64,000 bases of DNA from the NCBI GenBank assembly GCA_014871385.1, contig CM026422.1:23739014-23803013 (forward strand), read 5' to 3'. The notes beneath the pieces are model-generated. The model ran no database searches and was not told where the DNA came from. It worked only from the letters and a program-made list of their open reading frames with translations. Made by a program: the position numbers and the translations under genes. Below, in pieces: positions 1 to 64,000 of the stretch (positions are counted from its first letter, which is position 1; every line of letters starts with the position of its first letter). This stretch comes from Ceratodon purpureus (taxonomy: Eukaryota > Streptophyta > Bryopsida > Pseudoditrichales > Ditrichaceae).

Positions 1-2200
1 AGCATCTGACATTTGGTGCATCCCCACAGGTGAGTCGTCTCATTCTCCCCCAGATCACTGCCACAAATTCACGAGGTTTTTTCGACGGTCATTTTACTGT
101 CCTCCGCAGAAACTTTCATCATTTTCTGAGTATAATTGCACTTGGCAGGATGTGTGGGCAGAGTTAGGCCGACCATGCGGGATACATCAGAAGCAGGTTA
201 GTATCATAATATACTCTATTTAACTCTTTAATGGAAATTCTGTTTGTTGTTTCTATATGATTATGATACATGCATAGTACCTGTTTTGATCTATCCCATT
301 CTCCGTAAATACTGCGTCTTCAATTATTTTTACGTAAAGTTTAATTTAACATCTTTCTTTTCGTGATTCAGCTGCTACTGATTACGATCATAATCATCCG
401 CATGATATTTTTTGAACTTTTTTTAAAGGTGTTAGAGTATTCGAAAGTTATACATCCTGACTCATGATTACAAAGGTCAACAATATTATTGAGAGTAGGG
501 GCTTCAGACGATAGGCTACAGGACGATAGGCTTCAGACGATAGACCAGGTTTAAAAAACAACTTGCGTCGAGTATCTTGTCTATAAATGCAGTTCTTTGT
601 TTGAAGTAATGATTGTTTATTCTTCTGTTTAGACTGTTGCTGTTTGCTCATGGACTAAGGAAGTAATTTTTAAGCTGACCATGAACACGCTGCTCGTGCT
701 TCCTTGCTTGTCTGCTATTTTAGGTTGACCCGATGGTGATCCATTCTGCATCAGACCCGAGACCTCGCACTGCACTGTGTGGTGATTATTTCTATAATTA
801 TTTCACGCGGGGTATTGACATTTTATTCGACGGTCAGGTGCGGAAGTTGTTACCACTTTGTTCATAACTTCGATATGACTATCATTAGATAGGAATGTGA
901 TCTATATGTCTATTTTTATTTTGTGTGGAAATGTATTTGAAGTTCAAAATGGCCTTCAATTCTTCATCTACATATGTGACTTTACAGCTCATGCTGTGAT
1001 GTGGGTTGGCAGAATCATCGCATCAAAAAGTTTGTACTTCATACTAACTTTCCAGGTCACACAGACTTCAACTGCTACATCAAGTGCAACTTCTTCATTC
1101 GTGTTCCCCTAAGTAAGACAACTTAAGTGAATGGTTTCTATACCATTATAGCATCGTGTTTTTTCGTGAAGTTTGGATGTTTCTGTAATGAATCATGAAT
1201 GTCTGGATCATGCTGGACCTTCTCCATCGCAGTACTGTAACATGGTGGGTATACATAAATAGGTCGTGGAGATGCTGTATTGGTATATTGGCAGGGCATC
1301 TTCGCTGTTTATTTTGTATACCAGCCATATATGCAGTGTTGTGGTTTTGATAAGCACTTCTGTAGATCCCGAATTTGTTGCATTATATTGTGTTTTTGTG
1401 CTTGTATCTCATAATTATTGTCAATAGAGGATATTTTCTGAGTTGATGATAACAGCAGGTGATGGTGGTGAAGAACTTGACAAAGCTGCCTATGGTGATG
1501 ACCTTCAAAGGTGTATTACTGCCGATACCAAATGGAGTCAAGTTCAGGTACTACCTCTAGCTGTTAGTCCATTTTGTAGTTAAAAACCAAAAAATGGTTT
1601 GACTGGCATTTGATAGGAGAGAGAGAGCAGAGAGAGGCGGAGAGCATTCACAGAATTAGGGTTTTAAATGAGGAGAGGCTAGTCCCGCTTTATATAGGTG
1701 GACACCGTGAGTGCCTGTCATGTAGTACTGGGCGTTGATGTTTGCGAGAATATTGGGCTTAATGGGTGCTTGGTTGTATTGCTAAACGGGAAGCAGTAAG
1801 CTTGTTTATCCACCTGCTAAAATGTAATGCGTGGTGTATGTTGCAGGACATACTAGGTGATGGCGGTCGTGCTGCAATCCAAACGCAAGGTTCTGTTAGC
1901 AATCCATTTGGTCCCACATTTGTGTATGGATACCGTAATATTGCTCTGGAGGTAAGTATTGCTGCTGTATTGATATGTCAGCTTGACGTCTCTCGTCAGA
2001 ATCTCATTTCATAATATGTGTATTTTTATTGATTGCACAGATTTATCTTAGAAATATGACCAGAAAAGCTTGTTTCTATCTTATTTCACCGATCGCCTAG
2101 GTATTCAGATTTTATTCTAACATATGTATCTTCCTTGGCTCTCCAGGTAATGAAAAATGGGCATATTGCTACTGTAACGCTGTTCCAGAGCAATATGTAG
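1..2200 (+). CDS. PHAF1/UPF0183 family protein, 3' part (5' end outside window)
   Basis: Seven exons fit in phase: <1-29, 149-196, 724-837, 1013-1112, 1459-1547, 1847-1951 and 2147-2200 (TAG). The joined C-terminal peptide contains DVWAELGRPCGIH, VIHSASDPRPR, GDYFYNYFTRGIDILFDG, a TNFPGH-type segment with YIKCNF, ILGDGGRAAIQTQGS, NPFGPTFVYGYRNIA and the ending VMKNGHIATVTLFQS. These match my memory of plant UPF0183 proteins (Arabidopsis At3g51130), the family of human PHAF1 (phagophore assembly factor 1). PHAF1 is reported to associate with autophagic membranes through phosphoinositides; the plant role is less clear. The N-terminal half lies left of the window. All introns are GT-AG. The 1548-1846 intron carries a dispersed repeat copy (1628-1706). 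Confidence 0.9.
1628..1706 (+). repeat. Dispersed repeat fragment with TATA motif, copy 1 (intronic)
   Basis: About 79 bp inside an intron of the PHAF1-family gene. It aligns over its whole length, at roughly three quarters identity by eye, with 22271-22349. Shared blocks are GAGAGG-GGAGA, TTCACAG-A, TAGGGTT, AAATG and a TATATA motif followed by GGACACC. A GA-rich tract precedes it (about 1617-1637). The TATA-bearing layout resembles a promoter piece of an LTR or other transposon, but no ends can be defined. Confidence 0.5.
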
Positions 2201-4500
2201 ACTCCTAAACACTGTAAGCAGGACGTGTCTTTTGCTATGCTGGTTGTCTGCAGAAGCCGCCATCATATTGAGGTATCTGGAGGTCTGTAATTACTGTACA
2301 TGGTATTTCTTCTTAGGTTTTTCTGATGTACAGCTTGTGTGACTGGCATTTTGAGTTGTCAATCAAGCGAGAAATTGTTACCACATTGAATGGAAAGAAA
2401 GAAAAAAAGAGTGTAAGTTTCTATTTTCTGAATGATATTTTGGAATACTTTTTTATCTCTAGTCTAAGTTAGTGTACCTTTTCACCCCAATTTCATAGAC
2501 AGTGCTCAAGAATTGCAAGGCCGAAGGAGTTCAAAATTCATAGCCTCAAGAAAACAGACTGTAGTCGGCAGTCCTTGTTTGATAGAACTTAGGTGGCTCT
2601 AATGTTTTCAGATAGAACCATCATTTTGTTTTCTACCTATCAGGACCAAAGACGTATTCGCCGTTTGTTTTGGTTACTTTTGGGTCAAACTGCTGTTGCA
2701 GCCACTGTTGTCTTGTGCATCATTGACATTAGAAGGGTTTATCTTGCATCTGTTCCTAGAAAGTCTATCGCTGAGTACCACGTACTTACTATTGGCAGTG
2801 GTTTCAGATCTTCACAAATCAGGGATGACGAGGTCATCTGATTGAATTGAATCAGTCAAGTGGTGGTTCTTTTCTATTTGAATAGTATGTAAAGTACAGA
2901 CTCACAGGGCAACCTATTCATTCCATGGAACCGAAACCCATACCCGTTCCTGTTCCCTATCTGATTCGCTAGATATGTCTTGAACGTCACTCCACGTCGA
3001 ATAAAATGCATGAAGTGGTAAGATTTGCCTCCAAAGCAGGACAATTTGTTCAAGTTATTTTCCGTGGCAGCCGCTGTGTGGTCTAGAACTACGGATGCTC
3101 TGTGACTCAGCTGCATTGAAATAGTGAAGGTAGCCTAATGGGTCCCGGGCCTTCAATCCGATATGGACTCTTCGTCATCTTCTCCTTGCATGATGCAGCT
3201 ACTTCTCCCAAACTCTGTCCTCCTGGTCCAGCTGTTATTCCAATTCTCAGCGAGCTTGATAATTTACAAAGATGATTCATCAGAAATTACAGCTAGCAAT
3301 CCATCTTTCCTGGACCATGCTAATTATCTAATAAGAAATGATTCTGTTGCAAGCATAAACCTCGTTGACGAAAACTATTCTGCATCAACAATAAATATAT
3401 CACTTCACACATAAAACATCGATGAGCCATTTTGTTCTGATTGTGAGGGATTACACCGACAATCAATAATATATTACGAACTAAGTTCCGTGGCTTAGAA
3501 AATTATATACGAGTTTGCTTGGATGAAGACTTCAAATTTTTATCATTTGTTGATTGTCGGTATTATCTTTTCATGGCATCACATCTGCAGTTCAAATTGG
3601 TGCACGAGAGCAGCGTGAAATTAAATAAGTAGAGTGTGAGTACAGACAATCGAGAGAGATTTTCTGTAGAAATTATCAGTCCCAAAAGTCGTTTTAACCT
3701 AGATCCTTCGTCGCTAATTCAAGGGAGTTTGATTCCTCCGTCGTGAAAGCAAGGCGGCGGAGGAGAAAGTGGCTGCTCCCTCACCATCGGATACATTAAT
3801 GACGACAGCTGCACAGGCAATTCATAATAATTTCTGCTCATTCTCCCACTCCGACGCATATTCCTGACCCTCATCTGTATCACAACAACTTATCCCGAGC
3901 TGTAGCTAGTCTTGAGCCAATCAAGGGCTTGAATGACGCAGTCCACGTCGGCATCTACACAACATGACCACGTCATAATTATCCAAAACCTTAATTGCAG
4001 CACCCCATGACTCATTCACCCATTGGCCCTCACAACACGGTTTTCACAAAAACAAAAAAGTAACCAAAAAACTATTATTCTCAGATGCCACAGACACTGT
4101 AATTGGATCACAACTTAGTTTCCTGCTCCAGTAATGCATTGAGAAACGGCAGAAGACCAGTCCCGAGAGCCTTAGTCCTACCTTCTCATGATTAGATAGA
4201 TTTGCCTGAAAATTGCATAAAAAACAGTCACTAGGAAAGTGGTCTCCTCAGGTATTGGAGTGGTGACATCTCATGCTCGTATGCAACGGTATTTCTATTA
4301 ATTTTGATCCAAAAATACATGTCTGGACTCTGGACTCTGGAGTAAAAAAATACTCCTAGCAAAAGACGTGAAGCGTTGATAAATGCATGTCAGTAGGTCA
4401 GTCCTCCAGGATACTGATAAAATACATGCCGAAGCATATTATGATCTGTTTGTGTATCAGTGGTGTGTGAGGAATATGAGTCCAGCCACCTGTCGAGGAG
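2201..4500. other. 3' flank of PHAF1-family gene and intergenic DNA
   Basis: The first few hundred bases after the TAG at 2200 are probably 3' UTR. Beyond that I see only short open frames (for example 2593-2841 and 3163-3414) with no recognisable motif, no consistent splice structure and no repeat ends. I see no supportable gene here. Confidence 0.5.
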
Positions 4501-4860
4501 TAGATTATTTAACAGAGAGTTTCATGAATTAACGGCGGTGATAACGTCAACTGAGTGCGATGAATTCTTCTCCTGTCCGGCCGAGTTACCACCTCGCCAG
4601 TTGCTTTCTGAGGCCCATGTGACGATGAAGGTGGCATGATCTGCACGGAAGGGCGTGAAGGAGTGCTGCTATGGAACCCATGCAATCCATACACCGAGCA
4701 TAACGAGCATCCTGCGCCGACTGAGCCCCTAATCATAGAGATCGACACCCCCGAATACCCGCTCAGGCCTGGGGATCGTGTCATCTGCCCCGCGTCCGCC
4801 GCCCGCCCTCCGCATCGCGCTCAGACCCCGCCCGGCACGCAACGCGGAATCCCGGGCTAG

Positions 4861-4890
4861 CACGTGCTCGGTCCTCCTCTTCCTATAAAT
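4861..4890 (+). promoter_or_regulatory. G-box/ABRE core plus TATA box of the PM19 gene
   Basis: A palindromic CACGTG lies at 4861-4866 within AGCACGTGCT, and a TATAAAT lies at 4884-4890, about 142 bp upstream of the ATG at 5032. CACGTG is the core of plant G-box/ABRE elements bound by bZIP and bHLH factors. AWPM-19 genes are classically ABA- and desiccation-responsive, so the motif fits the gene. The upstream 4.74-4.86 kb is locally GC-rich. Function is inferred from position and motif only. Confidence 0.6.
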
Positions 4891-5031
4891 CATTTCAGAG
4901 CTTAGTCCCGAGCACCCACAGTTTCACTTGAGCTGGAATCCGTCTCCCTCACGATCAGTGCTGATCGGCATCGTTGGACCTGCACTGGTGAATAAATTTT
5001 TCGGTGCTTTGGAGTACGGCTGCGCGTTGCG

Positions 5032-6356
5032 ATGGCGTCTGTGGGAAGAGGCTTGACGTCGCCGCTGCTGACTATCAACTTTATCCTGGCCGTTGTCGGG
5101 GCTTGTCTAGCAGGATGGGCTCTGAACCGTAACTTCGACTGCGCCATGAGAGTTGGCGAAGGCTGTGTCGGTATGTGTTTATCATCGTACAAAAGTTGCC
5201 TCATATGGGGTAGAAATATATATTGATATGTTCATTTGGTGGATTGAGCAATATGCTGACTAACTGTGTCGTGAGTTGTATCCGGAACAACTCTCTGTGT
5301 AAGTACAGCGGTTTGCTTGGCCCGAGTCATATATTATAACAGGAATTATGCTCGTAATGCAAGGTTACAGAACTTATTGGTTTATGAACTTTTAGGACAG
5401 AGTTGGTGCTGAGTACTAAATGGTTGCTGTATCCTACAGGAACATGGTTTTGTTTTTGTTTAAATGTGTCATGGAGTGTTTTTTTATTAAGAAACTGTGT
5501 GTTTCAGTGTCGGAGCTGATGAGTTGAGCTCTTGAGTGAGTGCAGGAAATGGTATAACATCGGTATTTCTGCCGCTAGCGCTCATCGCTTGCGTCGTCAC
5601 CATCGCTGCGAAGTTCGCAGGAACCCACCACTTGCGAGTGTGGCGCACCGACAGCCTCGCTGCTGCTGCCGCCACAGCGTTGATTGCCTTGCTCCTCACC
5701 TTTCTCGCCTTGGGGTGAGTTATCATACTAGACTACGTTACTTCAATCATCAATACAACTGACCCTGTCAACATACCTGTATCCTTTTCGTACATAGTCG
5801 TCGACAGTTGAAATTAGTTTCATATCTGATTTTTGTTGAAATATTTTAGTTTTTGTAAAAGGCTGGGTTGGTTAAGATTACTAATTTGTCCGAAGGAAAA
5901 TATCATTACGTAACTAGTGATGGATCTAATGATGCTGTTACCATTGCGATTGTGCAGAGTTGCCATCAAGGAGATCAAGGTCGGTGGTTACCGCCCCAAG
6001 AGGCTGGTGAGCACTCACTCTGCCATGAACTTCATCTTTACTCTGTTTTTTCATGGCTCAGTAGTTGCATGAGTGTATATACATTTTCATCCCTGCAAAA
6101 TATTATTCATAGTTGCTACGATTTCTTCATAAAATACTGTGTCTTGTGTAGATTAAAAATTTAGTATCACAAGAGATAAACGACTTGCAGGTAGTAGCTG
6201 AAGGTGTGTACTAAGTAGCTTGAAGTATTATTTTTTTGTGGTGTGCAGAAAGCTTTGGAAGCTATCATAATCATCTTGGGTTTCTTCGAGATTCTGTACA
6301 CTATGTCACTGCATGCCGGTGTTCTGGGCGACAAATATGGACCGACTTACGCTTAA
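5032..6356 (+). CDS. AWPM-19/PM19-like plasma-membrane protein
   Basis: Four exons in phase (5032-5170, 5546-5714, 5958-6006, 6249-6356, TAA) give a 154-aa protein, the usual length for the family. It begins MASVGRGLTSPLL, and four hydrophobic segments lie at about residues 13-30, 49-68, 83-102 and 118-140. Family landmarks are WALN after the first segment, GNG before the second, the HHLRVWRTDSLAAAA block between segments two and three, the AIKEIKVGGYRPKRL loop and the C-terminal LHAG. AWPM-19 proteins accumulate with ABA, cold and seed or tissue desiccation; rice OsPM1 is reported as an ABA influx carrier. The start is the only ATG in frame and sits behind a TATA box and G-box at 4861-4890. 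Confidence 0.93.
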
Positions 6357-7979
6357 ATCGAGGCGTTCTAGGCGGTGAAGTTTCATGAGCTTTGAGTGAA
6401 ATCATCCTCTACAGCAGGCGCTTCTGTTTCCAAAGTGTAGGGTTGTCAATAATAGTTCGAAGTGCAAGTGTGCATTTTGGAATCATGTAACAATAGATGC
6501 GAGGTCCTGGATCTGAGTCTCTTTGTATACCATTCTTTTCATAAATGAACATGGGTTTTCTGAAATTTGACTCCATTGTTAATGATTGTGGGTTGTGGGA
6601 GTATATCTTGCATGCTGTATAGCTCATTTTGGAAAGTATTAAGGTTTTTTCAGTTGAGACACAGAGGAATCATTTAACACAAATGGAGTCAGAGATCGTA
6701 AGTATCTTACGATATGTGTAGCAATTTAAATGGATAATCCATGACTTAGATATCCTCAGAAATCCTTAGTGATTTGATACTCGAATCTTACGTGCAGTGA
6801 TATATGAATAAGCAGAGGAGAAAGTGAAACTAAAAAAGAAAATACAATCCATTCGCATGAAAAAGAGAGAAAAAGAGAGATTGGATTTGCTGGAAAAATT
6901 AGTCGATAGTACAATTTTGTACACACTTGGTATTGATTCTTTCAGATTTCGCACAACCAGATGGAGCAATGACAAGTTACAACTAGGGTGAGGTTCCAGG
7001 CACACTTAGTATGCTCTCAAAAAGCGGTTATCTCGTTATCTCCATCATTGACCCGATCTAAAACCTTGTTCATAAGGATGTTATCAGCACGGACGACAAG
7101 ATCAACTCCTATGCAAGAGTTCCGAAATATGGGCATTTCAATTCCGTATTTATAGGCTCTTGGAAACTAGATAATGCCTGGCAGCTATCGGTGCTTGCTA
7201 GAGTGCGTGGAAGTATGCCTATAAGGCTATTTCCACAAGGAGCCGATGAAGTAGTGGCCGAGAGAAAGTAGTTGCTGAAGCCCGCTAAGACTTGCTGTTT
7301 CGAGAATTAAAAAGATTCAGCAACTACTTGACCCTATTTTCTTTGATAGACCACCGATCTGTAGGTTGGATTATAGAGAGCCAAGCCTATCAGATTTGAA
7401 TCAGGCATGCATTCCTTGACCAGCGTCAGCGTTCAAGAGTTGAAGCGCCCAGTTTGCTTGGCTTTCAATTTCTATCCTGAACGCTGAGCTTCCAGGTCTG
7501 CGAGATCCAGACCAATTCCACATCTCATTCAACAACCGGTTCGTCTGCACAAAAGTTTAAACGAGCCCTCCAGATCAGTTACTTGAGCAAAAGCTAGAAC
7601 CTAGTTCTATTATGAATCCTAGAAGCATAAAACATTTATCTAGTTTTTGGTCATCCTGTCTATTGTACACAAAAGGACATAATGAATCAGTGCTGTCCAT
7701 GTTGAAGAGAACATCAAACATGGAATTGCACGTTTGCACTTCAGGTACCGGTAGTTAAAATTCAAGACTATTCTGCCTAAAAAGATAGTAACTCTAGAGT
7801 GCCGGGATTGTCAGATCTTGTCTGCCAGCGCTGAGGGAGATGTAAAACCGAAAGTACGTCTCAAAAGTAGGTGATATTTTCAAAGAAATTTTAAAACACG
7901 CGTACAAATAATACCAATCAATCGTGCAAATTTATAATGGATCGAAGCAGAGGAGGATTTACTGGCAGACTAACATACC
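6357..7979. other. Tail-to-tail spacer between PM19 and MLH1 genes
   Basis: This holds the probable 3' UTR of the plus-strand PM19 gene on the left and of the minus-strand MLH1 gene on the right. Open frames at 6409-6627 and 6766-7005 have no recognisable motif. Apart from A/T-rich and GA-rich stretches near 6825-6890, I see nothing. Confidence 0.5.
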
Positions 7980-10900
7980 TTAACAACGTTCGAATATTTT
8001 GTAAAGATTTTCGAGGCACGCAACCTGTGTTCAAACAAAGAGATCAAGATGACCAAAATTAAAAAGGATTTTAGCATGAGCAGCAGAGAAGATCTTGTCG
8101 TAACAGAATGTGCGCTAGCTGCAATGTTGCCTCCAACCGTAATCATACCTGAACAGCAGTACCATCGTTAGCCATATGACTGGGGGGCTTTAGGAAAAGC
8201 TTCATTGCTGGAAATAAGACGTGTTGGATTGTCCACTCTCTGTGCGCCCAAGCAGCTTCAGCCTCGGCTCTCATATCCCTCTCAAACTCCTCCATACCAT
8301 CAGAACCTCCTGCTTGTTCCTCTGAGCTCCCTGTCAAATGGGCATGCTATGAGATAAAGCACTGGAAAGTCCATTATTTCAATGCACCAAATAAAATAAC
8401 GAATAGCATTTGATAGTGAGATGTTCTGAGCAACGTGAGGCTAGATAACTATCGGTAGGTTGATGGATCAAGGGCCGTACCGTTATTTGACGCCTGCTTG
8501 GGTTTACCGACATAATAGGTTTGAGAATGTTCATCTCCATTTGGATTTGGCAGAAAAGGTGGATGCATTGCGTAAAAGTCAGCCATGGCAGCCGCGAAAG
8601 TCTCGAAACACTCCATTTCAGTTTCCCAGTCGACCTAATTGAGAAGAACAAAAGTAAACACGATTCAATGTACTGATATGCAAATATATTATATGTACGG
8701 TAATTTGAAAGGACTTGCATGACAGCATGACAGCATGATAGCATCTGAAATCAAGAGAGCGCCATCTGGAAATAGTACTTACATTATTTCCAAGATTCAA
8801 AACAAAACTCGGTAGCCGATCCATGTCCGGAGTATATTGATCCAACACCACAGGTAGCGTACAGAGATTTCCCAACTCGTCAATTTCTATAGCAAAATAC
8901 TCTTTGAGCATTTCTGCTTTGCACATTAGCAACTCCACATTCAACTGCACGCAGCAGTACCACGCAAAAGCATGATATTATTAACGACTCTTGGATATGC
9001 AGCCAGCGCATATTGAGACGACTCAAAGAATAGTGGTCAGCACTTCATCTAAAATGCTCTTATCCAACATATCTACTCGAATCTCATCCAAATTTGGCAT
9101 TTAACTGCGTAAAATCTAAGCACCAGCCTAGGGTCTTGAGGCAATTAGAATGACACAAAGGAGAAACTACAGCCATTACCTGGGCAATCTGGTCCTTAGG
9201 TCCATCGCATTCACTCCACCGGCCCATACGCTCTTCTTCATCCAGTGCTAGCATAAGTAGTTCCATCAAAGGGGCAGGGGTACTCAGACGCATGACATTA
9301 AAATGTGCAAAACGTCGAAGAACTTGCTGATAGACCAACTCCTTACTGCCAGTTCCAAGAAGAGTTGTTAAATCAATGAAAGTTATCACGAGCAACACTG
9401 GTTTTCCAACAAGTCGTGTTGGAACTTATCACCACTCTAACAAGCATACAGTATTTGTGTTACACTCATTAGACACCCTCGCATAGTGGCTATGTGTTCG
9501 AGGACATTGTAGAAACCACACAGAAAGCCGTTACTACATCCCTCACAAAAGAACAGCTTCTCACCTGAGATTGACTACATTCAACACGTACAGTCGAGTC
9601 TTGCACTGAGTCAAAGCTAACACATCATCCGCCATGCCTACATATATACACTGCTTGATGATCTCTGTCAATCCTGCAAACAAGAAAAATCCTCAGTTAT
9701 TGTTTGTGTGTAGGTATTGCTAAACTCAAGCCATCATACGAGAAATAGGTAGCCAAGGGTGAATATGGAAACGTTCGAATGCATTATGAACCTGAGTGAG
9801 TCTGACGATCAACGGCAGCAAGCAGCTCCTGAACACTAGTGAGATCAGCACTTTCTTTTGGATTTCGACGCTGCCTTACAGTCCGCCTGCAAGGACAAGC
9901 CAGTGTATGGATTAGGGTTAGTTAATACAGCCAGCAATCCTTGAAGGAAACTTGTACTTGGCTTTAACAGAAGCCACTAATGAAAATGCTTCCGACACAA
10001 GAAATATTAACGTGATTCTACAAAACCTGGTTGTTGCAAGGTCATTTTCAATTTGCAAGGGTTCGTCAACCGCACTCCTTTTCTTGTGCAGAAAGGCGTG
10101 AATCCTGCCTGCTGGGTTCGTGGAATCTACTCGCACCAGCTTGTTCACTGGCGCTTTCTGAGAGACAATCACTGCACAGGACAAGCATTTTACCATCAGA
10201 TTATAGTGTGTGATACAGTTCCTGCGCAAAAAACTTGCTTGAGTTCGAATTTTGACAAGTTTCCGGTTGGTGGATTGTAAATAATTTCTACGTTAAGATG
10301 CAGCTTAGACAAAGCTACAAAACCTACACAACCACTGAGGAAAGTTCGGAATCGTCACCTGGTGGTGATGGAGAAGGGCTGCCTTCTTGCCTTGGAGTCC
10401 CCACAATCGATGCTCCTGGGAGTAACGTCTGCAGCCCACCATGTCGCTACGTTAGATGTCATGTCCTCTTCAATTTCGACTGTTCTTGGAAAAAAAAATC
10501 TAGTGATGAAATCAATAAAATAAGTCCATTCGCAAGTCGGCATGCCACGAGTTCAAAATCTCATGCTCACAGAAGTCACTTGATTTTCTCACCCTCCAGA
10601 TCCTAAGGACAGCAAGTTTACTTCAAAGAATCTCATCAGGATTCATTAATTGACGAGATGTGAAGGCATCAATCCAGTGTTACATAAGAGCCACAACACT
10701 AGCTGTCTCGACCTATACGACGAAGGCCATGATATACCTGTGTACTAAACGTCCGAGAATTGTTGGATTCCAACAACTTTGCCTCCACTGCTTGCTGTAT
10801 AATGTCTACTAAACTTTCCTGGTTCAAAAAGCTCACCTGCCAAATTTTGACGGGAACTTAATATTCATAAACAACACAATGTAAGGATAGTAATTCCTAA

Positions 10901-13458
10901 CACACTCCCTATGTATAAAACAAGCTGATACATAGAGTTCCATGATTAACACATGGTTTATCCAGCCCCTGAATGTAAAACACCCAATCATTTCCGAAGA
11001 TTAGCATATACTGCCGTAAATCAATTTAGAGGGTATCTGTTAAGGGCTTGATTTCAGATGCAAACACTTAACGTACATATGTGAGAGAAAGTACACAATT
11101 ACCTCACGCTTGGTTGGATGGACATTCACATCAACATGTTCGGGAGGCAAATTAATAGACATGTAAATGAAGGGCTTAGAGGCCTTGGGAAGAATTGTTG
11201 CATAGACCAACTCGATGGCTTTCCGCAGAGCGCCACACTCTACCAGTCGATCTGAAAATACACACTTGTCAAAAGAATCCGCACTTCTAGAATGTGCCCG
11301 GTTAAGCACCAGAGTGCCCTTTGCTACATAGCAGACAGCTGAAAAGAAAAGTAAAAACAACATCATATACAAGTGATTCACGGGCATGTACTTACGTGCC
11401 AAAAAGTCGCTTTCGGGAAAGAGGCACATACCATTGATGAATAAAACCATGATTGACCGCTTCGAGCTGTAGTTAGCACTAGAAATCAGACCATCCATCT
11501 TGAAAGTAGTGCCTGATGGATCGTCCTCTGATGCTGAGATTGCAATCAGTTCACGTGCAACTCCAGGACCATAAACAGCTCTAATTGTATCTGTTCGCGA
11601 AGATGACCCAACCGTATGCACATCTGCACGACTGTCGCCATGCTGGAAAGAGGAGGGTTTTAGAGTATAGCAATCTTAAGACAAAAAGTGAACCTACTCC
11701 ATTTTGTGTACGACGATAACTAAATTCCAAATTGAGCGTACAATATTGTAACGACGTGCCAGCGTCTGCTCTGATGGAGAGCTATTCAAGACAATACGCA
11801 TTGGTGGCAGTCAAGAGTAAGGTACCTTTTTACAGGAGAAACTAACACCAGTTTTGTGTACCGCATAACGGCTCACCACATCCAGGATGCGACCATATTC
11901 TTCACTGAGGTTCTTGAAAGCCTTCCTCCGAGCAGCCACATTGTAAAACAGATTCTCTACCTGAACAGATTTTCAAAATTACCCAGTCGGCAATAACCCG
12001 AAAATGTGGGCTGAAACTCGTATCCGCCCCGAAGACTGAAACCACCGATCATGTACTAAACACGTAGATGAGATAGTGATTGCTTAAGGATGTGTAGAAG
12101 CCCTCACCGTAATTTGTGTTCCTTTGACTGCTGCACAAGGACGAGCGTCACCCTCCATCTGCCCATCCTTATACGTTGCCCTGACAGAAATCAGGTTTTG
12201 GAGCCAGAGCATGAACCAGCGGTCAGCATCGAATGCTTAAGCAACTCGGCAACCACAGAAGGAAAGCTGACTGACCACCCTATTTCAGCATGTTTCTTGC
12301 AATCAAATTCTAGGAATTCCGAGAAATGATCGAGCATCGATAAATCCCAACATGCGCTAGCTATCCTTAATTCAAATAGCTCAGAAATCTTAGACAGTTA
12401 TACCGAAACAAACCCTCGCTTACTTGTATCCATGTGCTTGACCTTCTGTCATTGTGGTGACACTAAGATGGGCCACAAACGTTATACTGGCCAGTGCTTC
12501 ACCTCTAAAGCCCAGAGTACTAATGGTCTCCAAGTCCTCAAACTCCCGCAATTTCGACGTCGTGTGTCGTTCACAAAGTAATGGTAGATCTTCATACTAT
12601 AAGTTGAAGAAACAATTCAGTACCCACACAAGTCTAATGACTACAAATTCTCAATTGCAACACCATACAATATGAACTACACGGTCAACAGCTACTCTCG
12701 TAAAGTGAGCAACAATACTCCATATTAGTGCGTTGTAAAACGACATGGAACTTCCATAGCCCGAGTAATGAAATGCCCCCAGACGATGGGCTTCCCAATC
12801 GCGAACCTTCACAATTACATCTTCACTTAGACCCTAAACCCAGCACCTTAAACCCTACCCCCTCTCATCAATCAAATTCTTAATACTAAATCTACTTCAG
12901 CAACAGCTGACAACACTTGGAAAACGGCAATTCTATGTGACCAACAAAACATCCAACCCTCTGAAAATCAGCTTCCATTTGCACCTGGATTCCTACAAAC
13001 CATATGCTGCACAACTACTGGAACTCACTGATGTCAATTCTAATGTAACTCATTCTCATAAACATGATTCCTCCCTCCATCACCTAGTCTTCATTGATAA
13101 ATAAACCTTCATAAACTACACAAACCCCATCCGATACTCATGTCAATCCGTCCACCACGCATGCCCTCATCTCATGCACTCCGAATTGCAATCAACTCAA
13201 CTCCAATGAACCTCAGAGACATACCCGAATGCCATGGCCATTGTCAACGATCTGAATGAGCTTAACCCCGCCATCCTTGACAGTAATGCCGATGCTAGTG
13301 GCACCCGCATCCAGACTATTCTCCAGAAGCTCCTTGAGCGCAGAAGCGGGCCTCTGGATGACCTCCCCTGCTGCAATCCTGTTCACCACCGCCTCCTCCA
13401 GCCGCCTGATGGGCGCCGGCGCCACCACTCCTGCTGCATCCTCCTCCCCCATCTCCAC
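7980..13458 (-). CDS. MLH1: DNA mismatch repair protein MLH1 (MutL homologue)
   Basis: Sixteen exons join in phase on the minus strand: 13458-13225, 12596-12424, 12180-12108, 11960-11826, 11642-11432, 11251-11103, 10836-10738, 10428-10359, 10171-10027, 9886-9792, 9673-9565, 9345-9180, 8944-8783, 8634-8508, 8330-8149 and 8024-7980. They encode about 724 aa, close to plant MLH1 length. GHKL ATPase motifs are visible: [13 protein letters not shown] (E43, N47), DNGHGIR (72-78) and GFRGEAL (107-113). The transducer domain ends in NVHPTKREV. The C-terminal dimerisation domain carries [12 protein letters not shown] and [11 protein letters not shown] and ends in FERC, the invariant C-terminus that contributes to the MutL-alpha endonuclease site. 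MLH1 pairs with PMS1 or MLH3 in nuclear mismatch repair and meiotic crossing-over. The exon 10428-10359, in the variable linker, is the least certain: it was chosen because it restores phase. Confidence 0.95.
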
Positions 13459-13560
13459 CCCTCTCCTCCTTCTCCTCCTCCTTCTCCTCCCCCTCCTCCT
13501 CTCCTCCCCTACTCCATCTCCATCTCCATCTCCATCTCTGCTCTTAAACCCAAAACCCTG
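13459..13560 (-). repeat. CT/TCC/TCTCCA-rich microsatellite in MLH1 leader
   Basis: Upstream of the MLH1 ATG the plus strand is almost pure pyrimidine: runs of (TCC)n and CTCCT from about 13440 to 13511, followed by about four copies of ATCTCC/TCTCCA (about 13511-13535). On the MLH1 strand this is a GGA/GAGATG-rich 5' leader or core promoter. Length polymorphism is expected. No TATA box is evident next to it. Confidence 0.7.
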
Positions 13561-13810
13561 ATCTCTCCTTCCACCAACACATCAACCACAACTTCACCCA
13601 TTTTTGCAACTCAATTCAGGAACCCATTTCGGTAACCCATGTGAGAAATCCATTATGCTAGTCGTTGCCATGCCACGCATATCACTATTCGAATTTCTTC
13701 AGCTTGAGAGTGCTCTCACAATTGGAGTTTCTCAGTTCATTTGGAGTTGAAGGCAGTTTTGTTGTCTGTGCTTATGGATTGATATCCGGATGCATACCGG
13801 TGTCATGCTC

Positions 13811-13920
13811 TGTGATACCTGTCTGATGTTTGTGTGATACCTGTCTGATGTTTGTGTGATACCTGTCTGATGTTTTTGTGATACCTGTCTGATGTTTGTG
13901 TGATACCTGTGTGATGCTTG
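13811..13920. repeat. 22-bp tandem repeat, five copies
   Basis: Five units of 22 bp start at 13811, 13833, 13855, 13877 and 13899, each beginning TGTGATACCTG and ending in a TGATG-type tail. The first four differ at about one position and the last is slightly more diverged (GTGTGATGC). A degenerate half unit may precede them. It lies in the MLH1-KLCR spacer, and I see no coding role. The minus-strand open frame across it is only a reading of the repeat. Confidence 0.9.
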
Positions 13921-14099
13921 TGTTAGAATGGGGTGAGATGGACGAGGTAGATGTGTTGATGCTTTGATTTCTGGTGAAGGAAATTTATGCGGAAGGGATT
14001 TGGGGGGCCGTGTTTGGGAGTGTTTGAGAAGGTGGAGGAGGTTCCTGTTGTGGATTTTGTGTCTGGTTGAGGGATTTTGTGCTTGCTCCACATCCTTGC

Positions 14100-14960
14100 A
14101 TTATTTTGAGGTGTAAAATAAGAATCATATTTTCATTGTACAGAATAAAATAACTGGTCACATTGTAGATTTAATCCATTATATAGACCATGTTAGAATT
14201 TGAAATGACATATTTTAACAGATTGGAAAAAGGTGGTTCATGAAAGTCTTTGAAATAAATGAAATTCGATATGATGATTGGCTCACAGTAAAAAATAAAA
14301 ATGATCAACATAGTACATTATTATTTTTGGGATGTTCCATGTGTCGGTGAAGAATTATTGGTGGAATTGAATCACTTTCTTCATGTTCATCAATAATGTC
14401 TTGGGCAAAATTGATTCAAAATATCTATTGAATCAAAGTTATGAAGAAATGTTTTTGGAACAACATTTTTGGTAAAAAATTGTCTAAATTCTGTTAAAAG
14501 ATCATTGGATTCCTTGCAATAAATGGTTGTTTTGTTTGGCTCTACAAGCTTAAATTAAATTATCTTGAATTGTCCAAAAAATAAATCAGTGAATTTGTTC
14601 ATAATTTACTATATTAGTTTTGAATTTAGAAATATCTTATCAAGTGCATTTTTTTATTTCCAATTTTCCAATTCTCATGCTCAATTGACTCATCTAGAAT
14701 TGATTCACTCATTCAATCATTGTTTACATAATAGCCATCATCACAAAATTCATCTAAATGCATCCTTTGATGTATATTCATAATTTACATTAAGATACCA
14801 TCAAAATTCCATCACTTTTATTTACCCGATTCAAGAAGATTAAATTTAATTTTTTAATTTAATTTTCTACAAATGAACCACAAAAAAGACTTCCAATAGC
14901 TATACATAATGTAACTATTTTCATAAAGACACCATTTGGACACCTCAAATATAAACATGT
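14100..14960. other. AT-rich intergenic DNA
   Basis: AT-rich sequence with only short open frames and no recognisable motif. I see no gene. Confidence 0.4.
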
Positions 14961-14961
14961 A

Positions 14962-15381
14962 AGGTAGAGGCACCCATAGCCGACTAGGTACCCATAACTA
15001 ATCAGTAGACTTCTCCATTTCCGACCTCATTTCGGACCACTTACTGTTCAAAATCTTAGGAGATCTAAAAGAAAGTATCAAGCATGATTGGTAGAAAGGG
15101 AATCAAAGGGAATCATATGGGAATATTTTGGTAGTAGCAGAGTGATCAAGTTTTGGTGTCATGGTGGTCGGTTTTAGGTGAGCCTACATATCGATTATAT
15201 GTATTACAAAACAAATGTCTTTCAAAATTCATAGTAAATTAAATATTGAAGTAAACATGACATTTAAAGTTGCATTCCTCCTTAATCCTATTTCCTCTTC
15301 AAGGAAAAATCTCCCTCAACTTATACACCTCCAATCTTAGCAACAAATCTCTTAACTGGTGGGTTATAGGTGCCTCCACCT
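14962..15381. mobile_element. MITE, family M1 (copy 1, about 420 bp)
   Basis: The left end AGGTAGAGGCACCCATAGCC is answered at the right end by the inverse of AGGTGGAGGCACCTATAACC (15362-15381), giving inverted repeats of about 20 bp with a few mismatches. TA lies directly outside both ends (14960-14961 and 15382-15383), the Tc1/mariner-type target duplication. An internal block around 15165-15195 (inverse of ATCGATATGTAGGCTCACC) recurs in opposite orientation in the copy at 28238-28637, so these are two members of one family. No coding capacity. A TTAA at 15352-15355, close to the right end, matches the site where the copy near 58.6 kb has been invaded. Confidence 0.8.
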
Positions 15382-15384
15382 TAG

Positions 15385-15900
15385 TGAGTATTACGTGCAT
15401 TTTATAGACCATTTGAATTCATGGTCTTTGGAAGATGTTAACATAATACTATTTTTAATATTTTTAAAAATTTATAAAACCACAATGTAACATTTTCTGA
15501 AATAGTATATATTTGTATTCTAAAGAACTTAATAGCCAAATTCTAATAATTCAACATTTAAAAGCAGGAGAAAAAATGCTGTATCAGATAGTCTTATTTA
15601 ACTTTTATTTATTTTTGGAATTAACAGAGAAATTCATTCGAAATAGCTCATGTGGAAGGTAGGAATAAATACACAATTTCTTCTCAATAAAGAAATTTGA
15701 TACATTAAATATAATTATACCAACTTTCCCAAGCTCCCAATTTCGAGTTGACTTAAATTCCATCAGAATTTCATGGCACCACACCATCAAACTTTGTCAT
15801 GAAACAATAAACTCCTCATAAATTTCTCAAAATTCAACACCATGCCAACACCTATATTCAGCCCACATCCAAGCTCCAATGATACGATAAAATACTCACC
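15385..15900. other. AT-rich intergenic DNA
   Basis: AT-rich, with one 61-codon open frame on the minus strand (15605-15790) that shows no motif. Nothing supportable. Confidence 0.4.
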
Positions 15901-15964
15901 GTCGCTGAAAACGGAAAAAAAAGCATCCATTAAAGTCGAAAAAACAAAACACAAACACTGTACC

Positions 15965-16250
15965 CATGGCTGTGCCCCTCTTTACAGCAGTGACGATGAT
16001 GCCCACAATCATCCTCCCCCCTCATGGCCCCCACCAACCCCCCCTCCCGAGGGGCCCCTCCAACGTCTCCCCCCCCTCGACGAGCCTTCGAACCCCGCTG
16101 CCCGCACCCCCGAAAGACGCCGTCTCTTCCGCCTCCACGCCCAACCTCCGGCTCCAAAACTTCAGTGGCTTCGATAAGTTGCTGCTGCTGGCCAGGCTCA
16201 AGCTCTTCTCTCCTTTAGGGCAACTCACCAACTCATGGATTATTTTTTCT
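15965..16250. other. GC-rich island with overlapping open frames, no gene recognised
   Basis: Base composition changes sharply from the AT-rich surroundings to a C-rich stretch (CCCCTC, CCCACC, CCTCCG). Frames stay open on both strands here (for example 15966-16256 plus and 16022-16231 minus), as GC-rich DNA allows. It could be a first exon, promoter or CpG-type island of an unrecognised gene, or an upstream leader of the plus-strand KLCR gene. No product could be assigned. Confidence 0.3.
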
Positions 16251-16259
16251 CAATGACCG

Positions 16260-17620
16260 AAGCAGTTATGGTGTGAGCAAGGTGCTGGCCAACAGAGGCA
16301 AACTCAGGTATGAAACATGACATGGCATTTGAACATTCCATTTGGTTGTGGATCCGGATCTGATGGTGTGAGAGGAGAGTTTTATGAAAAGAGTGAGTGA
16401 TTCATTCACAGAAAAATCAGTAGTTTGTGAATTCCATCACCGTGTTCAGAGTAGGAAAATGGTCCATCACCTGCTGTTTCTTAGTAGGAAGATGGTGAGA
16501 GGGTGAGGCTATCTTCTGTGTTGCAGGAGTAGGGAGATGGATTGTGAATGAGTGGCTCCATCTCCCATCATTTGGTAGGAGTTGAGTTTCCACATCAGTG
16601 CGGTGATATCATTTTTCCATTTTGGCACCCACTGATGGGATGGAGGTTTGGGTATCTGGGTCAGTGAGTGGTAGGTGGAATGAGGTGGTTGGGCGTGAGG
16701 GAGACAAGGTTTTTTGCACTGAGGGAGGCTTTCCATCCATCAAGCTATGGTTTTTGGTGTACTGGCCATCATGTTGTTGTTTGTACGTGTGAGTGATCAT
16801 TGGTTGTACGAGCGGTGGCGGTGTTGACTTGGGTACGGCGATGGAATGATGGTTTTGTTAAAACTTGGCTCTTTGAGGATTGGCAGTTAGTGGTGTGTTT
16901 TCCTGCGGCGCTTTGGGAATGCGGTTGGGGCGGAGGTTGCAGTAGCATGGAGGCCGTGCTGGAGCAGTCTGCTTCGGTGTTGGATCGTGGGAAGCGTTTT
17001 GTTACGGTACGTGTTGTGGATGGGGCGTGTTGATGGTTTTTGTCTGGGAGTTGTGAGTGTAAAAATGGGTAGAAAACGGGAGAGGAACATGGCATGGTTG
17101 GTTTCAGATTCTGCAAGTGTTTATGGAATTTGCAGCAAGTGAGCAGACGTTGTCTTTTTTAGAGTTGAAGCCAGATCCGGGGTCTGTGGGAACCCTGTTT
17201 AGGAGGGTTAGGGCTGAATTTTGACACACTCTGAGCTTATGTTTGCGGGCATGCCTTCAAGCTTCCTTTTCCTCCCTCTTAAACCACGAGAAAATAGGAG
17301 TTATTACCTAATTCGGATTTATCTGTAGAGGTTAATGAATTTTGAATTTGTTGATCGCACTTGGGAGCTTAGAGATGATGGGAGTGGCAAATTCCGGAAT
17401 GAGCTGAAGAGGAGTGGCTGTTTCACGAAAACAGAGCTGGGTTTGGTCCGTGTTCTGTCTTCTTGGTATGGTATTTATGAAGTGAAGGATGTAGTTTGAA
17501 TGATTATCGGCTGTGCTCTGCAGCAAAGTTTGTCCTCCGATTCAAGGATATAGATTTCCATGGCGCAACTGCTTCGTTTTCCACGACTATCTTCATAGCT
17601 CTGCAGTGACGAATGCCAGC
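16260..17620 (+). other. Probable upstream region and 5' leader of KLCR gene
   Basis: GT-rich on the plus strand. A short open stretch with an ATG at 16947 runs into a good GTACGT donor at 17007, and a CTCTGCAG acceptor-like site ends at 17523. No acceptor in the region joins the 16947 frame to the KLCR frame, so I treat the stretch as leader, not coding. The KLCR frame is open from 17513 but has no ATG before 17621. Confidence 0.35.
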
Positions 17621-20600
17621 ATGGTGATGGAGCCTTCCTCGCCATCGGTGTTGCCGGCCCGTAATGAGAGTAGGCCGGCGATTGCTGCAAGAGACAGCAA
17701 AAATGCAAACCCAAGTTCTTCAATTAAGGTACTCAAACCTACTCCTAAACCAGCTGTTGTCAAGAGATCGCCGGACCTGGCCCCGAAAGCTGGTCCACCT
17801 AGTCAAGCAAAGGCAGAACCTGCCCGGAGAAGTGTTACCAAATTACCGCAGCATGCTTCTGGGAAGGCCCAATCTAGCGGTGCGGATGGACCTAGAAAGA
17901 GCACCACCGAGAAACCAAGGAGGACTTCCACATTAGATAGTAGGAACAAAGAGAAGCAAGAGATGGAAGCTCTTGTGAGGAAGTTATCGACTCCAAACCT
18001 CGGTGCTCATCGTCCACCAGCGGTGCAAGTTCCTGAGAAAGCTGCAGCAAAGACCGTCGTCGCAAAGGTTGATGACAAGCCTTCAGAGGCTAAACCACTG
18101 CCTGCACAGAGTGAGCCGAAAGAGCTGGCTCCTCCTCAGGAATCTGTCAGCCCAAGGCTGGAAGCGCCCACTAATTTGGAATCCCAATCCCCTACTCAAG
18201 AAGCCCCGGCAGCCCGGAAGAGCAGGAATACAACTCCCGTCAGACGGCCCAGCAACGCAAGCGATGCCGAAAGTGAGGATGTCTCCACACATGTGCCGTT
18301 AACTCCGTCTAGAATCATGCCTTTGATGCCAGTATCTGCAATTGATGCAATGATGAATGATGAATCACAGGGTTCGAACGCTCATCTTGGTCCTTATCTT
18401 ATCAAACTGACGAAGTTGTATTCTATGGAAGAGGATCAATCCAAGGCAATTGATTATGGGATTAGAGCAGTTAGGTTTTACGAGAAGCAGACTGACAACG
18501 GGCAGCCTAGCTTGGAATTCATTGCTAGCCTTCAGATATTGGCAGCGTTATATGGTAGATTGGGCAACTTTGATGAAGCCATCCCTCTTCTGGAGAGGTC
18601 GGTGGTTATCCCTGTTACAGGTGAAAGCGAGGATCATGCCCTGGCTAAGTTTTCCGGCCACATGCAGCTTGGGGATTCCTTCAATCTGCTTGGAAAACAA
18701 AGTGCTGCATTGGACTCGTACCATCGCGCCCTCAGGGTGCAGAAGGCAATGCTCGGAGACTTGGATCCTCGAGTTGGTGAAACATGTCACTACATCGCCG
18801 AAGCACATTTGCAGGTTAGTTGATTCCTTACAGGTGGTTTTTTTGGGAGTTGTTTGTAAATGTTTTGTTTCTTAGAGATTGTTTGATATTCTTGTTAAGA
18901 ATGAGATGTTCGTAACAGTTGTGGGTCTTTTACTGCAGGCGTTGGATTTTGATAAAGCTGAGGCGTTGTGTGATCATGCAATTTCCATTCACAAAGAACA
19001 TGGTGAGGAAGGCTCTTTGGAAGAAGCAGCAGATCGGCGTCTTCTGGCGCTGGTTTTGAGTGCAAAGGGAGATCATGAGAAAGCTCTCGAGAACTTGATG
19101 CTTGCTTCGACAACCTTACAAGCAAACAGTTTGGAGGTATGTACTTCAAATATGTTTTTACTACTTCGATGCAGTGGGATTATGATAGATTGCAGTTCGA
19201 CCGGTTTGCCTTGTCTCCGTTCTTTTGAAATTATGAGGGAAAAATGCTATAGGTGATGAAATGCTAGCTCAGATCACGTGATTAGAATAAAGTTTATATG
19301 CACTAAAGAGTTGGATCAATAGAGGGAGGAATCGGGGGAGGGACTGAGAGGGAGGGAATGTGGGTTCACTGCCATAGAATTTTTGAGATTGTAGTCCGGC
19401 ATTTAACAACAGTTGGATCCCAATCCGGATAAAGTCATCATAAGCAGAAGCTTCAACTTTGTACAGACATGTTCATTATATGGTTCAAAATTTTATTGTT
19501 TTTGGATGCACATTTTATGCTGTGACGGCATTTACTCATGTTGTATTTTCTTCGTTTATCTTGGAATCCAGCTCGATGCAGCAGCCGTAAATCTAAGCAT
19601 TGGCGATGAACTACTTTCGCTGGGTCGAGATTCCGAGTCAGTAACTGCATACCAGAAGGCCATCTTGATGTTCAAGGCTCTGAAAGGAGATAACCACACA
19701 TTGGTCGCTGGCTGTTACGTTAGCCTTGCCGAGCTCTATATGAAGACCAACAAGCTTCGAGAGGCCAAGTCATTCTGTGAAAACGCTTTGCATATCTACG
19801 GAAAACAGGGATCCGGCCACAATCCCAACGATGTTGCAAGTGGACTCGCCGATGTGGCAGCCGTCTATGAGCAAATGAACGAGAAAGACACAGCAATTTT
19901 GCTTCTCCAGCGAGCACTTACAATCCAGGAATCTCTCCCAGGTTGAACTCCATTTTTCCAGTGCCATCTTTATGACTTCCATGAGATAGTTGCTATTATT
20001 TTGTCCATTGAAATATTCAACACCCTTAATCATCTCTCTAATCATGTCAATCTATCAACAGGTCAGCAAGCTGCAATGGGAGGCATCGAAGCGCAAATGG
20101 GACTCTTATACTACATGATGGAGAAGTTTGGGCCTGCATTGGATGCCTTCAAGAGTGCAACGTGCAAGCTAAGGGACGGGGGTCTGGAAAAGACGCCTCT
20201 ACTGGGGATGCTCTTGAACCAAATGGGCATCACATGCGTAGAGCTCGGTGACATCGAGCAGGCAGCAGAGTTGTTTGAAAATTCCCGGAGTATATTAGAA
20301 GACACCTACGGCCCATCTCACCTAGATACTCTAGACGTCTGTACCAACCTTGCCGGCAGCTATGATGCACTCGGAAGGTGATTTTCATTCTTATCCCACA
20401 CTATCAACCTTTGTCAACTAAATTGTGCAACCAACTTACACATGGATAAACTTCTCATGTAACGTGCTCTGGGTTACAGATTGGATGAGGCCACTCAACT
20501 TCTGGAAGATGTATTACAAGCAAAGGAGGAGAAGCTGGGCACAGTCCACCCAGATGTACACGATGACCGTGAACGATTACAGGAGCTTCTCAAGGATGTC

Positions 20601-20678
20601 GGCCGAACCTACACACCGAAATCACGCAGACTCGAAGAATTGCTACTCACTGCTAGAAAAGAGAATCGTAAAAGGTGA
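17621..20678 (+). CDS. KLCR: Kinesin-light-chain-related TPR protein (KLCR/CMU type)
   Basis: Five exons in phase (17621-18814, 18939-19136, 19572-19941, 20062-20377, 20480-20678, TGA) give 758 aa. Residues 1 to about 250 form a low-complexity, basic, Ser/Pro/Lys/Ala-rich region rich in KP, SP and TP. The rest is a continuous set of TPR helices. Landmarks are EAIPLLERS, DHALAKFSGHMQLGD, DPRVGETCHYIAEAH, EEAADRRLLAL, SKGDHEKALENL-like repeats, SFCENALHIYGK, GIEAQMGLLYYM and LDTLDVCTNLAGSYDALGRLDEA. These match plant KLCR/CMU proteins, which lie along cortical microtubules and, in Arabidopsis, keep microtubules from being displaced by cellulose synthase complexes. The first in-frame ATG is at 17621, with a second two codons later. 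The frame is open upstream to 17513, so an upstream spliced start is possible. The N-terminal tail looks longer than in the Arabidopsis proteins I remember. Confidence 0.92.
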
Positions 20679-22250
20679 AGGCCCTTGAATCCAATCTGGT
20701 TTACAACATTGCAACATGCAATAAAGCTCTCTGAATGTTGTGTGTGCTCATGTTTCTAGATACTATTACTCCAGGGAGTGTTTTTCACCTTCATTTCTTC
20801 CCCCTTCTGTTTGGTAACAGTAGACCCATGTACGATGATGTTAAGTGAAGGAAAGTCTGAGATTAGAGTGGGCAGTACGTGTAGGACATATTTGAGGCGC
20901 ATTAAAGGTTGCTGCGAATTGTAGAAGAGCATTTCACATACTCCGATTGAGGTCTATTTAAGATCATTCAGTACACAAGTTTTTGAGTGAGCCAAGCCTC
21001 TTAAATTATAAGTTAGAGCAAACCAGCGTGTATCATAGGCATTGAAACTCTATAAAATGACAGTATATACTTCTCTAACTGCAGCATCTTCCTCCGTACA
21101 TTCCTCGTAAGGAAAATTCTAGTAATTGCCATTTCTATTTTCTATCCCTCAAAAGTTGTAGATAGAAAGGATCTGCATGAAACAAGTCTCAAAATAGTTA
21201 ATCACAGGAAGTCTGTCCTCGAAAAGGTTGTCGGCTCTATTCCAAGCACCGCAACAAAAAAAAAATGCACATTAAACATAACCACATATTGCGTTAAGTG
21301 TGATAATTTATTATCTATTTTTTTTTAAATCCTTCAAATTCATGTTCAGAATATTGATGCTCTCAAATTATTCCGTGTAGAGCTGGAGTATACTTCACGT
21401 GGAAAAGTGTGCTCCATGTCATATGCCACCTGAAATAAGAAAATCTTTTAATATTGCAACATGCTTGCACATGCGGACATGTAGACTGTTCATAGTAGTA
21501 TGTAGGCTATTATTATTTCCTGATTTGCCATGCTTGTGCTGCAATTTGTGATGCTTGTGTACATGAAATTTTTTTGCAGTGAGAAAGAAGAATGAAGTTT
21601 GAGGTTTTGAGTTAAAAACATGCAGTTTATCCGCCTTTCCTGAAGAAAATTGTTACCGCATTGTTGATATTGGGACTATTCTGGTTCATCAGTTGGGTTA
21701 ACATCATCCAAGGTTTGAAAGCATTTTTTTGAATATTTTATAGAATGAGTTATTGTTGCTATTAATAGTAACAAGATCCTTGAAACCTATCATTCATTGG
21801 ATTTTATTTTAAAACCAACAATATGTTAAAGATTAATTTGGTACTAAGAAAATTCATTAGAAATTTTTAAAGCTAATAATTTTTATTTTAAATTTAAAAA
21901 AATCGAACCATATTTTTTACATAGGAAAAATTTCCAACTTTTTTTTTATCCACCTTGTATTAAAACCTTTGCCGAATCTTCACATTTCATTAGATTTAAA
22001 TTATATTTTTTCAACAAAAGTTGATATAGAATATAACATGATCCAATTTTTATTTTCTTAAATCTAAATTAGACATCAAATGAATAGAAAATGAAATTTA
22101 AATTTTTAAACCATTCAAAATGTGGAAAATGTTATCTGGAACCATTTGGGGTTTTATTGACAAGTCCATTAAACCGGTAGTCCCCACTCACTCCCGAGGT
22201 TACCTCCTACTTTCTAGTTTCTACCTTCGGAGTCAAAATATCTTGTATTG
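20679..22250. other. 3' flank of KLCR and AT-rich intergenic DNA
   Basis: The first few hundred bases are a plausible 3' UTR. The rest is AT-rich with poly-A/T runs (for example about 21258, 21320 and 21950). I see no gene, RNA or element ends. Confidence 0.4.
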
Positions 22251-22270
22251 CTTTGATTCCTTGAGAGCTC

Positions 22271-22349
22271 CAAGAGAGGTGGAGAAGGTTCACAGGAATA
22301 GGGTTCCAAATGGTGCAGAGTCTGACCCTGCCTTATATACTCGGACACC
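22271..22349 (+). repeat. Dispersed repeat fragment with TATA motif, copy 2
   Basis: Partner of 1628-1706, alignable over about 79 bp with a TATATA motif and the terminal GGACACC. It is followed by a 46-bp direct duplication (22418-22509) and an inverted repeat (22535-22592), so the surroundings may be the remains of one larger element. No ends can be defined. Confidence 0.5.
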
Positions 22350-22417
22350 CGGTTTAAGATGAGGTCAAATGACAAAGTCCAAAATTTAATAGTGTAAAGA
22401 TAAATGGCAACTAAAAT

Positions 22418-22509
22418 CAAACTTCTACCAACTATTTATTCATTACTACAATAAAGATACTACCAAACTTCTACCAACTATTTATTCATGATTAAAATAA
22501 AGATAACAC
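22418..22509. repeat. 46-bp direct tandem duplication
   Basis: Two head-to-tail copies start at 22418 and 22464, both opening CAAACTTCTACCAACTATTT, with a few differences in the second half. This is a simple local duplication. Confidence 0.8.
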
Positions 22510-22534
22510 CTCATGTCATCAACACAAAAAGCGC

Positions 22535-22592
22535 TTCAAATTTTGTGCATTACCATCATCGGTCCAATACCCGTGATGCACAAAATTTGAGG
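22535..22592. repeat. Inverted repeat, about 15-bp arms
   Basis: Arms TCAAATTTTGTGCAT (about 22535-22550) and its exact inverse (about 22576-22590) enclose a loop of about 25 bases. It could be a small foldback or a piece of a decayed element. No coding context. Confidence 0.7.
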
Positions 22593-22599
22593 TGGTTTT

Positions 22600-23825
22600 A
22601 GTGTTAGGATGGAGTGTTCTCTTTATCTGTTTTCCCCAACTTGTCAATGCAATTTTCTTCGAAGCTTAACTTTTAATTAAATCCTTGTTGGCCAACCTTA
22701 CACAATGTGGAAGGTGAACTATATGTAAATGTGTGTTGCAACATTCTTAGCTGCAAGCTTGGAAGGTTTCTGTTCGCAGCCTTACCTCAGACTGGAAGAC
22801 CACTCCATAGAAAGAGCTAAAGGTGCAGTGCCTTTGCACACATTTTCAAGGACTTGTGAGACAACACCATCAGTAAAGTCAGGTTCAGAATGCTTACAAA
22901 TTCTAATCTGAAGTCAGTGTAGTGAAAAAAATTGGCCAGCTTTGGAATCCAAGAACTTGCTCAAAAATGAATGGATTGAATCTCTCAGCTACAAAAGTAT
23001 TTGTATTTTTCTTATACATTTCCTACCACCTAGTACTTCCACCTCTGTTAGAAATCCACTATTTTTGTGCAATTTGGCATACTCAAAATGAGTTGTTTCA
23101 ATTGATGTATAGAAAATTCATCTTGCACTTCTTGAATGGTTTGTATCAATTCTTGTTTACTTATTGACATTTTTGTGAGAATGAAGCAAATTTTTATGTA
23201 TTTGCTGCATATTTTCTCTATACAAAGCTGTGCATCACTTTTGAAAAAAATCCTTTGTACAAATTGGGAGATTATAAGGTTCAAAGTCAATGTTGAAATA
23301 GCTGCCATTTTAAATCCTAAGCCGGAATCTAATCTAAAAAAATTTAGGGATTAAATGTACTTATATGATGTAGATTTTTAATTGCATTGTGATTCATGAC
23401 TTATAAAAACAAAATTTAACTTAGGTTATCAAATTGTATCAGTCATAATGTAACTCAAATAATGTGGGATTTATCTAATTTAAGCAACCAATTTTTTTTT
23501 ATAAATAAAATGGTTTAAAAATAATGCCCCAATTATTCCAAGTAATTTAGTCCACATTGAATAGAATAAATCCTCAAACAAAATTTTCAACCGTAGAAAA
23601 TCTGGAGTATCTTTAGATTTCAACTTTAAAATATGGTTGTGGCCTACATTAAATTTAAAATATGAATGCTATTATTTTTTACCTTGAATGGATTTTAGAA
23701 GAGATAATATTTAGATAAATTGATTTAGATATTTTCTTTTTATCTTTTAATAGAAGATATTAGGCTATTGTATTCCTTGAGAAATTAACTTAATATATGG
23801 AATAAAATTAGAGAGGATTCAAAAA
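22600..23825. other. AT-rich intergenic DNA
   Basis: Long AT-rich stretch. Open frames such as 22922-23167 and 23048-23308 overlap on opposite strands and have no motif. I see no gene. Confidence 0.4.
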
Positions 23826-23827
23826 CA

Positions 23828-24165
23828 ACAACATCCACTATTATATTGTTATCCAAATCATGAATAGCTTTAGTAAACTTCACCAATTTACCAATTTCTA
23901 AAATGTCAAAAGTTTTACGAACTTCCATTCATTTTCCTTTTTACAATTCAAAAGTTTTAGAGCGTTTATGTGCAAAAAACATAGTTTGAAGATTACAACA
24001 TCCACTATTGTATCGTTATCCAATTCATAAGGAGCTTTAGTAAACTTCATCAATTACCAATCTCCAAATACCTAAACCTTTATAGACCTTTGTTCATCAT
24101 CCACTTTGCACTAAAAACAAATATCCTTAGATCGTTTATATGCAACAAACACAATCTATAAAGAT
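23828..24165. repeat. Tandem duplication, about 167-bp unit, diverged
   Basis: ACAACATCCACTATT starts at 23828 and again at 23995. After each start the same order of blocks follows: GTTATCCAA, AGCTTTAGTAAACTTCA, TACCAAT, then near the end CGTTTATRTGCAA-AAACA. The copies have diverged by perhaps 20-25% with small indels, so the duplication is old. No coding capacity. Confidence 0.65.
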
Positions 24166-24169
24166 AAAG

Positions 24170-26420
24170 CTGCAAAAAACATAATCGACGAACTTTATAT
24201 ATGTGGTTGAGCAATATAAAAATTTACACGAATCAAGCATTATATTATCTTTAGCCCCCATAGGCCATGACTGTACTACCGGTACATGAGTGACGCTCAA
24301 AATGAACAAGTGACCTCAAAAGTCCACCTAAAGTCCTTCCACCTTATCAACACTGCCATTGAAGCTTGATCTGAAGAAAAACATGCACAGTAACTTACAC
24401 AAAGAGATGATTGAATGACTTGTTGCACCAACACTGCAAAAAATCACCATCATGCGCATTGTTGTACACTGTTAATGCTCTGCAACAATATCATCATTAA
24501 CTTATGCCCAACTGATTCAAAATTCAAACACACAGCAAAAAAATGTCGCACCCACGTTTCTGACACCTTCCCAAATTTCCAATTGATACAGTTTTTTCTT
24601 CCTGTCCTGAAAAACCTCTGCAACAATTAGTTCTACAGATCACTGACAGGGTGAGATTTGTAGTGCTCTGTTCAGACCGGGATTAAAGGGGCTGAGAAGT
24701 AGCTAGCATGGCTGATTTGTGTGTGTGAACTTAACTTAACTTAACTCAAACAGTGTGTGTTGAGTTGCATCTGCAATGTTTCTGTCAGTCGATGACTGTG
24801 GAAGAAGATGGTAATATGGTTTCAGTGGAGAGTTTTTGCTCGTGTGGAATTTGTACAGGATGAGGGCTCTGTCGAGATCATCGCTCACATGAATAGTTGC
24901 AGAGGGTAGGACAGAGGATGGTTGCAGGCTCCAGCCCGTGAGCTTGCTTTCGATGATGCTTTCAACGCACTGCCATGAAGTTACGGTGTTTGTAACATGC
25001 AGAGCTCGCCTGGATGATGTGTCCGTTTCGTATCTCAGCTGATTCACCATTGGAGAATATCATCTAATTTGTAATTTCGAAGTGGAATTGTATTGTTTTT
25101 ACCCTGCCTTTTCGCGGTGCAGGCATACTAGAAGCGATTTTTTCTCAGTTATCTTAGTGACCGAATTGCTACATTAAAAATTTGGTGATAAATTTTCCGG
25201 AAGGGTTTTTTGAAAGTAGGAGAAAAAAAAAACTCGAATTCTAAGGAAATATTAATGTCTGCAGCCAAGGTATAATTGCCAAGATATCAACATGTTATCA
25301 CAAAAGTAACATCCTAATATCACCTTGTGAGTTTTCGGAAATTGGGATTCAAACAATCAACTACTTATGTACAAGCTAATGCTCTCCGTTTACAATGTTT
25401 AATTTATCTATGAACAGAACAATATGTGTGCAGAGCTGACATTGCAAAATCTCAATTGATTGACTGAATTTGTTGTATGGAACTAATCCATATGCACCGA
25501 CCTAAAGCAATTCAATTTAAAATCATCGGATTCTCAAGAAGCGAATCAACCAATTGTGCTGGCATTCATGTAGTGCTAGTCTAGTTGCAAGTCATGCAGC
25601 TTGCATCTTCTCCCGAGAACTTGCTTTGCTTCGTGTTAAGATATACTTAATTAAGCTCTGCTCTTAATCGAAATTCTCAGGATAATCACCAAGCGTGACA
25701 GCACTAAGTTAATCTTCAAATTCTCCCACTCTAACCTGCCTTCCCCAGGATTTTGAGCATATAATATCAATCCATGACGACTGCAATGCACTATATACAG
25801 CCATATGGGCCTAATCCATCGCCAGGCACTGCATGCTTTGATGCACCAAATCTCCATAGCCTGAAGAAGAAATCCAAACCCAATTCAGAAATCAATCCAG
25901 AAATCCATGTAAGAAAATCTCAAAAGAAGGCCAACGACCAGGTGGCTCGGAGTGATGCACTGAAAGCATACAGTGACATCAGCTTCCAATTACCAGAAGT
26001 CATGCATGCAAGTGGCAATGTGCACGATTAGATTAGAGTCTACTATGCCTCTTAATCCTGGTGTCCGAATGTGGCCATCTTCCTTCCACCGCTAAGTTAG
26101 CAACAACTAAGCAATTTCACCTTGCCAGAAGTTGAAATTTTCCATGAGTTATAATGAAACACATGATGATCAGATTGGTGTAAGTCGAGGCCGGTGGTGA
26201 AGCTGTCACTATTGCCGAGCGTTGAAGAAGAAGTGCATCGTAATTGACGTTTGACAGTAGAGAGATGGCATGCAGCAACATCAGTAGCTGATGACAGTTG
26301 CTACTAATTTCTTAGCTACTTTCTCGTGTTCATTTTCCATCAGTACTTGGTGGTAGGTATGCCTGGCGCAGGTCAAATCTGCGACTCTAGACGGCTACTT
26401 CCAGGCATCAGCTACTGGAG
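24170..26420. other. Intergenic DNA, no gene recognised
   Basis: Contains a 104-codon minus-strand frame (24736-25050) and an 85-codon plus-strand frame (25774-26031). Both lack recognisable motifs, and the flanks show no splice structure I trust. The second is hydrophilic and lysine-rich. Either could be a small gene, but I have no positive evidence. Confidence 0.35.
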
Positions 26421-26430
26421 CTCAATCACT

Positions 26431-26438
26431 ATAAATAA
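26431..26438 (+). promoter_or_regulatory. TATA box of the proline-rich protein gene
   Basis: TATAAATA about 115 bp upstream of the ATG at 26546, with a pyrimidine-rich leader between them (CTTCTCTCCTCTTCC). This is a typical strong plant core promoter arrangement. Confidence 0.6.
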
Positions 26439-26545
26439 TGGTTGCTTCTCTCCTCTTCCATCAAGCCCACAGTTCTTATTCTCTCTACTTGTTCCTCCGG
26501 TGGATCGGCTGATCCCTCCTAGTGGGTTTGTTGATTTCTTCTGCA

Positions 26546-27028
26546 ATGGCGATGAAGGTGAATGGAGCTGCTGCTTTGGGCAGCTCCATGGCTCTTCTGA
26601 TCGGATTAGTTTTCCTGCTAGCTGCTGTTGCTGTGTCTCCAGCTGAGGCCAGCCGTGGCTTGTTGGGGTACAACTACCCTCCGAAGAACGAGTACAAGTC
26701 GCCTCCTCCACCGAAGAAGAGTCCTCCCCCTCCGGAGTACAAGAAGTCGCCTCCTCCTCCCGAATACAAGAAGTCTCCACCTCCTCCAGAGTATAAGAAG
26801 TCGCCTCCTCCTCCTGAGTACAAGAAGTCACCACCTCCTCCAGAATACAAGAAGTCTCCACCTCCTCCGGAATACAAGAAGTCTCCACCTCCTCCAGAGT
26901 ATAAGAAGTCTCCACCTCCTCCGGAATACAAGAAATCTCCTCCTCCTCCAGAGTATAAGAAGTCGCCTCCTCCTCCGGATTACAAGAAGTCTCCACCTCC
27001 GAAGGGCAAGTCACCCCCACCCTACTGA
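26546..27028 (+). CDS. Secreted SPPPP-repeat (extensin-like) wall protein
   Basis: A single exon encodes 160 aa. The ATG at 26546 opens a hydrophobic signal peptide (about residues 1-29, ending AVSPAEA before SRGLL). After a short YNYPPKNEYK spacer come nine perfect SPPPPEYKK units, one SPPPPDYKK and a terminal SPPPKGKSPPPY. SPPPP is the extensin module in which prolines become hydroxylated and arabinosylated; the regularly spaced Tyr and Lys could take part in oxidative cross-linking in the wall. The units differ mainly at third codon positions, so the protein repeat is conserved beyond the DNA. It lacks the classic SPPPPxYxYK cross-link motif, having an acidic residue before each Tyr, so 'extensin-like' is the safest name. 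A GGTAAGC donor-like site lies about 22 bp after the stop. Confidence 0.88.
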   Translation: MAMKVNGAAALGSSMALLIGLVFLLAAVAVSPAEASRGLLGYNYPPKNEYKSPPPPKKSPPPPEYKKSPPPPEYKKSPPPPEYKKSPPPPEYKKSPPPPEYKKSPPPPEYKKSPPPPEYKKSPPPPEYKKSPPPPEYKKSPPPPDYKKSPPPKGKSPPPY

Positions 27029-28235
27029 GCAATGACTTGGGTGCAACTGGTAAGCTTCGGTTAATTTCTCCCTGCTATGTCGTTTGATTGATAAACTACC
27101 TGTATCTCTGAAGGAATTCTATTGCTCTGTGTATCCCCTGATCTTGAGTTCATCAACTAATCGGTGACTCTGCGGTTGCTTTCTCAATCCAAGGTCACTG
27201 AACCCTGCACTCTTCACGGTGGTTGAGCACTCCACTGGTTGATCCAAACACTTGAAGCATTGAAGTATTGATGTGATCTTATTTGAGCAATGCGGCCCAG
27301 TGGAGAAACGGATGCAACAGTTGATCGAAATCTAGACAGTGATATGTGTTTGTTGGTATGTATAATCGGAATGTAACGCTAGGTGCAGTTTGAGATATTC
27401 ATGTGAAGTTTTGGCTGATTTGAGAGCATTTCAGGAACACTAAACCTTAGTGTTGATGAGAGCGTCTCGGTGAGCAGGTGGTAGTATTATGGATAGATCA
27501 TCGATGGTACAAAGCAAGTGGTCTGGTTGATAAATCAGGATAAGTATATGAGCTGTGTAGTTGTCCCTAGTACGTCATAGTAGTTCATAAATAAATGACA
27601 TGATCAGCTGCTCCGGAGGGACTAGTTCTCCGGATTCGGAGTTTGATTGTGAGCAGAATTTCTAGACTGTACTTGTAGAAGAGATCAGTGCTGTTTTGAG
27701 CGACTGCAGTTGCTGTTGCAGACGCTTTTGCTAAACCTGGGATTTAGTTGAGAAATACAGAACAGACACAATTAAACTTATTGTGCACTGGCCTATTTGT
27801 AGAGGATGTTTTTGAGTATTGATGTGGAATCAGTTTTGGATGGCATTCTTCAACACCTGCATTCAACTTTCCGTAGCTTAATTGTGTGCTTTTCTGACAA
27901 TTGAAATTTGAGCAGTGTCTGTTTCATTAATTGCACCAGAGGTTGACCACCAACTTGGTTTGGTTTGTAAATGGTGGAGGTGTAACGGGTGGAGGTTACA
28001 AAGGAGGTAACTACGATTTTTAAGGGGTATAGGTACAAGGTAGTTTGCTACAATTTATAAAAGACAGAATGGCAAGGTAGTTGATAATATAGAGAATTTA
28101 AGTTCAGCTACCAACTAACAGTGCCTTATAGAGTGTGTACCATGTTTGTTGTAGAACAAATATGTACCACAGGATCATGTTTGTTATAAAATTCTTGTAT
28201 TAATTACTTCATAAGAATTAAGTTCAGCTACTATC
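27029..28235. other. 3' flank and intergenic DNA
   Basis: Probable 3' UTR of the wall-protein gene followed by featureless DNA. One minus-strand frame at 27850-28038 has no motif. Confidence 0.4.
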
Positions 28236-28237
28236 TA

Positions 28238-28637
28238 AGGTAGAAGTACCTATAACTAATAACTTAAGCATTTGGGCATAGCTGCGCTTGTGTTATGAAG
28301 GGGGAGTTATTTTTCGTTGATAGAAACATAAGGTTCCGGAAGACTGAGAATCTCTCATAATTAATTGAGTAAAATTTGAATTACTAAAAATGTTTTTGTG
28401 ATAAAGTGCATCACACCCCATAACCGATATGTAGGTTCACCCATGACGGACAACAACAAGAGTAGTGAACAAACATAAGACTATCTAATTCCAATATAAT
28501 CACAGACGCATTCTATTGGAGGATGCATCTTGAATCTACTATTCATCAATTATCGGCTACTGGTTTTCCATTGTTCTGTAACGAAGAAGCCTACTTATTT
28601 GTGATGGGGGCATTATTGGTTATGGGTACTTCTACCT
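28238..28637. mobile_element. MITE, family M1 (copy 2, about 400 bp)
   Basis: Left end AGGTAGAAGTACCTATAAC; right end the inverse of AGGTAGAAGTACCCATAACC (to 28637). TA flanks both ends (28236-28237 and 28638-28639). It shares its terminal repeats with 14962-15381 and 58612-59874. An internal block near 28422-28450 (ACCGATATGTAGGTTCACC) also occurs in copy 1 in reverse. Non-coding, so presumably mobilised by a Tc1/mariner-type transposase from elsewhere. Confidence 0.8.
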
Positions 28638-28639
28638 TA

Positions 28640-29406
28640 TGTGAACACTTTAAAATTTAGGTTCATATTCCAAGTGTCTTGTGTTAAAATCTTTCAACTA
28701 TTTTATTATTGATCTTATATATTTATCTCTTTTTTTCCTCTCTTGTTTGTTTTTTCAAAAATTGAAGCAAAAGTTGTATAATCCAGGAATCTTGTCTCAT
28801 TACAAGGGACCCTTATATTCATCATATGTATTTAGGATGAGGTGTCAATTCTAAATTGATAAGTAACCAATGTTCTTCAGAAGCCATCTTTTGATTTGGC
28901 ACAACTATGGTTATTGAAGGAGAATGTTAAAACTAAATATGTGCATTTACTTTCTTAAACGTAGGAAGCATGAGAAGAAGGATGGACCAAACAAGGCTAT
29001 ATTTTTTTTTTTAAAAAGTTCTAACAGTGTAGAGAATCTTCTATACTGCTATTCAAAATTATACAAAAATAAGAGCAAGGAAGGGAATTTCAAGTAGCCA
29101 CCACCAGCTAAAAACTTTCCAAAAACTAAACCAAATAGATTGTTTAAAGACAATAAAGTTTATTTCATGCCATAAATGAATATTCAACAGAATTTTGAAT
29201 AAAATACATCTATACCATAGTAGGGTAACTTATTCATGCACCTTCAAATAAATATCTAAAAAATAAGGTTTGTTTATCAAAGAAGTGAAAATGTTGAATC
29301 TTGTATTTTCAAAATAACTCGCTAGAAATAGCTTCATATGGCTTAAAATAGACTAAAACAATCTATTCTACATATTTATAATTCTAAAAACTATATTCAT
29401 AATCTA
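28640..29406. other. AT-rich intergenic DNA
   Basis: AT-rich DNA left of the LTR retrotransposon. No gene or element ends seen. Confidence 0.4.
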
Positions 29407-29411
29407 TTCTA

Positions 29412-29722
29412 TGTTACGACTCCAAGTCGTAACAGCTGGACTGCATGGTGACGAGGCTGGAAGTAGATTCAGCGGTTACATTGAAAGTAGCAGTTACTGA
29501 TAGTTAGGTTCACCATCATCTCTTCGGTTCTGTATAAATCTTCTTCTGCATGAGTCATTCTCATGCAACCTCTTGTAATACAAAGAGTCTGAAGTTCTAC
29601 TTCCTTATGTCCGGGTGAACTTGTTTCCTGTGTCGATTGCCATGCATGTGACTTGGTTTGATTGAGTCCTGAAGCATCGACAGAGAAGCTTAGACTTTGC
29701 AAGTTATAGCTGGTCCGTAACA
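29412..29722 (+). repeat. 5' LTR of the chromovirus
   Basis: 311 bp, TG...CA ends, about 99% identical to 34707-35017. A GTATAAATC TATA-like motif near the middle and a TTGTAATACAAAG stretch after it suggest the promoter and transcript-end signals usual for LTRs. Confidence 0.95.
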
Positions 29723-29830
29723 TTAGGTTGCATCCTTATAATTACTGTCCACGCATTGGGAAGGAACTCGATTCTGTTTTTTTTAAAAACAAGGATTGTG
29801 TTATTCTCGCTTTCTAAGTGAAGTAGACTT

Positions 29831-30934
29831 ATGGAAAGAGAACGGCCAGAGTTGGGAGGAGGGTCGAGGGTACCGGCAGAAATTAGATCTGAATGGACTG
29901 AGTTTATTCAACAGCAAATACAGAGTGTGTTTCAATCTGCACTGCCTCACATGGTACAGCAGATTTCAGAGCGAGCGATAGCACCTCAAGCTTCACCTTC
30001 TACCACAATTCACAATCTTGAACAAGGACAACAGAGACAGGAAAAAGATGATTGGATGGATAGGGAATCGAAAGTAGCTGCGCCGGATAAGTTTGCGGGA
30101 AAGAAAGGTGGGGAAGTATACCGATGGTTTGCCCAGATTCGGTTGGTATTTAGAAGCAAACCTCGAACGTACAGGCATGATGAAGACAAGGTAAGCTATG
30201 CTCTCTCCTACATGAGTGGAGCTGCTCAAAATTGGGCCATGCCACTCTAACAGGCGTTAGATGAAGGGCGACAACGTGAATTATTGACAAATTACAACGC
30301 TTTTCGTGAAGCAGTCATTTCTGTTTATGGAGATTTGGACCGGAGAGGAAATGCAGAAGATCGTCTTGCTAGGATAAAACAGACGGGATCAGTGGCAACA
30401 TATGTTTCGAGTTTCAACGAGCATGCTGCCCAGGTTGATTGGAACGAGCCCAGTTTGGTAGCGAGGTTCCGTGCGGGGCTTAAAGACGAGATTCTTGACT
30501 CCGTGGCAACAGCAGAAACTCAGCCACGAGGATTACAAGATTGGATTGCCATGGCATCTCGAATTGACGAGAGATTGTGGGCGCGACGACAGGCTCGACG
30601 ACCGTCAAGCATGTACTCCAGTGCACACCAAGGTCCCTCTTTAAATCCCAAAACTCAACCTTTTGTCCCCAGAGATCATGCAGGACGTTCTCAAACATTC
30701 AGTGAAGGACCAGGGCCTGTACCGATGGAGCTTGATGCCACTCATGTGAATACTACAGCACTTGCAAAAACTGCTGCAGAACGACTTGATTACCAACGCC
30801 AAGGGCGGTGTTGGGGTTGTGGAGAAATTGGCCATGTTCGTGCTAAATGCCCTGTTAATCCGTCTAAACCTTTATCCTTAGCAGCATTGGAAGTGAGCAA
30901 GGTGGAGTCGGGAAAAGGTCCAACCCAGGACTGA
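29831..30934 (+). pseudogene. gag region of the chromovirus
   Basis: Encodes gag-like sequence ending in a zinc knuckle CWGCGEIGHVRAKC (CCHC spacing). A retrotransposon gag core is visible through VYRWFAQIRL-like and QNWAMPL segments. This part carries about one break, so it is listed as a fossil. Confidence 0.8.
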
Positions 30935-30960
30935 GAAAGAAGGCTCAGTACCCGGGACCT

Positions 30961-33900
30961 TTGGAACTTGCAACATTATTCGTGGTGGAAGGGCCGCAAT
31001 CAAAAATGTACAATCAAAGAAATTTGCAATGTATGACCGAAAACAAGAAGCCAGATCCGTTATATTTAACAGCTACGGTGGATCCAGGGGCGCATTTAAC
31101 TTTATCCGGCCACATCAATTCAATGAAGGCTGAGTTGTTGATAGACTCGGGGGCCACTGGGGTGTTCATGCATCCTGACTTTGCTCAGAGATGTCAAGCT
31201 GTGGTTCGGTTCAAAAGTGTGCCTCGAGAAGTGCGAGTCATCGATGGAAGACTAATCAATTCAGGCCTCATTACACATGAAGCTACGGTTGAGTTGGTTG
31301 TGGCTGACCATAAAGAAAAATTATTGGTGGACCTCACGAACACTGGACGGTATTCCTGCATCTTGGGAACTCCATGGCTCGTCCGCCATGATCCCACAAT
31401 TCTTTGGTCAACGAAACAAGTGAATTTTAATTCATCCTATTGTGAGGCTAATTGCAAGCAATGGGGTGTGAAGGAACAGGCAGAAAAGGTGATTAAAGAC
31501 CTTGCATCAAAGGAGCTCGAGGTTCGGGCTTGTGAATGCAGGCTACAAAGAAAAGGGAACCAAATTCCAAGAAAGGGAATTCAATTGAATCATAAGTTAA
31601 AAGTTAAAGGAATCAGAACTTCTCAGAATAAAATATGTCAATCAATAAAGTTGGCTCCAAAGCATGCTATTGTGTCAGAGGCAGCATTCAAACTTTCTGT
31701 GAAAGGGGCTGAGCTCTACACTTTAGAGATATCTGAAACGAATAGCAATGGGTTGTCAAGCTCAATTCCTACTGAGTACCAAGATCTGGAGAAAGTTTTC
31801 AGTGAGGAATCAGCTAATGAATTACCCAACCATGGACCATCTGACATGAAAATCGAATTTAAAGATGGACAAGAACCTAAGAATACCGGACTACGACCTA
31901 TGTCTCCCACAGAATTAGAAGAACTAAGAAGATATTTGGAAGAGCATTTGGGTAAGGGATGGATTCGTCGATCCAAATCTCCCGTATCAGCCCCTATAGT
32001 TTTTGCCAAGAAAAGGGATGGATCTATAAGGGTGTGTATTGATTATCGAAACCTCAATAAAGTGACCATAAAAAATCGTTATCCTCTTCCACTTATCCCA
32101 GAGTTAACGGACCGATTAGTGGGAGCAAAAATTTTCACAAAATTGGATGTAAGAACAGCATATCATCGTATAAGGATGGCACCGGGCCACGAATATAAGA
32201 CTGCTTTTAAGACCCGTTATGGGTTGTTCGAATACCTAGTAATGCCTTTTGGTCTTACAAACGCTCCAGCACAATTTCAATCTCATATGCAGAGTATCTT
32301 TTCGGATCTATTGGACATTTCAGTTGTCATTTATTTAGATGATATTTTAATATTTTCAAAAAATATGGACGATCATCAAAAAGTAGTACGAGATGTTCTC
32401 CAACGACTTTATGAACATGGGCTCTATGTTAAAGCTTCCAAGTGCCAGTTTCACTGTCAATCAGTGGAATTTTTAGGAATGGTTGTCTCATCACATGGGT
32501 TAGAAATGTGTGCAGATAAAGTACAAATTATTAAAGATTGGCCAATACCGAAAAATTTAAAAGAAGTTCAGTCATTTTTGGGATTCGCAAATTTTTATCG
32601 TCGTTTCATACCCAATTATTCACGTATAGCAATTCCTCTTATAACTTTAACTCGTAAAGATCAACCATTTTATTGGAATTCTGAAGCCGATAATGCTTTT
32701 AATGATCTCCGGGTAAGATTTTGTCGAGCACCAGTATTATTGCATCCAGATTTCGAACGACCCTTCATTATTGAAACTGATGCATCCGATTTTGCTACAG
32801 GCGGAATTCTTTCTCAACATGGCGATGACGGCCATCTACATCCTTGTGCATATAGAAGTTTCAAAATGTCTCCAGCTGAACAAAATTACGACATTTACGA
32901 CAAAGAGCTTTTAAGTATTGTACACGCATTTCAGGATTGGCGTGTTTATTTGGAAGGGTCACCGCATGAGGTGAAGGTTATTTCAGACCATAAAAATCTT
33001 GAATATTTTTTAACTACCAAACACTTAAACCGACGACAAGCGCGTTGGTCAGAATTTTTATCAGCATTTCACTTCGTTATTCAGCATCGACCAGGTTCTA
33101 TGAACATGCGAGCTGATGCTCTATCTAGGCTACCTGGTGTCACTGATCAAGACTTGCAAGAACCAAGACCGTTGTTAAAATTGGCTGCTTTAGAAACTTT
33201 TGAACCAGTTTGGAGGGACGACCAAATCATGGAGCAGATTCGGCTTAAGTCAACCACAGACCCTACAATGCGGCCTATATTAGCATATTTTGAAAATGGA
33301 GCTCACAAGGCCCCATCAGACATTCGTCATCGTTTCCAATCCTATAGCATGAATGAGGGAATTCTGTATTTCCGTGGACTTGTTTTTGTACCAGACGACC
33401 AGGAACTTCGCCGTCAAATTCTCAGATCACGACACGATTCTCCAAGTGCAGGTCATCAAGGTCGTGCTAAAACATTAGATTTGGTAGCAAGAAGGTTTTA
33501 TTGGCCATCACTTCGAGGATATGTCCATCGATACGTCGACGGATGTGATTTATGCCAACGCTCAAAACCTTCTCGACATGCACCGTATGGGTTACTGCAG
33601 CCTATTCCAGCAGCTAACGCACCTTGGAAACGCATTTCAGCAGATTTTATAGTAAAATTACCTCCAAGTAATGGTTATGATGCAATACTAGTAGTGGTGG
33701 ATAAAAACACGAAACTGGCTCATTTCATAGCTACTACGGAGAAAGTTGATTCTATTGGAACTGCAAACCTCTACCTTCATCATGTTTGGAAACACCACGG
33801 TTTACCTGATGAAATCATTTCCGACCGTGGACCGGTTTTTGTTTCTAAATTCACAAGGAGACTTTATGAGCTTTTACGCATTCGACCTTGTTTGACAACG

Positions 33901-34695
33901 GCTTTCCATCCTCAAGCTGACGGCCAGACGGAGCGTGTCAATCAGATTCTCGAACAGTATCTTCGCATGTTCACGACTAGGCAGCAAGATGACTGGGCGG
34001 ATCTCTTGCCAATAGCAGAATTCGCCTATAATAATGCAGTTCACTCAGCCACAGGGCTATCTCCATTTTATGCGACCTATGGATATCACCCCTCTATATC
34101 TTTTGCAACTTCAACAATATCAACAGTCCCAGCTGCGGAGGACAGAATTCGGTATCTCCAATATATCCATGAAGAAATTAAAACTCTACTTCAAATTGCT
34201 GGAGACCAAGCAAAGAGAAAGTATGATAGCACAAAACATTTACATCACGTTTTTAAAGTGGGTGATATGGTGCTGCTTCGCCATGACCATATTTCTTTAT
34301 CAGTTCCATCGAAAAAATTGACATCAAAGTTCTTAGGACCATTCCCGATTATAAGTAAACTCTCTGACGTTGTATATCGCCTAAAGTTACCTAAGACACT
34401 ACGAATTCACGATGTATTTCACATCTCGCTATTAGAAGTATATCGACAGGACACCATTCCCGGGCGAAAACAACAACCACCTCCACCCATTATAACAGCC
34501 GATGGTGAAATTGAGTGGGAAGTGGATAAGGTACTCGCTTCAAGACGGTTTGGACGATGGAGAAAACTACAATATCTTGTTTCATGGACTGGATATGGAT
34601 CGGAACAAAACTCTTGGGAACCTGCCTCAAACTTACAAAATGCCCCTCTTGCAGTAAAGGATTTTCACCGACGTCATCCCACGGCACCCACATAA
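30961..34695 (+). CDS. pol of the chromovirus (PR-RT-RH-INT-chromodomain)
   Basis: A long open frame of about 1244 codons. In order: aspartic protease (LIDSGAT), reverse transcriptase (VCIDYRNLN, LDVRTAYHRI, MPFGLTNAPAQFQ, YLDDILIFS), RNase H (ETDASDFATGG), integrase with an HHCC zinc-binding region (CDLCQRSKP) and a DDE core, then a chromodomain (YLVSWTGYGSEQNSWEP) near the C-terminus. The chromodomain type is thought to steer integration to particular chromatin. It belongs to the element at 29412-35017. Confidence 0.95.
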   Translation: MELATLFVVEGPQSKMYNQRNLQCMTENKKPDPLYLTATVDPGAHLTLSGHINSMKAELLIDSGATGVFMHPDFAQRCQAVVRFKSVPREVRVIDGRLINSGLITHEATVELVVADHKEKLLVDLTNTGRYSCILGTPWLVRHDPTILWSTKQVNFNSSYCEANCKQWGVKEQAEKVIKDLASKELEVRACECRLQRKGNQIPRKGIQLNHKLKVKGIRTSQNKICQSIKLAPKHAIVSEAAFKLSVKGAELYTLEISETNSNGLSSSIPTEYQDLEKVFSEESANELPNHGPSDMKIEFKDGQEPKNTGLRPMSPTELEELRRYLEEHLGKGWIRRSKSPVSAPIVFAKKRDGSIRVCIDYRNLNKVTIKNRYPLPLIPELTDRLVGAKIFTKLDVRTAYHRIRMAPGHEYKTAFKTRYGLFEYLVMPFGLTNAPAQFQSHMQSIFSDLLDISVVIYLDDILIFSKNMDDHQKVVRDVLQRLYEHGLYVKASKCQFHCQSVEFLGMVVSSHGLEMCADKVQIIKDWPIPKNLKEVQSFLGFANFYRRFIPNYSRIAIPLITLTRKDQPFYWNSEADNAFNDLRVRFCRAPVLLHPDFERPFIIETDASDFATGGILSQHGDDGHLHPCAYRSFKMSPAEQNYDIYDKELLSIVHAFQDWRVYLEGSPHEVKVISDHKNLEYFLTTKHLNRRQARWSEFLSAFHFVIQHRPGSMNMRADALSRLPGVTDQDLQEPRPLLKLAALETFEPVWRDDQIMEQIRLKSTTDPTMRPILAYFENGAHKAPSDIRHRFQSYSMNEGILYFRGLVFVPDDQELRRQILRSRHDSPSAGHQGRAKTLDLVARRFYWPSLRGYVHRYVDGCDLCQRSKPSRHAPYGLLQPIPAANAPWKRISADFIVKLPPSNGYDAILVVVDKNTKLAHFIATTEKVDSIGTANLYLHHVWKHHGLPDEIISDRGPVFVSKFTRRLYELLRIRPCLTTAFHPQADGQTERVNQILEQYLRMFTTRQQDDWADLLPIAEFAYNNAVHSATGLSPFYATYGYHPSISFATSTISTVPAAEDRIRYLQYIHEEIKTLLQIAGDQAKRKYDSTKHLHHVFKVGDMVLLRHDHISLSVPSKKLTSKFLGPFPIISKLSDVVYRLKLPKTLRIHDVFHISLLEVYRQDTIPGRKQQPPPPIITADGEIEWEVDKVLASRRFGRWRKLQYLVSWTGYGSEQNSWEPASNLQNAPLAVKDFHRRHPTAPT

Positions 34696-34705
34696 GGAGG
34701 GGGTA
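34694..34705 (+). other. Polypurine tract of the chromovirus
   Basis: A purine run (AAGGAGGGGGTA) immediately before the 3' LTR, the expected plus-strand primer site. Confidence 0.7.
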
Positions 34706-34706
34706 A

Positions 34707-35017
34707 TGTTACGACTCCAAGTCGTAACAGCTGGACTGCATGGTGACGAGGCTGGAAGTAGATTCAGCGGTTACATTGAAAGTAGCAGTTACTGATAGTT
34801 AGGTTCACCATCATCTCTTCGGTTATGTATAAATCTTCTTCTGCATGAGTCATTCTCATGCAACCTCTTGTAATACAAAGAGTCTGAAGGTCTACTTCCT
34901 TATGTCCGGATGAACTTGTTTCCTGTGTCGATTGCCATGCATGTGACTTGGTTTGATTGAGTCCTGAAGCATCGACAGAGAAGCTTAGACTTTGCAAGTT
35001 ATAGCTGGTCCGTAACA
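34707..35017 (+). repeat. 3' LTR of the chromovirus
   Basis: 311 bp, same length and ends as 29412-29722, about three differences. It is followed by the TTCTA target duplication at 35018-35022. Confidence 0.95.
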
Positions 35018-35029
35018 TTCTATGTATTA

Positions 35030-35207
35030 CTCCCTCCGTCTCACTAAAAGACCATTATTTGCTAATAATATCAAATTTAAGGGAAGTTCTACATTTAAAA
35101 ACAAGTTGGCCAAATTTAGAATTGATTTGTCCAAATTTAGAAACCACTCTCTTATTTTGAGACAAACTATTTTATCAAACCAAGGTCTTTTAGTGAGACG
35201 GAGGGAG
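35030..35207. mobile_element. Stowaway-like MITE, 178 bp
   Basis: Ends CTCCCTCCGTCTCAC... and its inverse ...GTGAGACGGAGGGAG form inverted repeats of about 24 bp that include TAAAAGACC. The CTCCCTCCGT terminus is the hallmark of plant Stowaway elements (Tc1/mariner superfamily). TA precedes the left end (35028-35029); the right flank is CA, probably a mutated duplication. Non-coding. It begins only seven bases beyond the target duplication of the chromovirus. Confidence 0.85.
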
Positions 35208-35269
35208 CAATATTTTAGAACTATTCTAGAATTATTTTAGAAAAAAGTGGCTACCCTACTATCACTAGT

Positions 35270-35399
35270 GGAAACCATGCCTTGAGTGACTAGGATTGGT
35301 GACCAAGAACATAATCATTTTGACCAGATTTCCCAAAATCTGATAAAAATAGTCATGCTTCTGATCACCAATCCTAGTCATTCCAGGCATGATTTCCAA
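35270..35399. repeat. Foldback hairpin, about 37-bp arms
   Basis: The left arm (about 35270-35306) and right arm (about 35362-35399) are inverse copies sharing GACTAGGATTGGTGA and a CATGCC block, with a few mismatches, around a loop of about 55 bp. It could be a very small MITE or a hairpin-forming transcript precursor. No flanking duplication is clear. Confidence 0.75.
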
Positions 35400-36509
35400 C
35401 CTAATACTACTCATGGCTGTTATATGCAAAAATATGTTGACAATAAGAGTTTCTAAAATCTACTAAGATATGGCTGCCATGATTATTAAATGGATCAGTG
35501 GTTTTAATCAATTCCTTTTTTTTTTTGGCAACACACTTTGTTTATATAACTTTGTTCTAAAACACTACTTTTAGATTTATTTCAAATCGTTGAGCTTCAA
35601 ATTCATTGATTAGACTTCAACTTTGACCTTGCAATGCTATAAAGGCCACTACTAAATGTAAAATATCTACTTAGAGGTTTGGACTTTTTCCATGGCTCTA
35701 AAAGTACAAAATTGATACAAGAACCAAGAAGTAGATGCGATGTTGACACTAGTGATCAAAGAGTCCAAGTCAAACATGCAGAAATTAATCGAAACCACTA
35801 AGTGTGCATGGTGAGCCATATCTATGTAGAGTCTAGAAACTCTCATAACGAGCATATCTTTGCATGTGATGCCCTCAATTAGTGCTAAAAGTGGCAACAC
35901 TAGGTAGTAGGTTGTGCATCATAAAAACTCTTTGAGCATATTTTATCCACAACTTGGTTTAATAAATTTCATATGACATGAAAGTGGACTTCGTTGTCCT
36001 TCCAGTTTACTTTTTGGAACATTTTTGAACCCCGTGAAACTAGTCAAAATTTCCATCTCTGCCATGTTTCTGCGCTGTTCTGGACAGGGACGTATCTTTA
36101 CTGTGCAGTGATGAACTTGGCAGCAAAACAGAGGAAAAAAATATAATACATAACAAATCGACCTGGAAATAAAACTGAGGCACCAATGTGGGATCTCGTG
36201 TATATGCTGCAAGCCTCCAGATCATTGTCCAAACATGCCAGCAAAGCTGATGAGTCTGATATAAAATATGTTACACCTAATTGTCAATGATCAATTCCGC
36301 TACTTGTGACACTACCGTTTTGTGAATCCACACCAAAATACTGTTGTTAGACACCGTGTCCCTGTTTCAAATGCATGACTACTTTAATCAAACCTTCCTT
36401 CAAAGGAATTGAGACCTTCTAATTATACAAGGGAACCCAAGCACTGTAAACTTTTTAAAATCCTTCAAATGCGTTCCACAAACAGCGGATGACTGGGAGC
36501 CATAAATAT
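35400..36509. other. Intergenic DNA and 3' flank of RING gene
   Basis: AT-rich DNA followed by the probable 3' UTR of the minus-strand RING gene. Open frames at 35667-35900 and 35943-36212 have no motif. Confidence 0.4.
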
Positions 36510-39500
36510 TTACACGTCGTACACAGGCATCCGCTCCAGAATGGTGTTGCGACAAACTGGGCACTGCTTGCACTTCTCGGAACAAAAGCTGCAAGCAAAG
36601 ATATTCAAAGCAGCTTTGATGAGAGTCATTCTAGACACAAGATAAGCTCTAATGACATGGATATGAATATATATCTCATCAGCATATTCATCAGCGCGTC
36701 TATTAGATACAGCAAAAAATAGACACACAATCCAGAAGAAACCGAGACAGACGTGAAGCCAATGAGCAGCTTGAAACAGATATCTTGAAACTTTAACAGT
36801 TTAGAACTTAACCAACCTGCATAAAATGCGATGTCGGCAGGGTATGAGAACCACAGCAATGTCCCTTTCAAAGCACACTCGGCAAAGCACTTTCTCCTGC
36901 AGGTCGAGATAAGGAAGGTGAGAAGGGACTTCATCGTTTAGTGGTCAGAAATGAAATACTAAGTAAATTTTTAATCAGCTGCTACAAGCGTTTAAATATA
37001 AGTGATAAAATAGCTGCTACAAGTGTATTTACTAACATTGTTGAGGCGATCATATTCCTGTTGCTGATGTTTTGTAATCTCTGTTTGCTCCCCAAGGGCT
37101 GCTTGCAGTCTCCAAACCTGCAATTCCCAGCACGAAGTCACAAGAAGCTCCACACTAAAACATATTTTGACTCATGCGACGCCACAACAAAAATAGCAGT
37201 CCAACTCATCCTAGAAACAAGACTGCATGCCGTCTCTGACAGCTGACCTATCAAGCACAAATGGCACAGAAAAATGCAAACATAACCACCATGAAGTCCT
37301 GCATTCACTACTTACCTCGTCTGCAAGGTCTTTCCTGGCCATTTTCTTCACCACCTCTGGTGGGAAACCGGTGAAAGTGTTGTAACTGAGCCATCACATG
37401 TTATAATATCAGTTAACATTTATGGAGAAATTATCGCTGTAAATATTGTTGCTGTGACCAGCTCACTCGCTACTTTGATTGGTATTGAGTGTTTTAGAAA
37501 CAATAAATATGCAAAACAACAATATCAGGTACTACTGTGCAGAAATATACCAATATTCGAGTAGTCATTTCTAACAACTCATGCACAACTCACAACATAA
37601 TGGCTGAGAAAATACAATCACTGCAGGGCACAGATGAAAGTGCTCCATTACCTAGTCGCTTCTGACTGATACAGACGAGCATGCTCTTCTCTGCTGGTCT
37701 CGTCTATCGACCACCAGCCAAGAAACCTGCAATAAAAATAATTATTTCAAAGATTAGGAAAAAAAACACTTAGCATTTGTTATTTCTGGAATTTAAATAG
37801 CTAGCACACGTTGAGGTTCAGCACAGCCCATTTAAAAAGAACTACAAACACACAACGTATAGGTTCTGTATCAAAAAAGGTGGGTGCCCTCTGGCATGAG
37901 AAACTGAGCATAGACAAGTTTTCTTATATTAGTAAAGTGATGGTTCTTCACAATTCCAGTGTCGCAGTAGGAATGATTACCGTGACCCATGATGAAGGAA
38001 ACCGCAACAATCGTCAGCCTTAGCAAAGTAGGCCAGTTGACGGGAACCGTTGGTATCAGAAAGACGAAGCATAAACCATATCTGCTCCAAGAGTCTTAAT
38101 AATACACAACAAACAGCAATACACTGAACTAATAACAATGGTGAAAAAAGTAGTATCACAGGAATATCTTTAGCGCTCTCTGGTGTACCCTGCATGGGCA
38201 CATGGCAACACAATATAAATCAGCAATAAAAGTAACTGGTAAATTCACAGTAACCGATGACATTAACGAAAATAACTACAGACAAATCTGTTTTATGTGT
38301 TACTCTTGACGATTTTCTCCACTAAGTATATCACGTCGAAGTAGACAAGTGGTAACTAAAATTGCAACAATTCGAAAAGATCACTGACATACCTCCAACT
38401 TCATACAAAGCAAAATCTGAAATAGGAGAATAGGCATCTTAAGTAAGTGGCCGCCTAAATCTTGACGGCCACACATGCCATCCCCACTGTCGTCCTCGTC
38501 ATTTCTGGACGTGCTCCCATCATCTGCACTCTCCGGTGCTGGTCTAAACAGGGGCTGTGTAGCATAAGTTGGAAGACCTCCTGGTCCTATCTGGGGCGGT
38601 CCATCGTGCTGAATAATGGGATTGGACCACTTGGTACAGACCAAAAATGCGAAACACTCCGCAATTCTGCACAATGAAGCAAAGACAAATTACTCATTGG
38701 ACCAACAGTATCGTGCGGAAGTGAAAATGTAAAAAACACCCATGGCTACAGTCCAAACTCCTGAGAAGTCCCCTATTATCCTCGAATCTCAACACTGTAA
38801 GCAGAAAACAACTAAAACTCCTAAGTGTAGCCACTTTAATGCGTCATATTAGGCACAACTAATAGCTGCAAATGAAATTCCATTTGAAGATGTGTCATCA
38901 ATCGACCATAGTTTGATAGTCTTGATTTCGAGATTCTCTGTGAGGTGCGTATAATTTCTGGTTTACTCGAATTGGATTGCCTTTAAATAAATAAAGAATA
39001 GACTTACCCAAAATTGATGAATAAGTCCCACCAACCTAAACCCTCCACATCGCCTGCAAGCGCAAAGATAATCACCCAAACATTTTAGAACACGAGGACA
39101 AAACACCAGAATTACTCTTCCATCAGACCAAAAGTGGTCCCATCTTTACTCTCAGGTGCCGCAGTTCGAAGGAAACTCACTGAACTTTAATCTTAAGTTA
39201 AAAATGATTTGCAATAACTGGATGTAGCGAGTATATTACCACTAAGTTTAAGAAGAGTGAATATAGATGCGGCCATGAAGAACACCATTGACACTGCCAC
39301 CCAAAAATGCTGCACACAAACCAAATATTCATACAACTTTATCATGAATAAAGGCCTCACAATCTGCACCCAACGCTGACGACTCAAGAGAATCAGCTGG
39401 AATTGAATAGTATGATTCGGTCAAATCGACTATGACACAGCTACTTATAGTTAAAGAACACATCAAAAACACAATGCCAACAGATTGCTGCAAATAAGAA

Positions 39501-41643
39501 AAGACCAAAACCAAACAACATTTCATTGTAACACGTACTGGAAGAGTTTCCCAGATAGCTTCATCCGTCATGCTCTCCTCATCACCAGGCATGAGGGCCC
39601 TGCACATCCTGCTCAACCGAGTCATTAAGCACCTCTGGTCATTCTTCTCATAATTTAAAAAAAAAAATAACCCCACACGTAGGCACATAACTACAACAAC
39701 TATTTACCTCAATCAATGCCCTTCACAGCAGGAACGTCAATAAACGAAGAACTTCCGGTCTCTATTTTTTCATACCCAAGAACCCAATTGGGAGAGGTTC
39801 TGATTCTGTCATAATGCAGCTGATCGTGGTGAAACCAGATCTGGATTAAGAAATCTAAACCCCAAGACAAATTGTACCTAAAATTGTCAACGAGCACGAT
39901 GGCTTGGAAGACGAGCAATGGAAGAAAGACGATCTTCAAGTTCACAGCTGGCTTACGCCCTCCTGTGCATCCCAAAATTCCAAACGGCAATAAACAATGT
40001 CAACCTTGACCTTACTCTTTAATTGCATATAAGAATGATAGTGCCAACCCCAGCTCGACAAACAAGGACGAAGTACCAGGAACACAACTCGGAGTCGCAA
40101 AAGTCCTCACTTGCGTACAAACTAATCCTCATGTCAGCAATTTGAATACGTGATAATTATTTGTAGGCGGTTAAAATAAAGTCTACTACCAGGAGCCAGT
40201 GGTTTATTACCTTCTTGAGTATCAAGATAGCAGCAAAGCAGGAGCTCGAACGCAATAAGCAGAGGAATTGCAACAACTGTGTGACATGGAGACCACTGTG
40301 CACCAGAATCACAAAGGGGTCAATACAGAAGATACTCTCTATAATGGCAACATTTTCGAAACTTTCTCTCCACCTCATCACCAGCCAATAGCAAGCGCAC
40401 TTGACGAGTACAGATCAAGCTTTTCAGAATGATCGTCCCTTGGTATGAGCTCGAACTCTTTGCACTTCTGCGTTGAACACGCTTAACCAATATACAACGT
40501 AATCACTAGTCTATTCAACCCTAATAGTAATCTCAACTACTTTGAAGTTTCAAATCAAGGTTTTAGAACCGTTTCGAAAACTTGACTGAACCTGCAGAAC
40601 AGTGACAAGTTCAAAATCAACAGAAGTAATTGGCTGTATGCAACATACGTGTCGATCGTGCGGGGGCGTGGGAGCAGGCAAGGAAAACCGGCCTCGAGAA
40701 ACAACGCCATGAAATATCCAAAGTGGAACAAACACCCACCTGCCATAGCAATAAGATTTAGTCTCCCTTGCCTCTGATAACACTCCGCAAATTTCATGGT
40801 CACAGTATAGCTCAAGAACCAAAGCAATGATCTCCGGCACAAACGAGGGTGAAGAAACCAACAGCTATAATAAATTCAGCCAAGAAGTCATAACGAAAAA
40901 ACGTTGCATTCACACAATCAAAAAGGCAATAAGAAGCTCTTTGCCGACCAACCACGAAACTCTAGACATAGATTTATCTGCGTAACACGAGAACCATTCT
41001 TAAACCCATCGATTTGCCATTTCTCCTCAAAGTACCTTGACCTAAATTCACCCTAACACGAGAGCCAAAAAAAAGAAATCTTCAAAGACGGACTTCATAA
41101 GCTGTTCAGTCCTAATGATGCTTCCGAGGCCACAATTCTCTCCGAACAAATTAACAACCTCAAACGATGAAGCAGCTGAAGATTACTCAACAATTGCCAT
41201 CCAAAGCAGCAACCCTAAGCGAAACCGACTAAAAGAGATCCAAAATTCAAAACTCCTGTATCTACGCATCAATTTCTCTAACGCTTGAGGATGTCTTCAC
41301 GAAAAAATGCTGTTAATTCCCCCGTCGATACAAAACCAAGATACAGACAAAACCAATAAACTCCATCGAAAATCAAAGAAAAGAGAAAACCTCCTGAAAC
41401 AAAATTCTTCACACCCTAGACTCAGTCACCTCCCAGAAACACCAACAACAGAGTAGATCCCCGGACCAACACAAAAACCTCATCGCAATCAAGAGCAACG
41501 AAACGAGAATCGGTTGGAGAAACATACCACCACGAAACATAGAAATACGAAGTGACCTTGACAATGATCAAACACGTGAAGCAGAGGAGAAAGATGTGCG
41601 CCGCGAGCGCCTGCAAATTCCCGGCAATCCTACTCCACGACAT
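36510..41643 (-). CDS. Transmembrane Fragile-X-F-associated RING protein (putative E3 ligase)
   Basis: Fourteen exons join in phase: 41643-41528, 40739-40649, 40295-40211, 39947-39878, 39608-39539, 39309-39240, 39053-39008, 38666-38393, 38189-37981, 37726-37652, 37385-37316, 37117-37037, 36896-36817 and 36588-36510, giving 471 aa. It begins MSWSRIAGNLQALAAH and has a multi-spanning N-terminal half (TMEM185/FAM11-like) with PLWIFHGVVSRGRFSLPAP, KIVFLPLLVFQ, MCRALMPGDEESMTDEAIW, HFWVAVSMVFF, GLGWWDLFINFGIAECFAF and GFLHHGSRFLGWWSIDE. A short coiled segment (WRLQAALGEQTE) precedes a C3HC4 RING: C424, C427, C439, H441, C445, C448, C455, C458. The protein ends ERMPVYDV. It matches Arabidopsis At1g73950/At1g18470-type proteins as I remember them; those are predicted membrane ubiquitin ligases without firm substrates. 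Confidence 0.93.
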
Positions 41644-42486
41644 GGCGCTCCGCCTGGCCAAGGAGCTGCTCCTCCCAATCGCACCGTGCCCCAAAAACAC
41701 ACCCTCCATCACTCCCCTCTCCTCTCTCCCTCTCTCCCTCACCCTCTCCTCAACCCCATCACCCCACCTCAACTCCCACCAATTACGTTACACCCCAACC
41801 TTCATGACCACGATCACGGTCACATGCACCGCCATCTGGACCCCATCCCCAGATAAAGCCAACAATCACACAACAGACACCACCTGAGTTGTGGTTGTCT
41901 AGATTTAGCTCCCACCGCCTAAGTTTACCCAACCTTAAAGCAGAGAAGTGTTGGAGCTGCGCAAAAAGGTGCTACAAAGCATTGACTTGGTGGAGTGTAG
42001 CTCCAGAGATGGTGATGGAATTCATGTCTGTCTGTGTCTGTGTCTGTGTCTGTCTGTGTAATCAGTGTCTCTGTGTGCAATGAGTGTGAAATGAGTGTGA
42101 GTTTTGTGAGTTTGTAGTTGGGTGATGATGGTGGTTGATTTGGTTTGGTTTGGGGTGGGGATGCACGTCAGCCGGATTTGGATATGTGTTGATGAGAGTG
42201 GGGTGCAGTGCAAATGCAGGCATGGGAGTCGAGAATCTCGGCGAGGGGGTTGCCAGGCACACGAATCTCGAAGAAGGAGGTGGGGGATGCTTTCTCAGTA
42301 CACGACTGGGCTCGGTCTGGATGGGTTGCGGGAAAGGGGCCGGCCTTGGAGGAGGGAGGGCGAGTGGGCTGTTTCTTTCGTCTTTTGTTCCTTCTTTGCT
42401 TTGGTTTCAGGTTTTCTGTGTTTGGGGACTTGATGAGTCAGCATTGTATTGCATACTGGATGAGAGTGTACAAGAAGAGAAATAAA
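41644..42486. other. Upstream region of RING gene with C-rich and TGTC repeats
   Basis: Immediately upstream (plus strand) is a CTCTCC/CCCTC-rich stretch (41700-41780), then a TGTC/TGTCTG microsatellite at about 42025-42059. Several overlapping open frames at 42120-42490 on both strands have no motif and look like chance openings in G-rich DNA. Probable promoter and leader of the minus-strand gene. Confidence 0.4.
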
Positions 42487-42487
42487 C

Positions 42488-42608
42488 AGTAGAAAGTTTT
42501 TTTTTTTTTTTTTTTTTTTTGGACGCAAAAGGAAAAATCCATTGCATGAGAAAATAGAATTACAAGCCCTCATCAGGCAAAGCCCAGGGCAGGAGTAGAA
42601 AGTTTTTT
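42488..42608 (-). mobile_element. Short poly(A) retroposon (truncated LINE, SINE or mRNA)
   Basis: AGTAGAAAGTTTTTT occurs at 42488-42502 and again at 42594-42608, and reads as a direct target-site duplication of about 15 bp. Between them lies a T run (over 20 T, poly-A on the minus strand) and about 70 bp that on the minus strand reads CCTGCCCTGGGC...TTTTGCGTCC before the A tail. This is how a 5'-truncated, endonuclease-dependent retroposon looks. The body, with GCCTGATGAGGGCTTGTAAT, resembles a LINE 3' end, but I cannot name the family. Confidence 0.7.
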
Positions 42609-43560
42609 GAAGAACAGTGGAGAGTGATAACTTGATGGTTCCCTGTAGAAAAGAGAGTGTTGTGGGGTATGTTGCATGAAGGAGATGCTTCAGTACAGTA
42701 ATTGTAAGATTTGTATGTAAACAATCTTCATTTAGGCTCTTTCATTTCCTAAATTATAAGATTGTTATATACTTATCTCTTATAGCTTGTTAATAGAATT
42801 TATCTTAGTATCGTAGCCTTTACTAGGTTTTGTTACTAGATTTATTATTTTCAAAAACAAAAACATTTAATTTTTCAATCAATAGAAACCAAAATCTTGC
42901 AAAATTATATGTGATAAGAAATGAAAATTTGAATAATTATGGGTCTATAGGAATTCTAATTACAATAATGAAGTGGTAAATTTCCAGACAATTAATGGTT
43001 AATAAACGTGAAGCATAAAGAAAATGATGATTTTTCTTAAAATTTTCAGTTATAAAGAAAAATAAACAATTAACTCCAAAATATTGTGATAAACTCTATC
43101 ATTGAGAAATAATTGTTATTTTGTTTCTACAAAATGGTAATCTCCTAGAGGCTGCGGTATTTGAATCAAATGTTTTCTTTTTCAAAAAAATTGTCCCTTT
43201 TTCTTCAAAATCCATAGCAAATGCTCACAATCATTGGTGCTTTAAAAAGTATTTTCGTTACATGTATGTACATATACATATGAATAATTTGGGAAAAATA
43301 TCATACAGAATGGCCATCCAAACATTGTGATGGCCAAAAAGATACTTTTCATTTCATCCATATATTAGGAGGGCTTAAAATCCATCATTTTTGTTTGCAG
43401 TGACTGTCCCAATAAAACATGGAAAACGCATCCACTTTTTCTGGTCATAAAAAGAGTAAACTTGACAAATCAGAAAATGGATTTTGGAGCCCCATGCCCA
43501 AACCCGGGAGCAAGTTTCTTGTCATCGCCGCTTATCAACACCACTTCAACCTATCCAAGA
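42609..43560. other. AT-rich intergenic DNA
   Basis: AT-rich, no gene or element ends recognised. Confidence 0.4.
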
Positions 43561-43584
43561 TAACAGAACCTTCTTGTTCCCAAA

Positions 43585-43642
43585 AAAAAAATTAAAAATT
43601 AAAAAATTAAAAAAAATTAAAAAATTAAAAAATTAAAAAATA
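43585..43642. repeat. AAATTAAAAA simple repeat
   Basis: Imperfect repeats of (A)4-8TT over about 58 bp, low complexity. Confidence 0.85.
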
Positions 43643-43689
43643 ACAGAACCTCCATGGACCATCGCCATGCGAACTTGGACTGCGTCTTT

Positions 43690-44000
43690 AGCTTTTCTCC
43701 TTTCTTTTTTCTTTCTATCCACCCCGATTCCCACCGCAATATCTTCAACGCGGAAACCGGGCCAGAATGAATGATGGGGCCGACGTGGCAGGTACGGATA
43801 TGGGTCCCGGCCCCCGGGGGCGCGATACGACAAAGTTCAGACCCCAAAGTGTCGGCTCCGCCTCCTTTCCCTGCCCCGACGACCGGCCAAGACTCGGTCG
43901 GTTCTATCCCCCGGATATCAACCCAATCCTCGTTCCATGTCCGGTTTTCAACCCAGATCCTGGATTCTGTCACACATTACCAGGACTCCGTACATCCACA
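43690..44000. other. GC-rich island, no gene recognised
   Basis: Composition rises abruptly (CCCGGCCCCCGGGGGCG near 43806) within AT-rich DNA. Overlapping frames are open on both strands (43617-43973 minus, 43767-44087 plus). The predicted peptides match nothing I know. It may be a promoter or first exon of an unrecognised transcript. Confidence 0.3.
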
Positions 44001-44089
44001 TCCTTGCTTGTTGTGAAAGGGATATCTATTGCTTCAGAAGCTTATACAATTGAACAAGTTATATATGCCAGCAAAAAATATGCATAAAT

Positions 44090-47040
44090 ATCAGTTGAAT
44101 TTCTATTTTATGTTGTATTTCGGATGAGTTTGCAATTGGGATTCTGGTATCTGTTGCATGGAAATAACTGATGGTATCAATGTATTCCATGGCCTACTAA
44201 GCATAGAATGGAATATGAGCACTGGTGGCTTCATCTAGTTGGGTGTGACTTGGCAGTGGTTAGTGATATTATGTTCTCAAGTGGGTTCATATGGTTGTGG
44301 AATCTTATGCAATTCGCTAGTGGATTTGAGGGGGTGACCTTCAATCAGTTGGGATTAGTTTTTGTCTTCTTTGCCTTCATCATGGCCAAGATTTCAGGGA
44401 GTTTTGGAATCAATCAAGTTGATCTTGCCTGCTGGAACCAATCTGAGTTTTGCCTGCATTGTGGCCACTGTTTTGGAGGGTGATTAGATTGATATGGGTC
44501 TTGTACACTTGGCTATCATTGAGATCAGCCCTGGAACTATACTGAATCTCATTTCAAATGACCTGATGTATCCCTTTCAAATGCCCTTGGCATTCACTAA
44601 TTTCACACTTTCCTCCATGCCTCCCAACTATTTGAATAGGAAAATGATAATAAAATAAAACTCATAGTCTCACTTAAAATCATGGTGACTTTAAGATGAT
44701 TCTAGTATTTTATAAGGATTATGGAGAGGGCCACATCAAACTCAATGCCTGTCAAGCTAACGGAGCATGGAGGTTACAACGTTACAACATGCCACTGTGC
44801 ATTGTTAGTTAGGCAAGTTGACAACATGCCGCCGTTATAATATAACCACGGCTTGATTTTTCAAGTGATAGGATAACTAGGTGTATCATTTTCTCAATGA
44901 CAAGTTGCACAAGCATGGATTTCACCAACCAGTGGTAGGATTTGTTTTGAAATAAGGCACAGAATTGTAAATATCATTGTGGACACCTTCATAGTCACTG
45001 CAGCCCACAGCTGAATTCTTTTAGAAGTATTATAGGAACGAATTTTTTGTTTAAATATTTAAATACTCTTTTCATTGGTGACCCCATGTTTTCCCAAGTA
45101 ATCACACTGAACAAGTGGAGGCTTTGTGGGAGGTTTGCATAATATCATAATGACAATAGTAGTATTTTCTAAACACTAAATATTTCATAAATTGGATAAT
45201 TTGAATAACAATTCACCTTTTTCTTAAATTATATTCCAATCATTTCATGAATATTTAAAGAAAAAAAAGACCTTCATGAAATTCTAAGTGTTGCATTTTC
45301 TTTTTCTTTTTCTTCATCATTAAATCCTTATGGCATCATTATCTTCTATTTATCAATTCATAATACTAAGTAGAGATATGTAAGTAATCCAGATTTCTAC
45401 AATATGAGAGCCCAAGACAACTCAAACAATTGAGAATGTGTATAGTATTATTGATGATTTGTTCAGAGTGAAGCCCATGTTCTAAGTTTTTGTAGAACAT
45501 TTGAATACTGGATTTGCACCCATCAAATAATGGCATGTACGTTTCGTCCAGGTTTTGAGCATTCCGCACATGTGGTTGTGTATGCACAGCAAGAAACATA
45601 CAGAATCCAATGACGCATTCAGAGGAGGCTGGTTGGACTTGGGAAACTGGGAACCTCCTTCATAGGAGGCTCATAAGTTAAGTGGGTCCAGATTAATTTG
45701 TTATGGTACTATACTGGAGTTAGAAAGCAATTGGACCATTTCTTTTATGAGGTTATCTTGGCAGATCTTCTTGTCACATTCGGCTTCACAAGTCCACCAA
45801 TTTGTCTCCAACACTCATGGTTACTTCTAATTTTATAGCAGATTAATCGGCAAAGCGAAGAGTTTCAAATTTTGGTGTAAAAAATACAAATTTTCTTCAT
45901 ACGTGTTGAAATTGTATTTCATTTGTAAATACTTTTTTAGATTTTGTTTCGTAGACCCTTTTAAACTTCAAATTTGATGTCGAATGATGACAATCCTAAA
46001 AATATGTAAAATCGACGTGGATTTTTTTGCACTTTACACATGATGCAATACACAAGATGCACTTCAAGTATATGTGGGTGCTGATTAAGAAATAAAATTT
46101 TATTATGAACAGAAATAAAAAAATATGCATGAGCTATGCAAGCAATGCTTCATTCCACAATGCTACCAACATGTATTATTCAGGAATGTGATTACTTGAT
46201 GGTCCACACTAGGGGCGTTTACACTAGAGGAAGCAAAAGTGGAAACAAGGGATTTTTATTTTATTTTTTAATTACTAGCATCTTCCTCTTGAGCCTTCCT
46301 AGCAAGGAGCGGCAATTCTACTCCTAGTTGAAACTAGAAGAACAAACAAGAAGTAGAAACAACAACAAGAAGCAATAGCAAGAAGTAGAAGCATGAAGCA
46401 TGTTATTGACCATGGTGTGGTGAACATTTTGAACAGGGAATGTAAAACTGAAAATTCTGCAGGAGGTCTGCTTGTCTTTCTCGTAATCTAAACGACCCTA
46501 CTGTGACATTTTTTCACCCAAAAGTCTATCTTCTAGGCTTGAGATCGGCTTGCCGACAATTTCAGTTGCTTTTGATCAGGAATATTCTAAGGATGAGAGT
46601 AGAAAGACCTAGATTAATTCCTTGTGTGACTGATGGAAGTCCATACATGTTACACTCATGCACCTCAGTCTAGATGCAAGACGAATGATCAAAGACTCCT
46701 ACATGAAGAGATTAACTACCTGCTGTACCTCCAGCAAAACTCTAGATTATGATGAAGTATGTAGAACAGCAAGACACTAATGTATAGCTCCTCACGACTC
46801 AGGTATCGGTAACTCAAAATACTTCGAAGTCTATAATTCACAGAAATGCCACATAAACACTTCCTGAAAGAGCATTTGCAGCCTTCCTTCACACGGACCC
46901 CTCAGACCTGAACATTTGAATTACCAACAGAACTGGTCTCCTTGAAACAGGTAAAATCTCTCTTCGATCAGGCAGCAACAATGATTAAGCAAATATTGAA
47001 ACAAAATCTTGCAACCATTGCATCTGGGCTAACTTCGTTC
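44090..47040. other. Intergenic DNA and 3' flank of GRXS17 gene
   Basis: Mostly AT-rich and featureless. A purine-rich stretch of CAAGAAGTAGAA-like units lies at about 46330-46400. The last few hundred bases are probably 3' UTR of the minus-strand glutaredoxin gene. I see no other gene. Confidence 0.4.
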
Positions 47041-49771
47041 TCAGGAGCAACTCTCAGGGGCAGATAATACTGAACCCAGCTCCCCGCGCCCTTTCAGCTG
47101 CATGACTATATCACAACCCCCAATCAGCTGGCCCTTGTGATACAGTTGGGGAAACGTGGGCCATTTGGAGTAGGCCTTAATTCCTTGCCGAACTTCCTCA
47201 TCGTCCAATATGTTGTAGGATCCAAATGGAATGCCTTCATCCCACAGTGCTCGCACGACCTTGGAGCTGTATCCACAGCGAGGTTCCTCAGGTGTTCCTT
47301 TCATAAACAACACTGTCTGGTTGGATGTGGTCAACTTCTTAATACGCGTTTCCAAGCTCTCCATTACAGGTTGCAAGCCCTTCTCAGCCAGGACCTGTTA
47401 TTATTCATTCTTAATGAATGGGTCATATCCTACAGCCAGAGAGTTGTGCCGAGATTGCCTCACGCATATGCTAATATCAAACCATAACCAATCAGGACAG
47501 ACACCAAGATGTGATGGAGTAACTGAAAACTTTACAGCATTTATAGAAGTGGGAACAAGATGTCATCCCTAACTAATCACGCATAGAGGTGACATTAGGA
47601 GCATAGCTTTGTGTTATTGCAGAAAGATCGAGTCGCACCAGGCAGGGATCCCTCAGGCATTCTGAAGTACCTCATTAAGCTCGCCGTTCTTATGCATTTC
47701 CAGAACTATGTCGCAACCACCGATAAATTCGCCCTTGACATACAGCTGAGGATATGTGGGCCAGTTGGAGTACTCCTTCAGGCCTTGCCTCACCGCCTCA
47801 TCACTCAATATATCAAAGCTACCATATTCTAAGCCCTCTTCTTTGAGTGCCTGTACCACCTTTCGGCTGAACCCACAGCGCGGCTCATTTGGGTTTCCCT
47901 TCATGAACAACATAATGGGATGTTCCTTCACAAGTTGCTCTAGTCTGGCCTGTATACTAATTCCACCAGCGACTTCTTCAGTCGGTGCAGGTACGGCAGG
48001 GGCAACTGGTCCGGCAGGAGCCGCTTCCTCATGAACAGCGGGTTCAACAACCACTTCTCTTGCGGCTTGGAAGGAATAATGCTTCGAGTGGGATGGCAGG
48101 ATTCCCTTCTCCTCCAGTATCTGACAGCAATTATTATAATTCCAACGTTAATATGTATACTGCAAGGTATCAGACACATGCTACCAGAAGATCTAAACGA
48201 GAACAATAAACGTCATGTACATATATTTACGTAATGGCTAGATATAGGAGCAGTGAAATAGTGAAGAGCACGAACCTCCCTGAGTTCTCCACTTTCCTTC
48301 ATCTCCAGAATAATGTCACAGCCGCCAAGGAGCTCTCCCTTAACATAGAGCTGAGGATATGTTGGCCAGTTACCATAGCTTTTCAGGCCTTGCCTAACGA
48401 CATCATCCGTTAAGATGTCAAAGCTGCCGAATTCCAGACCCTCGGAAATCAAAGCATCCACCACCTTTCGGCTGAATCCACAGCGGGGCTCTTCTGGAGT
48501 ACCCTTCATGAACAACATAATGGGGTTGGAATTGACCAACTTGTGAAGCTCTCCTTTCTCAATCTCGGGCAGAGTCTCGTTGCCAACACTCTTGCCAGGT
48601 GGGGAGTGAGCATGCGGGGCGAGGTCTTTCTTCACTGCTTCTATCACGTTCGACCCAGCAGCAAATCCTACGCTTGCAGGGCTAGCTTCTTTTACAGATG
48701 TGTTAGGCCCCGCCCACTTGGCCACTTTGTTTGCCAGTTCCGGGGCATTTGCACCTTGTAGCTTGTCAACGACCATGCCATCCTAGTAAACCCAGAAGAA
48801 TGAGTCTTTCATCAGTCAAGTGCTCTCAAGGAGAAGAAGATTATAAAAGAAAACACGATGCAAAACATCTGGAATGCATGTCAGAATATCATCTCTTTTC
48901 AAAACAGGATCTTGTTATCTGCTTACCTTAAGGAAGAGGAAATAAGGAACTGCACCAACATCGTAAGCATCTGAAATCTCCGACTGCTCCTCGGCCTCTA
49001 CCTATTTTGACAAAAACAACAGATGATCAATAGTAGGCTAAGCGACTGCAAATATTTTTGCTAAGCTTCAGACATCAACACAGATGACTGCCTCAGTTAC
49101 CGAGGCACAATCATAGCAATTTTTCTATAATTGCATACGCACTGTAATGTCATTCGAGGTGATGGTAGAAATTGCTCTATGTAGGTTTCATACGAAGCAT
49201 GTGTAAATCTACAAATGAAGGATACGACCAACCCTAATTGTAAACACGCTTGCAATCGCAATCGTAAACTAAAAACAGCAAAGCAATCACCCGGCCAACT
49301 TACAATCCCCAATCCAAATTTTCATAGAGAGTGACAAGAAACGTCAAGAAGACAGGGCCGATACATGACAACTAGGGTTACAGATTGAGCGTGGCTCAAT
49401 TGATTGGCCGTCGTCAATTTACAGAATTGCATTTCATAACTAGTACGTTGATGTCGGGGTTGTAAAAGTGGATATCAAACAACTCTCAACATACCAGATA
49501 TCAAATAGAATTCCGTCACTGATCCAAACAGCAAATCAAAGATGGAAAAAAAAAAGATGCCAAATTGACACAAGCAAAGATGGAAGAGAGAAATGAAACC
49601 TACTCGAAAGAAGTGAGCTTGGGGAGCATCGACAGCGAGCTGAGCGAGCACAGGCTCCATAGCTCTGGAGGGCTCGCACCATGATGCCCAGAAGTGCAGC
49701 ACGGATATGCCCTGCTTCACTGCCCCATCCAACTCGCTCTTCGAGTTCACATTCTTCACACCCCCCGTCAT
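47041..49771 (-). CDS. GRXS17: Multi-domain monothiol glutaredoxin GRXS17 (Trx-Grx-Grx-Grx)
   Basis: Five exons in phase: 49771-49604, 49001-48927, 48782-48276, 48120-47671 and 47394-47041 (TGA), 517 aa. Arabidopsis GRXS17 is about 488 aa. An N-terminal thioredoxin-like domain (1 to about 120) carries WCEPS (31-35) with a single cysteine and cannot act as a dithiol thioredoxin. Three glutaredoxin domains follow, with CGFS at 182-185 and 332-335 and CGYS at 440-443, each preceded by LFMKG and followed by WPT(Y/F)PQLY and GGCDI. An Ala/Pro/Glu-rich linker (about 272-302) separates the first two Grx domains. CGFS glutaredoxins bind a [2Fe-2S] cluster with glutathione; GRXS17 acts with cytosolic Fe-S assembly and in heat, redox and meristem responses. 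The ATG at 49771 gives [11 protein letters not shown], aligning with the Arabidopsis start. Upstream codons are open but contain no ATG. Confidence 0.96.
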
Positions 49772-50800
49772 CTCTCCTCTCCCCCCGACCACGACCAGTT
49801 CCAACCACGATCACCAAACCCTCCTTCTGCAAACCCCTCCAATTCCACCATCAATTCCACAATCACCCTCATCCCATAACACCAAACTCCCGACCTACCT
49901 TCTCCACCAACAACAATCCAATCTCCAAATCCTCCAAACACTCCCACCACTGCAGAAAACTCCAACCCCTCCCCCAAACTGACCCAAACCTCCACATATC
50001 AAAAATCCAACACCAAACCGAAATCATGCCCAATTCTCAAAACACTTGCCACTGAACCCAGTTGTTTGCTTGCAAGATCAAAAGCGTAACAATGATCAAA
50101 AACACAAAACTCTTACCTTTGACACGCCAGCGCCCTAAACTCGAAAGCTCCAGAAAACAGACACGCCAACTGATGATGAGATCAGACTGGATATGGAAGC
50201 CCAATTCAGCACCTGGAGGCATGCAGGAGTCGACCCAGGTGGATTGGTTACGGAATCAAAGAGGATCAAAGAGGATCGAAGAGGATCGGAGATGAGATGC
50301 AAGTAACCTTTGAGAGAGGAACAGATCAAGTGCTCTCAAGTGGCAGGATACACATGAATTGTTGAAACTTACCTTCCCAGATGGGGAATGATGGAGGCAG
50401 GGATGATCAGAGAAGGATGGCAGAGAAGTTGGAGTTTTGTGTGGGAAGATGGATGCGAATGATTCCAGGGAGCAGGCAGGGCATCGTGATGATGGTGATC
50501 ATGTGCCGTGGGAGTGGATTGGCGGGATGCCAAGTGGGACGGCACAGGCAGGTGCTCATGGCGACAAGCAAGCTGTGCAGATTCGGGGCAAATGGAGATG
50601 CCGTCCCTTGGCAGCCCCGTCGGGCGAACTGATGTTCGGAGATGGCATGGGACCGGGCTGCCTCGGTCGGAGTGGGTCCGCGGTCGTGGGTACACTGAGG
50701 TGTTTCGGGTCCTCGGTAGTAGGTGCTGGTGGCGTGGATACTTTGGAGAAGTTCACCTCTTTGACAGTGGGTAGAAATTAAACCTTTTTTAAAGGTTTTT
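49772..50800. other. Upstream region of GRXS17, CT-rich then GC-rich
   Basis: The first 250 bp are strongly C/A/T-rich on the plus strand (G-rich leader on the gene strand). A run of GAGGATC(A/G)AA units lies at about 50258-50290, and 50400-50760 is GC-rich with overlapping frames and no motif. It is a plausible promoter region; no separate gene could be supported. Confidence 0.35.
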
Positions 50801-53369
50801 TTGCTTTTTTTTGGGAAAATTTCGACTTTTAAAAACTGGAAGTCCCCCTATATAAAGTGGGAATAGAGTCTTTAATTGCAATGGAATTTTCACCATTTGA
50901 CTCAAAAAATAAAAATAAAATAAAAAAAATGGGAATAGAGTCCGTCCATTTCTAATCCTACATCTATGCCTTCTCTCCACCTCTCTCACAACTCTCTTCC
51001 CATTAGGTCATTAGTCGACTTACTTTTTATCAACAAATGGAGTAACTTATTGGCGTCACCTTAGACTTCTCCTTAATCCATTCATGAACTCTTAATGCCA
51101 AAAATATTATGTTTTCAGTTTCCTTTTTTTGTCAGAAAGGTAGCCCACTCTTCTATTCTAGATATGTTGTGTTTGGGACTTCAAAACTCTAACTCAAGGG
51201 GCTCTGGAAATGATTACAAACCATAAAGTAAGAAAAACAAATAAAAGATTGTGTATTAAAAATTAATTTTTTTATTCAAAGGTTAAAATTTTCTAGGTTG
51301 ATAGCAAAAAAAAAATTATACAAAGGAAGTGATTTTGTAATTTCTAACCGATTTTTATTTTTGATATTTTTAAATTATAAAAAGACCACAATATAATTCC
51401 TATTTAGACTCATGGATTCGTGACAAATTATAAATAAAAAGAATTTCAATCAAGTATATTTATTGGAATTTTGATTTTTAACTAAAGAAGGTTTGAGATC
51501 ATTGGCTTTAATTTTTTGATTTTTAATCATTTTAAAAAAGAAATAAATAAGACAAGGAATCTTACTTTAATTACTTCATTTGAATTTGGCTACATAATAA
51601 TTTACAATTTAATGACTTGAATGAGCTTTTAGATTTAATGATTTTGTTTTAAAAATGCATTTTTCAAAAATTGTATGATTACAATAAATACATGTAGATT
51701 TGGAAATTACATATACTTTAGCAACTTTTTTGAATGACTCTAATGCCAAGCAAGGTTTTTTTTAAAAGTGGAGATATTTGAGAATTTCCTTCATACCTGA
51801 TAGTTAATTTGATAAATGATAGTAAAGTGGAACACTAGTATTGTAGTAAGTGATTAATAGATGATATGCATACAATAATGGATTAGTCTACTAATAAATG
51901 AAGAGGTTTACAAAGATCTATCTCAATAATTCATAAAAAAAAACCACAACAAGTCCCTTCTCCGAATAATAAATGAATTTAAACTTTTCACTCAAAGTTC
52001 TTATATCATGCATAGATTTTTTTTTTTTTTTTTAAAGGAATCGTCCTAAAAGGATGTTGTAAAGCTTTAACTAACGAAACTAGTGTCTAATATCTAAGTG
52101 GCTAATTTCATTGTAGAGTTACATATTTTTTAGGATTTTAAATGAAACTATTTTAAGTTTGAATAAGGTTTTAGCGAATATAAATTTCAGATTTAAATTA
52201 TTGAGCCGTGGCCCGTTATTAATAAGTTCTCCTTCACTTATTCTAATTCTTTCCCCAAGCTTGGAATGCATTCGTCTCAAGATTTTCAAATGGTGGAGGG
52301 ACGAGGAGTTGGAAGATTGGCATCTGTTCGATTATAGAGGAAGGACTGATGGAGGAAGAGAATGCTGCACATCTTGTTACCACGAGATTCTGGTTTTTGA
52401 ATGTGGGAGCAACTTGACCAATGCTCCAATTAGGAAGCATGGAATGATCAATTTTGTTGGCGCAGGCATGTCAAAAGTGTCTCGCAAGGAGTAAGAAGCG
52501 CCTCATCCATCTGTTTCGGAAAGAGCTGACAGGCAAGTCTTTGGATCATGTGAGAGTTGTAGGTTTGTGACATTTTTTCATTTGTGCATCCACACTCATT
52601 TCAGCACTCAACACACCGTGCTTTCTGATTGTAGAAGTCCATATTGTTGAACAGATTATGCCCATTGTACCATTAATCTCATGTACAATTTGCTAATCCC
52701 ACTGGTGCTTCGACAAGGAAAGTACTCTTATCATCAAATCTCAGAAGGCTAGAGTCATTGTTCTTTACTAAAATTCATGCCAGACTCTCCGAGCACTGTA
52801 TCGACCTGGAAAGAATCTGAAAGTTCCACCCTAGACCTAGAATATCTCAGGTGGAGAGAACTTAGTCTGCAGAAGTGTTCTTTCACGATTGCAAACGACT
52901 GAGCTACAACTGATCCCAAACTCAAAGTACAATCTATCACTCTCCTCTCAATCTATTTGACTTAATTCCCAGATTCACAACATGTATCTGCAACATGTTT
53001 TTGACTATCAGCTGACTGTCTAACTACAGAATTATCATCTACTTCACATCCATTTAACCCCCTTCATTTCATTACTCAATACACCTTTCTCTCTGATTCT
53101 AAGAGTGCAAATGTGTTTATGGTAACTTAGCAAATCTTTGGTGCTAGGCCAACTTGAACTGGTGCTCATAACATCAAACTACACAATTCAAAGGGTTAGT
53201 ATAAAACCCAAAACATTCTAGGAGAAAGGACAAACTGTTCTAGAACACGCTACATGAAATTTGCTATGATAATTGTACTTTTCCATTCACCCCCGTAGTG
53301 CTAATAGACATAACGCTGGTAACTTAACTACATTAAATGTTCAAAAATATCACCCAAAAAACATCATTT
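50801..53369. other. AT-rich intergenic DNA
   Basis: AT-rich with poly-T and poly-A runs (for example 52017-52034). A 111-codon frame at 52159-52494 has no recognisable motif. I see no gene, and no element ends. Confidence 0.4.
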
Positions 53370-56300
53370 TTAGAAATACATGTACTTGGCAAACCTCCTC
53401 CTAATGCCAGCATTCCTATGGAACAACATCCGCAATAAACGGATGATGTAAACCATAAGAACTACAATACAAACTGCTCCTCCAAATACTATAGAAGCAA
53501 CTACAATCTGTTTCTGATACCAATCAGAAGACACCACAGCAATGCTTGCAGATGAAAAACTAATGAGAACACACATGATGGATACCAGCAACATAAAGGC
53601 TGAAGCCTTCAAACACCTCTGGCTTCTTAAGAGTTCGTCATACAGAGACTCCTTGGGCATGGGAATAGCAGGAAGGAGTGCCATCAAAATACTTGCCACT
53701 GAGAAGAAAAATGACAAGCTGTTGCACACCAAGTAAACTTGCGCGGGACTTCTGTCAGATTGGATATATCCATCAAGCGATGAGTATCCAAGTGGGGGTT
53801 GAAATGGCCCAATGAATGATGCCGTTGCCACTAGAGCAGCAACAACAGAAGTGGCATTGGCAGCATAACTTACGCTTGTCTTGGCATCCACCACCTCTTT
53901 CACTACCTTATCATACCACCATGTATTGGCATCATCATCGGCCAGTGGACCAGGTGTAGGAAACTGTTTGGTTCTAGGATGTGGAGTCCAAATATCGATG
54001 CCTGCTTGAAGGAGCAAATTGATGCAACTTTTCTCGCTTGCTGAGTACATCCTCGGAACAACCAGATTGCCCTTACACCTACTGATGTCCTCTTTAAGAC
54101 GTTGGAATGGTTGGGAATTAGGCAAGGTATGCATTGAAGCCAATATTTGGAGATGTTCCAAGTCTTTCACTTTAAGATTTGATTGCTTTACAGCTACATG
54201 TAGAGCTGTGCCATTTAGCACATCACCAACTATTGGATCATAGACAGGAAATTTGAGAATGGTTTGGATGGCTTCAACTTGACCAGTTAGTGCAGCGCAT
54301 ACAATTGCCGGTACTCCATTGGGTAAATTTGCAAGCCCACGATCAAGGGTAGAATTGAATTTTGTATGATGCTGGAGGCAGACAAAGGAATTAGTAACTA
54401 GAAGTGGATTGTGAAACAAGCATTATGTTAAACTTACACCATCCATATCTGAATTCCAATCAATTGACATGATTCAAGAAAACATAATTTGCTTAATTTG
54501 CAAAATATAACTTATTTAGTTCAATTGCTACCATTGGCTAAGTATTAGGTTTTATAAAGCATAGAATGTGTATCTAAATATTGATATTGTAATATTTGAA
54601 AATATGTAAAATTTTACATTCTTTGAATTTAAGAGTGGTCAATGTGTCTTATAAAAAGAACAGTTTATTGGTAAATTTAAGTAGAAAACTTGAATAGATA
54701 AATAGATCACTTATTTTGAAACATTTTCATTTCTTTTATGTTTAGTGTTTAAATTTAGTCTTTATTTCTATTGAGGTTCAAACTCAATCATACAAATTCA
54801 TAAAAAGTAAGAAGATAATGGGATTAAAATATCAATGTTAGTAATATTCAATTATATCTTCTTTTAGCAACATTTAGTAAGTATTGAGAATTACAATTTT
54901 AAGAATTATTTGAAGGTCCACTTTCAATAAATAGAGGTAGCAATAGTTATTGATGTATGATAATTATTGAGCTATAATAGTTGATATCATTAAAATGTTC
55001 TCAAAATGGCCATGTAAACGTGATCAAACATAGTACTTGCATCAAAATATTTCTAGCATGATAGGTTTGTACCTTGAGCATACACTCGAGAAGCGTTGTC
55101 CGTCCCAAATATGCTGCAATTTGAAGAGGCGTTGAAACTTCATAGCAAATAAAATTCACAAGAAAGGGATGATCATCAATGGCCCAACCTATTGGTACTT
55201 CATACCAAAATCCACCTATCGTGTGATTCCCTGAAGAGAACAATTGCTCAAACAGTGTGGTCGAATTGAAAAGGGCTATCAAATGAATTGGTTTGCATTT
55301 TAACCCGTCTGCCTCAGAGCACCAATCTCCCAACTGATTCAATGGATAACACCATTCCAGCAAGGTCAGTTGGTCGTCACCATGTAGTGGACGCACAGTC
55401 GCATCAAAATCCATCTTCTCCATTAAAACCTTGCATGTGTCTTCTGAAACCCAAGTACCATGAATACACATGTAGTGAAGAAGTGTACGACCTGAAGCAT
55501 CCCTTGCATTCAAGCACTCAACGATGGTTGCGGGAGGAATAGGAGGTGATATGCCATCAGCACTTGACTCCATGATGCTCACTAACTGATGTGGTAAACT
55601 ACTACTTAAATTATCAACATATCCACCAGCATGATCATAAGCAGCATGAAGAAATGTTCTTCCCTGGGGATCGTGCAGGTTAAACAAAGTCTTCAACATT
55701 CCCCCGCCTCCTCCTTCCTCTACATCACAGTGATTACACGCCTGAATAATTTCTTTTATGACTTCGATGCCAAGAGCTTGAGCTTTACCACTATTGAGCC
55801 GAATCATCACAATTTTCCCGAGAAAGTGCAGGAACACATGTGCAACTGGTGAAAATTCGAAGTCCTCATCCCTCATGCATTCCTTTTTCAACGCCTTGAT
55901 TTTTCTTTTGTTGACACTTGAAGAATTCTCAAGTACGCTTTCGATAAGATCATACACTTTCCGCACCATTGCAGCTACGTCACTATTATATACTCCATCG
56001 TTGTCTTCGTCTGTCACGTCTGGAACCACCGGCAAAAACGAATCAAATTCTGTCACATCGGCAGCTTGCGTCACGGTGGCTTCTTCCATAGTGGCTTCTT
56101 TCGTGGTCGCTAACTCAGTCACGCCGGGTTCTTCCACAGTGGCTTCCTCCGCGGTGGGACTTACAACTGAACTCTCATCATCAGAAATCTCCAGGTCTGC
56201 GGCATCGAGAAGTTCATCCAGAGATTTAGCGGCATCGAGAAGGTCAACCAGAGATTTAGGCATGTTATCATCTTGAAAAATACTTCCAGATTCAGAAATC

Positions 56301-56731
56301 AATCCTCTTCGGTTCTTCTGAATATAACTGCTCGTGTCAATGGCCCATTTCAAAAGTAGCACCATCTTTGGACTCCCATTCGCCACCGCAATGTGAACTG
56401 CTGTAACTCCATCTGAATAAGTCTTGCGAAGCAAATCATCCCTCATCAGACAAGGGGACGTTCGTCCATTCAGGCCACATTTACAATTACCTTCGGTATC
56501 AAACATATCAACCAAGATCTGCTTTGCCAGCCTCACACACCCGTGTTTCACTGCTTTGTGCAATGCAGTGACACCCTCTGGCCCCGTTTGATGAAGCAGC
56601 TTTGGATCTCGTTTCAGGAGGGTACAAAGTTTCGTGCATCTGCCACGAAAATCCAGATTCTTGTACCACTCAGAAGACGCATCAGCTGTGAAGAAAACAC
56701 CTTGTGCGGCAGGAACTTCTATATCAGCCAT
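53370..56731 (-). CDS. Ankyrin-repeat membrane protein, PGG/ACD6-like
   Basis: Two exons in phase, 56731-55073 and 54371-53370 (TAA), with a 701-bp intron, give 886 aa. Ankyrin-type repeats are visible at about residues 50-75 (EGVTALHKAVKHG), 108-130 (DGVTAVHIAVANG) and further on as QGRTFLHAAY, SGRTLLHYMC, STPLQIAAYLG, VPAIVCAALTG and NGTALHVAV. An acidic Thr/Glu/Val-rich low-complexity stretch lies at about 170-250. The C-terminal part (about 715-870) has four hydrophobic segments (near 722-743, 765-787, 808-834, 841-865) arranged as in the PGG domain of plant ankyrin proteins such as ACD6 and ITN1, but the motif after the first segment reads FQPPLGYSS, not FQPPGGY. Such proteins sit at the plasma membrane or ER in defence and stress signalling. 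Function here is inferred from architecture only. Confidence 0.85.
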
Positions 56732-56836
56732 TGATAACCAGCTCTTTTCTTACAAAGTCGAAATTTATATATAACACGTACTTCCCCGAAGTACAGGTGG
56801 TACTGTAGATTATATTTACTCAAAAACTGATAAGCC

Positions 56837-56842
56837 CACGTG
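56837..56842 (-). promoter_or_regulatory. G-box upstream of the ankyrin gene
   Basis: CACGTG about 106 bp upstream of the ATG at 56731, with a TATATATAA stretch between (about 56764-56772). The TATA lies only about 35 bp from the ATG, which would give a very short leader, so an upstream start is possible. Confidence 0.35.
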
Positions 56843-56999
56843 CTTCTCGTTGCAGTAAAAAAAATGCTTGATTAGCCCACTTCAAGTTGCTCATTGATAT
56901 TGAGCGCAGCTTGAAGATCCAAGTTGCTTTACATCTTCCCGATATGTTGTCACAGAACCTTGATGTGCACCTGACTACTAAACACAGTGGCAGCAAATT

Positions 57000-58490
57000 C
57001 AGATCATGAGTTGGAGAGGATAAGGCTTCATATTTACTTAGAAAAATTCAGCCACTATCGCTCGTAAGGTCAAGTTCCTTACAAACAGTACAATTCTATG
57101 GAAGTATGAAAGTTGCTTCCAAAAATGCAACTCAATAGTCTGCCGCTTGTCCTGTAATAGGATAGTCTTCACACTGACAAAGTTTCTGAAATCGACGACA
57201 TTAGCAATCCTATCCGTGACCAATATTCTGAAAGCGAGCGCTAAGTAACAATTTAGTGGTAATTCAAAGCCTTTGCATGCACGCTTGTGCATACTCAAGC
57301 AGAGGTCTCCAACTGCTATCATCACTTCGCAAAATTTAAATCTAAAATCTTCCTAGGACACAATGCTCAGGGGCGCATGATGCATACTTGTCATTAGCAA
57401 AAGTTGTCTCTTGACAACTCTTGATAACATCCAAAAGTTCCGAAGTTCCAAGATTGCGGCAGCACAAACTAGATCACACTCATAACCTCTCATGACCCTC
57501 CTTATGTTCTTCAGTAGATCAAATCAAACTAGGAGAGCGCATCATGCACTTTAAAGCAAATTCTTAGCAGCATCTAGCAAGTCGTGCAGCAATGCATTTC
57601 TGACATGGTGGGCTGAATGAACACATTGTAGAGAATATCTGGCCTAGGTCTCACTCTTCAGTTCTACTAGAGATTGTACTAGAATTACTATACAGCACAA
57701 CCTATGATCGGGAACTGTTAATACTAGCTACTGGGTTTCAACCCGCCAAGATAACTAAAATTTGAACAAAGTTCTAAATGAAAACTTCGTCCAGCATTCC
57801 TATTCAAGAGTGTGGAACTTACTTAGCCCGACTACAGATTGTAGACTCAACAGAAGATGACAATTGTCACAATTCCACAACTCACCGCTACACTACTTTC
57901 GAAGCACAGTGCAAGGTGCTGCAATGAAGGGCATCATAAGACGCCATGGCCAGTATCCACGTTTAAGAAACAGTTTCATGAACCCACCTTCCTAGCTAGT
58001 CCCTTGACCCAGTCTAAACACTCAAACATAGAGAGGACATGAAGCGGAAGTTCAGATGAACACGTACCTTGCAATCAGACGAGAAGGATGTTCCCCTCAT
58101 CAGAGTTTGTGGAGAAGCCAACTTAGAGGTCCGAGCCCACGAAGTGCACCTGCTTCGCCTGCCCAAATCCTTGTGAGTGCTAGAATCTAGTTTTCAAACC
58201 ACTACAATACAGAAACTTCACAGCAGTTAATATCACAAGCAAAAGAAGTAAACTGTACGAAATTATATTGAGAAAGAGATGAAGCGAACCTCACTAGCCG
58301 ATAAGGCTACATCTGAAAACCAGTGACGTGAAGAATCGGTAATGAGGTTTAGTAACTAACCTGGATCTCGATGGTATCGACTCTGCGACGAACGGCGCTA
58401 GCGTCGAACCTGAAGACGAAGAAGGCTCCAGTTGTGCAGACCTCTGGAGGAGATAGTCGAGCGCCCAGGAGAATATGGTAGACAGGTCTA
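57000..58490 (-). ncRNA. Possible spliced transcript of unknown coding potential
   Basis: On the minus strand several splice signals line up: GAGATCCAG/GTTAGT (donor near 58359), TTTTCAG acceptor near 58314, a short exon to a GTGAG/GTTCGC donor near 58289, and GATTGCAAG/GTACGT near 58068. The reading frame open through 58490-58360 meets a stop soon after the first junction, so this looks like a non-coding RNA or a long 5' leader of the ankyrin gene downstream. No product recognised; weak evidence. Confidence 0.25.
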
Positions 58491-58611
58491 CTAATTAATT
58501 GCTTTTCTGTCCTTGAAGCGATCAATTACAGACAGCTTGTGCAAATCGGATATCCTTCCACCGGAGTCAAGCACCAAGAGAGCGACTTTTCTCCTGCAAG
58601 TGCGCTGCTCT

Positions 58612-59874
58612 AGGTAGAAGCACCCATTTCCAATAGCATCCCCACAACCAACCTGTAGATGTCCCCAAAACCGCAAATTGGCTGTCGGACCACTCAATTT
58701 AAACTAAGTTAAACTGACCAATCAAAAAGCTCAAAAACACTAAAAAAGCTGGTGGTTTTGGGTAAACTCATGAGTGGAAATTAGTACCAACTAGGTGTGA
58801 GAATGGAAAAGTCTACAGATCAGTTTTCGGTCACGAAGTACTTTTATGTTTAAATATTTGTATCTATTTCAATATTGGGAAGAAAATTTTGAAAAAAATT
58901 GCATTCTATGAGAAACCTAATTCTCTACACGTGAAAATAACACCCCAAATATAACCCCGAAAAAAAGGCTCAAAATCCTTAACCCCTAAAGTTCTGAGGG
59001 TATTTTTCATCAAAACTGCCTGAAAACAGCCCCTCTTCAAATCAAGGTGGATTTTGCTAAGTTGGGGTCATAATTAGTACATCTAACCATAAGATCTTGT
59101 AGCTACCTTCTATCTCTACATGTCCACCAAATCTTACACACTCATTCCTCACCAATTGCAAGATCATAACGTTCAAAGTTGAAAATAAAGTTTTTTTTCC
59201 CTGCGCAAAAAAGGATCAGCAAAGTTTTGAAGGCCCAAAAAACCATTTTTTTGCATTATGGATTTTGGCGGTTTTGATGCACATCAAAGAAGACTGAGTT
59301 AGCTATTTGTATTGAAAAAATCATATTCAAAAAAGTTGTGGAAGGTTGCCAAAAAAATCATTTTTTGCTAGGGGGTATACTGAAATTCACAAACAAAGGC
59401 CGTTTTTGGACAATAAAAATAGCATATGAAAACAATTTGGATTAAAAATCCGAACGGTGGGAACATGCTCTACTGCCTTCTTTATACAAAGAAATTTTTA
59501 TTTTTGAAAAATTTCAAAATCTCAATTTTAGGTGGAATTTCAAAGTTTCATCTTTGGGCAGATTTTCGCAGATTTTCGCAATTTTGGGCAGCTTTGGGCA
59601 GTTTTGGGCAGAATTTGCTGCATTCACAGTGGTTCAGCAGCTGCCCTACGAGCAGCGTTTGACACTTAAACCTTCATAACTTTTGATCCTGATGTCGGAA
59701 TTGAAAAATAAAAATACCCACACGAAGATCTCCGAACGGCCCACCTTCAATAAAAATTTCAGAAAATCCCGATGTAAATTGCATTCATAGGTACATGCCC
59801 AAATTCCAAAAAAGCCCAAATGTGGATTATTGTCCTTTAGGGGTTAAGTTGTTGGTTATAGGTGCTTCTACCCC
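58612..59874. mobile_element. MITE, family M1 (copy 3), split by a nested TTAA element
   Basis: The left end GGTAGAAGCACCCAT (58613 on) and right end, the inverse of GGTAGAAGCACCTATAACC (59854-59872), belong to the family of 14962-15381 and 28238-28637. The span is 1263 bp, but removing the inner element with one TTAA (865 bp) leaves about 398 bp, the same size as the other copies (420 and 400 bp). TA occurs close to both ends (58611-58612 and 59875-59876), with a base or two of slippage. A TGTAG...CCCCAAAACCG block near 58650 resembles the internal block of the other two. Confidence 0.75.
58979..59847. mobile_element. TTAA-flanked element, piggyBac-like (copy A, 861 bp)
   Basis: TTAA at 58979-58982 is followed by CCCCTAAAG, and the exact inverse CTTTAGGGG is followed by TTAA at 59844-59847. 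TTAA duplication plus short inverted ends beginning CCC is the signature of the piggyBac superfamily. The element has no transposase-sized frame, so it would be non-autonomous. It contains GCAGATTTTC and TTTGGGCAG micro-repeats (about 59560-59610) and an ATCCGAACGGTG motif (about 59447) shared with 62028-63114. It sits inside the MITE 58612-59874, so it is the younger of the two. Confidence 0.6.
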
Positions 59875-59913
59875 TATTCTCTTTGCTTAAGTTACCATAT
59901 ATTCAACATCCCA

Positions 59914-59962
59914 AACCAGAGAATTATTAGGCCAACCAGAGAATTATTAGGCCAACCAGAGC
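59914..59962. repeat. 20-bp direct duplication
   Basis: Two perfect units beginning AACCAGAGAATTATTAGG start at 59914 and 59934, with a partial third. Minor local duplication. Confidence 0.85.
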
Positions 59963-60128
59963 AGAGGAACATGACCCGGAGGTCTCTTTAATAAGCGATT
60001 TCGGTACTGCAAGATTTATGTGGGAGCCAAAGAATTCTTTCTGGGCCCAGCGAATTAATCTTTTGCAAGTTGGCCTGGCCCACTTATCTTTCGGATATCA
60101 CTGTTTTCTAAACAAGATTAACTCCAAG

Positions 60129-60195
60129 GGATTTTTTGAAACTTAGGGCATGCTCCCACGAATTTTTGAAACTTTGGGCATACTCCACGAGGTCC
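60129..60195. repeat. Short duplicated segment
   Basis: TTTTTGAAACTT(A/T)GGGCAT followed by a CTCC-CACGA block occurs twice in a row (about 60132 and 60161) with small differences. No function seen. Confidence 0.65.
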
Positions 60196-60199
60196 AAGA

Positions 60200-62027
60200 C
60201 GGTAGTAGGTTTGTGGGAATATGATTTTTAGGATCCACACTAAATTTCTAGGACAAATAGTAATGTTATTAAGAGTCATATTTTTCTCAACTTTGAGTAC
60301 CTCCATATATTTGTTGCACATTTCTATAACCTATATTCAGATTTTTTTTGCAATTACAAAATAGGCTTGTGTTTGAAATTGACAAAAATCAATTATGTAC
60401 AATTTTGAAAGTATTTTACAACAATAATTGCCAAATTTGTGTTATGGACATTATTTTAAGAATTTTGTAAAAACTATTTTTTAGCAACTTTCTAAATAGA
60501 AGCCTTTAGAACATTCAAGAAATAGGTTTTTGAATTCTCTTAAAAATATTTATATCAGTTAATAAAAATATTTTAAGCTAATACCTTATTTCATGCAAAT
60601 ATTAGATTTGATCTTTTTCTTCTAAATTATGTAATTTAGACATGGATACAAAGAACTTGCGTGGATATACAATTAATCATGTTGTCCCTCGTCCCTCTGA
60701 AAGGGAAAAATATTTATGGTATAACGCTCTATTTCAAATACAATTTGCAACTGAAGTATGTGGTCAATAGAATTTGTGTTAGTAGTGACTTTTCAAAGAT
60801 GTAAAAAAATATTGTAAGTGCATTGCAAGAATCACAATATTTTTGCAAAATGATAATTAACTAAAAAATTATAGTGAAAATTTCAAAAAATGTTGAATTG
60901 TCAAACAATGCATAAAGTGGCCATTTCATGTTAACTTGAAGAAATCTACAATAGTACATATATTCGTCACTCAGAATTCTATGGACTGATGGCAAAAAAT
61001 AAATGTCTAACTCTTCAATACTTCCATTTTCAAAGGAATACAAGCTTGGTTTTGGAATGTTGATTCTTCATCAATGGAATTCCTTCATAGATTGCTAAGA
61101 AAAAAAATAAAAAAAATTAAAAAAATAAATTCAAGCAAAGCACTTTAACAAACGAGCTTAAAAAGATTGGGCAAGTACCAACTTTAAGGCGGTTACTGTT
61201 TCCTTGCCTCCCTTAGTAAGAACTCGTTGAGTCAATAGTGTCATTTCTATCGCTCACATTTTGGTTCTTCTCTCTCCTAGATCTCTATGGGATCTCTCCC
61301 CTTACTCCTTCTAATTATGAATATAAAACAACTCTTTTACAGTTGCCTCCAACATCTCTCTTCAATTTTTGCCTACTCTTTTTAATTGTAATTTTTTTCT
61401 TCTTAGGCCTCTTGCTTTGAGGAATTAGTTATTTCTTTGTTTACTTTTTTGTATTGAAGGCTTGAGTAGAATACTCATGTTTGGCTAAGCTTCTCAAAAC
61501 CCCTTGTTTTCTAGTTAATAGCAAATTTTGCAGTTAGATCAATGAAGTATGTACGTCCATTAATGGACAAAATTAGATATATCCATTATATCCGCCCACT
61601 TTTCTTTTATACATTTGCTTCAAATAAAAGATGGAAATGGCTTGATTTGCCCTACATTGTAGGAGTTGATATCCATAGTATAGTGCCAAGTGTAATGGTT
61701 GTGCACCTACTTTCAGAAGTTGTGAAAGTCTCTCTCTCCTATTTTCTTAATGACTGATGTGTTGCATTGTTGATTAAAATTTTTTTTGACCTCCTTATCT
61801 GCTATCTAATTCTTTTTTGGCAATTTCTAGTTTAGCTTTCTTAGACAATCTTTTTTATTTAGAGAATTTTGCATCGTCCTTTTTCTTTAGGCTTTCTAAT
61901 ACATTTACTTTTTTTATTGCTATGAATTCCATGGTTTTCCAATGTTGATTTGAAGTCAACATGTCACAGTGATATGGAATAATGTACTAAAAGATTTTAT
62001 CTTATTCTAGTAGGTCGCACAACATGT
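60200..62027. other. AT-rich intergenic DNA
   Basis: AT-rich with short open frames (for example 60861-61043, 61238-61420, 61542-61757) that lack motifs. No gene seen. Confidence 0.4.
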
Positions 62028-63114
62028 TTAACCCCTAAAGCATCAACTCAACACTTTTGGTATGATTTAGGGTCCGGTCAGGCTCCCTATGAGTCAAATT
62101 TTACTGGATGTGGCTGTATTTTTGGCACACCATGGGAAATTGTCATATCTTTCTAACAAGACCAAATTTCACTTTCATCGGGCCCGTAGTTAAGAAATAA
62201 TTCGTGTTTAAAGATCAAAATTCAATTCAGGGCAGTTGGGGCAGGTTTGTGGCCGATGGGAGTGGTGTACCAAATCTATGACAGTCTACAGTGACTTCAA
62301 AATGATCCTTTCTGAAATCGTTTCACAATTTTTTTATTTTAAACTTGAATTTGAGAAATCAAACCGTAGGATCTTGTTCAGAGCCATCCAATTAGTCTAC
62401 GTACCAAGTTTTGTAAAGTTTGACCGTACGGATGTTGAGATATATTTAGTCAAAGTTCCAAGTTCTATACAAACTGTCAGACAGATCTACAGTGATTGGG
62501 TCACCTTCGTCACCCATTTTCCCTTCACCATTTTCTCCTCCTAAACCACTGTAAAATTCATGTCTATTTTTGATTTATTTATTTTTTTGATTTTTTTCCT
62601 CTACAATTTCTTTTCCATACAAATGCATGTATACACCGTTCGGATTTCAAAAAATAGATGAACTTCTTAGGCATTTGTAGTGTGGAAAAAGAGGTAGTGT
62701 ATATGCATTTCATTTGACTCCCGTCACTAGAAGTGTGGTTCTCCAATGCTTCTGTGTGTTGTATTGTCTTAAATTTTTTTGAGCATACTCCCAACTCACT
62801 TTAGAATCCAAAATTGAAGAGCCTCCAACCACACGATCTCAAAAAATTGGCTCTTTCACTCTTTGAAGGGTGGCTGTCTCTGCCGGGCAGGACCAAAAAA
62901 AACTTTTCACTCAAGTTCAGACCTTATGATCTTCCAAACGGTGAAGAGTTACAGTCTAAAATTTTGTGTACACATACATGTATAAGTTAGGTACTAGATC
63001 CTACTGTTAGATTCTCCTATATATGTTTAAATTTGCATAATTCTATCTTGAACTAAAACAGGGTAGATGTGAGGCAGAATTTGGGATTTTATGGCCAAAT
63101 GCTGTAGGGGTTAA
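62028..63114. mobile_element. TTAA-flanked element, piggyBac-like (copy B, 1079 bp)
   Basis: TTAA (62028-62031) then CCCCTAAAGCAT; at the other end the inverse of CCCCTACAGCAT, then TTAA (63111-63114). The inverted ends match at 11 of 12 positions. An AAATCCGAACGGTG motif on the minus strand (about 62634-62648), followed by ACATGC-like sequence, matches copy A at 59444-59470, so the two are relatives in opposite orientation. A CCRTARGATCTTGT motif is also common to both (about 59088 and 62365). No transposase-like frame; the longest, 102 codons (62236-62544), is unrecognised. Confidence 0.55.
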
Positions 63115-63249
63115 TGAGTTTTGATAATCTACTAATTTTTTTTGTAAGGCGTTGGTAGATCCATGTCTGCAGAGAAGATCTTTAGTATCGCTATTACCTT
63201 TAACCTGGACATAACAATAAGTAGCATTTTCTAATGTTGAAACACATCC

Positions 63250-63612
63250 AGATAGATAGATAGAAACACCAGCCCAGTCAGGCCGGCGTGAATAAAGTGT
63301 CCGTTCGTAGTGCCATTGACCCGATGCCCACAGGACAAGGGGACAGTGTGACACAACTACTCTCCCCTTTCGAGGATGGACACTATAGTAACACTATAAC
63401 TACCTAGCCTAGAGCTAAGTACTACCATTACGAAGAACGGACATGTTCTCCACCCCTAGGACATTTTAAAGGGTACCCATACAACAAGGTCAAGAGACCC
63501 CCCACCAAGATTGGGTGGATCAATGGTGGTAAAGCCCCGCGCGGCAGTGGGAATCAAACCCTGGTCATCCCAAAGGGATGCCAAGAGCCTATCCAACACC
63601 ACCCAAAGGCCC
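63250..63612 (-). mobile_element. Candidate tRNA-derived SINE
   Basis: On the minus strand GGTTTGATTCC (63560-63550) matches the RNA polymerase III B box at 10 of 11 positions. A TGGTGTTGGATAGG stretch about 41 bases upstream (near 63601-63588) resembles an A box, and CATCCCTTTGGGATG between them could form an anticodon-stem-like hairpin. About 300 bp further on the sequence ends in a short (TATC)n tract near 63251-63265. This head-body-simple-tail order is that of a tRNA-type SINE. No flanking duplication was found, so the ends are approximate. Confidence 0.4.
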
Positions 63613-63614
63613 TA

Positions 63615-64000
63615 TGATAGTTTAAAGTCATTCCGGACCTAAAAACAAAATCCATTTATAATCACTAAGGCACTAAGGTTTTTCTTTGAATTCTTTACTT
63701 GGCTGAAAATTATCTTTATTGCCTTAACCGGACCTTAATATTTTGTAAAGTTGTTGCTTTTTAAAAGCCAAGGATATCCAATGGATGAGGTCTATTTTTT
63801 TGAAATAATATCCTTGTAGCCTATTGACCAAACATCCTATTAGACCCTAAATGTGGTTTTGAATGGTGTGAAAACATCAATATCCAAGGGTTGCAATGCA
63901 TGACAAATGTGACTTTGCAAGATAACAAAACCTTACCTTGCTTCTTAGACTTGTTTAATGACTTTTATTGTCACATGCCTATTATGCCGATTTAGATCAA
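63615..64000. other. Intergenic DNA to window end
   Basis: AT-rich DNA with no recognisable gene or repeat ends. Confidence 0.4.

Follow-up and report, generated by a model that had tools for sequence, protein, structure and literature searches.

In a 64,000-nucleotide stretch of Ceratodon purpureus DNA, referred to here at its full length as the window, a MITE is interrupted by a sequence bounded on both sides by TTAA, raising the question of whether this insert is a transposon and, if so, what type of transposase moved it. An earlier note had described 861 bp enclosed by TTAA and inverted ends. Examination of the locus confirmed this arrangement at 58979-59847, with the left edge reading TTAA-CCCCTAAAG (58979-58991) and the right edge reading CTTTAGGGG-TTAA (59835-59847). 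The terminal inverted repeats are perfect over 9 bp (CCCCTAAAG), and the insert proper, lying between the two TTAAs, corresponds to 58983-59843 (861 bp). The features of this element, termed E1, are as follows:

58979-59847, plus strand: E1, a probable non-autonomous TTAA element, together with both target copies (assigned from its ends, TTAA and homology to a second element, E2)
58979-58982, no strand: left TTAA target copy
59844-59847, no strand: right TTAA target copy
58983-58991, plus strand: left terminal inverted repeat, CCCCTAAAG
59835-59843, minus strand: right terminal inverted repeat, CTTTAGGGG

Within E1, a degenerate tandem array was also seen at 59549-59626, advancing in 10-bp steps of the TTTGGGCAG type, with six registers being reported.

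The MITE that E1 splits belongs to a family, termed M1, with ends of the type (A)GGTAGARGYACC, strongly diverged interiors and, in two of three copies, TA on both sides. The presence of TA on both sides of M1a and M1b, as read by eye, fits a Tc1/mariner-type MITE. The three copies are:

58613-59873, plus strand: M1c, the host MITE split by E1; 396 bp without the insert and one TTAA
14962-15381, plus strand: M1a, with an unoccupied TTAA at 15352-15355 and TA on both sides; 420 bp
28238-28637, minus strand: M1b, with an unoccupied TTAA at 28264-28267 (minus strand) and TA on both sides; 398 bp

The 21-bp ends of M1c are 86% complementary and, as had been proposed, the emptied MITE matches its relatives in length (396 bp, as compared to 420 and 398 bp). 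Moreover, a single TTAA is found at the homologous place in both of the two M1 relatives. When the emptied M1c was aligned through the junction to M1a and M1b, local scores of 39 and 40 were obtained, respectively, as against maxima of 22 and 16 upon shuffling, with none of 200 shuffles reaching either score. These local alignments reach the right-hand ~200 bp of the MITE, the left half being covered by a looser end-to-end alignment alone. As such, the previously suggested empty paralogous site at 15352-15355 is supported, and that at 28264-28267 in M1b can be added, both relatives aligning across the proposed site. Since a TTAA brought by the element would not be expected in the M1 relatives, its presence there points to TTAA as the target.

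About two kilobases from E1, a second family member that is absent from the earlier note was identified on the basis of its ends, TTAA and interior homology. The features of this element, E2, are:

62028-63114, minus strand: E2, both TTAA copies included, in the orientation opposite to that of E1
62028-62031, no strand: TTAA target copy
63111-63114, no strand: TTAA target copy
62032-62040, plus strand: terminal inverted repeat, CCCCTAAAG
63102-63110, minus strand: terminal inverted repeat with one mismatch, CTGTAGGGG

The E2 insert proper (62032-63110) comprises 1079 bp and presents inverted ends of 12 bp with one mismatch, the agreement between the two ends being CCCCTAMAGCAT. TTAA and CCCC are found at all four ends of E1 and E2. 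Outside TTAA, the flanks of the two elements are unrelated, with 444 of 2000 random 40-bp pairs scoring at least as high as the left flanks and 1692 of 2000 as high as the right flanks; conserved sequence running beyond TTAA was not found at either element. No paralogous empty site for E2 was found in the window. Likewise, no third copy in the window was detected with a two-sequence E1/E2 profile, the next match (E 0.038) falling inside E2 itself and the remaining matches having E values above 2, and the one other copy in the window, E2, is flanked by TTAA. Of the three conditions that the earlier note named as refuting its reading, none was observed in the window. A search of a collection of viral contigs, uninformative on plants, with the motif shared by E1 and E2 yielded 0 matches.

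Several further observations were made in and around E2. The element contains a degenerate inverted internal duplication of ~110 bp (score 23, as compared to a maximum of 16 in 200 shuffles), one arm of which lies ~73-182 from the left end in the E1 orientation and the other, as reverse complement, ~300-405 from the right end. Beyond E2, a possible SINE was noted by eye only at 63240-63620 on the minus strand, in which GGTTTGATTCCC resembles a B box and the tail is of the GATA type; ARAGORN and Rfam (at the gathering threshold) reported nothing in the window. Finally, CCCTAAA is the telomere unit of plants, and a telomeric derivation of the ends was considered and rejected, with this unit, found once in three of the four ends and with a mismatch in the fourth, being treated as coincidence.

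Comparison of the interiors of E1 and E2 revealed an ungapped patch of 72% identity at equal distance from the left end of each:

59081-59198, plus strand: 118-bp patch of E1, 72% identical to E2
62895-63012, minus strand: E2 counterpart of the 118-bp patch

This patch, which corresponds to element positions 103 to 220 in the E1 orientation at the same left-end offset in both, was detected by blastn with E 2e-12 (E1 against the window) and E 4e-14 (E1 and E2 pairwise). A second E1/E2 match of 23 bp, at positions 468-490, is also found at equal offset in both. In total, collinearity extends over ~560 bp, with identity of 72% over the 118 bp and ~47% beyond. The interior local score was 71, as compared to a maximum of 34 in 300 shuffles. 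Across positions 221-560, identity was 47.5% at zero offset, as opposed to 25-35% at 16 other offsets (-8 to +8), while a gapped comparison of the same region with 200 shuffles gave a z of 7.9; for positions 13-102, z was 3.5. In the right parts of the elements, homology was undetectable (positions 491-700: z 0.75; right-half score reached by 37 of 200 shuffles).

E1 and E2 are read as two old sublineages, probably moved by one type of transposase. Because 35 of the 36 terminal bases (nine at each of the four ends) agree and the identity of the alignable interiors falls from 72% to ~47%, divergence of the two lineages probably took place while they were mobile elements, their ends being kept by selection. 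Judging from these two copies, most of the divergence would probably have arisen with both lineages still mobile, since the ends would not have been spared by neutral decay following insertion. Separate insertions of E1 and E2 would have come later, that of E1 occurring into a pre-existing MITE.

The length of the target duplication was considered by seeking repeats of 2-11 bp beside symmetrical ends. Only a 4-bp repeat, TTAA, is present at both loci, in agreement with the earlier view that TTAA is the duplicated target and with the single TTAA of the empty sites. A TTAA duplication describes both insertions (2/2), with a TA reading being less likely. In the latter case, a TA-targeting element of the Tc1/mariner type, with ends ACCCCTAAAG, would have twice landed in a TA found inside TTAA. 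TA elements are common in plants, and the M1 copies M1a and M1b are themselves, as judged by eye, bordered by TA at either end. Plant TA-type MITEs, M1 included, resemble E1 and E2 in having inverted ends and being non-coding (assumed in the case of M1), yet differ in end sequence and in presenting TA beside the ends, where E1 and E2 present TTAA. Given that Tc1/mariner elements duplicate TA (PMC5199201), and that T-TA-A reads TTAA, both loci and both empty sites would fit. However, of the 4033 TA sites counted in the window, only 358 (0.089) are part of a TTAA, such that two of two would be expected by chance at ~0.008. Moreover, the symmetrical CCCC-starting ends match the piggyBac motif. 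This explanation is, as such, considered unlikely.

Another possibility is that E1 and E2 are TTAA elements of a different superfamily, namely, Sola3 or an undescribed plant TTAA transposase, with Kolobok constituting a further TTAA group. Sola3 combines TTAA target duplication with a Sola3 transposase. Sola elements have been reported from plants (PMC9033089), and TTAA targeting is also described for Kolobok (PMC9587614). Kolobok and T2-MITE elements, moreover, share with E1 and E2 the TTAA target and long-lived non-autonomous families. Nonetheless, the T2-MITE of Xenopus is described as having AGGRR ends (PMC6004289) and Kolobok termini as reading 5'-RR...YY-3' (PMC9587614), whereas both E1 and E2 begin 5'-CC and read YY...RR. 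In other words, the TTAA duplication is as in Kolobok, but the ends are CC...GG and thus fit piggyBac and not Kolobok. As for Sola3, no pointers to such an element were found. The probability assigned to this second alternative is accordingly small.

The possibility that E1 is no transposon at all, its inverted repeat having arisen by chance or the whole being a segmental insertion, was addressed by considering how often such ends occur in the window. The sequence TTAACCCCTAMAG has exactly four exact occurrences, all being E1 and E2 ends. When up to two mismatches were allowed, 8 matches were found, as compared to 2.62 expected, a number reached in one of 100 shuffles. Exact 13-bp inverted pairs starting with TTAA and lying at most 2.5 kb apart were observed once, as compared to a mean of 0.05 (maximum 1) in 40 dinucleotide shuffles, such that shuffled windows do on occasion yield such a pair. 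At lengths of 11 bp or more, E1 alone forms an exact TTAA inverted pair within 2.5 kb in the window. At 10 bp, five TTAA inverted pairs were observed, as compared to 2.2 upon shuffling (maximum 5), with two of the five being E1 and E2. This search was systematic for exact pairs, with ten further TTAACC-type or near-match sites being judged by eye. The ends of E1 alone are moderate evidence; the homologous second copy, E2, is strong evidence. It is the existence of E2, which lies at an unrelated site and carries TTAA, ends that match those of E1 and an interior homologous to it, that largely refutes the chance reading of E1, while the two M1 relatives that align through the empty site also argue against a chance repeat. 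This explanation is, therefore, very improbable.

Least plausible of all is an element of the PIF/Harbinger, hAT or Mutator type, the usual plant groups. hAT elements generate an 8-bp duplication and Mutator-like elements one of 9 to 11 bp, and a repeat of 5 to 11 bp fits neither locus; as only 4 bp fits both, hAT and Mutator are removed. The PIF/Harbinger duplication is 3 bp, TAA or TTA (PMC10004981), both contained in TTAA, with ~30% of the TTA sites in the window lying inside TTAA, such that two of two would be expected at 0.09 under a TTA target. Still, symmetrical ends leave unequal 3-bp flanks (TAA and TTA) at both loci, and so PIF/Harbinger is also removed unless the ends are asymmetrical, as a 3-bp target reading requires.

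Considering these alternatives, E1 and E2, two copies in one window that make up the whole case, are likely to belong to a single family of TTAA-targeting, non-autonomous DNA transposons of the cut-and-paste type, with piggyBac being the most likely source of their movement. Membership in the piggyBac superfamily is the best fit, as judged from ends and target. The superfamily has been described as relying on TTAA, with ends of 12-19 bp and a CC[C/T]T motif (PMC2872659); ends of 4-24 bp have also been reported, a large number of elements opening with CCC (PMC10813416). Here, all four terminal inverted repeats begin CCCC and hence CCC. Relative to 12-19 bp, the inverted repeats of E1 are perfect over 9 bp and those of E2 extend over 12 bp with one mismatch. 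The fourth end base is C, where the usual piggyBac motif has T, although one coral family is described as beginning CCCCT (PMC2872659).

In Pfam searches of 12 frames of E1 and E2, no family was matched at E values up to 1 (10 frames) or 0.01 (2 frames), as expected for a non-autonomous element. Nor was a transposase or autonomous copy found when Pfam was applied to these 12 frames and to 8 other ORF stretches of the window. Of what had been claimed earlier, the designation as a non-autonomous DNA element is supported. The piggyBac identity holds insofar as the TTAA target and CCC ends fit it best, but the transposase expected behind that label, a DDD enzyme of the Pfam family DDE_Tnp_1_7, was not found.

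The piggyBac element of Trichoplusia ni has an end, CCCTAGAAAG, that is similar to CCCCTAAAG. It has the TTAA target and CCC start in common with E1 and E2 but differs in its transposase, not found in E1 or E2 (Pfam, 12 frames). The coral CMITEs, described as piggyBac-type MITEs (PMC2872659), likewise combine a TTAA duplication, CCC-starting ends and a non-coding interior, with CMITE family III beginning CCCCT, comparable to the CCCC start seen here. At the same time, E1 and E2 exceed the ~100-bp CMITEs about eight- to tenfold in length and have diverged interiors, whereas those of CMITEs are described as well conserved (PMC2872659).

Should E1 and E2 indeed be piggyBac-type elements, a TTAA-specific transposase would have mobilized them in trans, in the manner of piggyBac. 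Such an enzyme, encoded elsewhere and most likely of the piggyBac superfamily, would recognize the CCCCTAAAG ends, excise the element and join it to TTAA, after which the four target bases would be duplicated. Precise excision that leaves one TTAA behind is a hallmark of the superfamily. In piggyBac, excision has been described as involving a hairpin and a TTAA overhang (PMC7351741).

Of the same 8 ORF stretches of the window, two were matched by Pfam to ankyrin/PGG, one to a glutaredoxin, one to a TPR protein and one to an ATPase fold, two are parts of a Gypsy element with a chromodomain, and the eighth is extensin-like at E 0.007, below Pfam's own cut-off. This content resembles that of plant nuclear DNA, probably from a land plant. 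The ATPase-fold ORF is read here as mismatch-repair-type, the Pfam match being to the ATPase fold. The Gypsy retrotransposon with a chromodomain at 29411-35005 presents two 300-bp direct repeats at its edges, 5295 bp apart; their 99% identity makes it likely that the element inserted recently. The integrase may resemble those of non-angiosperm chromoviruses.

The earlier statement that piggyBac is seldom found in land plants, or has gone unreported there, proved too strong, with reviews and a fern annotation naming PiggyBac. PiggyBac is given as one of seven angiosperm MITE superfamilies (PMC10004981), is included among plant class II superfamilies (PMC10794571), is listed among the superfamilies present in all taxonomic groups studied, land plants included (PMC4438587, Table 2), and is credited with 1230 copies in the fern Ceratopteris (PMC6890710). 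Reviews are, however, at odds on this point, with the count of six plant TIR superfamilies in PMC9033089 leaving out the PiggyBac that PMC10004981 and PMC10794571 include. The TTAA/PiggyBac kind is thus already known in plants but thinly documented. Among the titles and abstract openings listed in literature searches by words rather than by sequence, no description of the E1/E2 family was noticed.

These findings may bear on how such elements are sought in plants. Kinship of the degree seen between E1 and E2 would escape the 80% identity threshold for MITE families used in an insect survey (PMC5199201). It is conceivable, if doubtful, that the two copies represent an old and long-lived plant TTAA lineage, with near-constant ends and interiors almost past alignment, served by a plant piggyBac-type or undescribed transposase that standard repeat annotation has missed. 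With its two copies, its clear ends and a pair of empty sites, the family offers a concrete handle for finding a plant TTAA transposase or for failing to do so.
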